Shown in pieces: positions 1 through 64,000 of a stretch of 64,000 bases of DNA (within the stretch, counting starts at the first letter, position 1; every line of letters begins with the position of its first letter). The position numbers were made by a program, and so were the translations under genes. The stretch is from Aureimonas altamirensis (GTDB taxonomy: Bacteria > Pseudomonadota > Alphaproteobacteria > Rhizobiales > Rhizobiaceae). Where the stretch lies: assembly GCF_023702225.1 (NCBI RefSeq), contig NZ_JAMQCO010000004.1, positions 56,384 to 120,383 of the forward strand, read 5' to 3'. The notes under the pieces were generated by a model. It saw nothing but the letters and a program-made list of their open reading frames with translations. It did not search any database and had not been told where the DNA came from.

Positions 1-34
1 CCCTTCGTGTATCTGCGGAAGCGGCGAGCCGCCG

Positions 35-1393
35 TCAGGCGGCGGCGCTGGCCTCTTCCTCGTCTTCCTTCATGAGCTCTTCGCGGCTGACGGTCTTGTC
101 CGTCACCTTGACCGAACCGAGCAGGTGGTCGACGACCTTCTCCTCGTAGATCGGCGCGCGCAGGCTCTGGATCGCTTCCGGCGTCTTGCGGAAGTAGTCG
201 TAGACCTGCTGCTCCTGGCCGGGATACTGGCGAACCTGTTCGAACAGGGCACGCTGCAGTTCCTCGTCGGAGATGGTCACGCCGGCCTTCTCGCCGATCT
301 CGGACAGGACGAGGCCAAGGCGAACGCGGCGCTCGGCCAGCTTGCGATAATCCTCGCGGGCCTTCTCCTCGGTCGTGTCCTCGTCCTCGAAGGTCTTGCC
401 GCTCTGCTCGAGCTCGCGGCTGACCTGCGACCAGATGTTGTTGAACTCGGCTTCCACGAGCTTTTCCGGCAGCGGGAAATCGTAGTCCTTGTCGAGGGCG
501 TCCAGAAGCTGGCGCTTGACCTTCTGACGCGTCATGGCGCCGAACTGGCTCTCGATCTGGCCACGCACGATCTCGCGCAGCTTCTCGATGGACTCCAGGC
601 CCATCTGCTTGGCGAGTTCGTCGTTCAGCTCGAGCTCGCCGGGGGCAGCGACGGCCTTAACCTTGACGTCGAAGACGGCTTCCTTGCCGGCCAGATGCGC
701 CGCACCGTAATCTTCGGGGAAGGAAACCTTCACCTCGCGCTCGTCACCGGCCTTGGCGCCGACGAGCTGGTCTTCGAAGCCGGGAATGAACTGACCCGAG
801 CCGATGACGAGGTTGGAATCTTCCGCCGAGCCGCCCTGGAAGGCTTCGCCGTCGATCTTGCCGACGAAGTCCATGGTGACGCGGTCGCCGTTCTCTGCTG
901 CGCCGTCCTTGTCGGAATAGGTGCGCGCGTTCTCGGCGATGCGCTTGACCTGCTCCTCGACTTCCTCGTCCGCCACCTCGACCACGGGCCGTTCGATGGC
1001 GATGTCCGACGTGTCCTTGACGTCGAAGGACGGCAGCGTCTCGTAACGCAGGGTGAAGCGGAAGTCGGTACCGCCGCCCAGGACCTTCTCGGCCTCGCCT
1101 TCGTCCTCGGTCATCGCGACCTCGGGCTGCATGGCGGAGCGCTCGTTGCGGTCGGCGATGACCTTGCGCGGCGTCTCGTTGAGGATCTGGTTGACGATCT
1201 CGGCCATCAGCGAACGGCCGTAGGTCTTGCGCAGGTGGGACACCGGCACCTTGCCGGGCCGGAAGCCCTTGAGGCGCACCTGATCCTTCGCTTCAAACAG
1301 CCGGGTCTGGAGCCGTGCCTCGAGGTCCGCGGCCGGCACGACGACTTCGATCTCGCGCTTAAGGCCCTCGGCCTTGGTTTCCGTTACCTGCAT
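35..1393 (-). CDS. tig: Trigger factor, ribosome-associated chaperone / prolyl isomerase
   Basis: The 452-residue product has the three-part trigger factor layout. The N-terminal ribosome-binding domain carries the docking signature GFRPGKVP at residues 43-50. An FKBP-type prolyl isomerase domain follows at about residues 168-250, and the rest is the helical chaperone domain. The very C-terminus is acidic and alanine-rich, as in other alphaproteobacterial forms. It binds nascent chains at the ribosome exit tunnel in the cytoplasm. The length is normal for the family. The gene is transcribed away from tRNA-Leu, which lies on the same strand about 80 bp upstream. Any downstream partner lies outside the window. 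Confidence 0.97.
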
Positions 1394-1473
1394 TCTAAAC
1401 CCTTCGATTTCAGGTTGACCGACGGAAGACCGCCGAAGTCGATTTCAATTCCGATGCGAGAAACTCCAGGAGC

Positions 1474-1557
1474 TGGTGCGGGTGGAGGGACTCGAACCCC
1501 CACACCATAGGCGCTAGAACCTAAATCTAGTGCGTCTACCAATTCCGCCACACCCGC
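1474..1557 (-). tRNA. tRNA-Leu (anticodon TAG)
   Basis: Read on the minus strand, this folds into a class II tRNA with acceptor stem GCGGGTG/CACCCGC, a long variable arm, a GGTTCGAGTCC T-arm and an encoded CCA end at 1474-1476. The anticodon loop TTTAGGT gives anticodon TAG, which reads CUA leucine codons. Stem pairing was checked by eye. Confidence 0.96.
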
Positions 1558-1806
1558 ACAGCGCCTTGGCTCATCGCGTAGCGCGCGTCTCTATATCACT
1601 GCCAGATTTGACGTCAAACAGGAAACGCCGCAGCGATACCGTCGCCGAGCGTGTTGCGTTGCACCATCCGCAAGGCTGCTATGCGAAACCGGCTCTGGTG
1701 ATGCACGAGGCGCGCGGCTACATTCCAACCATCGAAGCAACGGACCACACGGACCTAAAGCTTCAATCGATTTAAACACAAATACAGTCAAAGGCTGTTG
1801 GGTCAC

Positions 1807-1950
1807 ATGAACATCGTTCGCTCCTACGCCAGCTGGCGCCGTTACCGCGAGACCTGCACGGAACTGAACCGTCTCTCGCAGCGCGAACTTGCCGATCTTG
1901 GCATCTCCCGCGCGGACATTCCTTCCATCGCGAAGGCAGCGACGCGCTGA
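1807..1950 (+). CDS. DUF1127 (YjiS-like) microprotein
   Basis: This is a 47-residue, arginine-rich basic protein. Its second half, with LNRLSQRELADLGISRADI, is the classic DUF1127 motif. Small DUF1127 proteins are abundant in alphaproteobacteria and act in RNA turnover and stress or phosphate regulation (known examples are CcaF1 in Rhodobacter and small DUF1127 proteins of Agrobacterium). The ATG at 1807 is the only start that gives this motif. It is followed directly by two CCTCCTCCC-loop hairpins and a strong terminator, the arrangement seen for the CcsR/cuckoo RNAs. This supports cotranscription of the ORF with a small RNA in its 3' region. Confidence 0.88.
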   Translation: MNIVRSYASWRRYRETCTELNRLSQRELADLGISRADIPSIAKAATR

Positions 1951-1957
1951 ACCTTGA

Positions 1958-2092
1958 AATTGACGGTTTTCGCCGCGGCTTCTCCTCCTCCCAATAGCCG
2001 CTGCGAATAGAACCTGCGAACTCCTCCTCCCAAAATCGCAGGTTTCCAAACGACACCCGCCGGTCCTCCCCCGGCGGGTGTTGTTGTTTTTT
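1958..2092 (+). ncRNA. Probable cuckoo/CcsR-type small RNA(s) with anti-Shine-Dalgarno loops
   Basis: Two hairpins follow each other directly after the DUF1127 stop codon. Hairpin 1 pairs GCGGCT (1975-1980) with AGCCGC (1996-2001), extended by CGC/GCG outside one mismatch, and shows CCTCCTCCC at 1984-1992 in its loop. Hairpin 2 pairs AACCTGCGA (2011-2019) with TCGCAGGTT (2036-2044) and shows CCTCCTCCC at 2023-2031 in its loop. A third hairpin is the terminator, whose loop again contains CCTCCC. Exposed CCUCCUCCC loops are the hallmark of the alphaproteobacterial cuckoo RNA family (CcsR1-4 of Rhodobacter, also found in rhizobia), often located 3' of a DUF1127 gene. Whether one or two RNAs are processed here is not visible, and the 5' end is an estimate. 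Confidence 0.75.
2054..2092 (+). terminator. Rho-independent terminator of the DUF1127/sRNA unit
   Basis: A perfect 10-bp stem, CACCCGCCGG (2054-2063) with CCGGCGGGTG (2071-2080), has a 7-nt loop and is followed by TTGTTGTTTTTT. It lies before trmFO on the same strand, so trmFO probably has its own promoter or depends on readthrough. Confidence 0.9.
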
Positions 2093-2118
2093 CGGGGTAA
2101 TGCTGTAGAGCATTCGCC

Positions 2119-3525
2119 ATGGCACACAGACCCATCCACATCGTCGGCGGCGGCCTCGCCGGTTCGGAAGCCGCATGGCAGATCGCCGAGGCCGGAATTC
2201 CCGTCATCATCCATGAGATGCGCGGCGTGCGCGGCACCGACGCGCACAAGACGGACGATCTCGCAGAGCTCGTCTGCTCCAACTCGTTCCGCTCCGACGA
2301 CGCCGAAGGCAATGCCGTCGGCGTGCTTCATGCCGAGTTGCGCCTGGCCGGCAGCCTGATCATGCGTGCCGCGGACGCCAACCAGGTCCCGGCCGGCAGC
2401 GCCCTCGCCGTCGACCGCGACGGCTTCGCACGCGCGGTCACCCAGGCGCTGGAGGCCCACCCGCTGGTGGAAATCCGCCGCGAAGAGGTGACGGGCCTGC
2501 CCCCGGCCGAGTGGGGCGCAGCCATCGTCGCGACCGGCCCGCTCACCGCACCAGGCCTTGCGGAGGCGATCGCACGGGAGACCAGCGCGGATTCGCTCGC
2601 CTTCTTCGACGCCATCGCGCCCATCGTGCATTTCGACTCGATCGACATGGACAAGGCATGGTTTCAGAGCCGCTACGACAAGGTCGGCCCTGGCGGCACC
2701 GGCAAGGACTACATCAACTGCCCGCTCGACAAGCCGACCTACGAGGCGTTCATCGCGGCGTTGATGGAAGGCGAGAAGACCGAGTTCCGCGAATGGGAGG
2801 GTACGCCCTATTTCGACGGCTGCCTGCCCATCGAGGTCATGGCGGAACGCGGGCCGGAAACACTGCGCCACGGGCCGATGAAACCGATGGGGCTGACGAA
2901 CGCGCATCAGCCGGACATCAAGGCCTATGCGGTGGTGCAGCTGCGGCAGGATAACGCGCTCGGCACCCTCTACAACATGGTCGGATTCCAGACCAAGCTG
3001 AAATACGCCGAGCAGACGCGTATCTTCCGTATGATCCCTGGACTGGAAGCGGCGGAATTTGCAAGGCTGGGCGGCCTGCATCGCAACACCTACCTGAACT
3101 CGCCCGTGCTGCTGGACGGGTCGCTGCGCCTCAAGGCGCGGCCCGATCTTCGGTTCGCCGGCCAGATCACCGGTTGCGAAGGCTATGTCGAATCGACAAG
3201 CGTCGGCCTGATGGCCGGACGCTTCGCCATCGCCGAAGCATACGGCCGGGCAGCGACGCCGCCACCCGTGACGACGGCGATGGGCGCCCTCCTGAACCAC
3301 ATCACCGGTGGCCACATCAGCACCGACGAGGAGCCCGGCAAACGGTCGTTCCAGCCGATGAACGTCAATTTCGGGCTTTTTCCCCCGATGGAATCGCCAA
3401 AGATCGAGGGCAAGCGTCTTCGCGGCAAGGAAAAGACCGTCGCCAAGAAGAAGGCGATGGCCGGGCGCGCCTTGTCCGACTTCGCAGCCTGGAACGCGGC
3501 GCACGGGCTGGCCGAGGCAGGCTGA
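2119..3525 (+). CDS. trmFO: Methylenetetrahydrofolate-tRNA-(uracil-5-)-methyltransferase TrmFO
   Basis: This 468-residue flavoprotein makes 5-methyluridine at position 54 of the tRNA T-loop, using methylene-tetrahydrofolate. The N-terminal FAD-binding signature [11 protein letters not shown] starts at residue 10. The characteristic [10 protein letters not shown] segment and the [16 protein letters not shown] segment, each with a family-conserved cysteine, are present. The C-terminal region with [10 protein letters not shown] is typical. The length is normal. It ends 21 bp before the convergent end of the minus-strand membrane protein gene. It was formerly annotated gid. Confidence 0.97.
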
Positions 3526-3546
3526 GGCCCCGCCTCGGCTTGCCCT

Positions 3547-5076
3547 CTACTGCCAGTCGGCTGCGCGCAGCAGGATGGTCATCCGGCCGATCTGCGGCTG
3601 ACGGTCCACCAGCCGCAGGAACTTCACATCGTAGAAGAGCGTCTCGCCGGACGCGGCTCTCAGCGTGCCGCGCGCGGGCGCATCCGGTTGCGCGGAGATC
3701 GCCTGCAGGGCGGGCGCCATCGCGAACCGGACCGGCTCGGCGCCCGAATAGTCCAGCACGAGGTCGCCACCGTCGAAGCGGACGGTGAAGTCCAGGCTGG
3801 CGTTGCCGGCCTCTTGCCCGATGGCTACGTCCGGCAGCACGAGATCGAACTCCCCGGCCGGCAAGGCGGGTGCGGCGGGCGCATTGTAGTCGCTGAACGA
3901 CACGGCCGGCGTCGGTTGTTGTGGGGCCGGCATCTGCGACGTCACCGCCGCCGCGCCCCATGGACCGAAGAGCGAGGCAACCAGCGCGACCGCCGGCAAG
4001 CCGAGGAACCAGCGCGGATCACCCCGCGACGCCGGCATAAGCTGCATGAAGCCGAGGACGGCACAAACCAGGCAGAACAGCAGGGCGTAGTAGAGTTCCA
4101 GCGTCCACCCGCGTGCCGACTCGCCCACGAATGCCAGCATGAAAAGCACCAGGGGAACCGGCAATGCCAGCGGCCAGAACCGCCGGACCGCCCGCACCGC
4201 CACCGGCGCCTCCGCGCCGGCAAACGGCACGGCCAGGAAGCGGACGAAGGCAAGATCGAGCAGAAGAACCGGCACGATCCACACCATGTCGCGCCCTGCC
4301 AGGTCTCCCGTTACCGCGACCCGGATTGCGTAGAGATGCAGCACGATCAGCGCAGCGATCAGGAGCGGAACCGCCACGAAGGTCAGGAAACTCCGCACCA
4401 GCCCCGCCAGCCGGGCGGAGGGCGGACCTTGCCTGGCGTCGGGAAAGAGGCCGAGGGTCGCCACGGGGCCGACCAGCAGCAACGCAGTCGCATAGACATG
4501 GGCATAGGTTTTCCAGCCCGGCCCGACGCTGAACAGGAGCCGGAACAGTTCCACCAGCAGCACCATGCCGGATACGAAGGCAAGCACCGCCACGAAGGCA
4601 AGGCCGAAGGCGGCGAAGCCGCGCAGCACGAAAGTCCACAGGCCGACCGGCTCCGGCCGGCGTAGGAACGGCATGACGAACATGAGCAGCAGCGATGCAA
4701 GTTGCAGAACGGAGGATGCATCCTCGAACGGCTCGTGAAACCAGGCGACGCAGCCGGCCACCGCCGCCCCGGCAGCCGAGGCGACATGCGAAACCGCGCC
4801 GGAACGCCCTGCGGCGGCATAGGCAGCCGAGATTCCGACCGACCACAACACGGCAATGGACAAGGCCGCCAGAATGTGGCGCTGCTGGCTGCCCGACAGG
4901 TCCCCGTATCCGGCAATCCACGCGTTGGCCAGCAGCGCGGCGACACAGAGGCAGAGAACGGTAGACGGAAAGCGCGACACCGCTCCGCCTGCGGCGGTGA
5001 GGATGCGTGACGGCAGCGCCGTCAGGAATGCGGCCCGGCCGCCGCGCCGCATGGACACCATGTCTGCCCTTTCCAT
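3547..5076 (-). CDS. Polytopic membrane protein, DUF4153-like
   Basis: This 509-residue protein has roughly ten hydrophobic segments over residues 35-375. A soluble tail of about 130 residues, rich in beta-type sequence, follows and probably lies in the periplasm or at the membrane. The shape and alanine/leucine-rich segments resemble DUF4153 proteins of rhizobia, but I recognise no catalytic motif. It starts 6 bp after the phytoene-synthase-like gene and is the last gene of the yajC-secDF operon, so a membrane or respiratory-complex role is possible but unproven. The DUF4153 assignment is tentative. Confidence 0.7.
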   Translation of the reverse strand: MERADMVSMRRGGRAAFLTALPSRILTAAGGAVSRFPSTVLCLCVAALLANAWIAGYGDLSGSQQRHILAALSIAVLWSVGISAAYAAAGRSGAVSHVASAAGAAVAGCVAWFHEPFEDASSVLQLASLLLMFVMPFLRRPEPVGLWTFVLRGFAAFGLAFVAVLAFVSGMVLLVELFRLLFSVGPGWKTYAHVYATALLLVGPVATLGLFPDARQGPPSARLAGLVRSFLTFVAVPLLIAALIVLHLYAIRVAVTGDLAGRDMVWIVPVLLLDLAFVRFLAVPFAGAEAPVAVRAVRRFWPLALPVPLVLFMLAFVGESARGWTLELYYALLFCLVCAVLGFMQLMPASRGDPRWFLGLPAVALVASLFGPWGAAAVTSQMPAPQQPTPAVSFSDYNAPAAPALPAGEFDLVLPDVAIGQEAGNASLDFTVRFDGGDLVLDYSGAEPVRFAMAPALQAISAQPDAPARGTLRAASGETLFYDVKFLRLVDRQPQIGRMTILLRAADWQ

Positions 5077-5082
5077 ATGCCG

Positions 5083-5919
5083 TCAGGCGCGCATGGCCCG
5101 CCAGTAACTCCACAGGCGATGCATCGCCGCAAATCGGGACTCGACATAGGGCCGGCCGCCGCTGCGTTCCACCATGCGCAGGGCTGCTCCGCCGGCGAGA
5201 GCCGGCAGGAAGGCGGGCCTGATCGCGGGCGCGACGCGAGGAAGGCGGTTCGTTGCCTCGTTGAGATGGTCGCGCGCATATGCCGCCAGCGCCAGCCGCG
5301 CCGCCTCCAACCCCTCCGGCCCGGCGGCCCAGCCGGCATGGTCCGTGCCCGCGGCGGACAGGAGATCGCCGGGAATGAGATGCTGCCCCAGCCGCCGGAG
5401 TTGGGACTCGCGGCGCAGAAGTCCGGATGCGACGGTTGCCACACCGGCATGACCGGCAGCGTCGGCCACGACCGTATCGGGCCTGCCGCCCAGAATCATC
5501 GTCGCCAGCATGATGATCGTGGAGGCCGTTTCTCCGGCATAGGCTTCGAACTCGGCCCGCGTGGGCATCGGGTCGTCGTAGAGATCGAAGATGCGGGCCT
5601 CGAGATAGCGTTCGAAGGCGTCGCCCGGCAGATCGTATCGCCGGATCGTATCCAGCAGCGCATGCGCGACTGGTGCGCCCTGCCCCTCATCCTGCGGATT
5701 GGCTATTCTGTCCCGCCACCATTGCAGGCGGACTTCCCCCGGCAGCGGCTGGCTTACCTGCGCCCGGACGCGCCCCGTCTCGATATCGAAGGCATAGAGG
5801 GCCGCCAGCGCATTCCTGCGGTCGTCTGGCGCATAGGCCAGCGATACGGCGCGGTCCGCGTCGACATCGTCGACCAGCCGGCGACATTCGCCGAAATCGG
5901 CGGCGAGGCCCTTTTCCAA
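5083..5919 (-). CDS. Squalene/phytoene synthase-fold protein, NDUFAF6 homologue
   Basis: This 278-residue all-helical protein has the squalene/phytoene synthase fold: AALYAFDIETGRVR near the N-terminus, RLQWWRD, and YDDPMPTRAEFEAYAGET in the middle. The last motif is characteristic of the NDUFAF6 group, which assists complex I assembly in mitochondria rather than making carotenoids. No carotenoid or hopanoid genes are nearby. It sits 2 bp after the Mth938-domain gene (an NDUFAF3 homologue) and downstream of secDF, which supports a membrane-complex assembly role. The function is inferred from family and context. A prenyl-synthase activity cannot be excluded. Confidence 0.85.
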   Translation of the reverse strand: MEKGLAADFGECRRLVDDVDADRAVSLAYAPDDRRNALAALYAFDIETGRVRAQVSQPLPGEVRLQWWRDRIANPQDEGQGAPVAHALLDTIRRYDLPGDAFERYLEARIFDLYDDPMPTRAEFEAYAGETASTIIMLATMILGGRPDTVVADAAGHAGVATVASGLLRRESQLRRLGQHLIPGDLLSAAGTDHAGWAAGPEGLEAARLALAAYARDHLNEATNRLPRVAPAIRPAFLPALAGGAALRMVERSGGRPYVESRFAAMHRLWSYWRAMRA

Positions 5920-5921
5920 CG

Positions 5922-6311
5922 TCAGTCCACCGCGACGAGGGCCGCGCCGACAGGGCGACCCTCGAGAAGCATGATGTTGTAGGTCCGCACCGCAGCCCCT
6001 GTCGACATGGCGTCGCAGGACATGCCGGCTGCGTTGAAGCGGGCCGCCAATGCCGGCGGGAGACGTCTGATGTCGCTCCCCGTGCCGAACAGCATGAAGC
6101 GGATGTCGGATTCCTCGAGGGCCTTCAGCAGACGCTCACCCGAAAACGGGGCCTGTGCCGTTCCCGTCCAGCCATAGAGGCCGGACGGCAGGCACAGGAG
6201 GGAACCACGATGCGACATGCCGGCAAAGCGGAAGCCCCCGTTGCCGTAGGCGTCGATGGGCACCTGACGCGGCAGGTGCGCATCCCTCGTCTCCGCGGTC
6301 TCGGCCGCCAA
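5922..6311 (-). CDS. Mth938/DUF498-domain protein, NDUFAF3 homologue
   Basis: This 129-residue single-domain protein fits the Mth938-like (DUF498) family in length, with the conserved DAYGNGGFRF strand and the segment IRFMLFGTGSDIRRLPP. The human member NDUFAF3 is a complex I assembly factor. In alphaproteobacteria the gene typically follows secDF, as here, where only 3 bp separate it from secDF. The next gene encodes an NDUFAF6 homologue. The neighbourhood therefore pairs two complex I assembly homologues with the Sec machinery. Confidence 0.9.
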   Translation of the reverse strand: MAAETAETRDAHLPRQVPIDAYGNGGFRFAGMSHRGSLLCLPSGLYGWTGTAQAPFSGERLLKALEESDIRFMLFGTGSDIRRLPPALAARFNAAGMSCDAMSTGAAVRTYNIMLLEGRPVGAALVAVD

Positions 6312-6314
6312 GGC

Positions 6315-8873
6315 TCAGGCTTCCTTCGCCGTGCCGGCGGAAGCGGATTCGGCCTTGTCCATCGCGGCCTTTTCCGGCCGCAGCTTGAAGTAGATCAGCA
6401 TCGGGCCGGCGATGAAGACCGACGAGTAGACGCCCACGATCACGCCGACGATCATCGGCGCCACGAAATTGCGGATCACGTCCCCGCCGAAGAAATACAG
6501 CGCGACGAGGGCGAGGATCATGGTGGCGCCCGTCATGATCGTACGGTTCAACGTTTCATTGAGCGACAGGTCGATCAGCGTGTCGAGCGGCATCTTCTTG
6601 TACTTGCGCAGGTTCTCGCGCATGCGGTCGAAGACGACGATGGTGTCGTTGAGCGAATAACCGACGATGGTCAGCACCGCCGCGATACTGGTGAGGTTGA
6701 ACTCGGCCCGCATCAGCACGAAGAAACCGATGGTCATGATGACGTCGTGCGCGGTGGAAACGATGGCGCCGATGGCGAACTGCCACTCGAAGCGTACCCA
6801 CACATAGACCATGATGCCGAACATCGCGCCCACCACGCCAAGAATCGCCGCCAAGGCCAATTCGCTGGAAACGGAAGGACCGACGACTTCCACACGCTGG
6901 AAATCATAGTCGGCGGACAAGGCTCCGCGGACGGCGTTGATGCTGGTCTGCGGCGTCTCCTGGTCGACGCTCTGCGCGCCGAAGCGGATCAGCACGTCGC
7001 GCGGGGAGCCGAACTCCTGCACCTGCGCTTCACCCTCGATGATCGGCGCAAGGGCCGCGCGGATGGCGCCGACGTCGGCTTCCGGCCCCTTGGACTGGGC
7101 CTCGATGACGGTGCCGCCGGTAAAGTCGATGCCGTAGTTGAGGCCTAGCGTGGCCAGCCCGCCGATGGAGGCCAGCGACAGGATGATGGTGATTGCGAAA
7201 CCGATACGGCGCACCGCCATGAAACGCACATTGGTCTTCTCCGGAACGAAGGTGAAGAAGCCGCGACGCACTTCCTTGGGACGACGATGCTTGACCCAGT
7301 AGGCCACCATCCAGCGCGTCAGGGTGATGGCGGTGAAGATCGTGGTGAGGATGCCGAGCGCCAGGGTGACGGCAAAGCCCCGCACCGGGCCGGAGCCGAG
7401 GAAGAACAGGACCGCGGCAGCGATGAGCGATGTGATGTTGGCATCCATGATGGTGCCGAATGCCTTGTGGAATCCGGCGTCGATGGACTGGATCACCGAG
7501 CGTCCCTGTTTTCGCTCTTCCAGGATTCGTTCGTAGATGAGCACGTTGGAATCCACCGCCATGCCCATGGTGAGCACGATGCCGGCGATGCCCGGCAATG
7601 TCAGCGTCGCCCCCAGGAACGACAGCAGCGCGACGAGGAGAACGATGTTGATGATCAGCGCGATGTTGGCGATGAGGCCCAGGAAGCCATAGGCCGCGAA
7701 CATGAACACGATCACGAAGATGCCGCCGATGAGGCCGGCCATCTGACCGGCTGCGACGGAGTCTGCCCCGAGGCCCGGCCCGACCGTGCGTTCTTCCAGG
7801 ATATTCAGGTTTGCCGGCAGCGCGCCGGCCCGAAGCAGCACGGCGAGATCGTTGGCCGTCTGCACCGTGAAGTTGCCGGATATCTGCGCCTGCCCGCCCA
7901 GGATCGGCTCACGGATATTGGGCGCCGACAGGACTTTCTCGTCGAGGACGATGGCGAAGGGGCGTCCGACATTCTGCTGCGTCACCGCGCCGAAGCGCTG
8001 CGCGCCGCGCGAATCGAAGCGGATGTTGACGACGGCCGCATTGGTCTGCTGGTCGAAGCCGGCCTGCGCATCGGTCAGATTTTCACCCGACACCATCACC
8101 TGGCGCTGCACCAGGATCGGCATCGCCGGATTATCGGTGGTGTAGAGCAGTTCCGACCCGGCGGGCGCCGGCTGCTGCCCGGCCGCGACGGCCTCGGCCG
8201 AGTGCTGCAGATCGACGAGGCGGAAGGTCAGCTGCGCGGTCTGGTTCAACAGGGCCTTCAGGCGTGCCGGATCCTGCAGGCCAGGCACCTGCACCATGAT
8301 GCGGTCCACGCCCTGACGCTGGATGACGGGCTCCGTCGTGCCGAGCTCGTCGACGCGGCGTCGCACGACTTCGATGGATTGGGAGACGGCCGTCGACAGA
8401 CGGTGGTTGATGCCCTGCTCGGTCAGGGTCAGGCGGAAGGCGCCGGATTGCGGCTCGGCCAGATCCACCTCGGTGATCGTGCCTCCGGCCATCATCCCGG
8501 ACGAGATCGGGTCCGTCAGCGGGCGAAGCGCGGTGCGGGCCGCCGCCGCCTGCGCCGGATCGCGCAGCCGGAACTCGACGCCGCCATCGACCTCGCGCAT
8601 GTCGGTAAAGCCGACATTGCCGTTGCGGAGCTGTAGTTGCGCGTCGTCACGCACGGAATTGAGGCGCGCAGCCACCAGCGAGGCGCGATCGACCTCCAGC
8701 AAGATGTAGGAGCCGCCCTGAAGGTCCAGGCCCAGGGTCATCGGCCTGTCGGGCAACCAGTTCGGCATGGCCTCCAGCTGGCGCTGGGTCAGTATGTTGG
8801 GAAGGGCGAAAAGAACGCCTACCGCAACGACCAACCAGATGAGAATGGATTTCCAGCGCGAGAAGTAGAGCAT
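6315..8873 (-). CDS. secDF: Protein translocase SecDF (fused SecD-SecF)
   Basis: This 852-residue inner-membrane protein joins SecD (about 1-510) and SecF (about 545-835) in one chain, a form common in alphaproteobacteria. It uses the proton motive force to help exported proteins leave the SecYEG channel. SecD features are the first TM segment, the large periplasmic region with LGLDLQGGSYILLEV, and the GMAVDSNVLIYERI segment. The SecF half shows GIDFTGGTVIE and LNDTIVVFDRMREN. It is preceded by yajC after a 124-bp gap containing a strong GC hairpin and followed within 3 bp by the Mth938 gene. Confidence 0.98.
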   Translation of the reverse strand: MLYFSRWKSILIWLVVAVGVLFALPNILTQRQLEAMPNWLPDRPMTLGLDLQGGSYILLEVDRASLVAARLNSVRDDAQLQLRNGNVGFTDMREVDGGVEFRLRDPAQAAAARTALRPLTDPISSGMMAGGTITEVDLAEPQSGAFRLTLTEQGINHRLSTAVSQSIEVVRRRVDELGTTEPVIQRQGVDRIMVQVPGLQDPARLKALLNQTAQLTFRLVDLQHSAEAVAAGQQPAPAGSELLYTTDNPAMPILVQRQVMVSGENLTDAQAGFDQQTNAAVVNIRFDSRGAQRFGAVTQQNVGRPFAIVLDEKVLSAPNIREPILGGQAQISGNFTVQTANDLAVLLRAGALPANLNILEERTVGPGLGADSVAAGQMAGLIGGIFVIVFMFAAYGFLGLIANIALIINIVLLVALLSFLGATLTLPGIAGIVLTMGMAVDSNVLIYERILEERKQGRSVIQSIDAGFHKAFGTIMDANITSLIAAAVLFFLGSGPVRGFAVTLALGILTTIFTAITLTRWMVAYWVKHRRPKEVRRGFFTFVPEKTNVRFMAVRRIGFAITIILSLASIGGLATLGLNYGIDFTGGTVIEAQSKGPEADVGAIRAALAPIIEGEAQVQEFGSPRDVLIRFGAQSVDQETPQTSINAVRGALSADYDFQRVEVVGPSVSSELALAAILGVVGAMFGIMVYVWVRFEWQFAIGAIVSTAHDVIMTIGFFVLMRAEFNLTSIAAVLTIVGYSLNDTIVVFDRMRENLRKYKKMPLDTLIDLSLNETLNRTIMTGATMILALVALYFFGGDVIRNFVAPMIVGVIVGVYSSVFIAGPMLIYFKLRPEKAAMDKAESASAGTAKEA

Positions 8874-8944
8874 GGCCGTTCCGGGAAAGGGCTTTACGCC
8901 GCCTCAGCGGCGCACACCGTATCAATGGATTGCTGAACGCAAGC

Positions 8945-8967
8945 GCCCGGGGCCGAAAACCCCGGGC
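8945..8967 (-). other. GC-rich perfect hairpin in the yajC-secDF spacer
   Basis: GCCCGGGG (8945-8952) pairs with CCCCGGGC (8960-8967) around a 7-nt loop. It falls between yajC and secDF on the transcribed strand. No U-run follows in either direction, so it is more likely an mRNA processing, stability or partial attenuation element than a full terminator. Confidence 0.55.
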
Positions 8968-8997
8968 AATTCAACCGCTTGTCAGGCGAAACAAAGG

Positions 8998-9339
8998 CTA
9001 TTTCGTGTTGGCGGCCGCCGGCTCGCCCTTCACTCGGACATCGCCGATGGTCGACTGGAGCACGCGTATCTTGACCTGTTCGGAAATCTGCACCTCGACC
9101 TCGCCATTGTCGAGAACCTTGGTCACCTTGCCGATGATGCCGCCACCCGTCACCACGGTATCGCCGCGGCGGATGTTTCGCAGCATCTCGTCGCGCTTCT
9201 TCATCTGGCGGCGCTGCGGCCGGATGATGAGGAAGTACATGATGGCGAAGACGGCCACGAAGGGCAGGATGGTGATGAGCAGGCTTTCCGTTCCGCCGGC
9301 GGCACCTGCGGTCTGGGCGTAAGCCGGGGATACGAACAT
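8998..9339 (-). CDS. yajC: Preprotein translocase subunit YajC
   Basis: This 113-residue protein has a single TM segment (TESLLITILPFVAVFAIMYF) followed by the conserved LIIRPQRRQMKKRDEML stretch and the KVTKV/VQISEQVKIRVLQSTI beta region. YajC associates with SecDF at the Sec translocon. I chose the ATG at 9337-9339 because AGGAGA lies just upstream of it. A longer reading frame to 9390 adds residues not seen in YajC. It is the first gene of the secDF operon. Confidence 0.95.
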   Translation of the reverse strand: MFVSPAYAQTAGAAGGTESLLITILPFVAVFAIMYFLIIRPQRRQMKKRDEMLRNIRRGDTVVTGGGIIGKVTKVLDNGEVEVQISEQVKIRVLQSTIGDVRVKGEPAAANTK

Positions 9340-9489
9340 GGTGTCTCCTGATTGATCAGCGTTCGAGGGCTCTTTACGAAGTGGCCGCAATATACGAACG
9401 GTCGGTCCGAATGCAATAAGGCTGCGTCATCCACCCATCGCGTCGGCGTGATGATCGCCGCAACCGGCAGTCAGCAGGAGAGCGCAATC

Positions 9490-10356
9490 ATGGACACCCA
9501 TCGGCGACAGGACCTCGAATCGACCCTGTCGCGCATTGCCGCCGCACTGGAACGCATCGCCCCTGCCCCGGCCCGCGCCCCGGACCTTGCGACCGCCGAC
9601 TGCTTCGTCTTCGAGCCGCCGATGACGCTGCGCCCGGTCGCCCAGGTGAGCCGCGTGCCGATATCGCTCCTGACCGGAATCGACCGCGCCCGCGACATTC
9701 TCCTGACGAATACGCGGCGTTTCGCCGAAGGATTGCCCGCCAACAACGCTCTTCTGTGGGGCGCGCGCGGCATGGGCAAATCCTCTCTGGTCAAGGCGGC
9801 CCACGCCGAAGTGAATGCCTCCGTGCCGCAGGCCGGCCTGAAGCTGATCGAGATTCATCGCGAGGATATCGACCACCTGCCGGCGCTGATGGGCTATCTG
9901 CGCGAAAGTCCGTACCGGATCCTGCTGTTCTGCGACGATCTCTCGTTCGACCACGACGACACCAGCTACAAATCGCTGAAGGCGGTCCTGGATGGCGGCG
10001 TGGAGGGACGGCCTCGCAACGTCGTCTTCTATGCCACGTCGAATCGCAGGCACCTTCTGCCGCGCTCGATGATGGAAAACGAACAGTCCACTGCGATCTC
10101 GCCCGGCGAGGCCGTCGAGGAGAAGGTTTCCCTATCGGATCGGTTCGGCCTCTGGATCGGCTTCCATGCGTGTTCGCAGGACGAGTATCTGGCCATGGTA
10201 AACGGCTATCTCGCCGCCTATGCGGTTCCGCACGATGCCGAGGATGCGCGGCGCGCGGCGCTGGAATGGTACACCACGCGGGGGAGCCGGTCCGGCCGGG
10301 TGGCCTGGCAGTTCGTGCAGGATTACGCAGCCGAGCGCGGTCACCGCATCGACTGA
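9490..10356 (+). CDS. DUF815-family AAA+-like ATPase
   Basis: This 288-residue P-loop protein has Walker A GARGMGKS at 91-98 and the Walker B-type segment RILLFCDDLSFD at about 137-148. It shows the DUF815 signature region with VFYATSNRRHLLPR and a DRFGLWIGF segment. The cellular role of DUF815 ATPases is not established. The ATG at 9490 follows GGAG; in-frame codons further upstream have no ribosome site. It sits divergently from yajC, a placement usual in rhizobia, and ends at a bidirectional stem-loop shared with the convergent LysM/M23 gene. Confidence 0.9.
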   Translation: MDTHRRQDLESTLSRIAAALERIAPAPARAPDLATADCFVFEPPMTLRPVAQVSRVPISLLTGIDRARDILLTNTRRFAEGLPANNALLWGARGMGKSSLVKAAHAEVNASVPQAGLKLIEIHREDIDHLPALMGYLRESPYRILLFCDDLSFDHDDTSYKSLKAVLDGGVEGRPRNVVFYATSNRRHLLPRSMMENEQSTAISPGEAVEEKVSLSDRFGLWIGFHACSQDEYLAMVNGYLAAYAVPHDAEDARRAALEWYTTRGSRSGRVAWQFVQDYAAERGHRID

Positions 10357-10363
10357 CGACATG

Positions 10364-10401
10364 TAAGACAAAAGGCCCGGCTCGGGACGACGAGCCGGGC
10401 C
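10364..10401 (-). terminator. Rho-independent terminator for the LysM/M23 gene (stem shared with the convergent gene)
   Basis: An 11-bp perfect stem, GGCCCGGCTCG (10374-10384) with CGAGCCGGGCC (10391-10401), lies between two convergent genes. On the minus strand it is followed by TTTTGTCTT, a usable U-tract. On the plus strand no U-run follows. Confidence 0.88.
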
Positions 10402-10424
10402 GACGCTCCAACTGACGCAGTACG

Positions 10425-11564
10425 CTACTGGAGGTAGGTCATCGGGTTGACCGGGGACGAGTCCTTGCGCACCTCGAAGTGCAGCATGGGCGCGTCCGTA
10501 TCGCCGGTCATCCCCGCTTTCGCGATGTCCTGGCCACGGCGCACCGTGGCGCCGCGCTCGACGAGGATCTCGTCGGCATGGCCGTAGACGGTGACGAGGC
10601 CGTTGTCGTGCTTGACCAGAACCGTCTTTCCGAATTCCTTCAGGCCCTCGCCCGCATAGATGACGACGCCGTTTTCGGCAGCCTTGACCGGGGTGCCGCG
10701 CGGCACCGAAATGTTGAGGCCGTCATTGCGGCGGCTGCCGACCTTGTCGCCGAAGCTCTTTACGACGCGGCCCTGAACCGGCCAGCGGAACTGCGAGATA
10801 CCCGTCGATTCGGGCGCCAGCGCCGCCGTCTGCTGCTCGGTCTGTTCCTCGACCGTGGTGCTGGCCACGGCGGCCGGCTGGCTCTGCTGCGGCTGGCTGG
10901 CCGGCGGAGTCTGCGCCGGCGTCGCCGGTGCGGCGGCCTGTGCCGGAGCCGTCTGGGCCGGTGTCGTTGCCGGCGCCGTGCTGGGCGTCACGCGTGCCGC
11001 CTGCTCCTGCAACGTGGTCGGCGGCGTGCCGAGAGAGGCGACACGGGTGTTGGCGGCGCCGGCATTCGCCCCGGCGGGGAGCTGCAGCACCTGGCCGATG
11101 CGGATATTGTCGGTCGTCAGGCCGTTTGCCGCACGCAGATCGGCGACGCTGACGCCGGCGCGCCGGGCGATGCCGCCGAGCGAGTCACCGGATTCCACCT
11201 TGATCCCGCCACCCGATGGCGCGCGAGATGCGGTCTGCGTCGGGGCTGCGGCCTGCGGCGCGGTGGCAGCCGATGCGGCCGGAGGCGGCGGCAGCTCCGA
11301 CCGGCTGACGGGCGAGCCGGCAGACGGCTGCGGCGTATAGGTGTCGCCGCCCTGCTGGCTCGGATACGCCCCGTAGGCCGGCTGCTGCGGCGCCTGGGCA
11401 TAAGCCGGCTGCTGCGATGCGCTCTGCGGAATGGCCCCTGTGTAGAAGCTGTCCTGCAGACGGGTCGCGTCGCTGCTGCAACCGGCGACGGCTGTCGTGA
11501 CAGCCAGCAGGCCGGCAATGCGCATGAGCTTGCCACGTGTCACTTTCAATTCGCCGAATGTCAT
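10425..11564 (-). CDS. NlpD-like lipoprotein with LysM and degenerate M23 (LytM) domain
   Basis: A lipoprotein signal ends at Cys29 (TAVAGC). A Q/P/A-rich spacer leads to a LysM domain at about 121-163, then a long low-complexity A/P/Q/T linker, then a LytM/M23 domain from about residue 258. Catalytic LytM enzymes have HxGxD; here the equivalent is NDGLN (279-283), so the first two zinc ligands are missing, while YGHA and LHFEV remain. This is the pattern of NlpD/EnvC-type amidase activators, not active endopeptidases. The start could also be Met14 (11525). It follows pcm after 130 bp. Confidence 0.9.
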   Translation of the reverse strand: MTFGELKVTRGKLMRIAGLLAVTTAVAGCSSDATRLQDSFYTGAIPQSASQQPAYAQAPQQPAYGAYPSQQGGDTYTPQPSAGSPVSRSELPPPPAASAATAPQAAAPTQTASRAPSGGGIKVESGDSLGGIARRAGVSVADLRAANGLTTDNIRIGQVLQLPAGANAGAANTRVASLGTPPTTLQEQAARVTPSTAPATTPAQTAPAQAAAPATPAQTPPASQPQQSQPAAVASTTVEEQTEQQTAALAPESTGISQFRWPVQGRVVKSFGDKVGSRRNDGLNISVPRGTPVKAAENGVVIYAGEGLKEFGKTVLVKHDNGLVTVYGHADEILVERGATVRRGQDIAKAGMTGDTDAPMLHFEVRKDSSPVNPMTYLQ

Positions 11565-11694
11565 TTCCGTCCCCGTGCCTACGCCATCACAGTGGACACA
11601 TAAGAGCGCGTTAATCTTACCGCGTGGTTAAGCCCGGCAATCGATTACGAGGAAGTTTGTTCAACTTCGGGAGAGGCGGGTAAAAACAGGCGCC

Positions 11695-12366
11695 TCACAG
11701 GGCCGCTGCCCTGCCCGGCTTCAACGACTGCCACCACACCGTTCCGACGACTGCCTCCTCCAGCCTGCTGCCCGCCTTCTCATGCCGCACCAGCCGCTGC
11801 ATGCCGCTGCCGGGCCCCACGGCACACAGCAGCACGCCGTGCGAGGCCAACTGCTCGACGAAGGGCTTGGGCACGGCCGGCATGGCGGCATGCACGATGA
11901 TGCGATCGTAGGGGCCGCCTTCGCCATGGCCGCGTGCGCCGTCGTCATGAAGGAAGGTGATGTTCTCGAAGCCGAGCGCCTTCGCCCGTTCGCTCGCCTC
12001 CTGGTGCAGGGTGCGATACCGCTCGATCGTGGTGACGCGCGCGCCCAGCCGCGCCAGAAGCGCGCTGCAATAGCCGCTGCCCGTTCCGACTTCCAGGATA
12101 CGGCTGTCCGGTTGCACCTTCAGCGCCATCAGGCAGCGCACCGTCAGTTCGGCGCTGGGCATCGTTTCGCCGCAGGAAAGCGGAAATGACTGGGCGGCAT
12201 AGAGATCGCCCCGGACGCCCGGCAGGAAGGCGCGCCTGGGAACGGTCTCCAGCGCCGAAAGCATCCGCCCGTCGGCGCCGAGGCGCGACCGCATGGACAG
12301 GAGAAAGGCCGCAAGCTGCTCGCGGTCCGCCTCCGTGCCGGGGCGGGAACCACGCGTGTCAGACAA
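11695..12366 (-). CDS. pcm: Protein-L-isoaspartate O-methyltransferase
   Basis: This 223-residue SAM-dependent methyltransferase repairs isoaspartyl residues in aged proteins. Motif I is [18 protein letters not shown], and the PIMT-specific GETMPS region and the [14 protein letters not shown] segment are present. It starts inside the end of surE (8-bp overlap), the classic surE-pcm pairing associated with stationary-phase survival. A second, more divergent PIMT-type gene lies at about 31.3 kb. Confidence 0.95.
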
Positions 12367-13114
12367 AGAGGCTCTCCATCTCGCGCCGCATCGCGTGATC
12401 GGTCAGGTCAAGCTGCAGCGGCGTCACCGATATGCGGCCGTCGCGGATGGCGCCGATGTCCGAGTGCTCCATGTCGGCCCCCGCCTCGCGGCCGAATTTC
12501 AGCCAGTAGTACGGGAAACCGCGGCCATCGCGCCGCTCTTCCAGGCCGAGGCTGTAATCGAGCTTGCCCTGCCGCGTGACGGCGACGCCGGCAACCGCCT
12601 CGGGCCGCACCGGCGGGAAGTTGACGTTGACCAGCGTTCCCGGGCGGAAGGGAACGGACAGCAATGTGCGGATCACGTCCGGCGCATGACGCTCGGCCGT
12701 CTCCCAGAGGGCTTCCCTGTCCGAGCCGGGCGTGAAGGCCTGGCTGAGCGCGATCGAGCGCAATCCGAGCATCGTGCCCTCGATGGCGCCGGCGACGGTG
12801 CCCGAATAGGTCACGTCGTCGCACAGGTTCTGGCCCGCGTTGACGCCGGAAAGGACGAGGTCCGGCGGCGCAGGCATCAGATGCTTCGCCGCCATGATGA
12901 CGCAATCGGTCGGCGTGCCCGACAAGGCGAATCGCCGCTCGGCGATACGGCGCAGGCGCAACGGGGACGAGAGCGTCAACGAATGCGACAGGCCGCTCTG
13001 GTCGGTCTCGGGCGCGACGATCCACACCTCGTCGGAAAGCTGTCCGGCTATCCGCTCAAGGACGGCAAGGCCATCGGCATGGATGCCGTCATCGTTGGTC
13101 AGCAGAATTCTCAT
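12359..13114 (-). CDS. surE: 5'/3'-nucleotidase SurE
   Basis: This 251-residue metal-dependent nucleoside monophosphate phosphatase has the N-terminal metal site [14 protein letters not shown] with Asp8-Asp9, the SGLSHSLTL serine segment and SGVNAGQN. The length is standard. It lies between serS (5 bp upstream) and pcm (overlapping), so translational coupling is likely. Confidence 0.97.
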
Positions 13115-13119
13115 GGGCC

Positions 13120-14406
13120 TCAGGCGTCTTTCTCGATCCGTTCCAGGCCGCCCATATAGGGGCGCAATGCTTCAGGAATTATGATGCCGCCATCCGCCGT
13201 CTGGTAATTTTCCATCACGGCGATGAGCGCGCGTCCGACGGCGGTGCCGGAGCCGTTCAAGGTGTGTACGTAGCGCGGCGGCTGCTTTTCACCGGCCGGG
13301 CGGTAGCGCGCCTGCATGCGGCGCGCCTGGAAATCGCCGCAGACGGAGCAGGAGGAGATTTCGCGGAACGTGTCCTGCCCCGGCAGCCAAACCTCGATAT
13401 CGTAGGTCTTGCGGGACGAGAAACCCATGTCGCCGGTGCACAGCGTCACGACGCGGTAATGCAGGCCCAGCATCTGCAATACGCGCTCGGCGCATTCGGT
13501 CATGCGCTCCAGTTCGGCGGCGGAGTTTTCCGGCGTCGTCACCGAGACGAGTTCGGCCTTGTAGAACTGGTGCTGCCGGAGCATGCCCTTGGTGTCGCGG
13601 CCGGCGGAGCCCGCCTCGGAGCGGAAGGACGGCGTCAGCGCCGTTACCCGAAGCGGCAGCGCCGCCTCGTCCAGGATCTGCTCCCGCACGAGGTTGGTCA
13701 GCGACACTTCCGCCGTGGGGATCAGCCAGCGACCGTCCGTCGTGTTGAACAGATCTTCCGAGAATTTCGGCAACTGGCCGGTTCCGAACAGGGCCTCGTC
13801 ACGCACCAGCAATGGCGGCGACACCTCCTGGTAGCCGAAGTTTCCGGTGGAATTGTCAAGCATGAACTGGCCGAGCGCGCGTTCGAGCCGCGCCAGCTTG
13901 CCCCGCAGAACGGTGAAGCGGGCCCCGGACATACGGGCCGCGGCCTCGAAATCCATCAGGCCGAGCGCTTCGCCGAGGTCGTAATGCTCGAGCGGCGTGA
14001 AATCGAACACGGGCTTGTCGCCCACGCGGCGCACTTCGATATTTTCGGCTTCGTCCGCCCCGACCGGCACGTCATCCAGCGGTATGTTGGGAACCTGCGA
14101 CAGGACGTCCTGCAGGTTGGCGTCGAGGCGACGTTCCGTCTCCTCGCCCTCCTGTACCGCACCCTTGATGTCGGCCACTTCCTGCATCAGGGCCTCGGCG
14201 CGCGCGGCATCGCCAGCACCCTTGGCCTTGCCGATCTCCTTCGAGACTTCGTTGCGGCGCCCCTGCAATTCCTGAAGGCGTCGAAGATGATCGCGCCGCG
14301 TCTCGTCGAGACGCAGGATCTCGGCTGACAGCGGCGCTGCGCCCCTGTCCTTCAACGCCGCGTCGAGAGCCTCGGGATTGTCCCGTATCCACTTGATGTC
14401 CAGCAT
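13120..14406 (-). CDS. serS: Serine-tRNA ligase
   Basis: This 428-residue class II aminoacyl-tRNA synthetase begins with a long helical arm (about 1-110, coiled-coil) that grips the long variable arm of tRNA-Ser. Catalytic domain motifs include the TAEV/SLTNL region, [21 protein letters not shown] (motif 2) and [19 protein letters not shown] (motif 3). It is a single copy and its position next to tatC is usual for rhizobia. Confidence 0.97.
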
Positions 14407-14460
14407 GTCGCCCCACCGATCGCCCGAATATCCGAGAAGGTGGAGCCCATGGCCGTCACA

Positions 14461-15270
14461 TCAGCCCTGCGCCTCCCTGTCGGCGAGGCGTTCGGCACGC
14501 TTCTTCTCGATCATCCGGGCCGTAAAGATGGAAATCTCGTAGAGAATGATGGTCGGTATCGCAAGGCCGATCTGGGACAGCGGATCGGGCGGCGTGATGA
14601 CCGCCGCGACGATGAATGCGATGACGATCGCGTATTTGCGCTTCGACGCCAGGCCCGCGGCCGAGACGATGCCCGAGCGGACCAGCAGCGAAGAGACGAC
14701 CGGAAGCTGGAACACCAGGCCGAAGGCGAAGATGAGCGTCATGATGAGCGACAGGTATTCCGACACGCGCGGCAACAGCGCGATGGTGGCCTGCCCGCCG
14801 CCGCCGGCCTGCTGCATGGACAGGAAGAACCACATCACCATCGGCGTGAAGAAAAAGTAGACCAGCGCGGCGCCGATCAGGAACAGGATCGGCGTTGCCA
14901 CCAGGAACGGCAGGAAAGCCTCCCTTTCGTCGCGGTAGAGGCCTGGCGCAACGAACTTGTAGAGTTGCATGGCGATGATCGGGAAAGCCAGGAAGAACCC
15001 GCCGAAAGCCGCGATCTTGACCTGCGTGAAAAAGAATTCCTGCGGCGCGGTGTAGATGAGCTCGACCTTGGTCGCGTCCAGTCCGGCCCACGCCGTCCCG
15101 ATCTGGTACGGGATGACGAGCAGGTTGAAGATCTGCTTGGCGAAGGCGAAGCAGAACAGGAACGCGATGAAAAAGCCGACGAGGCTCCAGATCAGGCGGC
15201 GCCGCAACTCGATCAGATGTTCGATCAGCGGTGCCGAGGAGGCCTCGATTTCATCCTGACCGGTCTTCAT
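14461..15270 (-). CDS. tatC: Sec-independent protein translocase TatC
   Basis: This 269-residue, six-TM core receptor of the twin-arginine translocation system carries the conserved N-terminal HLIELRRRL motif and the periplasmic-loop residues typical of TatC (APQEFFFTQVK, FAFPII-like region, PGLYRDE). The start at 15268-15270 overlaps the tatB stop by 4 bp (ATGA), giving tight coupling. An in-frame extension upstream is only the tatB sequence read in another frame. Confidence 0.97.
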   Translation of the reverse strand: MKTGQDEIEASSAPLIEHLIELRRRLIWSLVGFFIAFLFCFAFAKQIFNLLVIPYQIGTAWAGLDATKVELIYTAPQEFFFTQVKIAAFGGFFLAFPIIAMQLYKFVAPGLYRDEREAFLPFLVATPILFLIGAALVYFFFTPMVMWFFLSMQQAGGGGQATIALLPRVSEYLSLIMTLIFAFGLVFQLPVVSSLLVRSGIVSAAGLASKRKYAIVIAFIVAAVITPPDPLSQIGLAIPTIILYEISIFTARMIEKKRAERLADREAQG

Positions 15271-15770
15271 GCGACCTCTCCGGCATTGCGTTTCTGCTCG
15301 CCGGGCCCGGCGGGGGGCACAGCTTCGGCGGCGGTGGCCGGCGGCTCCGATGATTGCGCGGACGGCTGGGCGGCAGCCGGCTCGGACGGCGCGACGGCGG
15401 CAGCCGGTTCGGCAGCGTCCATGGGGCGGGCGCCCTCGTCGGCCGGCGGAACCTTGGGCTGCGGCGCCTGCGTCGCGGCCTTGAGCGACGAGCGAATCTC
15501 GTCGCCGACGGACTTCATGGGGTTCATGGCCTTGCGGATGTCGTTGCGGGGATCGAGCTTCTTGAGGTCGCTCGCGGCCTTGCGTACGTCCTCCAGCTCG
15601 GCCTCGCGCAATGCATCGTCGAACTGCTTGCGGAAATCGCCCGCCATCCGGCGCAACTGGGTCGTCACGCGGCCGAAGGTGCGGAGCATGCCCGGCAGAT
15701 CTTTCGGGCCCACCACGACAATAAGGACGACTGCTATGACCAGCAGTTCCAGCCAACCGACTTCAAACAT
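15267..15770 (-). CDS. tatB: Sec-independent protein translocase TatB
   Basis: This 167-residue protein has an N-terminal TM helix ending in the VGPKDLPGMLR hinge, then an amphipathic helix (TQLRRMAGDFRKQFDDALREAEL) and a disordered A/P-rich tail. TatB forms the substrate-binding complex with TatC. The gene lies in tatA-tatB-tatC order, with a 66-bp gap from tatA and a 4-bp overlap with tatC. Confidence 0.96.
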   Translation of the reverse strand: MFEVGWLELLVIAVVLIVVVGPKDLPGMLRTFGRVTTQLRRMAGDFRKQFDDALREAELEDVRKAASDLKKLDPRNDIRKAMNPMKSVGDEIRSSLKAATQAPQPKVPPADEGARPMDAAEPAAAVAPSEPAAAQPSAQSSEPPATAAEAVPPAGPGEQKRNAGEVA

Positions 15771-15836
15771 GGGGCGCCTAACGTAGCGGAATATGCGTTA
15801 CCGGCCGGCGGGCCGAAGCCCGCCGAAAGCGCGGGA

Positions 15837-16070
15837 TCAGCTATGCGTCTTTTCAGCCGTGGTGTCGCGGTGGAGGATTTCGCCCTCCTTGTGCTCCAGG
15901 TTGCGACGCTCCTGCGCCGCCTCGGGCGTGTCCTCGTCGGCCATGCCCTTCTTGAAGCTCTTGATGCCCTTGGCGACGTCGCCCATCAATTCGGGGATCT
16001 TGCCACGGCCGAACAGCAGCAATACGACCGCGAGGACGATCAACCAATGCCAGATGCTGAGACTGCCCAT
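15837..16070 (-). CDS. tatA: Sec-independent protein translocase TatA
   Basis: This 77-residue pore-forming subunit is a short TM helix ([15 protein letters not shown]) followed by the [20 protein letters not shown] amphipathic helix and a charged tail. The ATG at 16068-16070 follows AGGAG; a longer frame to 16115 lacks a ribosome site. In many rhizobia scpB lies directly upstream of tatA. Here there is only a 175-bp gene-free gap back to nagZ. Confidence 0.96.
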
Positions 16071-16245
16071 TCTGCTTCTCCTGGATGCGATTTCGAATGC
16101 CCCGCCGCCCGGCATGGCCTGACAACTTCAAACACCATTATCCACCGCAGATCAACGCGAGATGGTGGCCAATGAAGACATAATCCCGGACGGCGCGATG
16201 AAATTCCCGTTTACGGCGCGATCATGGCCAATAAACGACGGAACG

Positions 16246-17292
16246 TCAGGCAACCGCCTCGACAAGCCCTTGATATTCCGACCAAACTTCCGCGACATCG
16301 ACAGGAGCGTCCACCGGCTGGCCGATCAGTGCCGCCGCATGCGCCGCGCGGCGCTTGGCCTGCCCCGAAAGGGAAGGCACCGCGCCGGCCACGGCGCGCA
16401 TCTCCGCCAGGTCGCCATTGCAATGCAAAACGATATCGCAGCCGGCTTCGATCGCCTGCGCCGCCGATACCGCAATGGGCGCGGACAGCGCCTTCATCGA
16501 GATATCGTCGGTCATCAGAAGCCCGTCGAACCCGATCGCGCCGCGGATCGTATCCCGTATGACCGTCGGCGACAGCGTTCCGGGCCTCGTCCGGTCGATC
16601 GCCTCGTAGAGGATATGGGCGGTCATGGCGGCCGGAAGGTCGGACAGGGCCTTGAAGGGCCGCATGTCCTGCGCCTCCAGCACCGCACGGTCCGCGTCCA
16701 CCTGCGGAAGATCGTAATGGCTGTCGACCTGGACGCGGCCATGGCCCGGCAGGTGCTTCATGACCGGCAGCACGCCCTGCGACAGCGCGCCTTCCGCCAT
16801 TGCGCGGCCAAGCGCGGCGACGGCGTCCGGATCGGCGGACAGGGCCCTGTCGCCGATGACGCTGTGCGCGCCGTCGAAGGCGAGGTCGAGGCACGGAATA
16901 CAATCGGCATTGATGCCGTAGCGCCTCAGGTCCGCCGCCAGAAGGCGGCCATGCGCGGTGGCGGCGGCGATCCCGGCCTGCCGATCCCGGTCGTAGACGG
17001 CACCAAGGGCGCGCCCGGCCGGCAGCGGATGGGCCAATGGCGGCTTCAACCGGCGCACGCGCCCGCCTTCCTGATCGATGAAGATGGGAATCGGTTGCCC
17101 GTCGCCGAACTCCTGCAACTCTGCGCAAAGTGCCGTGAGTTGCTCGGCGCTTTCGACATTGCGGCCGAACAGGATGAAGCCCCAGGGCCGCTCATCAGCG
17201 AAGAAACGGCGCTCGTCCGGCGTCAGTACCGCCCCCGAACAGCCGGATATCCAAGCTTTCCTGTCCATCCCGGTCAGCGTGTCACGAAGCAT
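16246..17292 (-). CDS. nagZ: Beta-N-acetylhexosaminidase NagZ (glycoside hydrolase family 3)
   Basis: This 348-residue enzyme removes GlcNAc from muropeptides during peptidoglycan recycling in the cytoplasm. Visible motifs are the substrate loop FIDQEGGRVRR (71-81), the GH3 NagZ signature KHLPGHGRVQVDSH from residue 179 and the nucleophile region LLMTDDISM near residue 258. The start may be Met9 (17268). The longer start overlaps the SPOR gene stop by 19 bp. It belongs to the dgt-argS-SPOR-nagZ run. Confidence 0.95.
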   Translation of the reverse strand: MLRDTLTGMDRKAWISGCSGAVLTPDERRFFADERPWGFILFGRNVESAEQLTALCAELQEFGDGQPIPIFIDQEGGRVRRLKPPLAHPLPAGRALGAVYDRDRQAGIAAATAHGRLLAADLRRYGINADCIPCLDLAFDGAHSVIGDRALSADPDAVAALGRAMAEGALSQGVLPVMKHLPGHGRVQVDSHYDLPQVDADRAVLEAQDMRPFKALSDLPAAMTAHILYEAIDRTRPGTLSPTVIRDTIRGAIGFDGLLMTDDISMKALSAPIAVSAAQAIEAGCDIVLHCNGDLAEMRAVAGAVPSLSGQAKRRAAHAAALIGQPVDAPVDVAEVWSEYQGLVEAVA

Positions 17293-18896
17293 TCGGCCCC
17301 GGCGCGCTGCAACCGGCTGCAGACCTGCTCCGCTTCTGCGAAGCTCGGCGCTTCGGCCCTGACGCGATAGAATGTCCCGCGATTCTCCACCGCGGCGCTC
17401 TGGATGCTGAGCCGCGTCCCGGAGAGGATGTTGGCGTAGCGCAGCGAAGCATCGCGCAGGGCTTGCCGCGCCTGTGCCTCGCTCGGCTGGGCCGACAGTT
17501 GGACGTAGAACCCCGATCCGGTCGGCGCCGCCGGCATCGGAGCGGGGCGAGGCTCCGGCGCGAGCGCCGTTACAGTGGAAGCCGCCGAGGCGGAAGGCTC
17601 CGGAGCGGCGGCCGGACGACGGGCGGGCGCAGGCGTCGGCACGACGCTGACCTCCGGCGGCAGCGCCTCGGCCGATGGCGGCTCCACCGGCAGCGGCTGG
17701 GCCGCCGGCATGGACGTCGGCAGCGAGACCTGGCCGGATGCGAGCGCATCCCGCTCGGCCGTGGCGGATGCGATCAGCGCCGCCATCGGGTCTGCCTCGG
17801 CCGATGCCTGCCCGGCAGACGGATCGCCCTCGGATGCGGCGGCGGCCGGCGTCGAAGCCGCGGCTCCGACGATCGTTCCGTCCGGGCGCACTTCGACGGT
17901 GCGAACGCGGCGCGGCTCCAGCACGCCCGTCGCCCCTTCGGGCGCAGGGGCTGCGGCGCCGTCATCGCCGGCAAGCGCGGCCATCCGCGCATCGAGGTCG
18001 CTTTCGTTCAGCGGTATGCTGTTCTGGCCGATCGCCACGCCCGGCAACTCGAACGCGTCTTCGGCGGAGATGTCGACGGGCTCCTCCTCGGAGGCGATCA
18101 GCGCCTCCTGCGTCGGCGCTTGCGCACTCTGTCCGGTGGCGCGCTGGTAGACGGCCTTGTTCTGGTTCGGGATCTCCCGACCGCCCGGATCTTCCGGCCG
18201 GGTCTTGTACGGCTGGGTATCGGCTGCGATGACCAGCGGTTCGCCGCTGCCGCCTCCGCCGCCGAACAGGCTGTTCCAGGCGACGGCGGCGGCAATGCTG
18301 ATGAGGGCGACGCCGGCCACGCCGGAGACGAAGGTGACGCCGCGTCGGACACCGCCGCCGACTGCGGCAGGTCCGTGCGGACGCGCGCGACGACGCGCCA
18401 CCGGCGCGCCGGTGGCCTGTGCCGGATCGTCGTAGCTCTGGTCGTAATCATCCGCGCCGGCGGCTTCGTAAGCCGTGTCGACCGGTACCGCGCCGGCACC
18501 GTTGTGGGTGAAGGCGATATCGTAATCGGAAAAGGCAGCAGGCTGCGCCCCCTGGGCGGCGGATGCCCCCGCCCCCATGGCCGCCATCTCGCTGGCGATC
18601 AGCCTGTCGAAATCGTCCAGCACCGGGGCAGCTTCGGGCTGCTGCGCATAGGCGGAAACATGCGAGGCCGGAACGAAGGACGCCGTCTCGGCCGGGGAAG
18701 CGTCGCGCGGCTGGGCCGGCTCGCTGAGGTTGAACAGGGCCGCATCCATCTCGCGTGGCTGACGAGCGCCCACGGCGCGCTGCCCAGGCACCTGGACGGG
18801 CACCTGGCCGGCAGTTGCGCGCGGCTCCGCCGGCATGTCGCCGGATGCCTGCGGGGTCGCCCGACTGATGAAGCGAGAAACTGGCGGTTCCCTCAC
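17274..18896 (-). CDS. SPOR-domain cell-envelope protein
   Basis: This 540-residue protein has a long disordered N-terminal cytoplasmic part, one TM segment (FVSGVAGVALISIAAAVAW, near residue 190-210), a low-complexity A/P/E-rich periplasmic linker, and a C-terminal SPOR domain (about 463-540). SPOR domains bind denuded glycan strands at the division septum. It lies between argS and nagZ, as in other rhizobia, where it is annotated only as SPOR domain-containing protein. Confidence 0.88.
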   Translation of the reverse strand: MREPPVSRFISRATPQASGDMPAEPRATAGQVPVQVPGQRAVGARQPREMDAALFNLSEPAQPRDASPAETASFVPASHVSAYAQQPEAAPVLDDFDRLIASEMAAMGAGASAAQGAQPAAFSDYDIAFTHNGAGAVPVDTAYEAAGADDYDQSYDDPAQATGAPVARRRARPHGPAAVGGGVRRGVTFVSGVAGVALISIAAAVAWNSLFGGGGGSGEPLVIAADTQPYKTRPEDPGGREIPNQNKAVYQRATGQSAQAPTQEALIASEEEPVDISAEDAFELPGVAIGQNSIPLNESDLDARMAALAGDDGAAAPAPEGATGVLEPRRVRTVEVRPDGTIVGAAASTPAAAASEGDPSAGQASAEADPMAALIASATAERDALASGQVSLPTSMPAAQPLPVEPPSAEALPPEVSVVPTPAPARRPAAAPEPSASAASTVTALAPEPRPAPMPAAPTGSGFYVQLSAQPSEAQARQALRDASLRYANILSGTRLSIQSAAVENRGTFYRVRAEAPSFAEAEQVCSRLQRAGAECFVTR

Positions 18897-19092
18897 GCTG
18901 ACTCCCTACCATGCTCTTGCGGGAATAGAAGCCACGCCCATGGCAGGTCACAGCGGCGGCGCAAGCCGGCACACGTACTGGCCTTGCCTGAGGCGGGGTC
19001 CCCTTCCCGGCCCGCCTGCCTTCGGCAAGGCGGAACTTCCGCTAATAATACAACGCGCTAGGGGATGATCTTGGTGAAAACATGATGGCTCG

Positions 19093-20844
19093 TCAGCGCA
19101 TTTCCCGTGGTGCGGATGCGCCGACCAGCGCAAGCCCACGGCCGATGACGAGCGCAACTGCCTGTACAAGCCCGAGACGCGCTGCGGTCAATATCGGATC
19201 GTCAGACCTAACAAAGCGTAAATCCGGCTGATCCTTGCCGCGATTATACTGGCTGTGGAACGTCTGCGCGACATCGTACAGGTAGAATGCGACGCGGTGC
19301 GGCTCTTTCGCTTCCGCGGCCTGCCGGACCAACCGGGGAAACTCCGCCAACTTGCGGATCAGCGCCAGCTCGCTGTCGTCGGATAGGCGGGAGACGGTCT
19401 CGGCATCCAGCGACGAGAAGTTGATATCCGAGATCCCCTCCGCCTCGGCCTGCCGCATGATGGAGGCTGTCCGGGCGTAGGCATACTGGACATAGAAGAC
19501 GGGATTCTCGCGCGATTGCTCGGTCACCTTCTGGAAGTCGAAATCCAGCGGGGCGTCGCTCTTGCGAAACAGCATCATGAAGCGCACGGGGTCGCGCCCG
19601 ACCTCGGCCACGACGTCGGCCAGGGTGACGAAGTCGCCGGCGCGCTTCGACATGCGGACCGGCTCGCCGTTGCGGAACAGCTTGACCAGTTGGCACAGCA
19701 CCACGTCCAGCTTGGCCGTTCCGCCGGAAACTGCACGGGCCACCGCCTCCAGACGCTTGACGTAACCGCCGTGGTCGGCGCCCAGCACGTAGACCATCTC
19801 GTCGAAGCCGCGCGCGAACTTGTCGGCGAAATAGGCGACGTCGGCCGCGAAATAGGTGTAGCTGCCGTCAGACTTGACCAGCGGCCGATCCATGTCGTCG
19901 CCCACCTCGGTGGAGCGGAACAGGGTCTGCTCGCGGTCTTCCCAGTCTTCCGGCGTCTGCCCTTTCGGCGGCGGCAGCGTGCCCTGGTAGACGTAGCCCT
20001 TTTCGCGCAGGGCCTCGACGGCGGTGGCGATACGCCCGCCATTGTCCGCGTGCAGCGTGCGCTCCGAAAAGAAGACGTCATGCTCTATGCCGAGGAGCTT
20101 CAGGTCATCGCGGATCGACAGCATCATCGCGTCGATCGAATAGTCCGATACGATGGGCAGCCATTCGGCCTCGGGCATATCGAGAAGCGTGCGCTGGTAG
20201 CGGATCGCCAGCGCCACACCCACGGCCTTCAGATAGTCGCCGGGATAGAGGCCGGCCGGGATCTCCCCGATCTCCTCGCCAAGCGCCTCGCGGTAGCGCA
20301 GGTAGGCCGACCGCGCGAGCACGCCGATCTGCGCCCCCGCATCGTTGATGTAGTATTCCTTGACCACCTCGTCGCCGGCGAAGGCGCCGATATTCGCGAT
20401 GGCGTCGCCCACCACCGCGCCGCGGCAGTGGCCGACATGCAGCGGGCCGGTCGGGTTGGCGGAAACGTATTCGACGTTCACGCGGCGGCCCGTGGGGGCG
20501 CCGCGCCCGTAATCCTCGCCCAGCGCCAGCAGCGCCGCGAGATGGCGATGCCAATAGGCGGGCGACAGGCGCAGATTGATGAAGCCGGGGCCGGCCACTT
20601 CAGCGGCCAGAACGTCCGTATCCGGACGCAGTCGCTCGGCAAGCTCTTCGGCCAGCTCGCGCGGCTTTCGCCCCAGGGGCTTGGCGAGCACCATCGCAGC
20701 ATTGGTCGCCAGGTCGCCGTGGCTCGGATCGCGCGGGGGCTCTACCGTTACGCGCGCCAGCTCGGCCTCGGAAAGCTCCGCGGATGCGTCGACGGAGGCG
20801 ACGGCACTGCGCACCCGCGCCTCGAAATCGGTAAAGACGTTCAT
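19093..20844 (-). CDS. argS: Arginine-tRNA ligase
   Basis: This 583-residue class I synthetase has the HIGH-type motif HVGH at 136-139 within [16 protein letters not shown]. The KMSKS-equivalent [10 protein letters not shown] is reduced, as in most ArgRS. The N-terminal ArgRS-specific domain and the C-terminal anticodon-binding DALR domain are complete. It starts 30 bp after dgt on the same strand. Confidence 0.97.
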
Positions 20845-20874
20845 GACGTTCCCAGCCTGTTCAGACCGGCGCGC

Positions 20875-22071
20875 CTAACGCAAATCGACGGTTTCGTCAA
20901 ACAGACGGCGGTATTCCGCCAGGGCGTAGGTGTCCGTCATCCCCGCAAGATAATCCGCCACAGTTCGTGCGCCGGCGCCCGTGGTCTCCTCGGCGCCCCA
21001 TCCTGTTCCCATCTCGCGGGGCGCGGCCAGATAGGCCTCGAACAATTTCTCGACCACGCCTTCGGCGCGCCGCATCACGCGCATCACCGTCTCGTTGCGA
21101 TAAACCCTGCGGAACAGAAAACTGCGCGTTTCATCGACGGCGCGTCGCATGCCACCGGAAAAGGCCACGATTTCGCGCGCATTGTCGCGCACGTCGCCAA
21201 GCGAGCGGATGCCGTCCTGGCGCAGGCGCAGCGTCGTTTGCGACAGGACGTCCTCCACCATGCGTGTAATGTGCCGTCGCATGATCTCGTGCCCCGTGCG
21301 CGCGGGGGAAAGGCCCGGCCACGCCTGTCGCACCTCGGCAAGGATCGAGCCGGCCAGCGGAAGCTCCTCCAGGTCGCCCAACTCGATCAGTCCGGCGCGC
21401 AATCCATCGTCCAGATCGTGCGTGTTGTAGGCGATATCGTCGGATATCGCCGCGGCTTGCGCCTCCAGGCTGGCGAACCGGCCGAGGTCCAGCGGAAAGA
21501 CCGCATCGAATTGCAGGATGGGCGGCGCGACGGGCCGCCCCCCGGAGCGTGGCCCGGTCAGCGGGCCATTATGCTTGACCAGCCCCTCCAGCGTCTCGAA
21601 TGTCAGGTTGAGCCCGTCGAAGGCCGCGTAATGGCGCTCCAGCGCGGTCACGATCCGCAATGTCTGCGCATTGTGATCGAAGCCACCCTGCCCGTCCATG
21701 CACCGGTCCAGCGCCCGTTCCCCGGCGTGGCCGAACGGGGTGTGGCCGAAATCATGCGCAAGGGCCAGCGCCTCGGTCAGGTCCTCGTCCAGCCGCAGCG
21801 CACGGGCCAGCGCCCGGGCGATCTGCGAAACCTCGATCGTGTGCGTCAGGCGGGTGCGGAAATGATCTCCCTCGTGCGAGACGAACACCTGCGTCTTGTG
21901 CTTGAGACGACGGAATGCGGTGGAATGAACGATGCGGTCGCGATCGCGCTGGAACGGCGTACGCGTCGGGCTGGCGGCTTCCGCCACGAGCCGCCCGCGA
22001 GAGCCGGCCGCGTCCGTGGCGAAGGACGCCAGCGGCTCGCGTCCGAACCCGTGCTCAAGATCGTGCGCCAT
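20875..22071 (-). CDS. dgt: Deoxyguanosinetriphosphate triphosphohydrolase-like protein
   Basis: This 398-residue HD-domain dNTPase has [34 protein letters not shown] and the HD pair in [18 protein letters not shown]. It hydrolyses dNTPs to deoxynucleosides and tripolyphosphate. The length fits the shorter dGTPase-like subfamily found upstream of argS in rhizobia. It is divergent from erpA with a 122-bp shared promoter region. Confidence 0.94.
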
Positions 22072-22193
22072 CGGCTTCCTTTCGGCTGCGGCCCATACCC
22101 GCCGGCGCGCCGTTGACCCGGCGCTGGGGCGTCCATACTTTAGGAGCGTTGTTCCAACAAGAAGAGGCCGGGGCGGATGCCCCGGAAACGTCC

Positions 22194-22529
22194 ATGAGCG
22201 ACGGCACCACGGTTCAGGTATCGGACGCCGCGATCAAGCGCATCTCCACCATCCTCAGCTCTGCCGGCGGCGCCAATGCGCTTCGCATATCGGTCGAGGG
22301 CGGCGGCTGCTCCGGCTTCTCGTACAAATACGATCTTACCGAGACCGGCGAACCGGACGATCTCGTGATCGAGCGCGATGGCGCCCGCGTGCTCATCGAC
22401 CAGATATCCCTTCCCTATCTGGAAGGGTCGGTCGTCGACTTCGTGGACGATCTGATGGGGCAATCCTTCCAGATCCGCAATCCCAACGCCGTGGCGTCCT
22501 GTGGCTGTGGTACGAGCTTCTCCATATGA
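22194..22529 (+). CDS. erpA: Iron-sulfur cluster insertion protein ErpA (A-type carrier)
   Basis: This 111-residue A-type carrier has the three conserved cysteines: [12 protein letters not shown] in the middle and SCGCGTSF at the C-terminus. It delivers Fe-S clusters to apoproteins. The ATG at 22194 begins at the family's usual N-terminus. The stop overlaps the xthA start by 4 bp (ATGA). Confidence 0.94.
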
Positions 22530-23317
22530 CGCTGGTCGCGACCTGGAACATCAATGGCGTCAAGGCGCGGATCGACGCGCTTCTAGCGTGGCTCGCCGAA
22601 CGCAAGCCCGACATCGCCTGCCTGCAGGAAATCAAAAGCGTCGACGAAGGGTTTCCCCGCAACGAGATCGAAGCACTCGGCTATCACGTCGAAACCCACG
22701 GCCAGAAAGGCTTCAACGGCGTTGCGCTCCTGTCGCGTCGGGCGCCGCTGGAGATGGGCGCCGAGCGCGGCCTGCCGGGCGACGACGACGATGTCCAGTC
22801 GCGACTCATCGAAGGGCTGTTTCCCCTGGCCGATGGGGGCCGAATTCGCGTCTCGTGCCTCTATTTGCCGAACGGCAACCCCATGGGAACGGAGAAATTC
22901 GACTACAAGCTGGCCTGGATGCGCCGGCTCGAGGCCCATGCGGCGCGGCGGCTGGAAGAGGAAATCCCCTTTGTGATGGCCGGAGACTACAACATCATTC
23001 CGGAGCCCAAGGACGCGAAGAACCCGGCTGCATGGGTCGACGACGCGCTGTTCCAGCCCGAAAGCCGGGCCGCCTATCGCCGCCTCGTCAACCTCGGCAT
23101 GACGGACGCCGTCCGCGCCACGACCGACCGGAAGGAGATTTTCACCTTCTGGGATTACCAGGCGGGCGCCTGGCAGAAGAACAACGGCATCCGGATCGAC
23201 CATCTGCTTCTATCGCCGGAAGCGGCATCGCGGCTGCGTTCGGTGGGTATCGATGCGCATGTGCGCGGATGGGAGAAGCCCTCCGATCACGTCCCCGTTG
23301 TGGCGGAGTTCCACTGA
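22526..23317 (+). CDS. xthA: Exodeoxyribonuclease III
   Basis: This 263-residue AP endonuclease/3'-5' exonuclease acts in base excision repair. It shows ATWNINGVKARI at the N-terminus, CLQEIK with the metal-binding Glu, AGDYNIIPE, and the catalytic SDHVPV at the C-terminus. It is translationally coupled to erpA and ends 7 bp from the convergent exoR stop, so there is almost no spacer. Confidence 0.96.
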   Translation: MTLVATWNINGVKARIDALLAWLAERKPDIACLQEIKSVDEGFPRNEIEALGYHVETHGQKGFNGVALLSRRAPLEMGAERGLPGDDDDVQSRLIEGLFPLADGGRIRVSCLYLPNGNPMGTEKFDYKLAWMRRLEAHAARRLEEEIPFVMAGDYNIIPEPKDAKNPAAWVDDALFQPESRAAYRRLVNLGMTDAVRATTDRKEIFTFWDYQAGAWQKNNGIRIDHLLLSPEAASRLRSVGIDAHVRGWEKPSDHVPVVAEFH

Positions 23318-23324
23318 CGAAAAA

Positions 23325-24146
23325 TCAGGGAAGGTCGATCAGGGGACCTTCGGACTGAGAGAAGGCCAGTGCCGTGCGCCTTTCGTCCTCGCTGCTGAGC
23401 GAGAACGCCTCTTCCTGCAAGGGCTGGATCCAGCTTCGCTCGTCCGGAGCGGCGTCGCGCAATGCGCGCGTCAGCATGGCGAGGCCGCGCACGGGCTCCG
23501 GCCGGATGGCGATGGCCTTGCCATCGAAGATCAGGTAGCCCAGCAGCGCCTCGGCCCGCGGAAAGCCCTTGTGAGAAGCCAGCTTGAGCCATCGCGCGGC
23601 CTGGCGCGCGTTGGCCTTGCCACCCTCGCCCGCCAGAAGCATGCGCCCAAGCTCGAACTGGGCGCGCGCATCGCCGAAATAGGAAGCGGCGTGGCTGTAC
23701 AAGGCACGCGCCTGCGCTGCATCCTCGTGAACGGGCGTGCCGGGTATTCCCTTGCGGAAATACTCGGCCAGCGCGATCACCGCGCTGGACACATAGGCCG
23801 CGTTGGTGGATCCGGACGTCTCGTCATCCTGGTCGCGGACGATCCGCTCGAACATCTGGAACGCCTGATAGTCGTCCTCGGGCACGCCGTCGCCATCGGC
23901 ATACATCTGCCCGAGTTTCCAGCGGGCACCGGGGTGGCCCTGGTCGGCGGCGAAGCGGAGAGCCTCGAACGCCTCCACCTTCTCGCCGCGCTTGTAGGCA
24001 TTGAAACCGAGCGCGAAGACCTCTCCCGGCGACATGCCGGTGATCTCGTCGAACGGGGCATCCAGAGCATGGGCTGGAATCGGGGCGGCGGTGCTGGCGG
24101 TCAGCACCATCAAGCAACCCATTACCCGTCCCACGACATGCCTCAC
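23325..24146 (-). CDS. exoR: Sel1-repeat periplasmic regulator ExoR
   Basis: This 273-residue protein has an N-terminal signal peptide (ending near AHA) and Sel1-like repeats over most of its length, e.g. GARWKLGQMYADGDGVPEDDYQAF and AQFELGRMLLAGEGGKANARQAARWLKLA. These match my recollection of ExoR of Sinorhizobium and Agrobacterium, which binds and restrains the ExoS sensor of the ExoS-ChvI system and so represses exopolysaccharide. The xthA/dgt neighbourhood is also that of rhizobial exoR. No exoS or chvI is in the window. Confidence 0.85.
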   Translation of the reverse strand: MRHVVGRVMGCLMVLTASTAAPIPAHALDAPFDEITGMSPGEVFALGFNAYKRGEKVEAFEALRFAADQGHPGARWKLGQMYADGDGVPEDDYQAFQMFERIVRDQDDETSGSTNAAYVSSAVIALAEYFRKGIPGTPVHEDAAQARALYSHAASYFGDARAQFELGRMLLAGEGGKANARQAARWLKLASHKGFPRAEALLGYLIFDGKAIAIRPEPVRGLAMLTRALRDAAPDERSWIQPLQEEAFSLSSEDERRTALAFSQSEGPLIDLP

Positions 24147-24384
24147 CGCGATGCTCCACCCGTTCCATCGATGCCGGCAGCAGGTTCCATGACGGAAGCT
24201 TCAATCTGCCGTGTCGGCATTTGAAGTGATGCCCGTTTATGGCAGCAGCGCGGCATTGCCAGTGTTCGAATCTATAGCCGATGCTGTTTTGCAATGGTGT
24301 TGCCGCCGGACAACATAGGTTGCTGCGGAGCTGGGATGGAAAACGCTTCGTTACCAATCCCAGGCGATACCCAAACGGCAGAAA

Positions 24385-24409
24385 GGGTGCGCAAAATACT
24401 CGCGCACCC
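24385..24409 (-). terminator. Stem-loop after the FadL-type gene
   Basis: GGGTGCGC (24385-24392) pairs perfectly with GCGCACCC (24402-24409), about 30 bp after the stop codon of the minus-strand FadL gene. On that strand it is followed by TTTCTG, a weak U-tract. The remaining 24147-24384 stretch shows no gene that I can support and holds the exoR promoter region. Confidence 0.6.
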
Positions 24410-24437
24410 CAGTTTCAGCAATCACTTATTGCCGATC

Positions 24438-25721
24438 TTAGAAGTTCAGCTTGAAGGATGCGGTTGCAGCGTAAACCCAGTCGTCCCCGACTTCGGCGTT
24501 GAAGATGGCGCCCCTGTCCACCGACTGCGATCCATCGGTCCAGTAGCCGACCAGGCCGCCGACGCGAATCTCGCCGAAGTTCTGCTTGAATGAGACGCCG
24601 CCGGACACCGTATAGAGGTCCGTATAGGTCGTTTCCGCTCCGGTGGAGACACCGCTGTCATAGCCCAGCATGACGGCTGCTGAGATTTGGTCGTTGAAGG
24701 CGCGGCCGAGGCCGACCTGTACGGTGTAGCCGTCATCCCAGTAGTAGGGGCTGTCGTTCTGGCTCGTGCCACGGGCAGAGACGTAGTTGGTCAGGACGTT
24801 GCGGTTGGTGCTCCAATCCGTCCAGCGGAAGCTGGCCAGCAGCAGCGTATCTTCCGCAATGCCGGTCTGAAAATTCACATACAGGCTCTGCGGGCTCGTT
24901 ACCGTGTTCAGGAACGCCTCGCCGCTGGTGACGGCCGTACCGGGAGCCGGAATGAGCGGCGAGCTGGGAAGCTGGATCGTGGCGCCCGTCAGCGGGTTGA
25001 TGACGAAGGCAGGGCCGCTGACAGTTGCGACACCGGTGCCTTCAGGCCGATCGTGCTTCACTTCGGAGCGATAGAGTATCTGCGCGCGAAGGGCTATCTC
25101 CGGCTTCTCGTAGGCCAGGCCGACGCGATAGCCGGTCTCATAGTCGCTGCGGGCATCGACCGAGAGCGAGATCGGCAGGCGGACGGGAAGGCCGTTCGGG
25201 AGCGTCGTGCCCGTCGGGGTCGAGCCAAGGCTGGTACCCTCGAAGTTGAAGTCCTCGAAGAAAACGCCGCCCAACAGGCTGAAGCGGCCGATATCCGCAT
25301 CGTAACTGGCGCGGCAGGTAAGGCCCCACTCGTTGGAATCGAAGCCGAGGTCGCGCACGGCCGATCCGGTGTCGCTTGCAGGTTGCGCACCGCCCGGCAA
25401 GCCGGAGTAATTCGCTTCCGCCGCGAAGCTTTCGATGTAGGTGCCGGCGCAGGCGAAGGGCCCGTTCCCGAACTTGATGGCGGGGCTCGGCAGGCGGTAG
25501 CTGCCGGTATACTGGCCGTAATCGCCGGACACGCCTTCGATGGACGAGAAACCGCGCTCGGGGCTGACATAGGTCAGGCCGAAGCGAGCCGAGAACATCC
25601 CCGGCTCGTACAGGATATCCGTATCGGCGATACCACGCTGGAAGCCCGCCGCCGAAGCGGCGCCCGATCCCGCTGCCACGAACATCGCGGCCGATGCCAG
25701 AAGCCCACCCAGTTTACGCAT
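24438..25721 (-). CDS. Outer membrane protein, OmpP1/FadL-type porin
   Basis: This 427-residue protein begins with a cleavable signal peptide (residues 1-24, ending ASA). It continues as alternating beta-strand sequence with aromatic girdle residues and ends in Phe (FKLNF), as outer-membrane barrels do. ALRAQILYRSEVKHDRPEGT and the ARFGLTYVSPERGFSS-type N-terminal region fit FadL transporters of hydrophobic compounds. The substrate cannot be told. It is a single-gene unit with its own upstream region and terminator. Confidence 0.85.
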   Translation of the reverse strand: MRKLGGLLASAAMFVAAGSGAASAAGFQRGIADTDILYEPGMFSARFGLTYVSPERGFSSIEGVSGDYGQYTGSYRLPSPAIKFGNGPFACAGTYIESFAAEANYSGLPGGAQPASDTGSAVRDLGFDSNEWGLTCRASYDADIGRFSLLGGVFFEDFNFEGTSLGSTPTGTTLPNGLPVRLPISLSVDARSDYETGYRVGLAYEKPEIALRAQILYRSEVKHDRPEGTGVATVSGPAFVINPLTGATIQLPSSPLIPAPGTAVTSGEAFLNTVTSPQSLYVNFQTGIAEDTLLLASFRWTDWSTNRNVLTNYVSARGTSQNDSPYYWDDGYTVQVGLGRAFNDQISAAVMLGYDSGVSTGAETTYTDLYTVSGGVSFKQNFGEIRVGGLVGYWTDGSQSVDRGAIFNAEVGDDWVYAATASFKLNF

Positions 25722-25881
25722 GTTGAATTCCCCCCCTTATGGATGCCGCCAAGCGCCGACATTCCTTTCATGCGACGGTATGATGTCGCGCAGAATTTGC
25801 AACACCGGCGGTATCGGTGCAGACAAATCCTGAATACTAAGGCCCGATATTAGAAATCTTCCATTTCCTTTTGTTTATCTT

Positions 25882-25917
25882 ACAAAAAACAGGCAGGAAG
25901 CTGCCGCCACCTGCCTG
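25882..25917 (-). terminator. Rho-independent terminator of valS
   Basis: CAGGCAGG (25890-25897) pairs with CCTGCCTG (25910-25917). On the minus strand the stem is followed by TTTTTTGT. It lies 58 bp after the valS stop codon. Confidence 0.9.
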
Positions 25918-25974
25918 CATCGTTCTTCCGTTTACGGAAGAGTTAGCTATGTATGTTGCAACGGAACAACAGGT

Positions 25975-28752
25975 TCAGCCAAGGCTTTGTGCCGCCAGTG
26001 CAAGCGCATCGCGCTCCTGCTCGTAGGCCGAACGCTTGTCACGCTCCTGCTCGACCACATCCTCGGGAGCGTTGGCCACGAAACGCTCGTTCTGCAACTT
26101 CTTGTCTATGCGTGAGATTTCATCGTTCAACTTGGCGATGGCCTTGGCAAGCCGCGCCTTCTCGGCTGCGATGTCGATGATGCCCTCCAGCGGAAGCGCG
26201 TATGCGACGCCGGCACTGACGATCTGTGCGGCATTATCCGGAGACTGCGCCGCATTCTCGATATCGGCCAGGCGTGCCAACCGCCGCAGCGATGCCTCAT
26301 GACGGACCAGCTTTTCGCACGTGGCCTCGTCGGCGTTGAGAGCCAGGAGCCGGATTTCGGCGGCCGGCGGCACATTCATCTGAGCCCGCACGGAGCGGAT
26401 TTCGGTCACGAGGTCGATCAACCAGTTGATATCGGCGGCGGATGCTTCGTCCGTGAAATCGTCCTTGGGCCATTCCGACAGGCACAGCATGGCGGGCCGG
26501 CCACCATCCCCGGGCGCGGTCACCGACCAGAGCTCTTCCGTCAGGAAGGGCATGAACGGATGAAGCAGCGCGTAGATCCTGTCGAGGACATAGCCCGTGA
26601 CGAGCCGTGTTTCCTGCTGGGCCTGCGGATCGTTGGCCATGAAGACAGGCTTGGCGAGTTCCAGGTACCAGTCGCAGTAGGTGTTCCAGACGAATCGGTA
26701 TAGCGCACCGGACGCATCGTTGAACCGATAGGCGGCCAGCGCCTCGTCGACGCTCGATACGGTGCGCGACAATTCGGTCAGCACCCACCGGTTCAGCGGA
26801 AGCCGGACATCCTCTGCGGACAAGGCCTGGCCGTGCACCGCACCGTTCATCTCGGCGAAGCGCGTGGCGTTCCAGAGCTTGGTGCCGAAATTGCGATAGC
26901 CGGCGATGCGTTGCGGATCCAGCTTCACGTCGCGCCCCTGCGCCGCCATGATGGCTAGCGTGAAGCGGAGCGCGTCGGCCCCGTACTCGTCGATCAGCTC
27001 GAGCGGGTCGATGACGTTGCCCTTCGACTTCGACATCTTGGCGCCCGTCTTGTCGCGCACCAGCGCGTGCACGTAGACGGTGTCGAACGGTTCCTTGTCC
27101 ATGAAATGGAGGCCCATCATCATCATCCGTGCCACCCAGAAGAAGATGATGTCGAACCCGGTAACGAGGTCGCTGGTCGGATAGTAGGTGGCGACCTCCT
27201 TCGTCTCGTCAGGCCAGCCCAGCGTCGAGAAGGGCCACAGCGCCGAGGAGAACCACGTGTCCAGCACGTCCTCGTCCCGCGTCAGCAATTGCTGGATACC
27301 GTCCGGATCGTCGGCCAACGCGCGCGCCGCCGCATCCGTGAGCGTTCCGTTCACCACATAATGGGCCAATGCCGTGGCGAAGGCCTCCTCTTCCTCTTCG
27401 GCGACGAAGATTTCCCCGTCCGGGCCGTACCAGGCGGGAATCTGGTGGCCCCACCACAATTGCCGAGAGATGCACCACGGCTGGATGTTCTCCATCCAGT
27501 CGAAATAGGTCTTCTCCCAGTTGCGGGGCACGAACTTCGTGCGTTCGGCGCGCACGCTGGCGATCGCCGGCTCTGCGAGCGTCGCCGCATCCACGTACCA
27601 CTGGTCCGTCAGGTACGGCTCGATCGGCACGCCGCCGCGGTCGCCGTGCGGCACCATGTGGACATGGTCCTCCACCCTGGCGAGGTAGCCTTCCTCTTCG
27701 AGCCAATCGACAAGCAGCTTGCGCGCCGTGAAGCGGTCCAGCCCCTCGAACATGCCGATGGCCCGCTCGCCGTCTTCTGCGTAGAGCCCCTCCAGGAAGT
27801 CGACATTGTCGCGCAGGGATATGGTGCCGTCCGGCGCCAGGATGTTGATAGCGCGCAGGTCGTTGCGGCGGCCCACCTCGAAATCGTTGAAGTCGTGCGC
27901 GGGGGTGATCTTCACCGCGCCGGAGCCCGCCTCCGGATCGGCATAATCGTCCGCGACGACGGGGATCAGCCGCCCGACGAGCGGTATGCGCACCTTGCGT
28001 CCGACAAGATCCTCGTAGCGCTGGTCCTCGGGATTGACGGCCACTCCGCTGTCGCCGAGCATGGTTTCCGGCCGGGTCGTGGCGACCACCACGAAGCTCG
28101 AAGGGTCGGACGCGTCGTAGGACTGCCCGTCGACCGGATACCGGATGTGCCACAGATGCCCGTGGATCTCGCGCTGCTCCACCTCCAGGTCCGAAATGGC
28201 GGTCCGCAGCTTCGGATCCCAATTGACCAGCCGCTTGTCCTTGTAGATCAGGCTTTCGCGGTACAATTGCACGAAGACCTTGCGCACGGCGCGCGACAGG
28301 CCCTCATCCATGGTGAAGCGTTCGCGGGACCAATCGCATGAGGCCCCGAGCCGGCGAAGCTGGCCCAGGATGGAACCCCCCGACTCGGCCTTCCACTCCC
28401 AAACCTTGTCGATGAAAGCCTGCCGGCCGATCTCGCGCCGTCCGGGCTCTCCCCGGGCCGCCATCTGGCGCTCCATCACCATCTGCGTCGCGATGCCCGC
28501 ATGGTCCAGGCCGGGCTGCCATAGCACATTCGCTCCCAGCATGCGCTTGTGCCGCACAAGAATGTCCTGCAGCGTATTGTTGAGGGCATGGCCGATATGC
28601 AGCGAGCCCGTCACATTAGGTGGGGGAATGACGATCGAATAGGCCTTTGCGTCCGGGCGCGCTCCGGCTCCGGCGCGCGACGCACCCGCCTCGTCCCACA
28701 GGTTTGCGATACGGGGCTCGACCTGAGCGGCGTCGTATGTCTTCTCGATCAT
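25975..28752 (-). CDS. valS: Valine-tRNA ligase
   Basis: This class I synthetase of about 925 residues has the HIGH motif in PPNVTGSLHIGHALNNTLQD, KMSKS in GAKMSKSKGNVIDP, a CP1 editing domain between them and the C-terminal coiled-coil (EGIIDIAAEKARLAKAIAKL) typical of ValRS. I place the start at the ATG at 28750-28752 (MIEKTYDAAQVEPRI). An upstream in-frame ATG adds 12 residues not typical of the family. It lies downstream of popZ. Confidence 0.97.
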   Translation of the reverse strand: MIEKTYDAAQVEPRIANLWDEAGASRAGAGARPDAKAYSIVIPPPNVTGSLHIGHALNNTLQDILVRHKRMLGANVLWQPGLDHAGIATQMVMERQMAARGEPGRREIGRQAFIDKVWEWKAESGGSILGQLRRLGASCDWSRERFTMDEGLSRAVRKVFVQLYRESLIYKDKRLVNWDPKLRTAISDLEVEQREIHGHLWHIRYPVDGQSYDASDPSSFVVVATTRPETMLGDSGVAVNPEDQRYEDLVGRKVRIPLVGRLIPVVADDYADPEAGSGAVKITPAHDFNDFEVGRRNDLRAINILAPDGTISLRDNVDFLEGLYAEDGERAIGMFEGLDRFTARKLLVDWLEEEGYLARVEDHVHMVPHGDRGGVPIEPYLTDQWYVDAATLAEPAIASVRAERTKFVPRNWEKTYFDWMENIQPWCISRQLWWGHQIPAWYGPDGEIFVAEEEEEAFATALAHYVVNGTLTDAAARALADDPDGIQQLLTRDEDVLDTWFSSALWPFSTLGWPDETKEVATYYPTSDLVTGFDIIFFWVARMMMMGLHFMDKEPFDTVYVHALVRDKTGAKMSKSKGNVIDPLELIDEYGADALRFTLAIMAAQGRDVKLDPQRIAGYRNFGTKLWNATRFAEMNGAVHGQALSAEDVRLPLNRWVLTELSRTVSSVDEALAAYRFNDASGALYRFVWNTYCDWYLELAKPVFMANDPQAQQETRLVTGYVLDRIYALLHPFMPFLTEELWSVTAPGDGGRPAMLCLSEWPKDDFTDEASAADINWLIDLVTEIRSVRAQMNVPPAAEIRLLALNADEATCEKLVRHEASLRRLARLADIENAAQSPDNAAQIVSAGVAYALPLEGIIDIAAEKARLAKAIAKLNDEISRIDKKLQNERFVANAPEDVVEQERDKRSAYEQERDALALAAQSLG

Positions 28753-28867
28753 GATGCGGGTCCGTTGCGGCCAGACTTGGTGGGCCATCGGTTACAGGCA
28801 AGCTTTCGGCCCTGTCAACGGAAACGGCCGTGGCTTCGGCTTGCCGGCGCGCTTGCCCGGGCCGGAA

Positions 28868-29542
28868 TCAACGCCCCCGGGTAACGGCGCGTCTTATTTC
28901 CTCGCGCACGATCTCCTGCACGGTGCGCGCCAGGTTCTCTTCAAGCCACTGCTGCATCATCGGCCGCAGCATCTCCTGCGCCATCTCTTCCAGGGAGCGC
29001 AGTTCACCGGCGCGGATCGCCTCCGTCAGCTCGGCGAAGGACGCGTTGATCGCGGCTTCCGAATCTTCCGAGATCAGCGGTTCGGAATTGGCGAAAGCGT
29101 CGTCGAATCGCTGGTCCTGGAGGATGGCGTCCCGATACTCGCGCATGCGCGGATCGTCGTTATTGGCGGCATGGCCGGGAAGTGTCGACTCCTCCGGCTC
29201 GGCGACGAAGGCTGGCTGCGGGTCGCTGTCGCCGGCCCAGGGCCCCTCTTCGGCACCGGACTCCTCTTCCGGCTCGGTGGCAGCCTCTTCCTGGTACCAT
29301 CGATCGTCGGTGACGAGATCATAGGCGACGGACCCCTCATAGGATGGCCGTAGCGTGTAGGCCGCCTCGCCCTGCTCGTTCCAGTTGGCTGCTCCGGCCG
29401 CCGTGCCGGCCACGCCATCCGCATAAGCCGGCTCGACGCTCCGCGTCGAGATCCGCTCGCTGTCGCTGCTTTCGATGATCTGCCGGATGGACGCCAGTAT
29501 CTCGTCCATCGACGGCTCGGCTGCGCCATTTGCCCTACGCAT
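28868..29542 (-). CDS. popZ: Polar organizing protein PopZ (DUF2497 family)
   Basis: This 224-residue protein has the DUF2497/PopZ layout. The N-terminal helix EPSMDEILASIRQIIESS is the partner-binding region. A long acidic, disordered middle follows. The C-terminal segments LEEMAQEMLRPMMQQWLEENL and IVREEIRRAV drive oligomerisation. PopZ makes condensate-like hubs at cell poles and anchors the centromere or polarity factors in Caulobacter and Agrobacterium. The TolC-PopZ-valS order is usual for rhizobia. Confidence 0.88.
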   Translation of the reverse strand: MRRANGAAEPSMDEILASIRQIIESSDSERISTRSVEPAYADGVAGTAAGAANWNEQGEAAYTLRPSYEGSVAYDLVTDDRWYQEEAATEPEEESGAEEGPWAGDSDPQPAFVAEPEESTLPGHAANNDDPRMREYRDAILQDQRFDDAFANSEPLISEDSEAAINASFAELTEAIRAGELRSLEEMAQEMLRPMMQQWLEENLARTVQEIVREEIRRAVTRGR

Positions 29543-29619
29543 CCTGCAATCCCCGATATTGCCTCGCGAAGGCCGCGAGAATCATGGGGAAGAGCGTAAC
29601 CGACAAGCCGCCGCACATG

Positions 29620-29658
29620 AATCCCCCCCAAGGTTATCGACTAAACCTTGAGGGGATT
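29620..29658 (-). terminator. Long bulged hairpin just after tolC
   Basis: AATCCCC plus CAAGGTT (29620-29635) pair with AACCTTG plus GGGGATT (29644-29658), with a small internal bulge. It starts about 20 bp after the TolC-family stop codon. The long T-run (TTTTT) is on the plus-strand side, so on the tolC strand this is more likely an RNA 3'-end or attenuation structure before popZ than a textbook terminator. Confidence 0.5.
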
Positions 29659-29678
29659 TTTCAACACTTTCTTAGTGG

Positions 29679-31103
29679 TCAGCGACCATCGGGAGTCTTC
29701 ATGCCGTGCCATTTGTTCTGCACGGCCTGATAATGAATTTCCGGATCGTAGGTCTGGACGTTCAGCGCCAGCTGGGTCGCCGACAGGCGGCCGACCGCCG
29801 ACAGCAGCTCATAGGAGCGCACGATGACGTCGCGCTGCGCACCGGCAAGCAGGATCTGCGCGCTGATGACATCGGCCTGCGCGTCGAGAACGTCGAGTGT
29901 GGTGCGCTGGCCCACCGTGCGCTCTTCCTGAACGCCGTTCAAAGCCAGGCGGGCCGCCGCGACCTGGGCCCGATAGCCGGTCACATTGGCTTCGGCCGCC
30001 TGAATAAGCGCCCAGGCGGATGCCACGGCCGCGCGGACCTGATCGCGGATGCTGTCCACCTCGATACGGCGCTGGCCGAGCACTTCCTTGGCTTGGCGCA
30101 CCTGCGAGGCGACGAGACCACCCTGGTAAAGGGGTATCGTCAACGTGGCGCCCACGCTGGCGGACAATTCGTTGCTGGAGCCGACATCGATGTCGACGCC
30201 CGGCAGTCCGGTCGCGCCGGCCGGCGAGGTCGAGGAATAGCTGTTGTCGACCGAAGCGCCCACGCTCACCTGCGGCAAGGCGCGGCCTTCACGCGACTTC
30301 ACCTCATAGGCGGCGGAATCGACGGCGAAGAGGGCGGCGGCGATGGCGGGGTGTTCGGCCTGCGAGATCGCCAGCGCGTTGGAGATGCTTTGCGGCTCGA
30401 GCTGCGAAGGCGGGCGCGTGCCGGGCGACAGGTCTCCGGCGGGGTCGCCGATCACCTGCAGGTAGACCGCCTCGCTGGAGGCGACCTGCGCGAGCGCGCT
30501 GTTCAGCAGCGCCGTCGACAGGGCCTCTTCCGACTCGGCCTGCGCGACGTCGGTGCGCGTACCCTCGCCGACGTCGAAGCGGGCATTTGCAGCGCGCACC
30601 TGCTCGCGAAGGAAGGCGAGGTTCTGGCGGCGGAGCTCGGCGATCTGGCGATCCCGGATCACGTCCATGTAGGCCGTGACCGTGTCAAGAAGCGTATTCT
30701 GCACGGTGTTGGCAAGATCCGCCTGACCGGCGCGCACGGCGGCCTGGGCTGACTGGATATTGTTCGGCGTCTGGAAGCCGTCGAAGAGAACCTGGTTCAG
30801 CTCGATGCCGCTGCTCAGGACACCGCCGCGGCCGTTGATTCGAGGGAGGCCGTCGCCACGCGTCGTCCGGCTTCGCGTCGCGCTGGCGCTGGCTCCCAGC
30901 GAAAGCGTGGGCCGCAAGCCGGCGCGTGCCTGCGGCACGTTCTCGTCGGTCGCGCGCAGGGCCGCACGAGACGCGTTCAGCGATTGATTGTTGGAGTAGG
31001 CCTTGGCGAGAACCTCGCGCAGGGTGTCGGCACTTGCGCCTCCCATACCGGCAACGAGAAGGCCCAGCGACATCGCCGACGTGAGGAAGAAACTCTTCCG
31101 CAT
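29679..31103 (-). CDS. tolC: TolC-family outer membrane efflux protein
   Basis: This 474-residue protein has a signal peptide (MRKSFFLTSAMSLGLLVAGMGGASA) followed by two TolC/OEP repeats of helical and beta sequence, with TLREVLAKAYSNNQSL at the mature start and the second repeat near VGQRTTLDVLDAQADVISAQI. It forms the outer-membrane channel for efflux pumps and type I secretion. I chose the ATG at 31101-31103 because it gives a signal peptide. A longer frame to 31241 adds 46 residues with no signal character. Confidence 0.92.
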   Translation of the reverse strand: MRKSFFLTSAMSLGLLVAGMGGASADTLREVLAKAYSNNQSLNASRAALRATDENVPQARAGLRPTLSLGASASATRSRTTRGDGLPRINGRGGVLSSGIELNQVLFDGFQTPNNIQSAQAAVRAGQADLANTVQNTLLDTVTAYMDVIRDRQIAELRRQNLAFLREQVRAANARFDVGEGTRTDVAQAESEEALSTALLNSALAQVASSEAVYLQVIGDPAGDLSPGTRPPSQLEPQSISNALAISQAEHPAIAAALFAVDSAAYEVKSREGRALPQVSVGASVDNSYSSTSPAGATGLPGVDIDVGSSNELSASVGATLTIPLYQGGLVASQVRQAKEVLGQRRIEVDSIRDQVRAAVASAWALIQAAEANVTGYRAQVAAARLALNGVQEERTVGQRTTLDVLDAQADVISAQILLAGAQRDVIVRSYELLSAVGRLSATQLALNVQTYDPEIHYQAVQNKWHGMKTPDGR

Positions 31104-31332
31104 TGATATACCCCGCTTGACGGAAGCGTACCGGACGCTCCCATATTTACTCGCAGGCGACGACAACCGACGCGCCACGCCCCTCAGCATCAAAGAAATG
31201 CACTTTGCGTTAACCGGACGCCAGTGCGAACCCAATTGCAATTCACCTTTTGGGCTGCAGGTGTGACCGATGGATAACAGTTATGCGCCATCCGGTCCGC
31301 AGCCGCCTTTATCACTACCGCGAATTGCTTGC

Positions 31333-31983
31333 CTAAAACACGAATTGCGGCTTGGCGGCAAAACCCGGCAGCGGCCGCAAGCTGCAATTGAAAGCAAAAC
31401 GGCTGGAGACGATCCCGTCCTCCTTGGAGTACAGCCGCGCCGCGGCTGCGTTGCCGCGGCCTTCCACGACGACGAGGCGCCCACGCTCGCGAAGCTGGTC
31501 GAAGAAGACGGGCGGAACCGCATCGACCGCCCCTTCGAAAAGGATCACATCGAACGGGCCTTCCTTGGCATACCCCTCGTTCAGCGGGCCGCTGACGACG
31601 ACCGAGGACAAGGTGTTGGTGGCGTTCAGGTTGCGGGTGGCCGCATCCGCAAGCGCCTCGTCTTCCTCGAGCGCCACGACCGAGCCGGCGATTTCAGCAA
31701 GAACGGCAGCGGAATAACCGAGGCCGCACCCGACATCGAGGACGACGTCCGTGGGCCGGATCCGGGCCAGTTGCAGAAGCCGGGAGAAAGGCGCGGCTTC
31801 CATCAGGTAGCGGCCGCCGCCGAGCGAGATCTCATCGCCGATATAGGCGAATATCCGCTTGTCCTCGGGGACGAAGCGCTCGCGCGGCACGGTCAGCATG
31901 GCGCGCAGGACCGCGTGGTCCGTAACGTCCGAGGTGCGGACCTGATTGTCCACCATCTTGATACGCGCCTCTGAGAAATCCAT
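31333..31983 (-). CDS. Divergent protein-L-isoaspartate methyltransferase-like protein
   Basis: This 216-residue SAM methyltransferase fold begins MDFSEARIKMVDNQVRTSDV, a start typical of the rhizobial PIMT-like protein encoded upstream of tolC. Motif I is VLDVGCGLGYSAAVL, where true PIMTs have GTGSGY, and the rest is shortened, so repair activity is uncertain. The ATG at 31981-31983 matches the family start. It lies 230 bp upstream of the TolC gene on the same strand. Confidence 0.88.
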   Translation of the reverse strand: MDFSEARIKMVDNQVRTSDVTDHAVLRAMLTVPRERFVPEDKRIFAYIGDEISLGGGRYLMEAAPFSRLLQLARIRPTDVVLDVGCGLGYSAAVLAEIAGSVVALEEDEALADAATRNLNATNTLSSVVVSGPLNEGYAKEGPFDVILFEGAVDAVPPVFFDQLRERGRLVVVEGRGNAAAARLYSKEDGIVSSRFAFNCSLRPLPGFAAKPQFVF

Positions 31984-32155
31984 GCTGGCGGTCTCCTGCG
32001 ATCCGATATGCAGGCTTCCATAAATCCGCTGGCGGTAGGGTGCAAGGGCCGACGGACCGGCTGAAATCACACGCAAACGTTCACCGCCCCGCACGCGGCC
32101 AGGCCGGCTTGCAGCCGCGCTGCACAGGCACCATATTTCTGCAGATAAGGAGGAG

Positions 32156-32230
<75 letters not shown>

Positions 32231-32409
32231 ATGCTCTGGCTCTGCCTGAGCGAGGGTGCCTATAGCAAACCCCTCGCCGTCTTGCCAAGCACCCTATCGC
32301 AAAAAAATCGGCCCGTTCGTCACGTCGGCTCCCTAGAAGTTGCCATGATTACCCGCTTATAGGGACTGGTGGGGCGCACGCACTTTTGTTGAAAGATTGA
32401 TCACCGGAC

Positions 32410-32742
32410 ATGGACAAGGAAAAGCGAAACGGCGGCAGCTATGTCAGGCTGCGCGGCAATGCGATCGAAGTCTTCGGTCGCAGCGTACGCCTGCCCGCTT
32501 CACGTCCGGCGCGGGTCGCCACGGGCGCCGCCTTCGTGACGGGAGGCGTCTTCAGCTTCCTGCCCGTCCTCGGCATCTGGATGCTTCCTGTCGGCCTGCT
32601 GATCCTTTCTGTCGATTTCGCCTCTGTCCGCCGCTGGCGGCGGCGTACGACGGTGCGCTGGGGACGGCGTAAGGGGCGTCCGCAACGAATCGTCGGGCAG
32701 CTTCCGCATATCGAGCCGACGGGCAAGGGACACCGCCACTAG
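32410..32742 (+). CDS. Small basic membrane protein (PGPGW-like)
   Basis: This 110-residue protein has a hydrophobic hairpin (FVTGGVFSFLPVLGIWMLPVGLLILSVDF, two short membrane segments) flanked by very basic ends (RRWRRRTTVRWGRRKGR). The segment FLPVLGIWMLPVGLLIL resembles the PGPGW-type two-TM family often found as hypothetical proteins in rhizobia. The function is unknown. It stands alone between tRNA-Asn and tRNA-Cys. Confidence 0.7.
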   Translation: MDKEKRNGGSYVRLRGNAIEVFGRSVRLPASRPARVATGAAFVTGGVFSFLPVLGIWMLPVGLLILSVDFASVRRWRRRTTVRWGRRKGRPQRIVGQLPHIEPTGKGHRH

Positions 32743-32822
32743 ATAGCGAGGCTCGAACCGCGAATTCGATGAGAATGCCCCTTGCGCATCCCACCGGCTG
32801 CCAGTAGGTACAGCGCCGTTGG

Positions 32823-32896
32823 GGCCTCGTGGCGGAGTGGTTACGCAGAGGACTGCAAATCCTTGCACGCCGGTTCGATTCCGGCCGAGGCCTCCA
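32823..32896 (+). tRNA. tRNA-Cys (anticodon GCA)
   Basis: The acceptor stem is GGCCTCG/CGAGGCC with discriminator T and an encoded CCA at 32894-32896. The anticodon stem AGGA/TCCT encloses a CTGCAAA loop, giving anticodon GCA. The T-arm contains GGTTCGATTCC. Confidence 0.95.
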
Positions 32897-32916
32897 GCCC
32901 ATACCCTCCCGTCGCT

Positions 32917-33891
32917 TCAGCCCAGCATCTCCCGCGCCTTGGCGGCCGTGCCATTTTTGCGCGCGACGTCGATCAGGATTTCGCGCAAGGCCGACACGGC
33001 CTGCGACACGATCCTGTCTCTCTCGTGCACGACCGAGAAGACGGTTACGGTCACCAGGTCTTCCGAGCCGGGAACCACGATGAAGGCCCGCCGCATCCGC
33101 GTGCCCTCCACGAAATGGTCGGGCAGAAGGCCCACGCATCGGCCCGTGTTGATCAAGGTCGCGACCGCCTCAAGGCCGCTTGCCTCGCATGTCCACGCCG
33201 CCGCGATGCGCCGGGACATTCGGCCCGGACCCTCCTTGGTGAAACGGCGAACCACCACCCCGTAGCCGCGCGCTGCGAGCCTGTGCAGATGCGGCGCCGG
33301 CTCCCCGGGCCGCGGACAGCAATACAGGCGGGTCTTCTCCAGAAAAAGCGGCTCGCCCACCAGCGTATCGCCGGTCGCATGCTCGGCCGAGGTGACGCCC
33401 AGATGCACCTCGCGGTCCCCTATGGCCTGCACGAGTTGGTCCGGCGGATAGATGGACAGCGACAGGCGCACCGAAGGCGCCATACGCTGGAACAGTTCGA
33501 TCGCATCTGAAATCTTCGCGTCCGTGTTGGTCAGGCAGTTGTCGCAGAGGCCAAGGCGAACCTCTCCTTCCAGCGTCCGGTGCGCACGGTTGATACGGTT
33601 GCGCGCCGTGTCCATGGCATCGTCCAGGGCGGCCGCAGCCGCGTAGACCTCGCGCCCGTAGTCGGTGAGCGCGAACCCCTTGGGGCCGCGCGCGCATAAA
33701 GAGCCGTCGAACCTCAACTCAAGTGCACGAACGGCGCGGCTGGCTGCCGTCTTCTCGATGCCGAACCGCTCCACGGCCGCCGTGATGCCGCCGGCATCCG
33801 CAACTTGGCGGAAAAGCTGCATGTTCCGCAGGTCGATCGTCGACAAGGCACCGATCTGCCGATGCGTCGGATTGAGAAGGCGCGGCGCCAT
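32917..33891 (-). CDS. LysR-family transcriptional regulator of the ureohydrolase operon
   Basis: This 324-residue LTTR has an N-terminal winged helix (LRNMQLFRQVADAGGITAAVERFGIEKTAASRAVRALE) and a C-terminal effector-binding domain. It is divergent from the ureohydrolase/ABC/DUF1989 operon, with 188 bp between start codons holding a large dyad. By the usual LTTR pattern it should sense the substrate or a breakdown product and activate the operon, but this is inference. The annotated ATG may be a few codons upstream of the true start near TIDLRNMQLF. Confidence 0.9.
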   Translation of the reverse strand: MAPRLLNPTHRQIGALSTIDLRNMQLFRQVADAGGITAAVERFGIEKTAASRAVRALELRFDGSLCARGPKGFALTDYGREVYAAAAALDDAMDTARNRINRAHRTLEGEVRLGLCDNCLTNTDAKISDAIELFQRMAPSVRLSLSIYPPDQLVQAIGDREVHLGVTSAEHATGDTLVGEPLFLEKTRLYCCPRPGEPAPHLHRLAARGYGVVVRRFTKEGPGRMSRRIAAAWTCEASGLEAVATLINTGRCVGLLPDHFVEGTRMRRAFIVVPGSEDLVTVTVFSVVHERDRIVSQAVSALREILIDVARKNGTAAKAREMLG

Positions 33892-33979
33892 CGGCTGTCG
33901 ATCACGCCGGAACGATTGGTTGCAGATTCCGCAACCGCGGCTCGAAACTCGTCCTTCTCAACGGGCACACCCCATGAAA

Positions 33980-34011
33980 GATTAAAAAATAGGTCTGGTT
34001 ATTTCTTAATC
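33980..34011. promoter_or_regulatory. 32-bp AT-rich dyad, candidate LysR operator
   Basis: GATTAAAAAATA (33980-33991) and TATTTCTTAATC (34000-34011) are inverted copies with one mismatch in 12 positions, separated by 8 nt. It lies 68 bp upstream of the first ureohydrolase ATG, in the region shared with the divergent LysR gene. It contrasts with the GC-rich surroundings and fits an LTTR recognition site. Confidence 0.6.
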
Positions 34012-34079
34012 ATGCCGACGGTCTGCCGCAATGCGGAAGCGACCGTTCGTTTTCAGCGCCTGCCCGAAGAGATGCCAAG

Positions 34080-35048
34080 ATGACGACAATGCCCCTGACG
34101 GTTCCCGCTGCCATGTCATACGGCAGTTTCCTGTACTCCCCCGTAGAAACGGACCTCGACGCCCTCACGGCCGACATCGCCTTTCTGGGCATACCCCATG
34201 GCAGCGCCTATACGCCCGACGCGCTCAGCAACGACCAGATCAACGCGCCCGACACGATCCGCCGCATGACGGATCGCGTCTCGCGTTCGCTCGAGCGGCA
34301 CGACTTCGATGTGGGCGGCCCGATCTACGACAACCGGCCGGTTCGCGCGGTGGATGTCGGCAACGTGCCCTACGACCTGGAAGTGCCGGGCGGCGGGCAT
34401 TTCGCCAGAGCCGAGGAAGCGGTGCGAAAGATCCTCCGGGCCGGGGCGATGCCCATAACCTTCGGCGGCGACCACGGCATTCCCATTCCCATATTCCGTG
34501 CGCTGTCGGAGCTTGGCGGAGACCCGATCACCCTTGTGCAGATCGATGCGCACATCGATTGGCGGAACGAGGTGAATGGCGTTCATGACGGCCTCTCCAG
34601 CCCGATCCGCAGGGCGTCGGAAATGCCGCATATCGGTGAGATCTTCCAGATCGGCATCCGTGCCCAGGGCAGCGGCCGGCCGGAAGAGTACGAGGCGGCC
34701 ATGGCCTACGGGGCACAGATCATCCCCGCCTTCGAGGTGCATGACGGTGGCATCGATGCCGTGCTGGCGCGCATTCCGGCCGGTGGCCGCTACTACATCA
34801 CCATCGACGCAGACGGCCTCGACCCATCGGAGGCGCCCGGCGTCGAAGGCCCCGCCCCCGGCGGGCTGACCTTCCATCAATGCCGCAGGCTCATCCACGG
34901 CCTTGTCGGCAAGGGCCGCGTCGTCGGCATGGATATCGTCGAGATCACCCCCGCGCGCGACGTCAACAACATCACCTCCGTAGTCGCCGGGAGACTGGCG
35001 GTGAACCTTATCGGCGCGGCCGTCCGCGCCGGATATTTCGACCGGTGA
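34080..35048 (+). CDS. Ureohydrolase (agmatinase/arginase-fold), first paralogue
   Basis: This 322-residue binuclear-metal hydrolase removes urea from guanidino compounds. Metal ligands are all present: GGDHG (129-133), DAHID (156-160) and DADGLDPS (243-250). The usual HGTPFRRA substrate loop after DAHxD is replaced by HDGLSSPIRRASEM, which suggests a substrate other than plain arginine. Annotation pipelines would call it agmatinase. It is the first gene of a seven-cistron operon with an ABC importer, a second ureohydrolase and a DUF1989 protein. Substrate unknown. Confidence 0.9.
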   Translation: MTTMPLTVPAAMSYGSFLYSPVETDLDALTADIAFLGIPHGSAYTPDALSNDQINAPDTIRRMTDRVSRSLERHDFDVGGPIYDNRPVRAVDVGNVPYDLEVPGGGHFARAEEAVRKILRAGAMPITFGGDHGIPIPIFRALSELGGDPITLVQIDAHIDWRNEVNGVHDGLSSPIRRASEMPHIGEIFQIGIRAQGSGRPEEYEAAMAYGAQIIPAFEVHDGGIDAVLARIPAGGRYYITIDADGLDPSEAPGVEGPAPGGLTFHQCRRLIHGLVGKGRVVGMDIVEITPARDVNNITSVVAGRLAVNLIGAAVRAGYFDR

Positions 35049-35083
35049 ACCTGTTTCGATCCCCCAGCCAGGAGCAAAAGCGC

Positions 35084-35938
35084 ATGAACATGACCCGACG
35101 CCAACTCGGCCTTCTGGTCGGGGCGACAGGCCTCGTCCTAGCCTTCCCCATGTCCGGCTTCGCGGCCGGCGGTACGCTCGACAAGATCCGCTCGGCCGGC
35201 ACGGTGACGGTCGGTACCGAGGCGGCTTTTCCGCCGTTCGAGTTCGTCGACGAAAGCGGGCAGATCGTCGGCTACGGCAAGGATATACTCGACGTGGTCG
35301 TCGAGGAGCTCGGCGTCAAGCTGAACCAGCTCGACCTTCCGTGGCAGGGCATCCTGCCGGGCCTTCTGGCCGGCAATTTCGACTTCGTGGCGACCACCGT
35401 CTCGATCAACGAGGAACGCGCCCGCAAATATGCCTATACCGCGCCCATCGCCAACGGCCAGCCCTACATCCTGGTGCGGAAGGGCGAGGCCACGCCAACG
35501 GAAGACGGGTTGGCCGGGAAGGTGGTGGGCACGCAGCTTGCATCCTCGGCCGAGCCGATCGCACGCGCGCTGGACGAGCGGCTGAAGGGCGCCGGCGAAG
35601 GCTTTGCGGAGCTGAAGCTCTATACCGCCTACACCGATTGCTACACGGCGCTCGCCTCCGGCGAGATCGATGCGGTGATCCAGTCCCTGCCCTCCATCGC
35701 CGTGCTGGTGAAGGAGCATCCCGATACGTTCGAGGTGGGCGCCCCGGTCGAGACCGGCGTGCAATGGACCTACCAGGCCTGGGTGACACGGCCCGAGGAC
35801 GCCGACCTGCGCGACTTCATCTCGCAGGTCATCTACAAGATGCGTGACGACGGCCGCCTCTACGAGCTTCAGGAGAAGTGGTTCGGCTTCCGCATGGAAA
35901 TTCCGGACGAAGGCTACCTGCCGCCCGACGCTCTCTGA
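35084..35938 (+). CDS. ABC transporter substrate-binding protein, family 3 (polar amino acid type)
   Basis: The 284-residue precursor begins with a signal sequence (MNMTRRQLGLLVGATGLVL...FAAG). The TRRQLG segment also resembles a twin-arginine motif, so Tat export is possible. The mature part has the SBP family 3 start DKIRSAGTVTVGTEAAFPPFEFVDE and the DFVATTVSINEERA hinge. GGAG lies upstream of the ATG at 35084. It delivers the substrate of this operon, presumably a guanidino compound or arginine derivative, to the two permeases that follow. Confidence 0.92.
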   Translation: MNMTRRQLGLLVGATGLVLAFPMSGFAAGGTLDKIRSAGTVTVGTEAAFPPFEFVDESGQIVGYGKDILDVVVEELGVKLNQLDLPWQGILPGLLAGNFDFVATTVSINEERARKYAYTAPIANGQPYILVRKGEATPTEDGLAGKVVGTQLASSAEPIARALDERLKGAGEGFAELKLYTAYTDCYTALASGEIDAVIQSLPSIAVLVKEHPDTFEVGAPVETGVQWTYQAWVTRPEDADLRDFISQVIYKMRDDGRLYELQEKWFGFRMEIPDEGYLPPDAL

Positions 35939-35995
35939 CATCGCGATTGGCCGATGCCCCGCCGAGGGGCATTGCATCCGGCAAGGTGGCTTTCC

Positions 35996-36658
35996 ATGAA
36001 TTTCGACATCGATCTGGTTTTCGCCGCCATGCCCCGCGTCGGCGAGGCGGCGCTTGTCAACCTGCGCATCGCGGCTATCGCCCTGGCGTTGGCGCTGGTC
36101 GGCGGCACGCTCCTGACCATCGTCCGCTCCCTGAAGGTCCGGCCCGTCAACGCGGTCATCGCGGTGATGCTGTCCTTCATCCGGGGCACGCCCATCCTGA
36201 TCCAGATATTCCTGGTCTACTACGGCCTGCCCGCCGCAACCGGTTTCCGCCTCGCGCCGGAAGTGGCGGGCATCGCCGCCATCGCTGTGAATTCCAGCTT
36301 CTTCATTTCGGAAATCATGCGCGGCTCCCTGCCCGAGATCGACGCGGGACAGGTCGAGGCGTCGACCGCGCTCGGCCTTTCGAGACCGGTCATCTGGGCC
36401 CGGGTCATCCTGCCGCAACTGTTTCGCCGCATCTCGCCGATGCTCGTCAACGAGGGTACCGTCATCGTCAAGGGAACGGCCCTTCTGGCCGTCATCACGG
36501 TGGTGGAGGCGCTGCGCGTCGCACAGCAGATCGGCGCGGCGCGTTTCCGCCCGTTCGAGCCCATCGTCGCCGCTGCGCTCATGTTCCTTGCGATCAACCT
36601 GACGCTCACCTTCGTCGGCTGGCTTCTGGAACGCCGCTTCGCAAGGGAGCGCCGCTGA
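35996..36658 (+). CDS. ABC transporter permease, His/Glu/Gln/Arg/opine family (first)
   Basis: This 220-residue inner-membrane protein has the EAA-type loop (EIDAGQVEASTALGLSRPVIWARVILPQ) and the FIRGTPILIQIFLVYYGLP segment typical of HisQ/HisM-type permeases. The ATG at 35996 follows AAGGTGG; an upstream in-frame ATG at 35954 lacks one. Its stop codon overlaps the start of the second permease by one base. Confidence 0.92.
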   Translation: MNFDIDLVFAAMPRVGEAALVNLRIAAIALALALVGGTLLTIVRSLKVRPVNAVIAVMLSFIRGTPILIQIFLVYYGLPAATGFRLAPEVAGIAAIAVNSSFFISEIMRGSLPEIDAGQVEASTALGLSRPVIWARVILPQLFRRISPMLVNEGTVIVKGTALLAVITVVEALRVAQQIGAARFRPFEPIVAAALMFLAINLTLTFVGWLLERRFARERR

Positions 36659-37377
36659 TGCCCCTCGACCTCGCCATCCTCGTCGACAATCTTCCCCTCT
36701 TCGTTCAGGGCGCCTGGCTTACGCTGCGGATAACCTTCGTCGCCTTCCTTGCCGGCATGACCATCGGCACGCTGGCCGCCATCGCTGCCCTGTCGCCCAT
36801 CGCGCCGCTGCGCTGGCTTGTCGCCGCCTATGTCACGATCATGCGGGGCATCCCCTTCATCGTCCTGGTTTTCCTGACGCAGTACGGCCTGCCGGCGGCC
36901 GGGCTGCGGATGCCGGCCCTGTTCAACGGCACGGTCGCCCTGTCGCTCTTCGCCGGCGCCTACTACACCGAGATCATCCGCGCCTGCGTCCTGTCGCTGC
37001 CCCGTGGCCAATGGGAATCGGCGCGCGCCATCGGGATGTCGCCCTCTGCCGCCGCGCGCAACGTCGTGGTGCCACAGGTTCTGGCGCCCATGGTGCCGCC
37101 GGTGGTGAACTGTACGATGACGATGATCAAGGAGAGCTCCGTCCTGTCGTCGATCACCGTCGCGGAACTGACGTTCCAAGGCCTCGTCGTGCAGGGCAAT
37201 ACCTTCGCCCCCTTCGAGGTGTTCATCGCGGTCGCCGCATTCTACTGGCTGATCACCGGCATTTTTGGTTTCCTTGCCGGCCGGCTGGAACGCCGTCTCG
37301 GCGCCGGACGCGGCAGCCGCAGCCTGTCGCCGCTCGTGGCACGCTACCTCATCCTCGAGGGGAGGACGGCGCGATGA
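36658..37377 (+). CDS. ABC transporter permease, His/Glu/Gln/Arg/opine family (second)
   Basis: This 239-residue partner permease has VTIMRGIPFIVLVFLTQYGLP and the EAA loop LPRGQWESARAIGMSPSAAARNVVVPQ. Start and stop overlap both neighbours (1 bp with the first permease, 4 bp with the ATPase), so the importer subunits are translationally coupled and made together. Confidence 0.93.
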   Translation: MPLDLAILVDNLPLFVQGAWLTLRITFVAFLAGMTIGTLAAIAALSPIAPLRWLVAAYVTIMRGIPFIVLVFLTQYGLPAAGLRMPALFNGTVALSLFAGAYYTEIIRACVLSLPRGQWESARAIGMSPSAAARNVVVPQVLAPMVPPVVNCTMTMIKESSVLSSITVAELTFQGLVVQGNTFAPFEVFIAVAAFYWLITGIFGFLAGRLERRLGAGRGSRSLSPLVARYLILEGRTAR

Positions 37378-38192
37378 CGGCCCCTGCCCTGCGCGCCACC
37401 AACCTGACACGGCGCTTCGGCGACGTCGTCGCGCTCGACAGCGTCTATTTCGATATTCCGCGCGGGCAGGTCGCCAGCCTCGTCGGCCCATCCGGCTGCG
37501 GCAAATCCACCCTCCTGCGCACGCTTCTCTGGCTCGATCCGCCCGACGAGGGCTTCGTCGAAGTTGGCGGCAGATTCCTCGGCCGGGAGTTGAGCCCGCA
37601 GGGAGCGATCCGGCGGCAGAGCGCACGAGAGATCGATCGCATCCGCCCGCGGATCGGCATGGTGTACCAGCAGCTCAACCTGTGGCCGCATCTCAGCGCA
37701 ATGGAAAATGTGGTTCGCCCCCAGATGGTGGTGGCCGGACGCACGCGCGCGGATGCGGAGGCGGAAGCACGCCGCCTGTTCGACCGGCTGCGCATCACGC
37801 CGCTTGCCGACCGCCAACCCGGCGCGCTTTCCGGCGGGCAGAAACAGCGCGTGGCCATAGCACGGGCACTGGCCATGGGGCCGGAGATCATGCTGTTCGA
37901 CGAGCCGACCTCGGCTCTCGATCCCGAGCTCGTGGGCGAGGTTCTGCAATTGCTGCACGAATTCGCACAAGGTGGCATGACCATGCTGGTCGTCACGCAT
38001 GAGCTGGGTTTCGCCCGCGATATCGCCTCGCGCCTCATGTTCATGGATCGTGGCCGGATCATCGCCGATGGCGATCCGCGCACGATCATACGCTCGCGCG
38101 ACAATGCGCGCGTCGCCGACTTCTTCGACAAGGTTTCGGCCTTCCATCCCCAGTTCCGCGATACAACCCCATCCTCAGGAGCCGCGTCATGA
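37374..38192 (+). CDS. ABC transporter ATP-binding protein, polar amino acid type
   Basis: This 272-residue ATPase has Walker A GPSGCGKST, Q-loop MVYQQLNLWPHL, signature LSGGQKQRVAIARA, Walker B IMLFDEPTSALDPE and H-loop VTHE. The sequence resembles GlnQ/HisP. It overlaps the second permease by 4 bp and the second ureohydrolase by 4 bp, embedding the importer between the two hydrolase genes. Confidence 0.94.
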   Translation: MTAPALRATNLTRRFGDVVALDSVYFDIPRGQVASLVGPSGCGKSTLLRTLLWLDPPDEGFVEVGGRFLGRELSPQGAIRRQSAREIDRIRPRIGMVYQQLNLWPHLSAMENVVRPQMVVAGRTRADAEAEARRLFDRLRITPLADRQPGALSGGQKQRVAIARALAMGPEIMLFDEPTSALDPELVGEVLQLLHEFAQGGMTMLVVTHELGFARDIASRLMFMDRGRIIADGDPRTIIRSRDNARVADFFDKVSAFHPQFRDTTPSSGAAS

Positions 38193-39163
38193 AAACGGTC
38201 AACCGGGCCTATACGGGCATACCCAGCTATCTGCGTTCGCGCATCGCCGCGACACCCGCCGACTACGCCGGCGCCGCCATCGGCGTTCTCGGCATTCCCT
38301 TCGACGAAGGCTCGCCCTTCCTGCCGGGGTCGCGCATGGGGCCGCGCGCCATCCGCGAGCATTCGCTGCGGTTTCCCTATGGCGATCCGCTCTACGATCC
38401 CGATACGGGAGAGGAATATCTGGGCGCCGAACTGTCGCGGGGGCTGATCGTCGATTGCGGCGACGTCGATATTCGCCCGGCCAATCCGGGACGCACCTTC
38501 GAGGTGATTACCGCCCGCGTGCGCGAAATGCTGGATGCCGGCCTGTTTCCCGTGATGCTGGGCGGCGACCATTCCGTCACTTATCCGATCTTCGAGGCCT
38601 TCGACACGCCAATGCACGTCATACAGTTCGACGCGCACCAGGATTACGCCGAAATCGACGAGGATCTCGACCGCACCAACAGCCACGCCTTCCGGCATAT
38701 CACGGGCATGGAGACCTGCCTTTCGCTGACCCAGGTCGGCATTCGCGGGCTGCGCACCACGCGCACGCATGTCGAGGAGTTGCGCGCGCGCGGCAACCGG
38801 GTCGTCTGCATGAGCGAAACCCGCCGCCTGGGCGCAGACGGCATTGCCGCGCTTCTTCCCGAAGGCTCGGACGTCTACGTGACGATCGATGTCGATGCGC
38901 TGGACATGTCGCTCGTGCCCGGCTGCGTATCGGCAGAGCCGGACGGCCTCACCTTCCCGCAACTGATGGACAGCCTGAAGGCCATCGCGGAACGGCACCG
39001 CATCCGCGGCTTCGACTTCGTCGAGGTCAATCCGCCGCTCGACGTCGGCACCGGTGCGACGGCCTATCTGGGCGCCCTCGTCGTCACGGGTTTCCTCGGC
39101 TTCATCTGCAACCAGCCCTGGTGGGCGGAACAGCGCGACCGGGCAATGGCGGTGCCGGCATGA
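38189..39163 (+). CDS. Ureohydrolase (agmatinase/arginase-fold), second paralogue
   Basis: This 324-residue enzyme is distinct from the first paralogue. Metal ligands are intact: GGDHS (125-129), DAHQD (148-152) and DVDALD (234-239). The substrate loop reads NSHAFRH (164-170) where agmatinases have HGTPFRR, and the DP of the last motif is DM. It overlaps the ABC ATPase and the DUF1989 gene by 4 bp on each side. Two diverged ureohydrolases in one operon suggest two successive or alternative guanidino substrates. Pipeline name would be agmatinase; the true substrate is unknown. Confidence 0.9.
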   Translation: MKTVNRAYTGIPSYLRSRIAATPADYAGAAIGVLGIPFDEGSPFLPGSRMGPRAIREHSLRFPYGDPLYDPDTGEEYLGAELSRGLIVDCGDVDIRPANPGRTFEVITARVREMLDAGLFPVMLGGDHSVTYPIFEAFDTPMHVIQFDAHQDYAEIDEDLDRTNSHAFRHITGMETCLSLTQVGIRGLRTTRTHVEELRARGNRVVCMSETRRLGADGIAALLPEGSDVYVTIDVDALDMSLVPGCVSAEPDGLTFPQLMDSLKAIAERHRIRGFDFVEVNPPLDVGTGATAYLGALVVTGFLGFICNQPWWAEQRDRAMAVPA

Positions 39164-39774
39164 CGGACGGATCGGAAAGCTTCATCGTCGAGGCCGGCCA
39201 TGGGCTCGCGATCCGCCTGTCGAAGGGCGACGAGATCACCATCGTCAACGAAAGCGGTACACAGGTAGTGGATACCTGGGCCTTCTGTGCACACGAGCCG
39301 GCGCATGCCATGTCGATGGAGCACAGCCGCGTAGAGAACGGGCGTCTCTGCGCCCAGGCGGGCGGCACCTATGTCACCGATCGCCGCGTTCCCATACTTG
39401 CGGTCGTCGCCGACCAATCCCCCGGCATCCACGACACGATCATGGCGGCCTGTGACGCACAACGCTACGTCAATCTCGGCTGCACGGAGCCGCATCGAAG
39501 CTGCGCCGACAATCTGCGGCAGGCGATGGACTCGGCAGGCTTCACGCTCGCACGCGTTCCGCAACCGCTGAACCTTTTCATGAACATTCCGATCGGCGCG
39601 GATTTCAGCCTGACACAGGGCGCGCCGGCAGGCGCCCCCGGAGATTTCGTGACGCTGCGCGCCCTCATGGATTGCGTCGTGGCCCTGTCCTCCTGCCCGC
39701 AGGACATGACGCCCATAAACGGCGGGCGGCCGGCCGACGTGCCCGTTCTGGTACGCCGTGCCGCTAGCGGATGA
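39160..39774 (+). CDS. DUF1989 (urea carboxylase-associated) family protein
   Basis: This 204-residue protein has DUF1989 signatures: VDTWAF, MSMEHSR (52-57), the PHRSCADNL segment with Cys115, and LNLFMNIPI. DUF1989 proteins include the CgdA/CgdB subunits of carboxyguanidine deiminase in guanidine-degrading bacteria, so this one may act on a guanidino or ureido intermediate. Only one DUF1989 gene is present and no urea carboxylase or allophanate hydrolase is nearby, unlike the guanidine carboxylase loci. It is the last gene of the operon. Confidence 0.9.
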   Translation: MTDGSESFIVEAGHGLAIRLSKGDEITIVNESGTQVVDTWAFCAHEPAHAMSMEHSRVENGRLCAQAGGTYVTDRRVPILAVVADQSPGIHDTIMAACDAQRYVNLGCTEPHRSCADNLRQAMDSAGFTLARVPQPLNLFMNIPIGADFSLTQGAPAGAPGDFVTLRALMDCVVALSSCPQDMTPINGGRPADVPVLVRRAASG

Positions 39775-39787
39775 CGCGTCTCATGCA

Positions 39788-40855
39788 TCAGCCTCCCATA
39801 TCCAGCCATCCGGACAGGTTTTCGCCAATGATCGTCGACAGCGCCAGGATATGGGCGTCATCGTCGTTGAGGCATGGGATGTAGGTGAACTCCCGTCCGC
39901 CGGCATGCAGGAAGGCTTCCCGGATCTCGCCGTTGATTTCTTCCAGTGTCTCGATGCAATCCGCGCTGAAGGCAGGCGAGGCTACCGCGACATGGCGGAT
40001 ACCCCGTTTGGCGAGGTCAGCCACGTGCTCCACGGTGTAGGGCTTGAGCCATTCCTCCGGGCCAAAAACCGACTGAAAGGTCGTATCGATGCTGTCCTCT
40101 GCCCATCCCAGACGTTCGCGCAGGAGCCGCGTCGTCTTCTGGCATTGGCAATGGTACGGGTCGCCCTGCATCAGGTAGCGCTTCGGCATTCCGTGATACG
40201 AAGCGACGAGCTTCTCGGGCCGGCTGTCCGCCTGCGCGTAGGCGCGCTCGACGGATTGCGCCAGCGCCTCGACATAGAGCGGATGCTCGAAATAGGCGTC
40301 GACCACGCGGGGAATTGGCTGCCGGAACTGCTTCATCAAGGCGCGGAAGAACTGGTCGTTGGCGGTTGCCGTGGTCGCCCCCGCATACTGCGGATACAGC
40401 GGAAAATACAGGATGCGCGTGCACCCCTCTTCCACCATCCGCGATACGGCCGACTCCACCGACGGGTTGCCGTAGCGCATGCAGAAATCCACCACCACGC
40501 CATCGCCGTATTGCGCGGTGAGCGTCTCGCGCAGCCTCGTCGTCTGCCGGCGCGTGATCGTCAGAAGCGGACTTTCGTTCAGGCTTTCGTTCCAGATCGA
40601 CTTGTAGTTGGCTCCGGAACTGAACGGCCGCTTCGCCAGAATTACCGTCTGCAGGATCGGCTGCCACTTCCAGCGCGGATAGTCGATGACGCGCCTGTCG
40701 GACAGGAACTCGTTCAGGTATCGGCGCATGGACCAGTAGTCGTAGCCGTCGGGCGTCCCGAGATTGGCCAGAAGGATGCCGACGCGTGCCGACGGCACTC
40801 GTGGATGGTCCGCCGGCATCGACGGTGTTCGAGTGGTCGGGAGAGCTTTGTCCAT
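39788..40855 (-). CDS. hemH: Ferrochelatase
   Basis: This 355-residue enzyme inserts Fe2+ into protoporphyrin IX in the last haem step. It has GILLANLGTPDGYDYWSMRRYLNEFLSD at the start of the core, the VASYHGMPKRYL segment with the catalytic His, and TTFQSVFGPEEWLKPYT. It lies 99 bp downstream of the autotransporter on the same strand and converges with the DUF1989 gene. An alternative start at Met13 is possible. Confidence 0.96.
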   Translation of the reverse strand: MDKALPTTRTPSMPADHPRVPSARVGILLANLGTPDGYDYWSMRRYLNEFLSDRRVIDYPRWKWQPILQTVILAKRPFSSGANYKSIWNESLNESPLLTITRRQTTRLRETLTAQYGDGVVVDFCMRYGNPSVESAVSRMVEEGCTRILYFPLYPQYAGATTATANDQFFRALMKQFRQPIPRVVDAYFEHPLYVEALAQSVERAYAQADSRPEKLVASYHGMPKRYLMQGDPYHCQCQKTTRLLRERLGWAEDSIDTTFQSVFGPEEWLKPYTVEHVADLAKRGIRHVAVASPAFSADCIETLEEINGEIREAFLHAGGREFTYIPCLNDDDAHILALSTIIGENLSGWLDMGG

Positions 40856-40954
40856 TCACGCCGGTCCAGTCATGCTTCAGGCCTTCGCCCGCCTTTGGGA
40901 ATGGCTGGATATATGGCGAGGCGGCCATAGCCGCAACTCGCCGAATGGACCGCG

Positions 40955-43111
40955 TCAGAACCTGACGCGCAACCCTGCCGTGCCGGAGACTTCGACACTG
41001 TCGCCGAAATCGCCGAGATCGCTGGCGACACCCACCTGCCCGTACACCGACCATGCGTCGTCCGACCAGTTGTACGTAGCGCCGAGCGCACCGCCGAGCC
41101 ACGTATCGCCGTTGCTGGAGTCCAGGGGGATGCCCCCGACCTCGATCCTCGTGCCATCCAGGAACTCCTGGCGGACATCCACGAGACCATAGGTCTGCAG
41201 GCGGCGGGTGTCGCCACCAGCGGATTGCCACGTCGTCTCGTGATCCAGCGAGATACCCAACCGGCCGACCAGGCTGTCGCCGCGCAGCAGCCGAACGCCG
41301 GCACCCGTGGCATCGGTGAAGTCGTCGAAATCAACGCTGCTGTAGATCAGTTGCGCCTGCGGCGTTACCGACCACTCATAGGCGATATCGAAGCTGCGGC
41401 CCACTTCCACGCTGGCCGACCAGCCGAAGCCGTCATTGCTGTCGGCCTCGACCATATCGAGCGTGTCGGACCAGATGTCCGTCTGGTACCAGGTGCCCTG
41501 CACCTGCGCGTCCGCATAGAAGCCGTTCTGGGCATAATAAGTCAGCGACGCGCCGACGCCCGAGCCCGTCGTGTCGATCGTGCCGGAGCCCGCGAAGGAT
41601 TCGACATCGGCCGAGCCGCGTCCGTGATGCAGCCAGACGCCGCCGACGAGGACGTCCCCGCCGGCCGCCTCATAAACCGGAAAGTCGACCCCGGCCTGGA
41701 TACGCCACAGGGAGCCATCCGACTGCCATCCGCTAGCCGACCGATCCGGCGTGATATCGAAGCCACGGCCTTCGATGCGTCCCCAGACGGCGCGCCCGTC
41801 GACCAGATCCTGCGGCGGCGTAGTCGACAGCGCCCCCTTCCGGAAAGGCTTCGGATCGGCGGTGCCGGACCATATCCGGTTACCCACGCGCTGACGCAGC
41901 GTCGGCAGGCGGTTCATATCGAGAAGCAGCGAGGGATAAGCCTCGTAGAGCGGCACGCCGGGCTGATAGAGCGGATCGCTGGCCGGATCCGAACCGATCG
42001 GATCGGTTGGGGTGCCGGGTCCGCCCGGAACGCTCGGGTCGGTCGGTGTAACGGGCACAGATGGATCCGTCGGATTGACCGGGGTCGTGGGATCCGTCGG
42101 ATCTGTCGGGTCTACCGGGGTCGGCGGCGCATCCTTCGCGATCGAACGCAGATACCAGTTGCCATTGGCCGGGTCGCTGACGCTCCCCTTGTACAGCGAA
42201 TAGGAATAGGCGCCGGCGATGATCGCGCTACGGCCGTTCTGGTCGGTATAGTAGCCATCCAGCGCGAATACGGCGTTCGATGCGCCATCGACCTGGACGA
42301 GGAGGATGCCTTGGTTTGTCGGCGCCCCGATGCCGGAACGGTCGTTGACGATCAGGGTCGAGGTACCGCTGCTGTTTCCCCGGATGACGAGCCGGTCTGT
42401 TATCGACGTGTCGTCGCCCAGGACAGTATCCATTTCCACCCAGTTGTCCTGCCCGACATAATCGCCATTGATCGTCAGGGTGCCGAACGCACCATTGCCG
42501 GCCGGCCTGATGGACCCGGCAACAATGACGTTCTGGACGGCTCCGATGCCCTCGAGCTCCGAGCCCGGGGCGATATTCAGGGTGCCGCCTAGAATGCCGT
42601 CGACCTGCAGGACCTTGTCGTGCACGTTGGCGACGGTTTCCACCGTGCCGGCGAAACCCGAACTGTCGCCCGTCAGGATCGTTCGTCCCGATTCGAGGCG
42701 GACGATGGCATTCGGGCCGCCGACAAGGCTTGCCCCGAAATCATAGGCGAGATCGTCATGGTTGAAGAGCAACTGGGCGGCGCCGGCGCCGAAATCGATC
42801 GACGGAGCGTTGACGACACCCGGCGCAACCGGCGAGCCGCCGCCCGGCGCGCCGATGACGAGCGTGCCGCTGGAGCCAGCGTCACGGCCGATCAAGATGG
42901 GGGCGGCCGAAGTCAGCGTGGCGCCGGGCCCGACGATGACGGTGCCGATGTTGCTCGGCCCGATCTCGACATTGCCGTAGGACTCGGTCCCTACGACATA
43001 GTCAGGCGGAGTATCGACCACCAAAGATTGTGCCGAAGCATAATGTCCGGATACGAGGACGAGACAGGAAGACGCCAGGGCGACCCGGTGAAAACGACGC
43101 AACTGAAACAT
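40955..43111 (-). CDS. Autotransporter outer membrane protein (type Va)
   Basis: This 718-residue protein has an N-terminal signal peptide (cleavage near YASAQ), a beta-helix-type passenger (about 30-325) with GPGATL and GTLTINGDYVGQDN segments, a 49-residue Pro/Thr/Asp-rich linker (329-377), the conserved YQPGVPLYEAYPSLLLDMNRL linker before the barrel, and a C-terminal autotransporter barrel (about 435-718) ending in Phe. The passenger is short and ends in a non-catalytic region, so an adhesin-like or structural role is more likely than a protease. The role is unknown. Confidence 0.9.
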   Translation of the reverse strand: MFQLRRFHRVALASSCLVLVSGHYASAQSLVVDTPPDYVVGTESYGNVEIGPSNIGTVIVGPGATLTSAAPILIGRDAGSSGTLVIGAPGGGSPVAPGVVNAPSIDFGAGAAQLLFNHDDLAYDFGASLVGGPNAIVRLESGRTILTGDSSGFAGTVETVANVHDKVLQVDGILGGTLNIAPGSELEGIGAVQNVIVAGSIRPAGNGAFGTLTINGDYVGQDNWVEMDTVLGDDTSITDRLVIRGNSSGTSTLIVNDRSGIGAPTNQGILLVQVDGASNAVFALDGYYTDQNGRSAIIAGAYSYSLYKGSVSDPANGNWYLRSIAKDAPPTPVDPTDPTDPTTPVNPTDPSVPVTPTDPSVPGGPGTPTDPIGSDPASDPLYQPGVPLYEAYPSLLLDMNRLPTLRQRVGNRIWSGTADPKPFRKGALSTTPPQDLVDGRAVWGRIEGRGFDITPDRSASGWQSDGSLWRIQAGVDFPVYEAAGGDVLVGGVWLHHGRGSADVESFAGSGTIDTTGSGVGASLTYYAQNGFYADAQVQGTWYQTDIWSDTLDMVEADSNDGFGWSASVEVGRSFDIAYEWSVTPQAQLIYSSVDFDDFTDATGAGVRLLRGDSLVGRLGISLDHETTWQSAGGDTRRLQTYGLVDVRQEFLDGTRIEVGGIPLDSSNGDTWLGGALGATYNWSDDAWSVYGQVGVASDLGDFGDSVEVSGTAGLRVRF
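41981..42127 (-). repeat. Pro-Thr-Asp repeat linker in the autotransporter
   Basis: The coding stretch repeats variations of PTDP and PTDPSVP (residues 329-377), seen in the DNA as tandem GGATCCGTCGG/GGGTCTGTCGG-like units. Such linkers act as flexible spacers between passenger and barrel and tend to vary in copy number between strains. Confidence 0.85.
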
Positions 43112-43318
43112 TGTACCGAACTTCTATAAAGTTAAAACAATAGCTTTCGATAATTGCTCTTAAAGTGAGCATCTGGGCGGCAACCTATAGCGCCTCACGC
43201 GGAGGTGAAGCGCTCCGAAAGTCTCATTCCTCCCCCAAAAGTCGGCCACACGGAGTAGACTTTCGCGTCGTGAGCCGCCCGGTGCGGTCCGGCAATTGGC
43301 CGAATTCGGGAGGGCGAA

Positions 43319-44911
43319 GTGAAAGAAGTTCAAGACAATCAGTCAGGGATATTCGCGGATATCGACTTGTGGCGGAGCGATGCTGGCCTGCGGGAAGCGG
43401 TCGGCGATGTCGATGCAGCCGGGTTGGCGGATTTTGGGCAGGCCGCAGGGAGCGCTGCGTCGCTGCAACTCGGGCGAACGGCCAACGAGTGGCTTCCAAG
43501 GTTTCGCCCTTTCGATGAGAAGGGCACGGAGGTCGGGTTGGTCGAGTTCCATCCCGCCTATCACGCCCTTATGGAACGCGGCTGCACGGCTGGCCTGCAT
43601 GCCTCCACCCATTCAGGAGGCAGCCATGTGGCGCGCGCGGCGCGCTTCTACATGACGGCGCAGGTAGAATGCGGCCACCTCTGTCCGTTGACGATGACGC
43701 ACGCCAGCATGGCAGTACTGGACGGCGCACCTACAATCTCGAACGTCTGGCGCAACGGCATCCTGTCGCGGAGATACGATCCTTCTTCACGCCCCGCTGC
43801 GGAAAAGTCCGGCTTGACGATCGGGATGGGAATGACGGAAAGGCAGGGTGGCTCGGACGTACGCAGCAACCGCACCATTGCGGAGCAACAGGCGGACGGC
43901 AGCTATCGCTTGAACGGGCACAAATGGTTCCTGTCGGCGCCGATGTCGGACGCGTTCCTGATGCTGGCTCAGGCGCAGGGTGGGCTGACGGCCTTGCTGG
44001 CACCGCGTATCCTGCCGGATGGGACGCCCAACGGGCTTCACTTGCGCCGCCTGAAGGACAAGCTCGGCAACCGCTCCAATGCGTCCGCCGAAGTGGACCT
44101 CGTCGACGCGGCGGCCTTCGCGGTTTCCGAGGAAGGTGCCGGCATTTCCACGATCCTGCGGATGGTCAACCTGACCAGGCTGGACTGTGCCCTCGCCTCT
44201 GCCGGGCTGATGCGCCTCGGCCTCTCCGTGGCCCTTCACCATGCCGGACAACGTGTGGCTTTCGGCCGACTGTTGATGGATCAGCCGCTCATGCGCGCCG
44301 TGCTGGCCGAGATCGCCATCATGGCGGAGGCCTCGACGGCGCTCATCTTCCGCCTGTGCCGTGCCTGGGATCTTGCGGCGGAAGACGAAAGCGAGGCGGC
44401 ATTCGCACGCCTGATGACGCCGGCAGTCAAATATTGGATCTGCAAACTCGCGCCGACGATGCTTTACGAAGCGATGGAATGCCTCGGCGGCAACGGATAC
44501 ATCGAAGACGGGCTGCTTTCCCGCGCCTATCGCGAAGCCCCCGTCAATGCCATCTGGGAAGGCACCAGCAACGTCATCGCGCTGGATGTCCTGAGAGCAC
44601 GCACGCGGTCGCCCGACACATTCGGATACATCGTCGACAGCCTGCGCCCGGGGCCTGAAGACGGCACCGTCATGCTGGAGAGATGGCGCCGCCTTGCCGG
44701 CGGCGGACAGGAGGCCGGGGCCCGGACGGCGGCATCGGACCTTGCGATCCTTGCCGCGCTGAAGCAACTCCGTCTTAGTCCGGAAACGGCCCTTGCCGAC
44801 GCCTTCACCGCCGTCCTTTCACGGGCCGCGTGCGGCGGCCTTGCCGGCTACGACGGGTCCGGGCAGGCTCAGCTTCTGGAGCGCGCCCGGCCTGTCACGG
44901 CGAATGAATAG
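43319..44911 (+). CDS. aidB: AidB-like acyl-CoA dehydrogenase family flavoprotein
   Basis: This 530-residue protein is long for an acyl-CoA dehydrogenase but fits AidB. The N-terminal region GQAAGSAASLQLGRTANEWLPRF and FHPAYHALMERGC and the segment ARAARFYMTAQVECGHLCPLTMT are AidB-like, and the FAD-binding core contains TERQGGSDVRSN and MECLGGNGYIEDG. In E. coli AidB is induced by alkylating agents and binds DNA. It starts with GTG behind GGGAGGG. No ada or alkB gene is adjacent. Confidence 0.92.
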   Translation: MKEVQDNQSGIFADIDLWRSDAGLREAVGDVDAAGLADFGQAAGSAASLQLGRTANEWLPRFRPFDEKGTEVGLVEFHPAYHALMERGCTAGLHASTHSGGSHVARAARFYMTAQVECGHLCPLTMTHASMAVLDGAPTISNVWRNGILSRRYDPSSRPAAEKSGLTIGMGMTERQGGSDVRSNRTIAEQQADGSYRLNGHKWFLSAPMSDAFLMLAQAQGGLTALLAPRILPDGTPNGLHLRRLKDKLGNRSNASAEVDLVDAAAFAVSEEGAGISTILRMVNLTRLDCALASAGLMRLGLSVALHHAGQRVAFGRLLMDQPLMRAVLAEIAIMAEASTALIFRLCRAWDLAAEDESEAAFARLMTPAVKYWICKLAPTMLYEAMECLGGNGYIEDGLLSRAYREAPVNAIWEGTSNVIALDVLRARTRSPDTFGYIVDSLRPGPEDGTVMLERWRRLAGGGQEAGARTAASDLAILAALKQLRLSPETALADAFTAVLSRAACGGLAGYDGSGQAQLLERARPVTANE

Positions 44912-44960
44912 CCAGCGACATCTTCTGGTTGGACACGAGATTTCTGGCGTAAAGGTGGCC

Positions 44961-45515
44961 CTAAAAGCTTGCCGGATGAGCAGCGCGCGCCCGCTTTGGA
45001 TACCACGCCGTGAATTTCACGGCGCCAACAAGCGCCAGGATGATAATCCATACCCCGAAGTGCGAAGACACGGATGGCGCGGCAAACAGCAAGATATCAG
45101 CGACGACAATCACAGCGAATGCCGCTGCCCATGCGCCGGAGATCACGTAATTCGTTCGCAGGAACTCAGTGCTGCTGGCAACTTCCGGGGAAACGCCTTC
45201 TTTTGCATACTGCAGGGTGAATGGCCGGCGCAGCAGGATCGAGGCGAGCACTATCAGAAGCAGGCCTGTATCGACCATTATGCGGACGGCCATTACCGAC
45301 AGCGAGACATCGCTCAGTGCAACGTAAAGCGTCAGTCCGGCAAACAGGATCAGAGTTCCGATCTCGAGAATTTTCAGCGGGCGATGTGCAAGCACATCCC
45401 GGAGCAACAGCACAGCCGCGGCCACTGTGCCGCTAATCAGCCCTTCGAATGATCCAAGAAAGCGGTCGACGAAAGCGAAGGCAATGAATGGGGCCAGAGC
45501 AAGCAGAATATTCAT
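44961..45515 (-). CDS. Conserved small integral membrane protein
   Basis: This 184-residue protein has about six hydrophobic segments and short charged loops, including RRPFTLQYAKEGVSPEVASSTEFLRTNYVIS before the last two segments. I recall similar unnamed rhizobial proteins with the PFTLQYA and FLRTNYVI signatures. No function is known. It is convergent with aidB and stands alone. Confidence 0.75.
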   Translation of the reverse strand: MNILLALAPFIAFAFVDRFLGSFEGLISGTVAAAVLLLRDVLAHRPLKILEIGTLILFAGLTLYVALSDVSLSVMAVRIMVDTGLLLIVLASILLRRPFTLQYAKEGVSPEVASSTEFLRTNYVISGAWAAAFAVIVVADILLFAAPSVSSHFGVWIIILALVGAVKFTAWYPKRARAAHPASF

Positions 45516-45655
45516 TTGGCACCTCGCAGTCGTTTTGCGAATGCTTGCACCAAATCATGATAAAGGGAAGCAGGCGTCACCGCCTAGCTGCCCGATCCCG
45601 CATGCAAGGGGCAGGTGCACCTACAGTTTCCCCACCGCGTCTATAGTGGTTGGCA

Positions 45656-45904
45656 CTACCTCCCGGCAGCGAAATCGATCCCGGCCTGCGTCTCGGCAAT
45701 GGCCTGTTCGATAAGTTCGATTGCCCGCTCGCGGTGACCGCCCTTATTCGGCTCTGCTGCCCGCAGCGAGTCCAAAGCGGAACGCAGCTCTGATATCGCG
45801 GCTTCCATTTCCGGCTGATCGGCCCGCGCTTCTGTTACGATATGACCGATACCTGCAAGGCCAAGTCCAAGGACCGCCACTAGTGCAAGCGTACGAATAG
45901 ACAT
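45656..45904 (-). CDS. Small secreted helical protein
   Basis: This 82-residue protein has a signal peptide (MSIRTLALVAVLGLGLAGIG...ARA) and a predicted two-helix mature region with the conserved-looking turn EPNKGGHRERAIELIEQAI. Short helical KGGHR proteins of this type occur in several alphaproteobacteria without a known role. The ATG at 45902-45904 gives a clean signal sequence; an upstream in-frame ATG does not. It may bind metals, but this is a guess. Confidence 0.65.
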   Translation of the reverse strand: MSIRTLALVAVLGLGLAGIGHIVTEARADQPEMEAAISELRSALDSLRAAEPNKGGHRERAIELIEQAIAETQAGIDFAAGR

Positions 45905-46103
45905 GGCAGCTTCCCTGAACTTGTTATGACATCCAATACAGGCGCAAACAAATATCGGCGTCAACTGAATTCAGTCGGATAAAGTCGGCCCTTGAGAATC
46001 CAAGCCAGGGCGCCCGTTGAATACCGGCGTCGACGCTCGAATGCCAGTTGCAGCATGATGCAACATGACTTCGTAACAATGCCATCTAAGTAATTGTTTT
46101 TAT

Positions 46104-46179
46104 TGGCGACCCCGGCAGGATTCGAACCTGCGACCATCGGCTTAGAAGGCCGGTGCTCTATCCACTGAGCTACGGGGCC
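46104..46179 (-). tRNA. tRNA-Arg (anticodon TCT)
   Basis: On the minus strand the acceptor GGCCCCG/CGGGGTC contains one G-T pair, with discriminator G and an encoded CCA (46104-46106). Anticodon loop CTTCTAA gives anticodon TCT, which reads AGA/AGG. The T-arm contains GGTTCGAATCC. Confidence 0.95.
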
Positions 46180-46204
46180 ATGGAAGCGGCAAGGGCCGCC
46201 TCGG

Positions 46205-46510
46205 TTAGTGCGTCCAGGGCTGGACCCGGTCGTACTTGAAATTGTCGGAATAGGACACGCGCGAGCGCGCGATGCGCGGCGTATCCTCGACCTCGTAGGC
46301 GATTCCGTTGCGCTCCGCGTATTCCACGGCCTGCTCGCGCGTATCGAAGGTCAGGCGCACCTGCTGCCGCATGTCACCGCTGGACGTGTAGCCCATCAGG
46401 GGCTCCACGACCTTGGGTTTCAGCGGTTCGAAATCGAGGATCCAGACGCGGGTGCGCGCCTTGCCGGACTGCATGGCGTTACGCGCTGGACGATAGATAC
46501 GGGCAACCAT
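46205..46510 (-). CDS. NADH dehydrogenase-associated NDUFS4-like subunit (ETC complex I subunit conserved region)
   Basis: This 101-residue protein matches the alphaproteobacterial homologue of mitochondrial NDUFS4, an accessory complex I subunit. Landmarks are ARIYRPARNAMQSGKARTRVW, LMGYTSSGDMRQQVRLTFDTREQAVEYAER and the C-terminal RSRVSYSDNFKYDRVQPWTH. The ATG at 46508-46510 has AAGGA upstream and gives the family's usual length. It lies between tRNA-Arg and tRNA-Pro and is away from any nuo operon. Confidence 0.93.
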   Translation of the reverse strand: MVARIYRPARNAMQSGKARTRVWILDFEPLKPKVVEPLMGYTSSGDMRQQVRLTFDTREQAVEYAERNGIAYEVEDTPRIARSRVSYSDNFKYDRVQPWTH

Positions 46511-46554
46511 GGCGGCATCCTTGTTGTCGCTGACCGATCGGCGATTGGATGCCA

Positions 46555-46631
<77 letters not shown>

Positions 46632-46792
46632 CTCAAGGCCCGCACGCCGGAGGGCCTTGGGCTTACTAGCTTTGCCGGTGCGGCTTGGCAAGCCTCGTCT
46701 GCGCTCCGGCCGCGCACGAACCCTGTTTCTGCCACGCCCTTCGCCTATCTGGTCGAAAACCGGGTGTCGAAAGCTGTCGGAAGGGGAATCGC

Positions 46793-47551
46793 TTGCGCCA
46801 TATCGGACCACAACTGAGCCGGATCTGGCACGATGTCCGCCGCGCGCCGTCCGGCAGGCATCCCCCTGTCTTTCCGGTTCAATTGATCTGCATCGCGGCC
46901 ATGGGGGCGGCCCTGGCGATAGCCAGTTTCCCGATCGACAGGCGCATAAGCCTCGCCATGCTCGGCGAACCGGCAGGCAGCCTTGCCTTCCTGCGCATCG
47001 CCACCGATGTGGGTCTGGTGCGCTGGTATCTCTGGCCGATGCTCGCCCTGATCGTCGCGCTGACCTTCGTGGACTGGAGGCGGCTGGAGACATCCGGACG
47101 CCTGCGTCTGGCCCGGACCTATGCCTATGCCTGCCACCTTTTCGGCTCCGTCGCCCTTGCCGGAATCCTCACCAACATACTCAAGGTGGTATTCGGCCGG
47201 GCGAGACCGGCCCTTCTGGAAGATTACGGCAGCTTCGCCTTCCGGCTGGCGCGGTTCGGGGACCAGTTCGCCAGCTTTCCATCGGGCCACGCCACCACGA
47301 TGGGCGCCGTTACCGCCACCTTCATGATACTGGTTCCCCCGGCGCGCCTGCCCATTTTCCTCGTCGGTTTCAGCCTTGCGCTGAGCCGTATCGTGGTCCG
47401 GGCGCATTTTCCGAGCGACGTCCTTGCCGGGTTCACGATCGGGTTCGTCACATCCGTGGTCGTTGCCCGCTTCATGGCCGGCCGCGGACTGGGCTATCGC
47501 TTTGCTGCCGGCGGCACCGGCCTGCGCGGCCTTCTGCCCGTGCCGCGCTGA
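46793..47551 (+). CDS. PAP2-family phosphatase
   Basis: This membrane phosphatase has about six hydrophobic segments and the three PAP2 motifs: KVVFGRARP, PSGHATTMG and SRIVVRAHFPSDVLAGF. Such enzymes dephosphorylate lipid phosphates (undecaprenyl pyrophosphate, phosphatidic acid, lipid A). The start is uncertain: no ATG sits well, and I favour the TTG at 46793 behind AAGGGGA, giving 252 residues. An in-frame ATG at 46685 would add 36 residues. It ends 3 bp from the convergent deacetylase gene. Confidence 0.88.
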   Translation: MRHIGPQLSRIWHDVRRAPSGRHPPVFPVQLICIAAMGAALAIASFPIDRRISLAMLGEPAGSLAFLRIATDVGLVRWYLWPMLALIVALTFVDWRRLETSGRLRLARTYAYACHLFGSVALAGILTNILKVVFGRARPALLEDYGSFAFRLARFGDQFASFPSGHATTMGAVTATFMILVPPARLPIFLVGFSLALSRIVVRAHFPSDVLAGFTIGFVTSVVVARFMAGRGLGYRFAAGGTGLRGLLPVPR

Positions 47552-47554
47552 TGC

Positions 47555-48613
47555 TCAGCCGATGCGATGGCCGTCGCCGAATGCCCTGACGAAAGCCGGT
47601 GCGGCCTCTGCCACGGCAGCGAGGGAATAGCCGCCCTCCTGCACGATGACGCTCGGCAGGGCCAGCCGCGCCAGCAGGCCCCCCAATGTCTCGTAAGCGG
47701 GCGTCGTCACGTCGAGCCGGGACAGCGGGTCGTCCCGATGGGCGTCCCAGCCCGCTGAAATGACCAAAGCCTGCGCACCGAAAGCCGCCACGGCATCGGC
47801 TAGCCGCGCGACCGCGTCCGCATAGGCGCCGTCGCCGCTTCCCGGCGCCAACGGGAGGTTTAGGTTGCAACCCGTCCCTGCCCCGGCCCCGCATTCATCC
47901 GCATAGCCGAAATAATGCGGGTAATAATTGCTGGGGTCGGTGTGGGTGGATGCGAAGAAGACGTCGTCCCGATGGTAGAAGATCGCCTGCGTCCCATCGC
48001 CGTGATGGGTATCGAAGTCGAGAATGGCGACACGTTCGAAGCGCTTGCGCAGCACCTGCGCGGCGATCGCCGCATTGTTGAGGAAGCAGAAGCCCGACGC
48101 ACGGTCGGCATAGGCGTGATGGCCGGGCGGACGGCAAAGCGCGTAGGCCGCCGGCTCCCCGCCGGCGACGGCGCGTGCCGCCGCGACGGCACTGTCGGCC
48201 GAACGCAGCGCCGCCTCGAACGTGTCTGCCATCATGGCGCAGGACAGGTCGCCGATATACCATCCGGTCCTGCCGAGAATGCCCCTGGTGCGAGGCTTCG
48301 GACGCTGCGCCAGCCCGACGCCTGCGGTGCCGTAGGGATGGACGTTCGGCAGCACTTCCGGCCCCGCATTCGGCAGTTTCCGGAACTCGTCGTAAGCCGA
48401 GGCGAGGAAGTCGATATAGTGGCCCGCATGCACGGCGAGGATCGGCTCCAGCCCGGCCTCTTCGGGCACCTCCACCTGAAGCCCGCAAGCCTCCAGGCTT
48501 TGCCGCATCACCGCCGGCCGCTCGGGGCGCTCCAGAGGCTCCACGATCTTGCCGTGGACGAGGTATTGCGTGGGACGATGGCTCGACTGTGCGTCATGGA
48601 AAAAAAGCTTCAA
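47555..48613 (-). CDS. Histone deacetylase-fold amidohydrolase (acetylpolyamine amidohydrolase-like)
   Basis: This 352-residue zinc enzyme has the HDAC landmarks: CRPPGHHA with the tandem His, DFDTHHGDGTQ metal site, STHTDPSNYYPHYFG, SAGWDAHRDDPL and EGGYS. The N-terminal start KLFFHDAQSSHRP and the LVHGKI...PERP segment fit acetylpolyamine amidohydrolases (AphA-type), which remove acetyl groups from N-acetylpolyamines. The substrate is inferred from family only. Polyamine metabolism may connect it to the ureohydrolase operon 8 kb away, but nothing in the sequence proves this. Confidence 0.9.
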   Translation of the reverse strand: MKLFFHDAQSSHRPTQYLVHGKIVEPLERPERPAVMRQSLEACGLQVEVPEEAGLEPILAVHAGHYIDFLASAYDEFRKLPNAGPEVLPNVHPYGTAGVGLAQRPKPRTRGILGRTGWYIGDLSCAMMADTFEAALRSADSAVAAARAVAGGEPAAYALCRPPGHHAYADRASGFCFLNNAAIAAQVLRKRFERVAILDFDTHHGDGTQAIFYHRDDVFFASTHTDPSNYYPHYFGYADECGAGAGTGCNLNLPLAPGSGDGAYADAVARLADAVAAFGAQALVISAGWDAHRDDPLSRLDVTTPAYETLGGLLARLALPSVIVQEGGYSLAAVAEAAPAFVRAFGDGHRIG

Positions 48614-48735
48614 GGCGTAATCCCGGGTGAAACGACTTGCGAAGGACCGTTAGCCGGGCACGGAAAATGCCCCGGATCCGGCGGAACCCGAAGGTTCCAT
48701 AGTCGTTGATCCCACGCAATCCGTGGGAGGAACCA

Positions 48736-48966
48736 ATGATCAGACGGCTGGCCCCGAAAGTCGACATCCGCAACGTGGATGGGCGATACGATTTGCATTG
48801 GGGCATCTACTGGCTGGATGGGCTGACCTTCGAAGAGTCCGAGATCGCCCTCGATCAGATCAATTCCCGGACTTTCGACCCGACCCAATGGAAAAGCTGC
48901 CGCAGCCGCATCAGCTTCGCACGGGAAGAAAAGCCCGCGAGAGGGCTTGGCGGGCACGCTGCCTGA
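48736..48966 (+). CDS. Hypothetical small protein
   Basis: This 76-residue protein contains YDLHWGIYWLDGLTFEESEIALDQINSRTFDP, with several Trp/Tyr residues, and a basic tail. I do not recognise a family. The ATG at 48736 has a near-ideal GGAGGAA ribosome site 3 nt away, strong evidence that it is translated. It is the first of a set of small genes on this strand, 43 bp before the DUF2171 gene. Confidence 0.65.
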   Translation: MIRRLAPKVDIRNVDGRYDLHWGIYWLDGLTFEESEIALDQINSRTFDPTQWKSCRSRISFAREEKPARGLGGHAA

Positions 48967-49009
48967 CGCATGTACGCCGATGCGACCATTCGCGTAACGG
49001 AGGCAGGAA

Positions 49010-49264
49010 ATGAGCGGTTTGGAATCCATCCGTGAACATATGGAAGTCATCGGTGCCGATGGAGTCCATGTGGGCAAGGTCGATCGCGTCGAAGGCGATC
49101 GGATCAAGCTGACCCGGGAAGAAAATCCCGAGGGGCACAAAGGCCATCATCATTATATCTCGGTCGGGCTCGTCGCCGATGTCGAGGGCGACAAGGTGCG
49201 CCTCTCGGCAAATGGCGATGTTGCGGTGACGTTCGAGGAAGAAGAGAGCGGCAAGGGCATCTGA
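49010..49264 (+). CDS. DUF2171 small protein
   Basis: This 84-residue acidic protein has the DUF2171 pattern IREHMEVIGADGVHVGKVDRVEGDRIKLTR, followed by a His-rich loop (GHKGHHHYI) and VGLVADVEGDKVRLS. It resembles a short PRC-barrel-like beta domain. It is often found in rhizobia in stress-related settings, but no function is established. A terminator stem-loop follows its stop codon. Confidence 0.85.
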   Translation: MSGLESIREHMEVIGADGVHVGKVDRVEGDRIKLTREENPEGHKGHHHYISVGLVADVEGDKVRLSANGDVAVTFEEEESGKGI

Positions 49265-49290
49265 AGCCTAGTCGCTCCATCCCGGTTTCA

Positions 49291-49326
49291 GGGGGCTGTT
49301 GCATGGCGCGACAGCCCCTTCTGATT
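49291..49326 (+). terminator. Terminator after the DUF2171 gene
   Basis: GGGGCTGT (49292-49299) pairs with ACAGCCCC (49311-49318), followed by TTCTGATTCCTT. It is 27 bp past the stop codon. Confidence 0.75.
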
Positions 49327-49440
49327 CCTTCAGGGGTCTTACCCTCACCTGTTGGCGTAGGGGTAAGGCGCCGAAGGGTGAACCCCGTTCAACCCTTGAG
49401 CCAAGAGACCCGCTGCTGCGCCACCGCTAGCTTTGGAGGC

Positions 49441-49722
49441 ATGCGTATCTTCTCCGAATCGCAAATACAGGCGCTGCGCCATCTGGAGCAATCGCCCATA
49501 CTCGTGTCCCGCAACGACCAGCGGTGGCACGGGCTACCGCATGGCATCCGCACGCTGCGCACTCTGGAACAGCTCGCGCATGCCGGCTTCTGCCGTTCGT
49601 CCTATGACCAGGCAAGGCAGGCCATAACCTTCACCATCACACGCGCCGGCCGGCAGGCCGTGTCGACGATGGACGAGCAGCAGCCATTGACGCAACCGCG
49701 CAGCAGCGAAACAGCCCGTTAA
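49441..49722 (+). CDS. Hypothetical small protein, possible winged-helix
   Basis: This 93-residue protein starts at an ATG behind GGAGG. The central part (LRTLEQLAHAGFCRSSYDQARQAITFTITRAGRQAV) has the helix-helix-beta-hairpin rhythm of a winged-helix domain, ending with a Q/T-rich tail. I cannot assign a family. It is in a short array with the Rmf/CrpP-like gene 48 bp downstream. Confidence 0.6.
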   Translation: MRIFSESQIQALRHLEQSPILVSRNDQRWHGLPHGIRTLRTLEQLAHAGFCRSSYDQARQAITFTITRAGRQAVSTMDEQQPLTQPRSSETAR

Positions 49723-49770
49723 CCGCCCCTTTGCCAGTATGGCCCCCTCACAGCAGCGAGGCCGACCGCA

Positions 49771-50001
49771 ATGAACGACGCCGTCAGGAAACTTGCCCAG
49801 TCCATGCTCGATGCGGAACGGGAGAAGCGCGCCTGGAATGCGGGCCGCTCTGCCTTTCGGGAGCGCGGCGAGATTGCCATGAACCCGAATGCGCCAGGCT
49901 CGCACGAGCATGGGTTATGGGCGGATGGCTTCGCCTACGAGCGCAAGCGCGGCGCACCCCAGATGCGCGCGGCAAGCCTGCCGGAAAAATCTTCGGCCTA
50001 G
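49771..50001 (+). CDS. Rmf/CrpP-like small protein
   Basis: This 76-residue protein matches the ribosome modulation factor pattern in RAWNAGRSAFRERGEIAMNP (residues 20-39) with the later W-x-x-GF (Trp50, Gly53-Phe54). Rmf-fold proteins include the ribosome hibernation factor Rmf and the CrpP group. In most of alphaproteobacteria canonical Rmf is absent, so this is a related fold of unknown role. Its stop codon overlaps the end of the convergent kinase-like gene by 4 bp. Confidence 0.65.
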   Translation: MNDAVRKLAQSMLDAEREKRAWNAGRSAFRERGEIAMNPNAPGSHEHGLWADGFAYERKRGAPQMRAASLPEKSSA

Positions 50002-50822
50002 GCTCGGGGCCGCGACAGCGTGGCCGTCGGAAGTGCGCGCTCGAAGAACTCGACGGAGTCGAGGAAGCGGACAAGATCCTTGCCGGCGTGGAGCCGCGCC
50101 GTCACCCGCCCTATCCGGGCCCCGTAGCGCACGAGCGTTCGCAGGCTTGCAAGCACCTCGAGCGTCTCGGCCGGGGCATTGTCGCGGTACACGCCGAAAG
50201 CCCTCTCTGCCGTCGACGGGTTCATGGCCAACGCCACGATCTGGGTGAACAGCAGCATCGTATCGCGCGCCTGCGCCGAGGCCATCGGCATGACGGCCTC
50301 GGGCTCTTCCTCGAAATCGAAGAACAGCACCTGCCCGTCCACCAGCCCCATGTCGCGCGGATGCGGCCGCCCATGGCAGACCCCGACTGCATGGGCCTGC
50401 GCCAGGGCGTGCGCTGCAATGACGAGAAGTTCGTCGTGACGATCCGCCTGCCCGGCCATCCGCAGCGCGTCCATGCGCGCCATCAGTGTTTCTCCGGCAT
50501 CCGCCACCGCAAGACGCGTTTTCGATACCCGCTCCATGGACGGAACGCCGATCCCGCATTCGGCGAAGGCGCGCCGCTTGCGCAACTCGCGATCGACCAG
50601 GCCCACCGCGTCGACGGTTGGAGAAGGACGCAGGAGCTCGAGCCGGATGGCGGCGGACACGAAGCGATGGAAGCGCTGCCCAGGGCTCACGGTTCCGTAG
50701 CTGAAATCCTTGATCCAGACATCCGCTCCGCCACGGCTGACGCGGATGAGACGTTGGCCGGGCTTGCTTGCAGGTTTGTGCCCGCGTGATGTGATGGAGA
50801 CATTCTGAAAAGCCACAGCCAT
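49998..50822 (-). CDS. Atypical protein/LPS kinase-fold protein
   Basis: This 274-residue protein has kinase-fold landmarks: a strand with Lys38 (VWIKDF), a helical region, a catalytic-loop-like HGRPHPRDMGL (150-160) and a DFE in place of DFG (169-171). The normal HxD is replaced by HGR, with the Asp later in RPHPRD, as in some Kdo/WaaP-related kinase-like families. It may phosphorylate a sugar lipid or be inactive. It is not a canonical Ser/Thr kinase. The neighbourhood gives no clear target. Confidence 0.65.
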   Translation of the reverse strand: MAVAFQNVSITSRGHKPASKPGQRLIRVSRGGADVWIKDFSYGTVSPGQRFHRFVSAAIRLELLRPSPTVDAVGLVDRELRKRRAFAECGIGVPSMERVSKTRLAVADAGETLMARMDALRMAGQADRHDELLVIAAHALAQAHAVGVCHGRPHPRDMGLVDGQVLFFDFEEEPEAVMPMASAQARDTMLLFTQIVALAMNPSTAERAFGVYRDNAPAETLEVLASLRTLVRYGARIGRVTARLHAGKDLVRFLDSVEFFERALPTATLSRPRA

Positions 50823-50916
50823 CCCCTGGCGTCGTTCCGGGAATGGCTGAGAACTCTATCCAAGGTTGTATTTCGTCAAGTGTGGATGAAGCTTTTATGT
50901 CTGCCGTGTGACAGCT

Positions 50917-51174
50917 TTACCAGAGTTTTGTACCCTTCGGCTCCGGCCAGTCATCATCCTTGTCCGGGTCGTCCTCCCGCTCGTCGTCGACGCCTTCGAC
51001 GTCGTCCTCCTCGTCCTCGTCGGGCATGTCCTCGCCGATCAGCGAAGGATCGTTCGGACGGCCGCGGAAGCGATTGTCCAGGCGGCGTACGGCGTTCGTC
51101 AGGACGTCGACCCGCCCTCCCTGATCGGCATCTTCGGGGTTTTCGCGTTCGATTTCGGATTTCTTGTCAGCCAT
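50917..51174 (-). CDS. Small highly acidic hypothetical protein
   Basis: This 85-residue protein is half Asp/Glu, with VLTNAVRRLDNRFRGRPNDPSLIGEDMPDEDEEDD and a short basic tail. It is probably disordered. I recognise no family. It stands between two unrelated minus-strand genes, with about 65 bp to the next one. Confidence 0.55.
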   Translation of the reverse strand: MADKKSEIERENPEDADQGGRVDVLTNAVRRLDNRFRGRPNDPSLIGEDMPDEDEEDDVEGVDDEREDDPDKDDDWPEPKGTKLW

Positions 51175-51239
51175 GTCGGCCTCCTTTTCGACATCCCTGA
51201 AATTCGCGGGCTGTCGTCAAGGTTCCCGGCTGCCGATGG

Positions 51240-52298
51240 TCAGCTGCGCCGGCGGCATGGCCAGTTCCAGTCGCGCTGCTTGCCGGTGTCGACGTGGATG
51301 GCGGCCGTATGGCAATAGGTGCCGACACCGCCGCGCGAGGGCAGCGAGCGCACAAAGCGTGCAACCTCGACGCCGCTGACGCCCGGAATGTGGAAGTCGG
51401 CAGCCTTGCATGCCATGTGCATCGAAGCCTTGGCGCCGCCGACGCGGCGGTTATGCGGCGGCGAGCGATAGCCCGAGGTGATGACGGCCTTCTTGCCGAA
51501 GCGGCTTTCAACTTGCCGGATCATCCGCACCAGATCGGTGCCGAAACAACTTGTGTTCACATCATCGCGGGCGACCATAAGCCCGCTCGGCGCCAGCCGG
51601 GCCATGCCGCCAAGAGAAGCGATCTGATATTCCCCACCGATGTCGTCCAACAGCTCTTCGCTGTCGACTGACGCACGTTTGCCGATCTTGAACAGGGACG
51701 ATGCGTCCACCCCCGGCAGTTCCGCGCTGGGTGACGGCTTGCCCATTCCGTCCGTATGCGTGACCACCACGCGAGATGCGACCGCCTCCGCAACGGCCTG
51801 CGGCTCCGGCTGCTCGCTTTCGGCCCTTTGCGACAGTGCGGCGAACAGCGACGTATCGGCCTGCCGCCGGGGCTGCGCCGGCGGCGAGTAAGCCGCAAGA
51901 GGCCCCTCGGCCCGCGGAGCGGAAAAGGTGGAGGATGCCTGCGTCAACAGCGCTTTTTCCTCGGCGGCGGCTTCCGCCATCTCGGCCGGGACGCCGGAGG
52001 AGGTTTCCGCCGGCTGGCCGGCAGCCGCCGTCTGCTTGTCTTCCTGTCCCTCCGGCCTGGCTTCCGCCGTTTCGACGGCGGCCTCCGCAGGGGCCGGAGA
52101 TGGCGTGTTGAAACCGAAAGCGGACGTGTCGTCGATTGCGGACATGCAACCGGAGAGCGCAGGAAAGGCGATGACGCCCATCAGGAACACGCCGTTGCGC
52201 AGGGCCGACCGAAGGCCCGAAGTGCTATGTCCGATCAAGATCCGTTCCACCCTCTGGCATGCCGGCCAACCCCGAGGCAGAGCATGCATTAACGGCAC
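51240..52298 (-). CDS. M15-family (YcbK/DUF882-like) lipoprotein
   Basis: The C-terminal domain (about residue 235-350) shows the peptidase M15A pattern: SRFGKKAVITSGYRSPPHNRRVGGAKASMHMACKAADFHI, with the SMH/AxDFH zinc ligands, and a late IHVDTG. Such proteins are carboxypeptidase-like and act on peptidoglycan. The N-terminal part is a lipoprotein signal (FPALSGC) followed by a long A/E/P-rich linker. The start is uncertain: the open frame extends to 52298, but a TTG at 52238 or another internal start would put the signal peptide nearer the N-terminus. Confidence 0.85.
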   Translation of the reverse strand: MPLMHALPRGWPACQRVERILIGHSTSGLRSALRNGVFLMGVIAFPALSGCMSAIDDTSAFGFNTPSPAPAEAAVETAEARPEGQEDKQTAAAGQPAETSSGVPAEMAEAAAEEKALLTQASSTFSAPRAEGPLAAYSPPAQPRRQADTSLFAALSQRAESEQPEPQAVAEAVASRVVVTHTDGMGKPSPSAELPGVDASSLFKIGKRASVDSEELLDDIGGEYQIASLGGMARLAPSGLMVARDDVNTSCFGTDLVRMIRQVESRFGKKAVITSGYRSPPHNRRVGGAKASMHMACKAADFHIPGVSGVEVARFVRSLPSRGGVGTYCHTAAIHVDTGKQRDWNWPCRRRS

Positions 52299-52435
52299 GG
52301 CGATGACGCCGGCTCCTGTCCCCGCACGGCGCCCGGTCGAAGCCGGGCACTGCGCTGTATGCCATGAGCATTCGGGCCGAATTCGGGCCCGATCAACCGG
52401 ACGTTAACCCAAAACGCTTGCGCGAAACAATAGCG

Positions 52436-52876
52436 TTACCAGACACCGGTGTTCTGCATCGACGCCCAAGGCTCCGCCGGGGCCTTCGCCTCGCCCTTCT
52501 GCAGCAGTTCGATCGAGATGCCCTCGGGTGAACGGACGAAGGCCATGTGGCCGTCGCGCGGGGGCCGGTTGATGGTGATCCCGGCTTGCTGCAACCGGGC
52601 GCAGGTGGCGTAGATATCGTCCACCTCATAGGCCAGATGGCCGAAGTTCCGGCCGCCGGCATAGTCTTCCGGATCCCAGTTGTAGGTCAACTCGACCAGC
52701 GGCGCCTTGTTTTGGCGCGCGGCCTCCATGTCGTCCGGCGCGGCCAAGAAGACGAGCGTGAACCGCCCCTTCTCGTTCTCGATCCGCCTTACTTCGGCAA
52801 GGCCGAGGGCGCCTTCGTAGAACTCCAGTGCCCGGTCGATGTCGCTGACCCGGACCATCGTATGAAGATAGCGCAT
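52436..52876 (-). CDS. gloA: Lactoylglutathione lyase (glyoxalase I)
   Basis: This 146-residue enzyme converts methylglyoxal-glutathione hemithioacetal to lactoylglutathione. [26 protein letters not shown] and [25 protein letters not shown] are the two glyoxalase folds, and the metal ligands His5, Glu (VELTYNW), His and Glu (GISIELLQ) are in place. The ATG at 52874-52876 gives the normal family start. The 268-bp gap to the divergent cold-shock gene is gene-free. Confidence 0.95.
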
Positions 52877-53144
52877 GTTACCTGCTTCTCTGTATGCGTT
52901 GGAGGTTCGCCGCCACAAGTAGAGCGTCCCCGCCCCGTGGCAAAGATCGACTGCATCGCACGGACGCGAACCATACGCCAGGCTTTCGGCAGGTTGGACA
53001 CGGGCGACGCGCGCCACTTGCCTTGCCACAAATCGCCGATATGTGCGCAGGGATCAGGCACAGGGCGTGCACGCATACAAAACGGCTTGGCGCGTGGCCG
53101 CATTCATGCTTGATTCGGCTTGGACAGGACGGCGGACCTTTGCG

Positions 53145-53717
53145 ATGACAGAACGCGCACCTTCTACCGAACGGGAGCTGCGACCGGAGGCGGGTGGCGT
53201 GGACAGCATCGTCGTATCCGGCCACATCAAGTGGTTCGACATCGCGAAGGGCTTCGGCTTCATCGTTCCCGACGATGGATCGGGCGACATCCTCCTGCAT
53301 GTGACCTGCCTGCGGCGCGACGGGTATACAACGGTCAGCGAGGGCGCGCGCCTCGTCTGCGAGGTCCAGCAGGGCGAGCGCGGCCTGCAGGCGTTCCGCA
53401 TCCTGTCCATGGACCACTCCACCGCCATCCACCCGTCCCAGATGCCGCCGGCGCGCACCCGCCTGAAGGTGGAGCCGACGAGCGACCTGGAACTGGCCAC
53501 CGTAAAGTGGTTCAACCGCACCAAGGGCTACGGCTTTCTGTCGCGCGGGGCGGGTACGGAAGATATCTTCATCCACATGGAAACGCTGCGCCGCTACGGC
53601 ATGACCGAACTTCGCCCCGGGCAGGAGGTCTTCGTACGCTTCGGCAACGGGGCCAAGGGCCTCATGGCAGCCGAAATCAGGCCCGCCTCGGGGGCGGGCA
53701 ACAGGGTAGAGCATTGA
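53145..53717 (+). CDS. Two-domain cold-shock protein
   Basis: This 190-residue protein contains two complete cold-shock domains: residues about 24-90 ([18 protein letters not shown] with DILLHV) and about 118-180 ([17 protein letters not shown] with DIFIHM), joined by a short linker. Single-domain Csps are the rule in E. coli; double CSDs are typical of rhizobia. It binds single-stranded nucleic acids and likely acts as an RNA chaperone. Its stop overlaps the start of the DUF192 gene by one base. Confidence 0.94.
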
Positions 53718-54202
53718 TGTCATCCACGGCCGATGGGCGTCGTAACCGGCTGATCGCCGGCGCCTTCATTCTTGTCCTCGCGATCGTCTCCTATTTCGTC
53801 TTCACCTCCGGCTCCATCGGATCCACGGCGACCCTGCTCACCGGCAGCGGCGCGCATCGCATCTCCGTCGAGATCGCCGACACGCCGGAAAGCCGGGCGA
53901 CCGGGCTGATGAACCGCAACAGCATGGACGAAGACCACGGCATGCTCTTCGATTTCGGAGAGGTGCGGGATGTCTCCATGTGGATGAAGAACACGCTCAT
54001 CCCCCTCGACATGATCTTCATCCGGCAGGACGGCACCGTCGCGCGCATCGCGCGTCATGCGACGCCGCTCTCCCTTACCCCCATCCCCTCGGGCGAGCCG
54101 GTACGCTACGTGCTGGAACTGAACGGCGGCGCGGCGGCCGGATACGGCGTCGAACCGGGCGATCGCGTTCATCACCCCTTGGTCGGAAACGGGGCCAAAT
54201 AA
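53717..54202 (+). CDS. DUF192-family protein
   Basis: This 161-residue protein has one N-terminal membrane anchor (LIAGAFILVLAIVSYFVFTSG) and the DUF192 domain: VEIADTPESRATGLMNRNSMDEDHGMLFDF, VSMWMKNTLIPLDMIFI and YVLELNGGAAAGYGVEPGDRV. DUF192 proteins are conserved membrane-associated proteins without an established function. The ATGA-like one-base overlap couples it to the cold-shock gene, a pairing common in rhizobia. Confidence 0.9.
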   Translation: MSSTADGRRNRLIAGAFILVLAIVSYFVFTSGSIGSTATLLTGSGAHRISVEIADTPESRATGLMNRNSMDEDHGMLFDFGEVRDVSMWMKNTLIPLDMIFIRQDGTVARIARHATPLSLTPIPSGEPVRYVLELNGGAAAGYGVEPGDRVHHPLVGNGAK

Positions 54203-54255
54203 GTTCCAGAGGCGGGTTGCGTCGGAAAACGACTCACCCTATACACCCTCGTGCC

Positions 54256-54330
54256 GCGCCCATCGTCTAGCGGTTAGGACGGCGCCCTTTCACGGCGCAA
54301 ACAGGGGTTCGATTCCCCTTGGGCGTACCA
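54256..54330 (+). tRNA. tRNA-Glu (anticodon TTC)
   Basis: Acceptor GCGCCCA/TGGGCGT has a terminal G-T pair, with an encoded ACCA end. Anticodon loop CTTTCAC in stem GCGCC/GGCGC gives anticodon TTC. The T-arm contains GGTTCGATTCC. Confidence 0.96.
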
Positions 54331-54387
54331 CTCTTTCATTCAAGTTCGGCATGCGGTGTGCAACCAGCGATTTCCGTCGCGGGTGGC

Positions 54388-55302
54388 TTACCGGCGCTCT
54401 GCTTCGTCCCGTCGCGCCATGCGCCGGCCTTGCCAGCGCGGATACAGGATACCCACCGCGAGGCCGCACAGCACGAGGGCTGCCGCCGCCAGCTTCCATC
54501 CAGGCAGTGGCTCCGCCAGAAACACGTAGGAAGCGCCCATGCCGAAGACGGGCACAAGCAGCGCAAGCGGCGTCACCGTCGCGGCCGGGTAGCGCCCCAG
54601 CAGGAAGGCCCAGGCGCCATAGCCGAACATCGTATTGCCCACGCTCTGCCAAAGCACGGCCGCCCAGGTTGAAAGATCGGCATTGGCAAGGCCGGCGCGG
54701 ATAGCCGGCCAGCCCTCCAGCATGACGCTGAGCACGGCAAGCGGCGGGATGGCGAATAGGCTGGACCAGACGACATAGGGGAGCATGTCGGTGACGCCGC
54801 TGCGCTTGGCGACGATATTGCCGCCTGCCCAGCTCATCGCGGCCACCAGCACGAGGCAAAGGCCGAGAACGCTCGTATCCCCCTCCGTATGGAGCGCGAT
54901 GACGACGATGCCGCTGGCGGCCAGCAGCAGCGCCGCCCATTGGAAGCCGCGCACCCTCTCGCCCGTCAGGACGATTGCGAGCCCGATGGTGAAGAAGACC
55001 TGGCACTGGATGACCAGCGAGGCCAGCCCCGGCGAAATGTGCCCGCGCATGGCAACGAAAAGGATGCCGAACTGGCCCGCGCCGATCAGGATGCCGTATG
55101 CGGCGAGATTGCCGGGCGAAGTCCGTGGACGCGGCAGGAAGAACACCAGCGGAAATGCCGCCAGCAGAAAGCGGAGGCTGGCGAAAAGCAGGGGCGGCAG
55201 ATGGTCCAGCCCGATCCGGATGATGACGAAATTCGTGCCCCATACCGCGACGACGCAGAGGGCCAGCATAAGGTGCCGCAAAGGCAGGGACGATGCGCTC
55301 AT
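54388..55302 (-). CDS. EamA-family (DMT superfamily) transporter
   Basis: This 304-residue protein has ten predicted TM segments and two EamA repeats; GTNFVIIRIGLDHLPPLLFASLRFLLA in the first and GNTMFGYGAWAFLLGRYPAATVTPLALLVPVFGMGASYVFLAEPL in the second are typical. It likely exports metabolites such as amino acids, but the substrate is not readable from sequence. It stands alone, convergent with tRNA-Glu, and is divergent from the SLT-like gene. Confidence 0.92.
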   Translation of the reverse strand: MSASSLPLRHLMLALCVVAVWGTNFVIIRIGLDHLPPLLFASLRFLLAAFPLVFFLPRPRTSPGNLAAYGILIGAGQFGILFVAMRGHISPGLASLVIQCQVFFTIGLAIVLTGERVRGFQWAALLLAASGIVVIALHTEGDTSVLGLCLVLVAAMSWAGGNIVAKRSGVTDMLPYVVWSSLFAIPPLAVLSVMLEGWPAIRAGLANADLSTWAAVLWQSVGNTMFGYGAWAFLLGRYPAATVTPLALLVPVFGMGASYVFLAEPLPGWKLAAAALVLCGLAVGILYPRWQGRRMARRDEAERR

Positions 55303-55395
55303 GGCAAGCGCTTTACGCCCGAACCTTAACCAAAGCCATGCAATTCTAACGACTATCGAAACAGCCCGTTAAGCTCGACCCCCTACCCTGCCGGC

Positions 55396-55983
55396 ATGAT
55401 AAGAGTCGCCAAGCAGTATCTGTTGCTCGCCCTTGTCCTGCCGCTGGCCGCGTGCGCCTCCGCGCCGACCAACACGGCCAACAGCTGTGCGATTTTCCAG
55501 CAGAAGGACGGGCTCTTCAACAATTGGGAGCGTGCCGCCGATCGCACCCACCAGGAGTTCGGCGTGCCCGTGCCGATCCTGATGGCAACGATCCAGGCCG
55601 AATCCAACTTCGAGGCGCGCGCCCGTCCGCAGCGCACCAAGATTCTGGGGTTCATTCCGTGGAAGCGGAAGTCGACGGCCTACGGCTATGCGCAGGCGCT
55701 TGACGGTACCTGGGACGAGTACAAGCGCGTCACCGGACGCAGCATGGCCCGCCGCAACAATTTTTCGGACGCGGTCCATTTCGTCGGCTGGTATCATTAT
55801 ACCAGCCATCGGCGGAACGGCATCAGCCGCACCGACCCGTACAATCTCTATCTCGCCTATTATTCCGGGCATGCCGGCTATGCGCGCGGGAGCTGGCGCA
55901 GCAACAACGCCATACAGGGCGCGGCGCGTCGCACCGCTTCGATGGCGAACCGGTACGAAGCGCAACTGCGCAATTGCCGATAG
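55396..55983 (+). CDS. SLT-like lipoprotein (transglycosylase-fold)
   Basis: This 195-residue lipoprotein has its lipobox at LPLAACAS near residue 20. The mature domain contains PVPILMATIQAESNFEARARP, the goose-lysozyme/SLT pattern with the catalytic Glu in QAES, and later AYGYAQALDGTWDEYKR and FVGWYHYTSHRRNGI. It is likely a small periplasmic lytic transglycosylase. Its stop codon overlaps an in-frame ATG of the VanZ frame, but the VanZ start is more likely 30 bp later. Confidence 0.8.
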   Translation: MIRVAKQYLLLALVLPLAACASAPTNTANSCAIFQQKDGLFNNWERAADRTHQEFGVPVPILMATIQAESNFEARARPQRTKILGFIPWKRKSTAYGYAQALDGTWDEYKRVTGRSMARRNNFSDAVHFVGWYHYTSHRRNGISRTDPYNLYLAYYSGHAGYARGSWRSNNAIQGAARRTASMANRYEAQLRNCR

Positions 55984-56009
55984 CGCCTTTCCGGTTCATA
56001 CCGGAACGC

Positions 56010-56372
56010 ATGAAACCTAAGATCCTCGTCAAGGCCGCCGCATGGGGCGCGCTCGCCTTCATCGCCTTCGTGACGCTGAGCCCGATCTCCATGCGGCCCG
56101 TTTCGGCCGCGCCGGTCAATATCGAGCGGCTCGGCGCCTATCTGGTTCTCGGCGCCCTGTTCGGCGCGGCGTACCCGAAGCGCATTCCGCTGGTGCTTGG
56201 CCTGCTCGTCGTCGGGTCTGCCGGCCTCGAGGTTTCGCAGAACCTCGTACCTGGCCGCCATGGCCGGATCGACGACGCCCTTTTCAAGGCAGCGGGCGCC
56301 TGCGTCGGCGCGCTCGCCGGCGGCGCCATCGCCCGCTTACGGGCATTGCGCCTTACATCAGAACGAGAATGA
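56010..56372 (+). CDS. VanZ-like membrane protein
   Basis: This 120-residue protein has four hydrophobic segments, with FVTLSPISMRP, NIERLGAYLVLGALFGAAYP and the conserved EVSQNLVPGRHGRIDDALFKAAGACVGALAGG, as in the VanZ family, whose role is not defined. I chose the ATG at 56010; an in-frame ATG at 55974 would overlap the previous gene by 10 bp. Its stop overlaps the 3' end of the convergent YeiH gene. Confidence 0.82.
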   Translation: MKPKILVKAAAWGALAFIAFVTLSPISMRPVSAAPVNIERLGAYLVLGALFGAAYPKRIPLVLGLLVVGSAGLEVSQNLVPGRHGRIDDALFKAAGACVGALAGGAIARLRALRLTSERE

Positions 56373-57417
56373 GCGTCAGGCCGAAACCGGTGATGAACAC
56401 GGTTCCGATCGCGCCCAACGCCAGCGGACGGATACCCTTGGCGCGCAACTTGCCGATATCGGTCTCCAGCCCCATCGCGGCAAGCGCTGCAGCCAGCAGG
56501 AAGCTCGTCGCGGTGACGATGCCGGAGTGAAGGTTTGCCGGCACGCTGACGACGCTGTTCACCAGCATCATGGCGATGAAGCCGAAGACGAACCAGGGCA
56601 CGGGCACCCCGGCTCCGCCCTGCGATCCGCCCCGCGCACGGCGCATCTGCATGAAGCCCAAAGCCAGGATAAGCGGCGCCAGCAGCATGACGCGGCTGAG
56701 TTTGGCGACCGTACCGAACTGGCCCGCGACTTCGCCGCCCTGAAAAGCCGCCGCCACCACCTGCGCCACTTCGTGGATGGTCGCGCCGGCCCATAGACCG
56801 TACAGGCGCGGGGCAAGATCGAAGATCGGGGCCAGCACCGGCAGAAGCAGCATGGCGATCGATCCGAACACCGTCACGCAGGCGATGGCGTAGGCCACAT
56901 CCTCTTCATGGGCGCGCGTCACCGTATTGGTGGCGATCACCGCCGAGGCGCCGCAGATGGATGTACCGGCCGCGATCAGTTCGGCCAGCTTGCGTTCCAC
57001 ACCCAAGGCCCGTCCGGCCGCCTTGATGAAGACGAAGCTGGAGACCAGCGTCGCCACGATGACGGCGAAGCCCGTCGGGCCGATCTCCATAACCTGCCAA
57101 ATCGTCAGTTGCATGCCCAGCAGCACGATCGCGAAGCGCAGGACGCGCCGCAGCGAAAAGGTAATGCCCGGCTTTGCGACGGCGATAGGACCGGCCGTGT
57201 TCCGGATGGCCATGCCGAGCACGATGGCGACGATCAAGGGGCTCAACGCCGCGATACCCGACAGGCGCTGGACCACGAGCGCAACGAGTGCAATGCCGAA
57301 CGTCAGCGCAAGCCCCGGCAGGGTTGCCATGCCGGCCCGGGCAAAGCCACTTTGCCCGATACCGGAAAATGCAGGTCTCGTTTTGCGCGCTTTGGCGGAA
57401 TGCCGGTCGATTGTCAT
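56353..57417 (-). CDS. YeiH-family putative sulfate exporter
   Basis: This 354-residue inner membrane protein has about ten TM segments and the YeiH/UPF0324 signatures LSPLIVAIVLGMAIRNT, RRVLRFAIVLLGMQLT, ICGASAVIATNTVTRAHEEDVAYAIA and LWAGATIHEVAQVVAAAF. The family is predicted to export sulfate or sulfonate-derived anions, without firm proof. It is divergent from a LysR regulator, the same pairing as yeiE-yeiH in E. coli. Confidence 0.92.
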   Translation of the reverse strand: MTIDRHSAKARKTRPAFSGIGQSGFARAGMATLPGLALTFGIALVALVVQRLSGIAALSPLIVAIVLGMAIRNTAGPIAVAKPGITFSLRRVLRFAIVLLGMQLTIWQVMEIGPTGFAVIVATLVSSFVFIKAAGRALGVERKLAELIAAGTSICGASAVIATNTVTRAHEEDVAYAIACVTVFGSIAMLLLPVLAPIFDLAPRLYGLWAGATIHEVAQVVAAAFQGGEVAGQFGTVAKLSRVMLLAPLILALGFMQMRRARGGSQGGAGVPVPWFVFGFIAMMLVNSVVSVPANLHSGIVTATSFLLAAALAAMGLETDIGKLRAKGIRPLALGAIGTVFITGFGLTLILVLM

Positions 57418-57481
57418 CGTCGAATGGTCCGATCATGGAAAATCGATCCAAATCTGCGGCGAGACTATCAACAAATCCAAC

Positions 57482-57493
57482 GCATAATTATGC
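57482..57493. promoter_or_regulatory. 12-bp perfect palindrome GCATAATTATGC, candidate LysR operator
   Basis: GCATAATTATGC lies in the 109-bp region between the divergent YeiH and LysR start codons, 34 bp from the LysR ATG. Nearby ATCGAT repeats occur at about 57502-57516. AT-rich palindromes in this position fit LTTR binding sites. Confidence 0.6.
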
Positions 57494-57526
57494 TGATTTC
57501 GATCGATTTCATCGATAGGTTTTGCC

Positions 57527-58414
57527 ATGACGCTCGAACAGCTTCGCATCTTTCTGGCGGTCGCGAACAGCCAGCACATGACGCGTGCCGCCGCCGCGCT
57601 CAACCTGACGCAATCCGCGGTCAGCGCCTCCGTTGCCGCCCTCGAGGCCCGCTACGCCGTCCGCTTCTTCGACCGGGTCGGCCGGCGGATCCAGTTGACG
57701 GAGGCCGGCCGCCATTTCGTGGACGAGGCGCGGGCGGTCTTGGCGCGGGTGGAGACGGCCGAGCTTTCGCTGGCCGACTGGAGCGACGTGGTGATGGGCC
57801 GGGTGCGCGTCCATGCCAGCCAGACGGTGGCCAGCTACTGGCTGCCGCCGCGCCTTGTGCAGCTCCGGACGCTGTATCCGCGCGTGGAAGTGGAACTGAC
57901 GGTCGGCAACACGACGCAGGCGGCCCGCGCCCTCCTGGAGGGCGAGGCGGATGTGGGCGTGGTGGAAGGCCTTGTGGACGAACCCGCATTGACGGCGGCC
58001 AAGGTCGCCGACGACGAATTGTGCCTCGTCGTCGGGGCCGGGCACCCCTGGGCCGGGCTGTCATGCGTCGACCCGACGCTCTATGGCAAAACCGATTGGG
58101 TGCTGCGTGAACCCGGCTCCGGCACCCGTGCCCGTTTCGAGGAGCATCTCGCCAGCCATGGCGTCGCTTTGGCAGGGCTGCGCATCCTTCTGGAAGAGCC
58201 TTCCAACGAATCCATCCTGGCCGCCGTCATGAGCAGCCGGGCGGCGAGCGTGCTGTCGGGCCGGGCTGTGGAACTTGCCGTCGCGGCCGGCCGCGTACAC
58301 GCCATCGCCATCCCGCACATGGGCCGCGCCTTCACTGCCCTTCTCCACCGGGAGCGGCACCACACGCGGGCGACCCGAAGCCTGATGGAACTGCTGATCG
58401 CACATTCGAGCTGA
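57527..58414 (+). CDS. LysR-family regulator (YeiE-like)
   Basis: This 295-residue LTTR has the winged helix EQLRIFLAVANSQHMTRAAAALNLTQSAVSASVAALEARYAVRFF and an effector domain ending with EPSNESILAAVMSSRAASVLSGRAV. It is divergent from the YeiH exporter and presumably controls it, as does YeiE, which in Enterobacteria responds to sulfite-type stress. That role is inferred from the pairing. Confidence 0.9.
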   Translation: MTLEQLRIFLAVANSQHMTRAAAALNLTQSAVSASVAALEARYAVRFFDRVGRRIQLTEAGRHFVDEARAVLARVETAELSLADWSDVVMGRVRVHASQTVASYWLPPRLVQLRTLYPRVEVELTVGNTTQAARALLEGEADVGVVEGLVDEPALTAAKVADDELCLVVGAGHPWAGLSCVDPTLYGKTDWVLREPGSGTRARFEEHLASHGVALAGLRILLEEPSNESILAAVMSSRAASVLSGRAVELAVAAGRVHAIAIPHMGRAFTALLHRERHHTRATRSLMELLIAHSS

Positions 58415-58457
58415 TGGATCGCTTCGCGGCCTGACGCGTTGAGCCGTCAGTCGGCGT

Positions 58458-59576
58458 ATGGCGGGGAACAGGCACTTGCGGAACTATCGGGACGGCCGGA
58501 CGGCAGCGAACTGGGCAGGCATCGCGGCAGGCATAGCCTCGATCGTATCGATCGGCGCGATCGCCTGGACGGTCGGCAACGATGTGCGCAACGCCGACCG
58601 GCAGACCCGAACGCCGAAGAACCACGACCCGCTGAAAGATCCGCATGGCCGGCAGGTGACGCGGCCGCAGCAGATTCCGGCCAAGGGATGGAAAGACATC
58701 CTGTGGCGCACAGTCCAGGAATTCATGAACGATCGTCTCATGCTGGTGGCGGCCGGCGTGACCTTCTACGCTTTGCTTGCGATCTTCCCGGCCATAACGG
58801 CGCTCGTCTCCATCTACGGCCTCTTCACCGATACGGCGGCGCTCAATTCGCAGCTCCAGCTTCTCAACGATCTGTTGCCCCAGGGCGCCGTGCAGATCAT
58901 CGGAGAGCAGATGCAGCGGGTTGCCAGCAAGGGCACCAGCCAGCTCGGTTTCGGCCTTGTCTTCGGCCTCGGCATCGCGCTCTGGAGCGCCAATGCGGGC
59001 ATGAAGACACTCTTCGATGCGATGAACATCGTCTACGAGGAGGAAGAAAAGCGCAGCTTCGTGATGCTGACGCTGATCACGCTGTTCTTTACCCTTGCCA
59101 CGATCCTCTTCCTGATTCTGGCGCTCTCCGGCGTCATCCTTCTGCCGGTCGTCCTCGACTTCCTCCGCCTCGGCCCGGTGGAAGGCTGGCTCCTTCTGCT
59201 GCGCTGGCCGATCCTCCTGCTCATCGTCGCCGGCGGCCTTTCCATCATCTACCGCTTCGGGCCCAGCCGGGCGCGCGCCCGCTGGCGCTGGGTTTCCTGG
59301 GGCGCCCTGGTGGCGGCCGTCCTGTGGGTCGCGTTCTCCATCGCATTCTCCTGGTATGCGCAGAATTTCGGCGCCTATGACGAAACCTACGGCTCGCTCG
59401 GTGCGGCGATCGGTTTCATGACATGGATGTGGGTGTCCGCCATGGTTGTGCTGCTGGGCGCGGAACTGAACGCCGAAATGGAGCACCAGACCGCGCTGGA
59501 CACGACGAAAAATCCGCCCAAGCCCATGGGCCTGCGCGGGGCGCGCATGGCCGACACGCTCGGCGATCCCGCTTGA
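58458..59576 (+). CDS. YihY/BrkB-family inner membrane protein
   Basis: This 372-residue protein has an N-terminal hydrophobic segment (NWAGIAAGIASIVSIGAIAWTV), a charged region, then the YihY/BrkB core with six TM segments: LMLVAAGVTFYALLAIFPAITALVSIYGLF, YETYGSLGAAIGFMTWMWVSAMVVLLGAELNAE. BrkB is an old misnomer (not an RNase). No function is proven. The N-terminal extension of about 90 residues is longer than in E. coli YihY. Confidence 0.9.
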   Translation: MAGNRHLRNYRDGRTAANWAGIAAGIASIVSIGAIAWTVGNDVRNADRQTRTPKNHDPLKDPHGRQVTRPQQIPAKGWKDILWRTVQEFMNDRLMLVAAGVTFYALLAIFPAITALVSIYGLFTDTAALNSQLQLLNDLLPQGAVQIIGEQMQRVASKGTSQLGFGLVFGLGIALWSANAGMKTLFDAMNIVYEEEEKRSFVMLTLITLFFTLATILFLILALSGVILLPVVLDFLRLGPVEGWLLLLRWPILLLIVAGGLSIIYRFGPSRARARWRWVSWGALVAAVLWVAFSIAFSWYAQNFGAYDETYGSLGAAIGFMTWMWVSAMVVLLGAELNAEMEHQTALDTTKNPPKPMGLRGARMADTLGDPA

Positions 59577-59655
59577 GCGTCCATGCCGCCGGCAAAGTTG
59601 ACATGGTAATTCATGAATACTAGAGCCGGCCGGTAGACATCCCGGTGATTGCGCC

Positions 59656-61395
59656 ATGCTCAGACGTTTCTTTGCCTATTACGCTCCGTGGAAGGGCCTT
59701 TTCGCCGTCGATTTCGGTTGTGCGGTGCTGGCCGGCCTTCTGGAACTGGGCTTCCCCATCGCGGTCAAGGTCTTCGTGGACGATCTCCTGCCCCGTGGCG
59801 AATGGGGCCTGGTCCTGCTGGCCACGGTCGGTCTTCTGATCCTCTACGCGGTCAATACCGGGCTGATGGCCGTCGTCACCTATTTCGGGCACATGCTGGG
59901 CATCAACATCGAAACGGAGATGCGCGCCCGCGCCTTCGACCATCTGCAGAAATTGTCGTTCGGCTATTTCGACAACAACAAGACCGGCCATCTTGTGGGT
60001 CGCCTGACCAAGGATCTGGAAGAGATCGGCGAAATCGCCCATCACGGGCCCGAAGATCTCTTCATCGCCATCATGACCTTCGTCGGCGCTTTCCTGCTGA
60101 TGCTTTTCATTCATCCGCCGCTGGCGATGATAACCGCCGTCATCGTGCCCTTCGGCACGTGGCTGACCGCGCGGTACGGAGCGCGCATGGCCGATACGTG
60201 GCGCGCCATCTACCGAAGCGTCGGCGACTTCAATGCCCGCATAGAAGAGAATGTCGGCGGCATCCGCGTTGTGAAGTCCTTCACCAACGAGGAGCACGAG
60301 CGCAATCTCTTCCGCGAAGACAACATGCGCTATCGGGCCCGCAAGCTGGATGCCTACCGCATCATGGCCGCCAGCCAGTCGCTCAACTACATGTCCATGC
60401 GCCTGACGCAGATCATCGTGATGGTGGCGGGCACGTGGTTCGTCGTCCAGGGTGGATTGACCATCGGCGGCTTCGTCAGCTTCCTGCTGCTGGTCAACGT
60501 GTTCTTCCGGCCCGTGGAGAAGATCGCAGCCGTCCTGGAAACCTATCCGAAGGGCATTGCAGGCTTCCGCCGCTACCTGGAGTTTCTGGATACCGGGCCT
60601 GATATAGTGGATCGGCCGAATGCGCAGGCGCTGAAAGGCATCAGCGGCGCCGTGCGCTTCGATGACGTGCATTTCGCCTATGTGCCGGGGCGGCCGGTGC
60701 TGAACGGCATCGACCTCGCCGTGCAGCCCGGCGAGACGGTGGCCTTCGTCGGCCCGTCCGGGGCCGGCAAGACGACCATCTGCTCGCTGGTACCGCGTTT
60801 CTACGACGTGACGGGAGGCTCCATCACCATCGACGGCATCGATATCCGCGACGTCACGATGGCCTCGTTGCGGCAACATATCGGCGTGGTCCAGCAGGAT
60901 GTCTTCCTGTTCGGCGGCAGCGTACGCGAGAACATCGCATACGGGCGCCTGGACGCCACCGAGGACGACATCGTGGAAGCGGTGCGCCGCGCCAACCTTA
61001 CGGAAACCGTCGCCGCCTTGCCGGAGGGCCTGGACACCATCGTCGGCGAACGGGGGGTCAAACTGTCCGGCGGGCAGAAACAGCGTCTGTCCATCGCCCG
61101 CATGTTCCTCAAGGATCCGGAGATCCTCATCCTCGACGAGGCCACATCGGCGCTCGACACGGAAACCGAGCGCGCCATCCAGGGCGCACTCGCCGAACTG
61201 TCGCGCGGGCGCACCACGCTGGTCATCGCGCATCGGCTGTCCACCATCCGCCATGCCGACCGCATCGTCGTCATCGACAAGGGCCGCATCGTGGAACAGG
61301 GCAGCCACGACGCGCTCGTGGCGCGTGGCGGACATTACGCACGGCTCAGCGCGGCACAGGATGCCCTGCCATCGTTCATGCAGGTCGCCGAATAG
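59656..61395 (+). CDS. MsbA-like ABC exporter (TMD-NBD fusion)
   Basis: This 579-residue half-transporter has a six-TM exporter domain (about 1-310) and a nucleotide-binding domain with Walker A GPSGAGKTT, Q-loop VVQQDVFLFGG, signature LSGGQKQRLSIARM, Walker B ILILDEATSALDTET and H-loop IAHRL. It works as a homodimer, exporting lipids or drugs; MsbA-like specificity is guesswork. The 3' end is followed by a 110-bp gap with an inverted repeat before the autotransporter gene. Confidence 0.92.
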   Translation: MLRRFFAYYAPWKGLFAVDFGCAVLAGLLELGFPIAVKVFVDDLLPRGEWGLVLLATVGLLILYAVNTGLMAVVTYFGHMLGINIETEMRARAFDHLQKLSFGYFDNNKTGHLVGRLTKDLEEIGEIAHHGPEDLFIAIMTFVGAFLLMLFIHPPLAMITAVIVPFGTWLTARYGARMADTWRAIYRSVGDFNARIEENVGGIRVVKSFTNEEHERNLFREDNMRYRARKLDAYRIMAASQSLNYMSMRLTQIIVMVAGTWFVVQGGLTIGGFVSFLLLVNVFFRPVEKIAAVLETYPKGIAGFRRYLEFLDTGPDIVDRPNAQALKGISGAVRFDDVHFAYVPGRPVLNGIDLAVQPGETVAFVGPSGAGKTTICSLVPRFYDVTGGSITIDGIDIRDVTMASLRQHIGVVQQDVFLFGGSVRENIAYGRLDATEDDIVEAVRRANLTETVAALPEGLDTIVGERGVKLSGGQKQRLSIARMFLKDPEILILDEATSALDTETERAIQGALAELSRGRTTLVIAHRLSTIRHADRIVVIDKGRIVEQGSHDALVARGGHYARLSAAQDALPSFMQVAE

Positions 61396-61467
61396 ACAGC
61401 GGCGAAGCGGCAACAGCGCCATCCAATTCGTCGGCGCCCGGATTCCACAGCCTGCGACCTCATGGTT

Positions 61468-61489
61468 AACTCAAACCTGTAGTTGAGTT
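61468..61489. promoter_or_regulatory. Inverted repeat AACTCAA-N8-TTGAGTT
   Basis: Perfect 7-bp arms (61468-61474 and 61483-61489) lie 16 bp upstream of the autotransporter ATG. It could be a repressor operator or a leader hairpin just ahead of the ribosome site. Confidence 0.5.
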
Positions 61490-61504
61490 CACCTGGGGGC
61501 GTTG

Positions 61505-64000
61505 ATGATTCGGCATGGGGGCTTCGGGGCATCTCGCCTCGTCCTGTTCGGCACCACCATGCTGGCCGCCCTGCCGGCCTACGCCCAATCCGCCCCGCCC
61601 TTCGACATGTCCGGAGAAGCCGGGGCTGCTCCATTCGCCATCACCGACAGCGACCTCGTCACCTATTCGGGCACGCAAAGCGCCGGCGAGGTCAGCATCA
61701 CGCGGAACACCGGTCAAGCCGTCGAGTTTCGGGATACCTCGACGGCCGGCAATGCGGGCATCATCACCAATGCCGGCGGCGCTGCGCGCTTTCTCGATGC
61801 CAGCAGCGCCGGCACCGCCCGCCTGACGAACAATGGCGAAACCGCCTTCGCAGGGTCGGCAGGCGCCGCCGAGGCCGATATCGTCAACAATGGCTCCGGA
61901 CAATTGACCTTCGACGGCGACGCCACCGGCGGCAACGCGCGGATCGGCAATAGCGGATTTGCCGCCTTCCGGGGCAACGCCAGCGCCGGCAACGCCAGCA
62001 TCACCAACAACCAGACCGGGCGCATCGAATTTTCCGGCAATGCCGATGCCGGCTCCAACCTCCTGTCCAATGGCGGGACCGTGACCTTCTCGGGCACGAG
62101 TTCGGCCGGTACGCGCTTCATCGCCAACAATGTCGGCGGATCGGTCGCCTTCACCGAAAACGCGACGGCCGCCGGCGCGGATATCGGCAACAGCGGCGCC
62201 CTGACCTTCGCAGGCCGATCCGCCCTCGCGGACGGAACCATCATCAACAATGCCGGCGGCGCGGTCCGCTTTTCGTCCTCGGCTTCGGCGGCGGACGGGG
62301 AAATCGCAAACGCCGGCACCCTCGACTTTACGGACGACGCAACGGCCGGCACCGCCATCATCCTGACGCAGACGGGCGGCCGTACGGTCTTTTCCGCGAA
62401 CGCCTCCGGCGGGCTGGCGGAGATGCGGCTCGACGATGGCGCCGTTGTCGACATTTCCGGGCTCTCGAACGGCGGCACCAGCTTCGGATCCCTGCTCGGA
62501 ACCGGCCAGGTGCTGCTGGGCGCAAACCGGCTGACGGTGGGTGGCAACGGGCTGGACACCGCCGTCGGCGGCCTTGCGGACGGCGGTGTCGCCGGCGGGT
62601 CCGGCGGCTCGCTGGAGAAGGTCGGGCCGGGCACGCTGCGGCTTCAGGGCGCAAATAGCTATACCGGCGCCACCATCGTCAGCGCGGGCGTGCTTCAGGC
62701 AGCCAATGCGAACGCCTTCGCGACCTTGTCCGCCGTCACCGTCGCTCCGGGCGCCCTTTTCGATATCGCCGGTTTCGACCAGACGATCGGCTCGCTCGCC
62801 GGTGGCGGCACGGTCGACCTTGCCGCCAATACGCTCAACCTCGGCGGCAACGATACGTCCACCGACTTTTCCGGACGTTTCATCGGTGCCGGCGGCATCG
62901 ACAAGGTGGGCGCAGGCACGTTCCGCCTGTCCGGTGATAGTGCGATCTTCGGCCCTTCCCGCGTCAGCGCCGGCATTCTGCAGGTCGACGGCGCCCTCGC
63001 GCTTTCGCCGCTCACGGTCGGCCCGGGCGCAAGCCTTGCGGGCACGGGCACGGCCGGGCCGACCCTGGTGCAGGCGGCGGGCGCCGTTTCACCCGGGCCG
63101 GGCATCGGCACGCTGGCGATCGCGGGCGACCTCGCTTTGTCGCCCGGCGCCATCTACCGCCTGGATAATGGCGGCGGCTCAGCCGATTCCCTCTTGGCCG
63201 CAGGCGTGGCGACCATCGACGGCGCAACCCTGGCCCTCACCCAGACCGGGCTCTACACACCAGGCGCCTCAGCCACCATCCTGAGGGCGGATGGCGGAGT
63301 CGCCGGAACCTTCGGCGCGGTGGCGGAGGATTATGCCTTTCTGACACCGGTCCTATCCTACACTCCGGGGGCGGTCTCGCTGGGACTGTCGCGCAACGCG
63401 GTGGCCTTCGCCGATGTCGGCGAAACGTTCAACCAGCGCAATGCAGGCGCGGGCCTGGACGGCGCTCCGCCCGCCAATCTCGCACAGCGGGCCGTCCTCT
63501 CCGGCAATGCGGACGATGCGCGCGCAGCCTTCGACCAGTTGTCCGGCGAGGTGCACGCTTCCATGCGGTCCACGCTGATCGCCATTAGCCGGCAGCTCGA
63601 ACGCGCCATGCTGGACCGCGGCCGCGCGCCCGCCATCGTCGAGCCGGGTCCGGACGCGGCTTTCGTGACGCGTCCCGCCGGATGGGCGCGCGCCTATGGC
63701 GCACGCGGGACACAGGATGGCGACGGCAACGCGGCCGGTGCGACGCGCGACGTATCGGGCGTCATGGGCGGCGTCGATGCAACGGTGGACGAGTTCGTCC
63801 GGCTCGGCTTCGCTGCCGCCTATGGCCGCAATTCCATCGACGTGGAGCAGCGCGCTTCCAGCGCCGACGTCGACAGCCTGCTCGTCGGCCTCTACGGCGG
63901 CGGCGCCTTGGGCAACGCCAGCCTCAGTGCAGGCGTCTCCTACGGTTGGCATCGGATCGACACGGCGAGAAGCGTGAGCTTTCCCTTCTTCACCGATGCA
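61505..64000 (+). CDS. Large autotransporter with alternating 21/19-residue repeats (3' truncated by window)
   Basis: The open frame continues past the window end; 832 codons are visible. A signal peptide ends near AYAQ (residues 1-27). Residues 60-301 hold 12 repeats of the type AGxAxIxNxGGxxxFxxxAS, which from the second unit on alternate strictly 21 and 19 residues. Two PATR-type segments follow (LEKVGPGTLRLQGANSYTG near 370 and DKVGAGTFRLSGDS near 460), then the conserved FDQLSGEVHASMRS helix and, from about residue 724 (WARAYGARG), the start of the autotransporter barrel, which is cut off. It is probably a surface adhesin-like protein. The passenger function is unknown. Confidence 0.9.
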   Translation, partial: MIRHGGFGASRLVLFGTTMLAALPAYAQSAPPFDMSGEAGAAPFAITDSDLVTYSGTQSAGEVSITRNTGQAVEFRDTSTAGNAGIITNAGGAARFLDASSAGTARLTNNGETAFAGSAGAAEADIVNNGSGQLTFDGDATGGNARIGNSGFAAFRGNASAGNASITNNQTGRIEFSGNADAGSNLLSNGGTVTFSGTSSAGTRFIANNVGGSVAFTENATAAGADIGNSGALTFAGRSALADGTIINNAGGAVRFSSSASAADGEIANAGTLDFTDDATAGTAIILTQTGGRTVFSANASGGLAEMRLDDGAVVDISGLSNGGTSFGSLLGTGQVLLGANRLTVGGNGLDTAVGGLADGGVAGGSGGSLEKVGPGTLRLQGANSYTGATIVSAGVLQAANANAFATLSAVTVAPGALFDIAGFDQTIGSLAGGGTVDLAANTLNLGGNDTSTDFSGRFIGAGGIDKVGAGTFRLSGDSAIFGPSRVSAGILQVDGALALSPLTVGPGASLAGTGTAGPTLVQAAGAVSPGPGIGTLAIAGDLALSPGAIYRLDNGGGSADSLLAAGVATIDGATLALTQTGLYTPGASATILRADGGVAGTFGAVAEDYAFLTPVLSYTPGAVSLGLSRNAVAFADVGETFNQRNAGAGLDGAPPANLAQRAVLSGNADDARAAFDQLSGEVHASMRSTLIAISRQLERAMLDRGRAPAIVEPGPDAAFVTRPAGWARAYGARGTQDGDGNAAGATRDVSGVMGGVDATVDEFVRLGFAAAYGRNSIDVEQRASSADVDSLLVGLYGGGALGNASLSAGVSYGWHRIDTARSVSFPFFTDA
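61682..62407 (+). repeat. Twelve tandem 19/21-residue passenger repeats
   Basis: From 61745 the units are 21,19,21,19,21,19,21,19,21,19,21 residues, giving a 40-residue (120-bp) super-period. The first unit, at 61682, is also 21. The long unit carries two extra residues around the turn after the Asn pair (NNAGGAVRF-like versus NSGALTF-like). Nucleotide identity between units is low, so the repeat is old or selected at protein level. Confidence 0.88.

Follow-up and report, generated by a model that had tools for sequence, protein, structure and literature searches.

An importer-linked operon with two atypical ureohydrolases in Aureimonas altamirensis and its tentative link to N-amidino-L-aspartate

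Results

The operon and its surroundings

The window, a 64,000-nucleotide stretch of the Aureimonas altamirensis genome, carries seven cistrons on one strand, encoding two ureohydrolases (UHA and UHB), a solute-binding protein (SBP), two permeases, an ATPase and a DUF1989 protein, together with a divergent LysR gene:

32917..33891, minus strand: LysR-type regulator, divergent (Pfam LysR; same place in most UHB-bearing loci)
33918..33936, unstranded: candidate LysR operator, dyad GGTTGC-N7-GCAACC (core TTGC-N7-GCAA at 33920-33934, recurring in part of the relatives)
33980..34011, unstranded: AT-rich dyad of the original prediction (among 13 relatives only in A. altamirensis)
34080..35048, plus strand: UHA, proposed N-amidino-aspartate amidinohydrolase (Pfam Arginase, six metal ligands, neighbourhoods, tree)
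35084..35938, plus strand: family-3 SBP without the alpha-amino-binding Asp (Pfam SBP_bac_3, alignment)
35996..36658, plus strand: polar amino acid type ABC permease 1 (Pfam BPD_transp_1)
36658..37377, plus strand: polar amino acid type ABC permease 2 (Pfam BPD_transp_1)
37374..38192, plus strand: ABC ATPase (Pfam ABC_tran)
38189..39163, plus strand: UHB (Pfam Arginase, six metal ligands, tree)
39160..39774, plus strand: DUF1989 protein with the family zinc-site residues C98, C115, C179, H112 and D182 (Pfam DUF1989, 137 bits)

The original prediction, made from the letters of this DNA, described this gene set accurately; all seven plus-strand cistrons and the divergent regulator are present and the Pfam assignments agree, the two ureohydrolases scoring 192.9 and 203.7 bits against Pfam Arginase. 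The cistron junctions are gaps of 35 and 57 bp followed by overlaps of 1, 4, 4 and 4 bp, so the overlaps of 1-4 bp claimed for most cistrons occur at four of the six. The cross-genome comparison suggested with that prediction recovered the gene order in many genomes, many of them alphaproteobacterial. Urea carboxylase had been called absent, and genome-wide (assembly 98.66% complete) the best match to TIGR02712 reaches 569.6 bits against a cut-off of 1303.85. A urease alpha gene is encoded in the same genome, on a contig other than that of the window.

The dyad reported near the LysR gene does exist, at 33980-34011. As an operator it was rejected, since among the relatives (13, each represented by its three best palindromes listed) only the near-identical A. 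altamirensis has it. TTGC-N3-8-GCAA is present in 11 of 27 upstream regions, nine of these with N7, compared with 0-0.03 expected in each from shuffles that kept base composition only, for a motif picked after the relatives' palindromes had been viewed. A scan of 31000-41000 at Rfam gathering scores matched two tRNAs only and no guanidine riboswitch.

The genes of the module have relocated together: the near-identical A. altamirensis relative has an empty tRNA-Cys site and carries the module near tRNA-Val. Three relatives enter the site comparison; the empty site is seen in L151 only, L150 and L153 aligning just on the hemH side. A search for direct repeats of the tRNA ends at the module's far edge found none.

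Two ureohydrolase clades and a zinc-site DUF1989 protein

UHA and UHB both belong to the arginase/ureohydrolase family (PF00491), as shown by a profile match, the arginase fold and the full set of six metal ligands; in the UHB structure model, residues 237-248 lie under pLDDT 50. The original prediction rightly held the metal ligands to be intact in both, as they are kept at 1.00 in alignments of 91 UHA and 37 UHB sequences of 290-365 aa, and it correctly quoted two substrate loops that differ from HGTPFRR, one of them NSHAFRH. The usual catalytic His is missing from both proteins, the position being Leu or Tyr in UHA and Asn in UHB. Agmatinase was rejected, both scoring below the TIGR01230 cut-off of 174.3 bits (UHA 136, UHB 136.9); 16 of 18 plasmid records annotate UHA clade proteins as agmatinase.

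In a tree built from 86 of 143 rows, UHA and UHB form two separate clades outside the GbuA/GpuA clade (fork support 100/97, long branches flagged). We know of no experimentally tested member of either clade. The two clades are co-inherited, and their trees match with r 0.93 over 33 loci. Each also occurs alone. Among the 80 loci scanned, the best of 243 confirmed relatives, 51 have UHA with no UHB within 7 kb, a few of these contigs being short, and the stretches of L113-L115 that were covered contain UHB but no UHA. At L037, counted among the 29 UHB-positive loci, all that is present is a 36% homologue from outside the UHB clade. In a sample of the phylum, UHA was found in 5 of 398 genomes, and one besides G000 carries UHB and DUF1989.

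Two arginines, R162 (conserved at 0.99) and R200 (1.00), sit in two substrate loops of UHA, at positions that we take to be N130 and E186 in arginase numbering. Both are absent from 1wog, GdmH, GpuA and GbuA. They recur in two distant ureohydrolases outside the UHA clade (second copies at L046 and L037), and R200 is also present in a few UHBs.

The DUF1989 protein has the three cysteines of a zinc protein of this family, C98, C115 and C179 lining up with those reported for TMAO demethylase. It falls below the curated cut-offs for UAAP1 (TIGR03425, 50.9 vs 205.95 bits) and UAAP2 (TIGR03424, 95.1 vs 284.7 bits).

The importer and its probable ligand class

In LAO-type amino acid SBPs, an Arg holds the alpha-carboxylate and an Asp the alpha-amino group of the ligand. 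The window SBP keeps the Arg and has Ser in place of the Asp, and so departs from the Arg plus Asp pattern of family-3 amino acid SBPs. Among 66 UHA-linked SBP rows, gathered by likeness to three query SBPs with unlike SBPs left uncounted, the Arg is kept in all 66 and the Asp is missing in 64; the L010 SBP retains it, as do six of seven other SBPs of the same loci. The original prediction had offered a modified arginine as one possible imported ligand; for one whose alpha-amino group is free this is not supported, because the Asp is absent from those 64 rows. Its loss likewise disfavours free arginine, canavanine and other free alpha-amino acids. Guanidine was rejected as a substrate on three counts: no riboswitch match, no carboxylase above cut-off and no GdmH catalytic His. 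The broader proposal, that an importer-coupled pathway takes up and hydrolyses a guanidino carboxylate, is supported; neither hydrolase falls within a characterised type, and no route through a carboxylase was found. The window transporter belongs to a subfamily shared with alphaproteobacterial aspartase loci (SBP 48-51%, permease 1 57-58%).

Neighbours of UHA in other genomes

An aspartase-family gene directly follows UHA in Pseudorhodobacter and Aminobacter (L040, L042, L043, L131) and also in Citrobacter amalonaticus (L084), where it shares only about 40% identity with the former ones and is in turn followed by a DcuA/B C4-dicarboxylate transporter. The L040, L042 and L084 proteins score above the aspartase subfamily cut-off (510) and below that of the aspA equivalog (567.8, 598.5 and 485.7 bits vs 681.2). 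Such neighbours are scarce, with 4 of the best 80 of 243 relatives having one on the same strand and none found in the operon type of the window, nor in the stretches fetched from the five UHA genomes of the phylum sample. When the Citrobacter UHA-aspartase-Dcu stretch was searched in E. coli, none of 583 matching records covered 80% of the query; the 10 records listed match the carrier only.

Other neighbours were counted in the same 80 loci. An asparaginase-family gene lies downstream of UHA in five, the asparaginase-like protein of L039 scoring below the asparaginase cut-offs, and a MmgE/PrpD gene is on the UHA strand in 15. For the one MmgE/PrpD protein tested (L069), the top solved relative is iminodisuccinate epimerase (2hp0/2hp3, E 7e-47), with B. 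subtilis IRG1 at 3e-42. The carrier adjoining UHA in L056 is of the DcuC family; its best match is YfcC, a putative antiporter of basic amino acids, at a score below the cut-off for that protein. RidA is near UHA in 29 loci, and a same-strand ArgE-like deacetylase adjoins it in 10 (384.5 bits vs the acetylornithine deacetylase cut-off of 297.7).

Discussion

We infer that UHA hydrolyses N-amidino-L-aspartate (guanidinosuccinate) to L-aspartate and urea, within a LysR-controlled import and catabolic module that has a second, UHB/DUF1989 branch; we put the probability of this reading at somewhat under one half. The amidinoaspartase assignment is drawn from neighbours, SBP and pocket only, and this lead to an N-substituted aspartate is new relative to the original prediction. 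Under this scenario, the LysR regulator would control the catabolic module, and the ABC importer would bring in a guanidino carboxylate without a free alpha-amino group. UHA, as a binuclear-metal ureohydrolase, would split this compound into urea plus an amino acid; its most likely substrate would be N-amidino-L-aspartate, giving L-aspartate and urea, and the urea would probably be passed on to the urease, whose gene lies elsewhere in the genome. A second branch, co-inherited with the first, may consist of UHB and the zinc DUF1989 protein and act on a different guanidino or amidine compound. That UHA and UHB act one after the other on a single compound is unproven, given the 51 loci with UHA and no UHB and the L113-L115 stretches with UHB and no UHA.

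The amidino-aspartate reading is favoured by the aspartase-, asparaginase- and MmgE/PrpD-family neighbours, the DcuA/B carrier, the two UHA arginines, the SBP change, the transporter subfamily and the urease. Counting against it are the scarcity of the aspartase-family neighbours and their scores below the aspA equivalog cut-off, the low score of the L039 asparaginase-like protein, the YfcC-like carrier of L056, the occurrence of both arginines outside the UHA clade, the Asp of the L010 SBP, the Leu or Tyr at the catalytic His position and the histidine ammonia-lyase of L072. The ArgE-like neighbour points to arginine-type chemistry, also against this reading, and RidA is unaccounted for by it. 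UHA might instead release urea from N-acetylarginine or a different N-acyl arginine and leave N-acetylornithine, with the ArgE-type deacetylase finishing where present. The SBP would also suit an amino acid with a blocked alpha-amino group. We consider this unlikely, as it leaves the aspartase-family, asparaginase-family, Dcu and iminodisuccinate-epimerase-like neighbours unaccounted for and none of the 29 UHB-bearing loci has a same-strand ArgE of at least 100 bits. Similarly improbable is a simple omega-guanidino acid (guanidinoacetate, guanidinopropionate, guanidinobutyrate or the like) as UHA substrate. Guanidinobutyrase and guanidinopropionase are among the best solved relatives of UHA by sequence, the SBP pocket suits a carboxylate without an alpha-amino group, and the UHA pocket arginines would fit as well. 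However, UHA is far from GbuA and GpuA in the tree (with its flagged long branches), two conserved arginines exceed the need of one carboxylate, and the C4 neighbours are left unaccounted for.

It is quite unlikely that UHA and UHB are one heteromeric enzyme like metformin hydrolase with both subunits metal-loaded, an arrangement compatible with any proposed substrate. Their matching trees favour it, and section 11 of PMC11271267 raises as an open question paired ureohydrolases whose metal sites are both intact, a question on which the present pair bears. Their independent occurrence disfavours a heteromer as a general rule, and their genes are apart in the window. Least probable is hydrolysis of N-formimidoyl-L-aspartate, a compound of the imidazoleacetate/histamine route, to aspartate and formamide, analogous to HutG with its glutamate substrate: it accounts for the neighbours linked to aspartate no less well than amidino-aspartate, formimidoylglutamases share the fold and L072 has both UHA and histidine ammonia-lyase, but UHA scores 80.8 bits for hutG vs 136 for agmatinase and, save for the L072 lyase, no histidine or imidazole enzyme above cut-off was seen among the scanned neighbours.

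A bolder version of the amidino-aspartate reading is doubtful: UHA would be the missing amidinoaspartase gene and the operon a two-branch guanidinosuccinate module, in which a further N-amidino carboxylate, such as the D isomer or a similar acid, is processed by UHB together with a zinc deiminase of the DUF1989 type. Were it true, an old enzyme activity without known sequence would gain a gene, a proteobacterial ureohydrolase clade would be renamed, and DUF1989 would become a wider family of N-amidino carboxylate deiminases with carboxyguanidine as one case. Bacterial use of guanidinosuccinate, a known uraemic compound, would also become testable.

Amidinoaspartase (EC 3.5.3.14) was described from Pseudomonas chlororaphis in the 1970s, and the reaction predicted for UHA is the same; to our knowledge, no sequence is known for this activity. 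The literature search did not find the word amidinoaspartase, and no bacterial guanidinosuccinate hydrolase gene was among the matches listed. The literature drawn on consists of parts of PMC11399263, PMC12560246, PMC12186494 and PMC11271267.

Like the metformin/dimethylguanidine hydrolase MefH/DmgH, as described in PMC11399263 and PMC11271267, the operon has two ureohydrolase genes in one catabolic unit, and UHB has Asn at the catalytic His position, as N199 in MetCa. Unlike MefH/DmgH, with its degenerate beta-subunit metal site, both window ureohydrolases retain every metal ligand, the two genes do not adjoin and none of the seven genes encodes a nickel chaperone. The guanidine hydrolase GdmH (7esr, 9fek) shares the arginase fold, and its operon, according to PMC12186494, includes ABC importer genes as does that of the window; GdmH keeps the catalytic His, whereas UHA and UHB do not, and the window has no riboswitch match in 31000-41000. 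With the carboxyguanidine deiminase CgdAB, the window shares a DUF1989 protein with zinc-site residues, and in L017 this protein has a tandem partner without the cysteines; the window genome differs in having no urea (guanidine) carboxylase above the TIGR02712 cut-off. The Deinococcus agmatinase 1wog, only 35% (UHB) and 30% (UHA) identical in structural alignments, is the closest solved structure to both proteins; Asn takes the place of its catalytic His, and an Arg aligns with UHB R189.

Genomic context and distribution of the module

The seven-gene operon and its divergent LysR gene form a real, conserved, mobile and catabolic module. The features of the module and its flanks are as follows.

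32823-32896: tRNA-Cys, flanking the module on the LysR side
32823-39802: site of the 6.8-kb module by tRNA-Cys in the window
32917-33891: LysR gene, divergent from the operon
33920-33934: LysR-box-like dyad TTGC-N7-GCAA, candidate
34080-35048, + strand: ureohydrolase A (UHA), metal ligands H132, D156, H158, D160, D243 and D245
35084-35938, + strand: family-3 solute-binding protein (SBP) of the ABC importer
38189-39163, + strand: ureohydrolase B (UHB), metal ligands H128, D148, H150, D152, D234 and D236
39160-39774, + strand: DUF1989 gene, last of the operon
39788-40855: hemH (ferrochelatase), flanking the module on the DUF1989 side; the match has one internal stop in 5 of 21 genus genomes (G984, G987, G989, G990 and G992)
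40955-43111, - strand: autotransporter beta-barrel protein, adjoining the ferrochelatase gene

In A. altamirensis (genome G604) the site is empty, with 251 bp between hemH and the tRNA-Cys side in the alignment (locus L151). The module itself is on a different contig, roughly 90 bp from tRNA-Val (L152), and shows 88% identity over window positions 32917-39752. Therefore, the whole module moved as a unit. Three relatives were compared at the site, the empty site coming from L151 only; L150 and L153 align to the hemH side alone and are uninformative here. A search for direct repeats of the tRNA ends at the far edge of the module gave none.

The distribution of the module is patchy. Among named loci, the closest is from A. 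altamirensis (97% for UHA). Our scan confirmed 243 relatives, and in the best 80 of these UHB is within 7 kb of UHA in 29 loci, L037 being counted on a 36% homologue that does not belong to the UHB clade; DUF1989 is found in 18 and both together in 17. The order LysR-UHA-SBP-permease-permease-ATPase-UHB, with or without DUF1989, is present in Jiella, Methylobacterium, Microvirga, Aurantimonas, Bosea, Chelatococcus, Bradyrhizobium and Rhodobacteraceae, with plasmid copies in Salipiger and Chelatococcus (with DUF1989) and Neorhizobium (without). UHA was detected in 13 of 247 family-sampled genomes, six at only 43-45% identity, and UHB (E no higher than 1e-70) in 4 of the same sample and in 6 of 385 class-sampled genomes. 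UHA and UHB distances correlate (r 0.93, 33 loci, 0/2000 permutations as high); with close relatives included, the match shows that the two were co-inherited, not that they are in contact.

A TTGC-N3-8-GCAA dyad is present in 11 of 27 upstream regions, the window's included (N7 in nine), and 16 have no match. The motif was picked after viewing the relatives' palindromes, and the shuffles preserve base composition only. L022 and L026 share identical 15 dyad bases and may not be independent.

The imported ligand

The window SBP (P0002 in alignments) has Ser where aligned solved amino acid SBPs carry Asp. Among 66 UHA-linked SBP rows (UHA strand, at most 7 kb away, picked by likeness to three query SBPs), the Asp is absent in 64 (24 Gly, 20 Ser, 17 Pro, 2 Asn, 1 Ala) and the ER-motif Arg is kept in all. 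The remaining two rows come from L010 and from an additional transporter that lies upstream in L015. Among the seven other SBPs of the same loci the residue is Asp in six and Gly in one, and the Asp is likewise lost in distant SBPs of PrpD-type loci. We take the roles of the Arg and Asp to be those in LAO-binding protein. Because the SBPs lose the Asp and keep the Arg, the imported ligand would most likely carry a carboxylate and lack a free alpha-amino group. Of the functional inferences, uptake of such a guanidino carboxylate is the most secure.

Gene neighbors and the proposed substrate of UHA

Counting same-strand neighbors that score at least 100 bits and lie no more than 7 kb from UHA, 29 of the 80 loci encode UHB, 38 encode at least one of RidA (29), PrpD (15), ArgE (10), an asparaginase-family (5) or an aspartase-family protein (4), 13 encode neither and none both (Fisher 9e-12, uncorrected for relatedness). 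The aspartase-family gene directly follows UHA in L040, L042, L043 and L084, and in L084 a DcuA/B carrier comes next. As the L084 and L042 genes are ~40% identical, the aspartase-family gene likely joined UHA twice. The encoded proteins score above the aspartate ammonia-lyase subfamily cut-off and below that of the aspA equivalog. The PrpD of L069, the only one tested, is nearest iminodisuccinate epimerase (7e-47), followed by IRG1-type decarboxylases (3e-42). Iminodisuccinate, like N-amidino-aspartate, is an N-substituted aspartate. Taken together, the UHA neighbors converge on an N-substituted C4 aspartate, which led us to propose N-amidino-aspartate (guanidinosuccinate), the best single substrate candidate for the module, at slightly less than even odds (about 0.46).

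Two neighbors argue against this proposal. The ArgE-like deacetylase beside UHA passes the acetylornithine deacetylase cut-off, keeping N-acetylarginine alive as a candidate UHA substrate. In L056, the DcuC-family carrier is similar to YfcC, a putative basic amino acid antiporter. The phylum sample added four UHA loci. UHB and DUF1989 accompany UHA in one of them and RidA does so in two, one of which also has PrpD and ArgE; an aspartase-family gene was sought at these four and not found. In Pseudomonas (L038, L041, L044, L047 and others), UHA occurs with an MmgE/PrpD protein and RidA, and similar sets are present in enterics and others.

UHB and DUF1989

In L113-L115, the stretches available encode UHB but no UHA; the L116 stretch ends beside UHB. 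In L113 (6105-10385), the genes alongside UHB encode DUF1989, an amidohydrolase and a histidine ammonia-lyase that passes the hutH cut-off; L072 (1140-6170) encodes UHB, UHA, DUF1989 and a histidine ammonia-lyase also above that cut-off. The window DUF1989 protein has the family zinc-site residues (C98, C115, C179, H112, D182). Two to four DUF1989 genes follow UHB in L013, L014, L015, L016, L017, L021 and L024, and one L017 copy (15346-15960) lacks the zinc cysteines, as an inactive partner would.

Active sites compared with known ureohydrolases

To our knowledge, neither ureohydrolase clade has a tested member. All metal ligands are conserved at 1.00 across 91 UHA and 37 UHB sequences. The UHA substrate loops carry R162 (0.99) and R200 (1.00), neither of which is found in Deinococcus agmatinase (1wog), guanidine hydrolase (GdmH), guanidinopropionase (GpuA) or guanidinobutyrase (GbuA). 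Equivalents of both are present in the second ureohydrolases of L046 and L037, outside the UHA clade, and of R200 alone in the UHBs of L050, L061 and L066. With positions counted from the GxR motif and the metal ligands, we take R162 and R200 to correspond to arginase N130 and E186, residues that handle the carboxylate and amino groups at the alpha carbon of arginine. In UHB, R189 places an Arg at the position of D183. Pairs of ureohydrolases in which both metal sites are intact are posed as an open question in section 11 of PMC11271267. The catalytic-His position of GbuA, GpuA and GdmH is Leu in the window UHA and 78% of its clade, and Tyr in others. In all 37 UHBs it is Asn, as in 1wog and, according to PMC11271267, in the catalytic subunit of metformin hydrolase.
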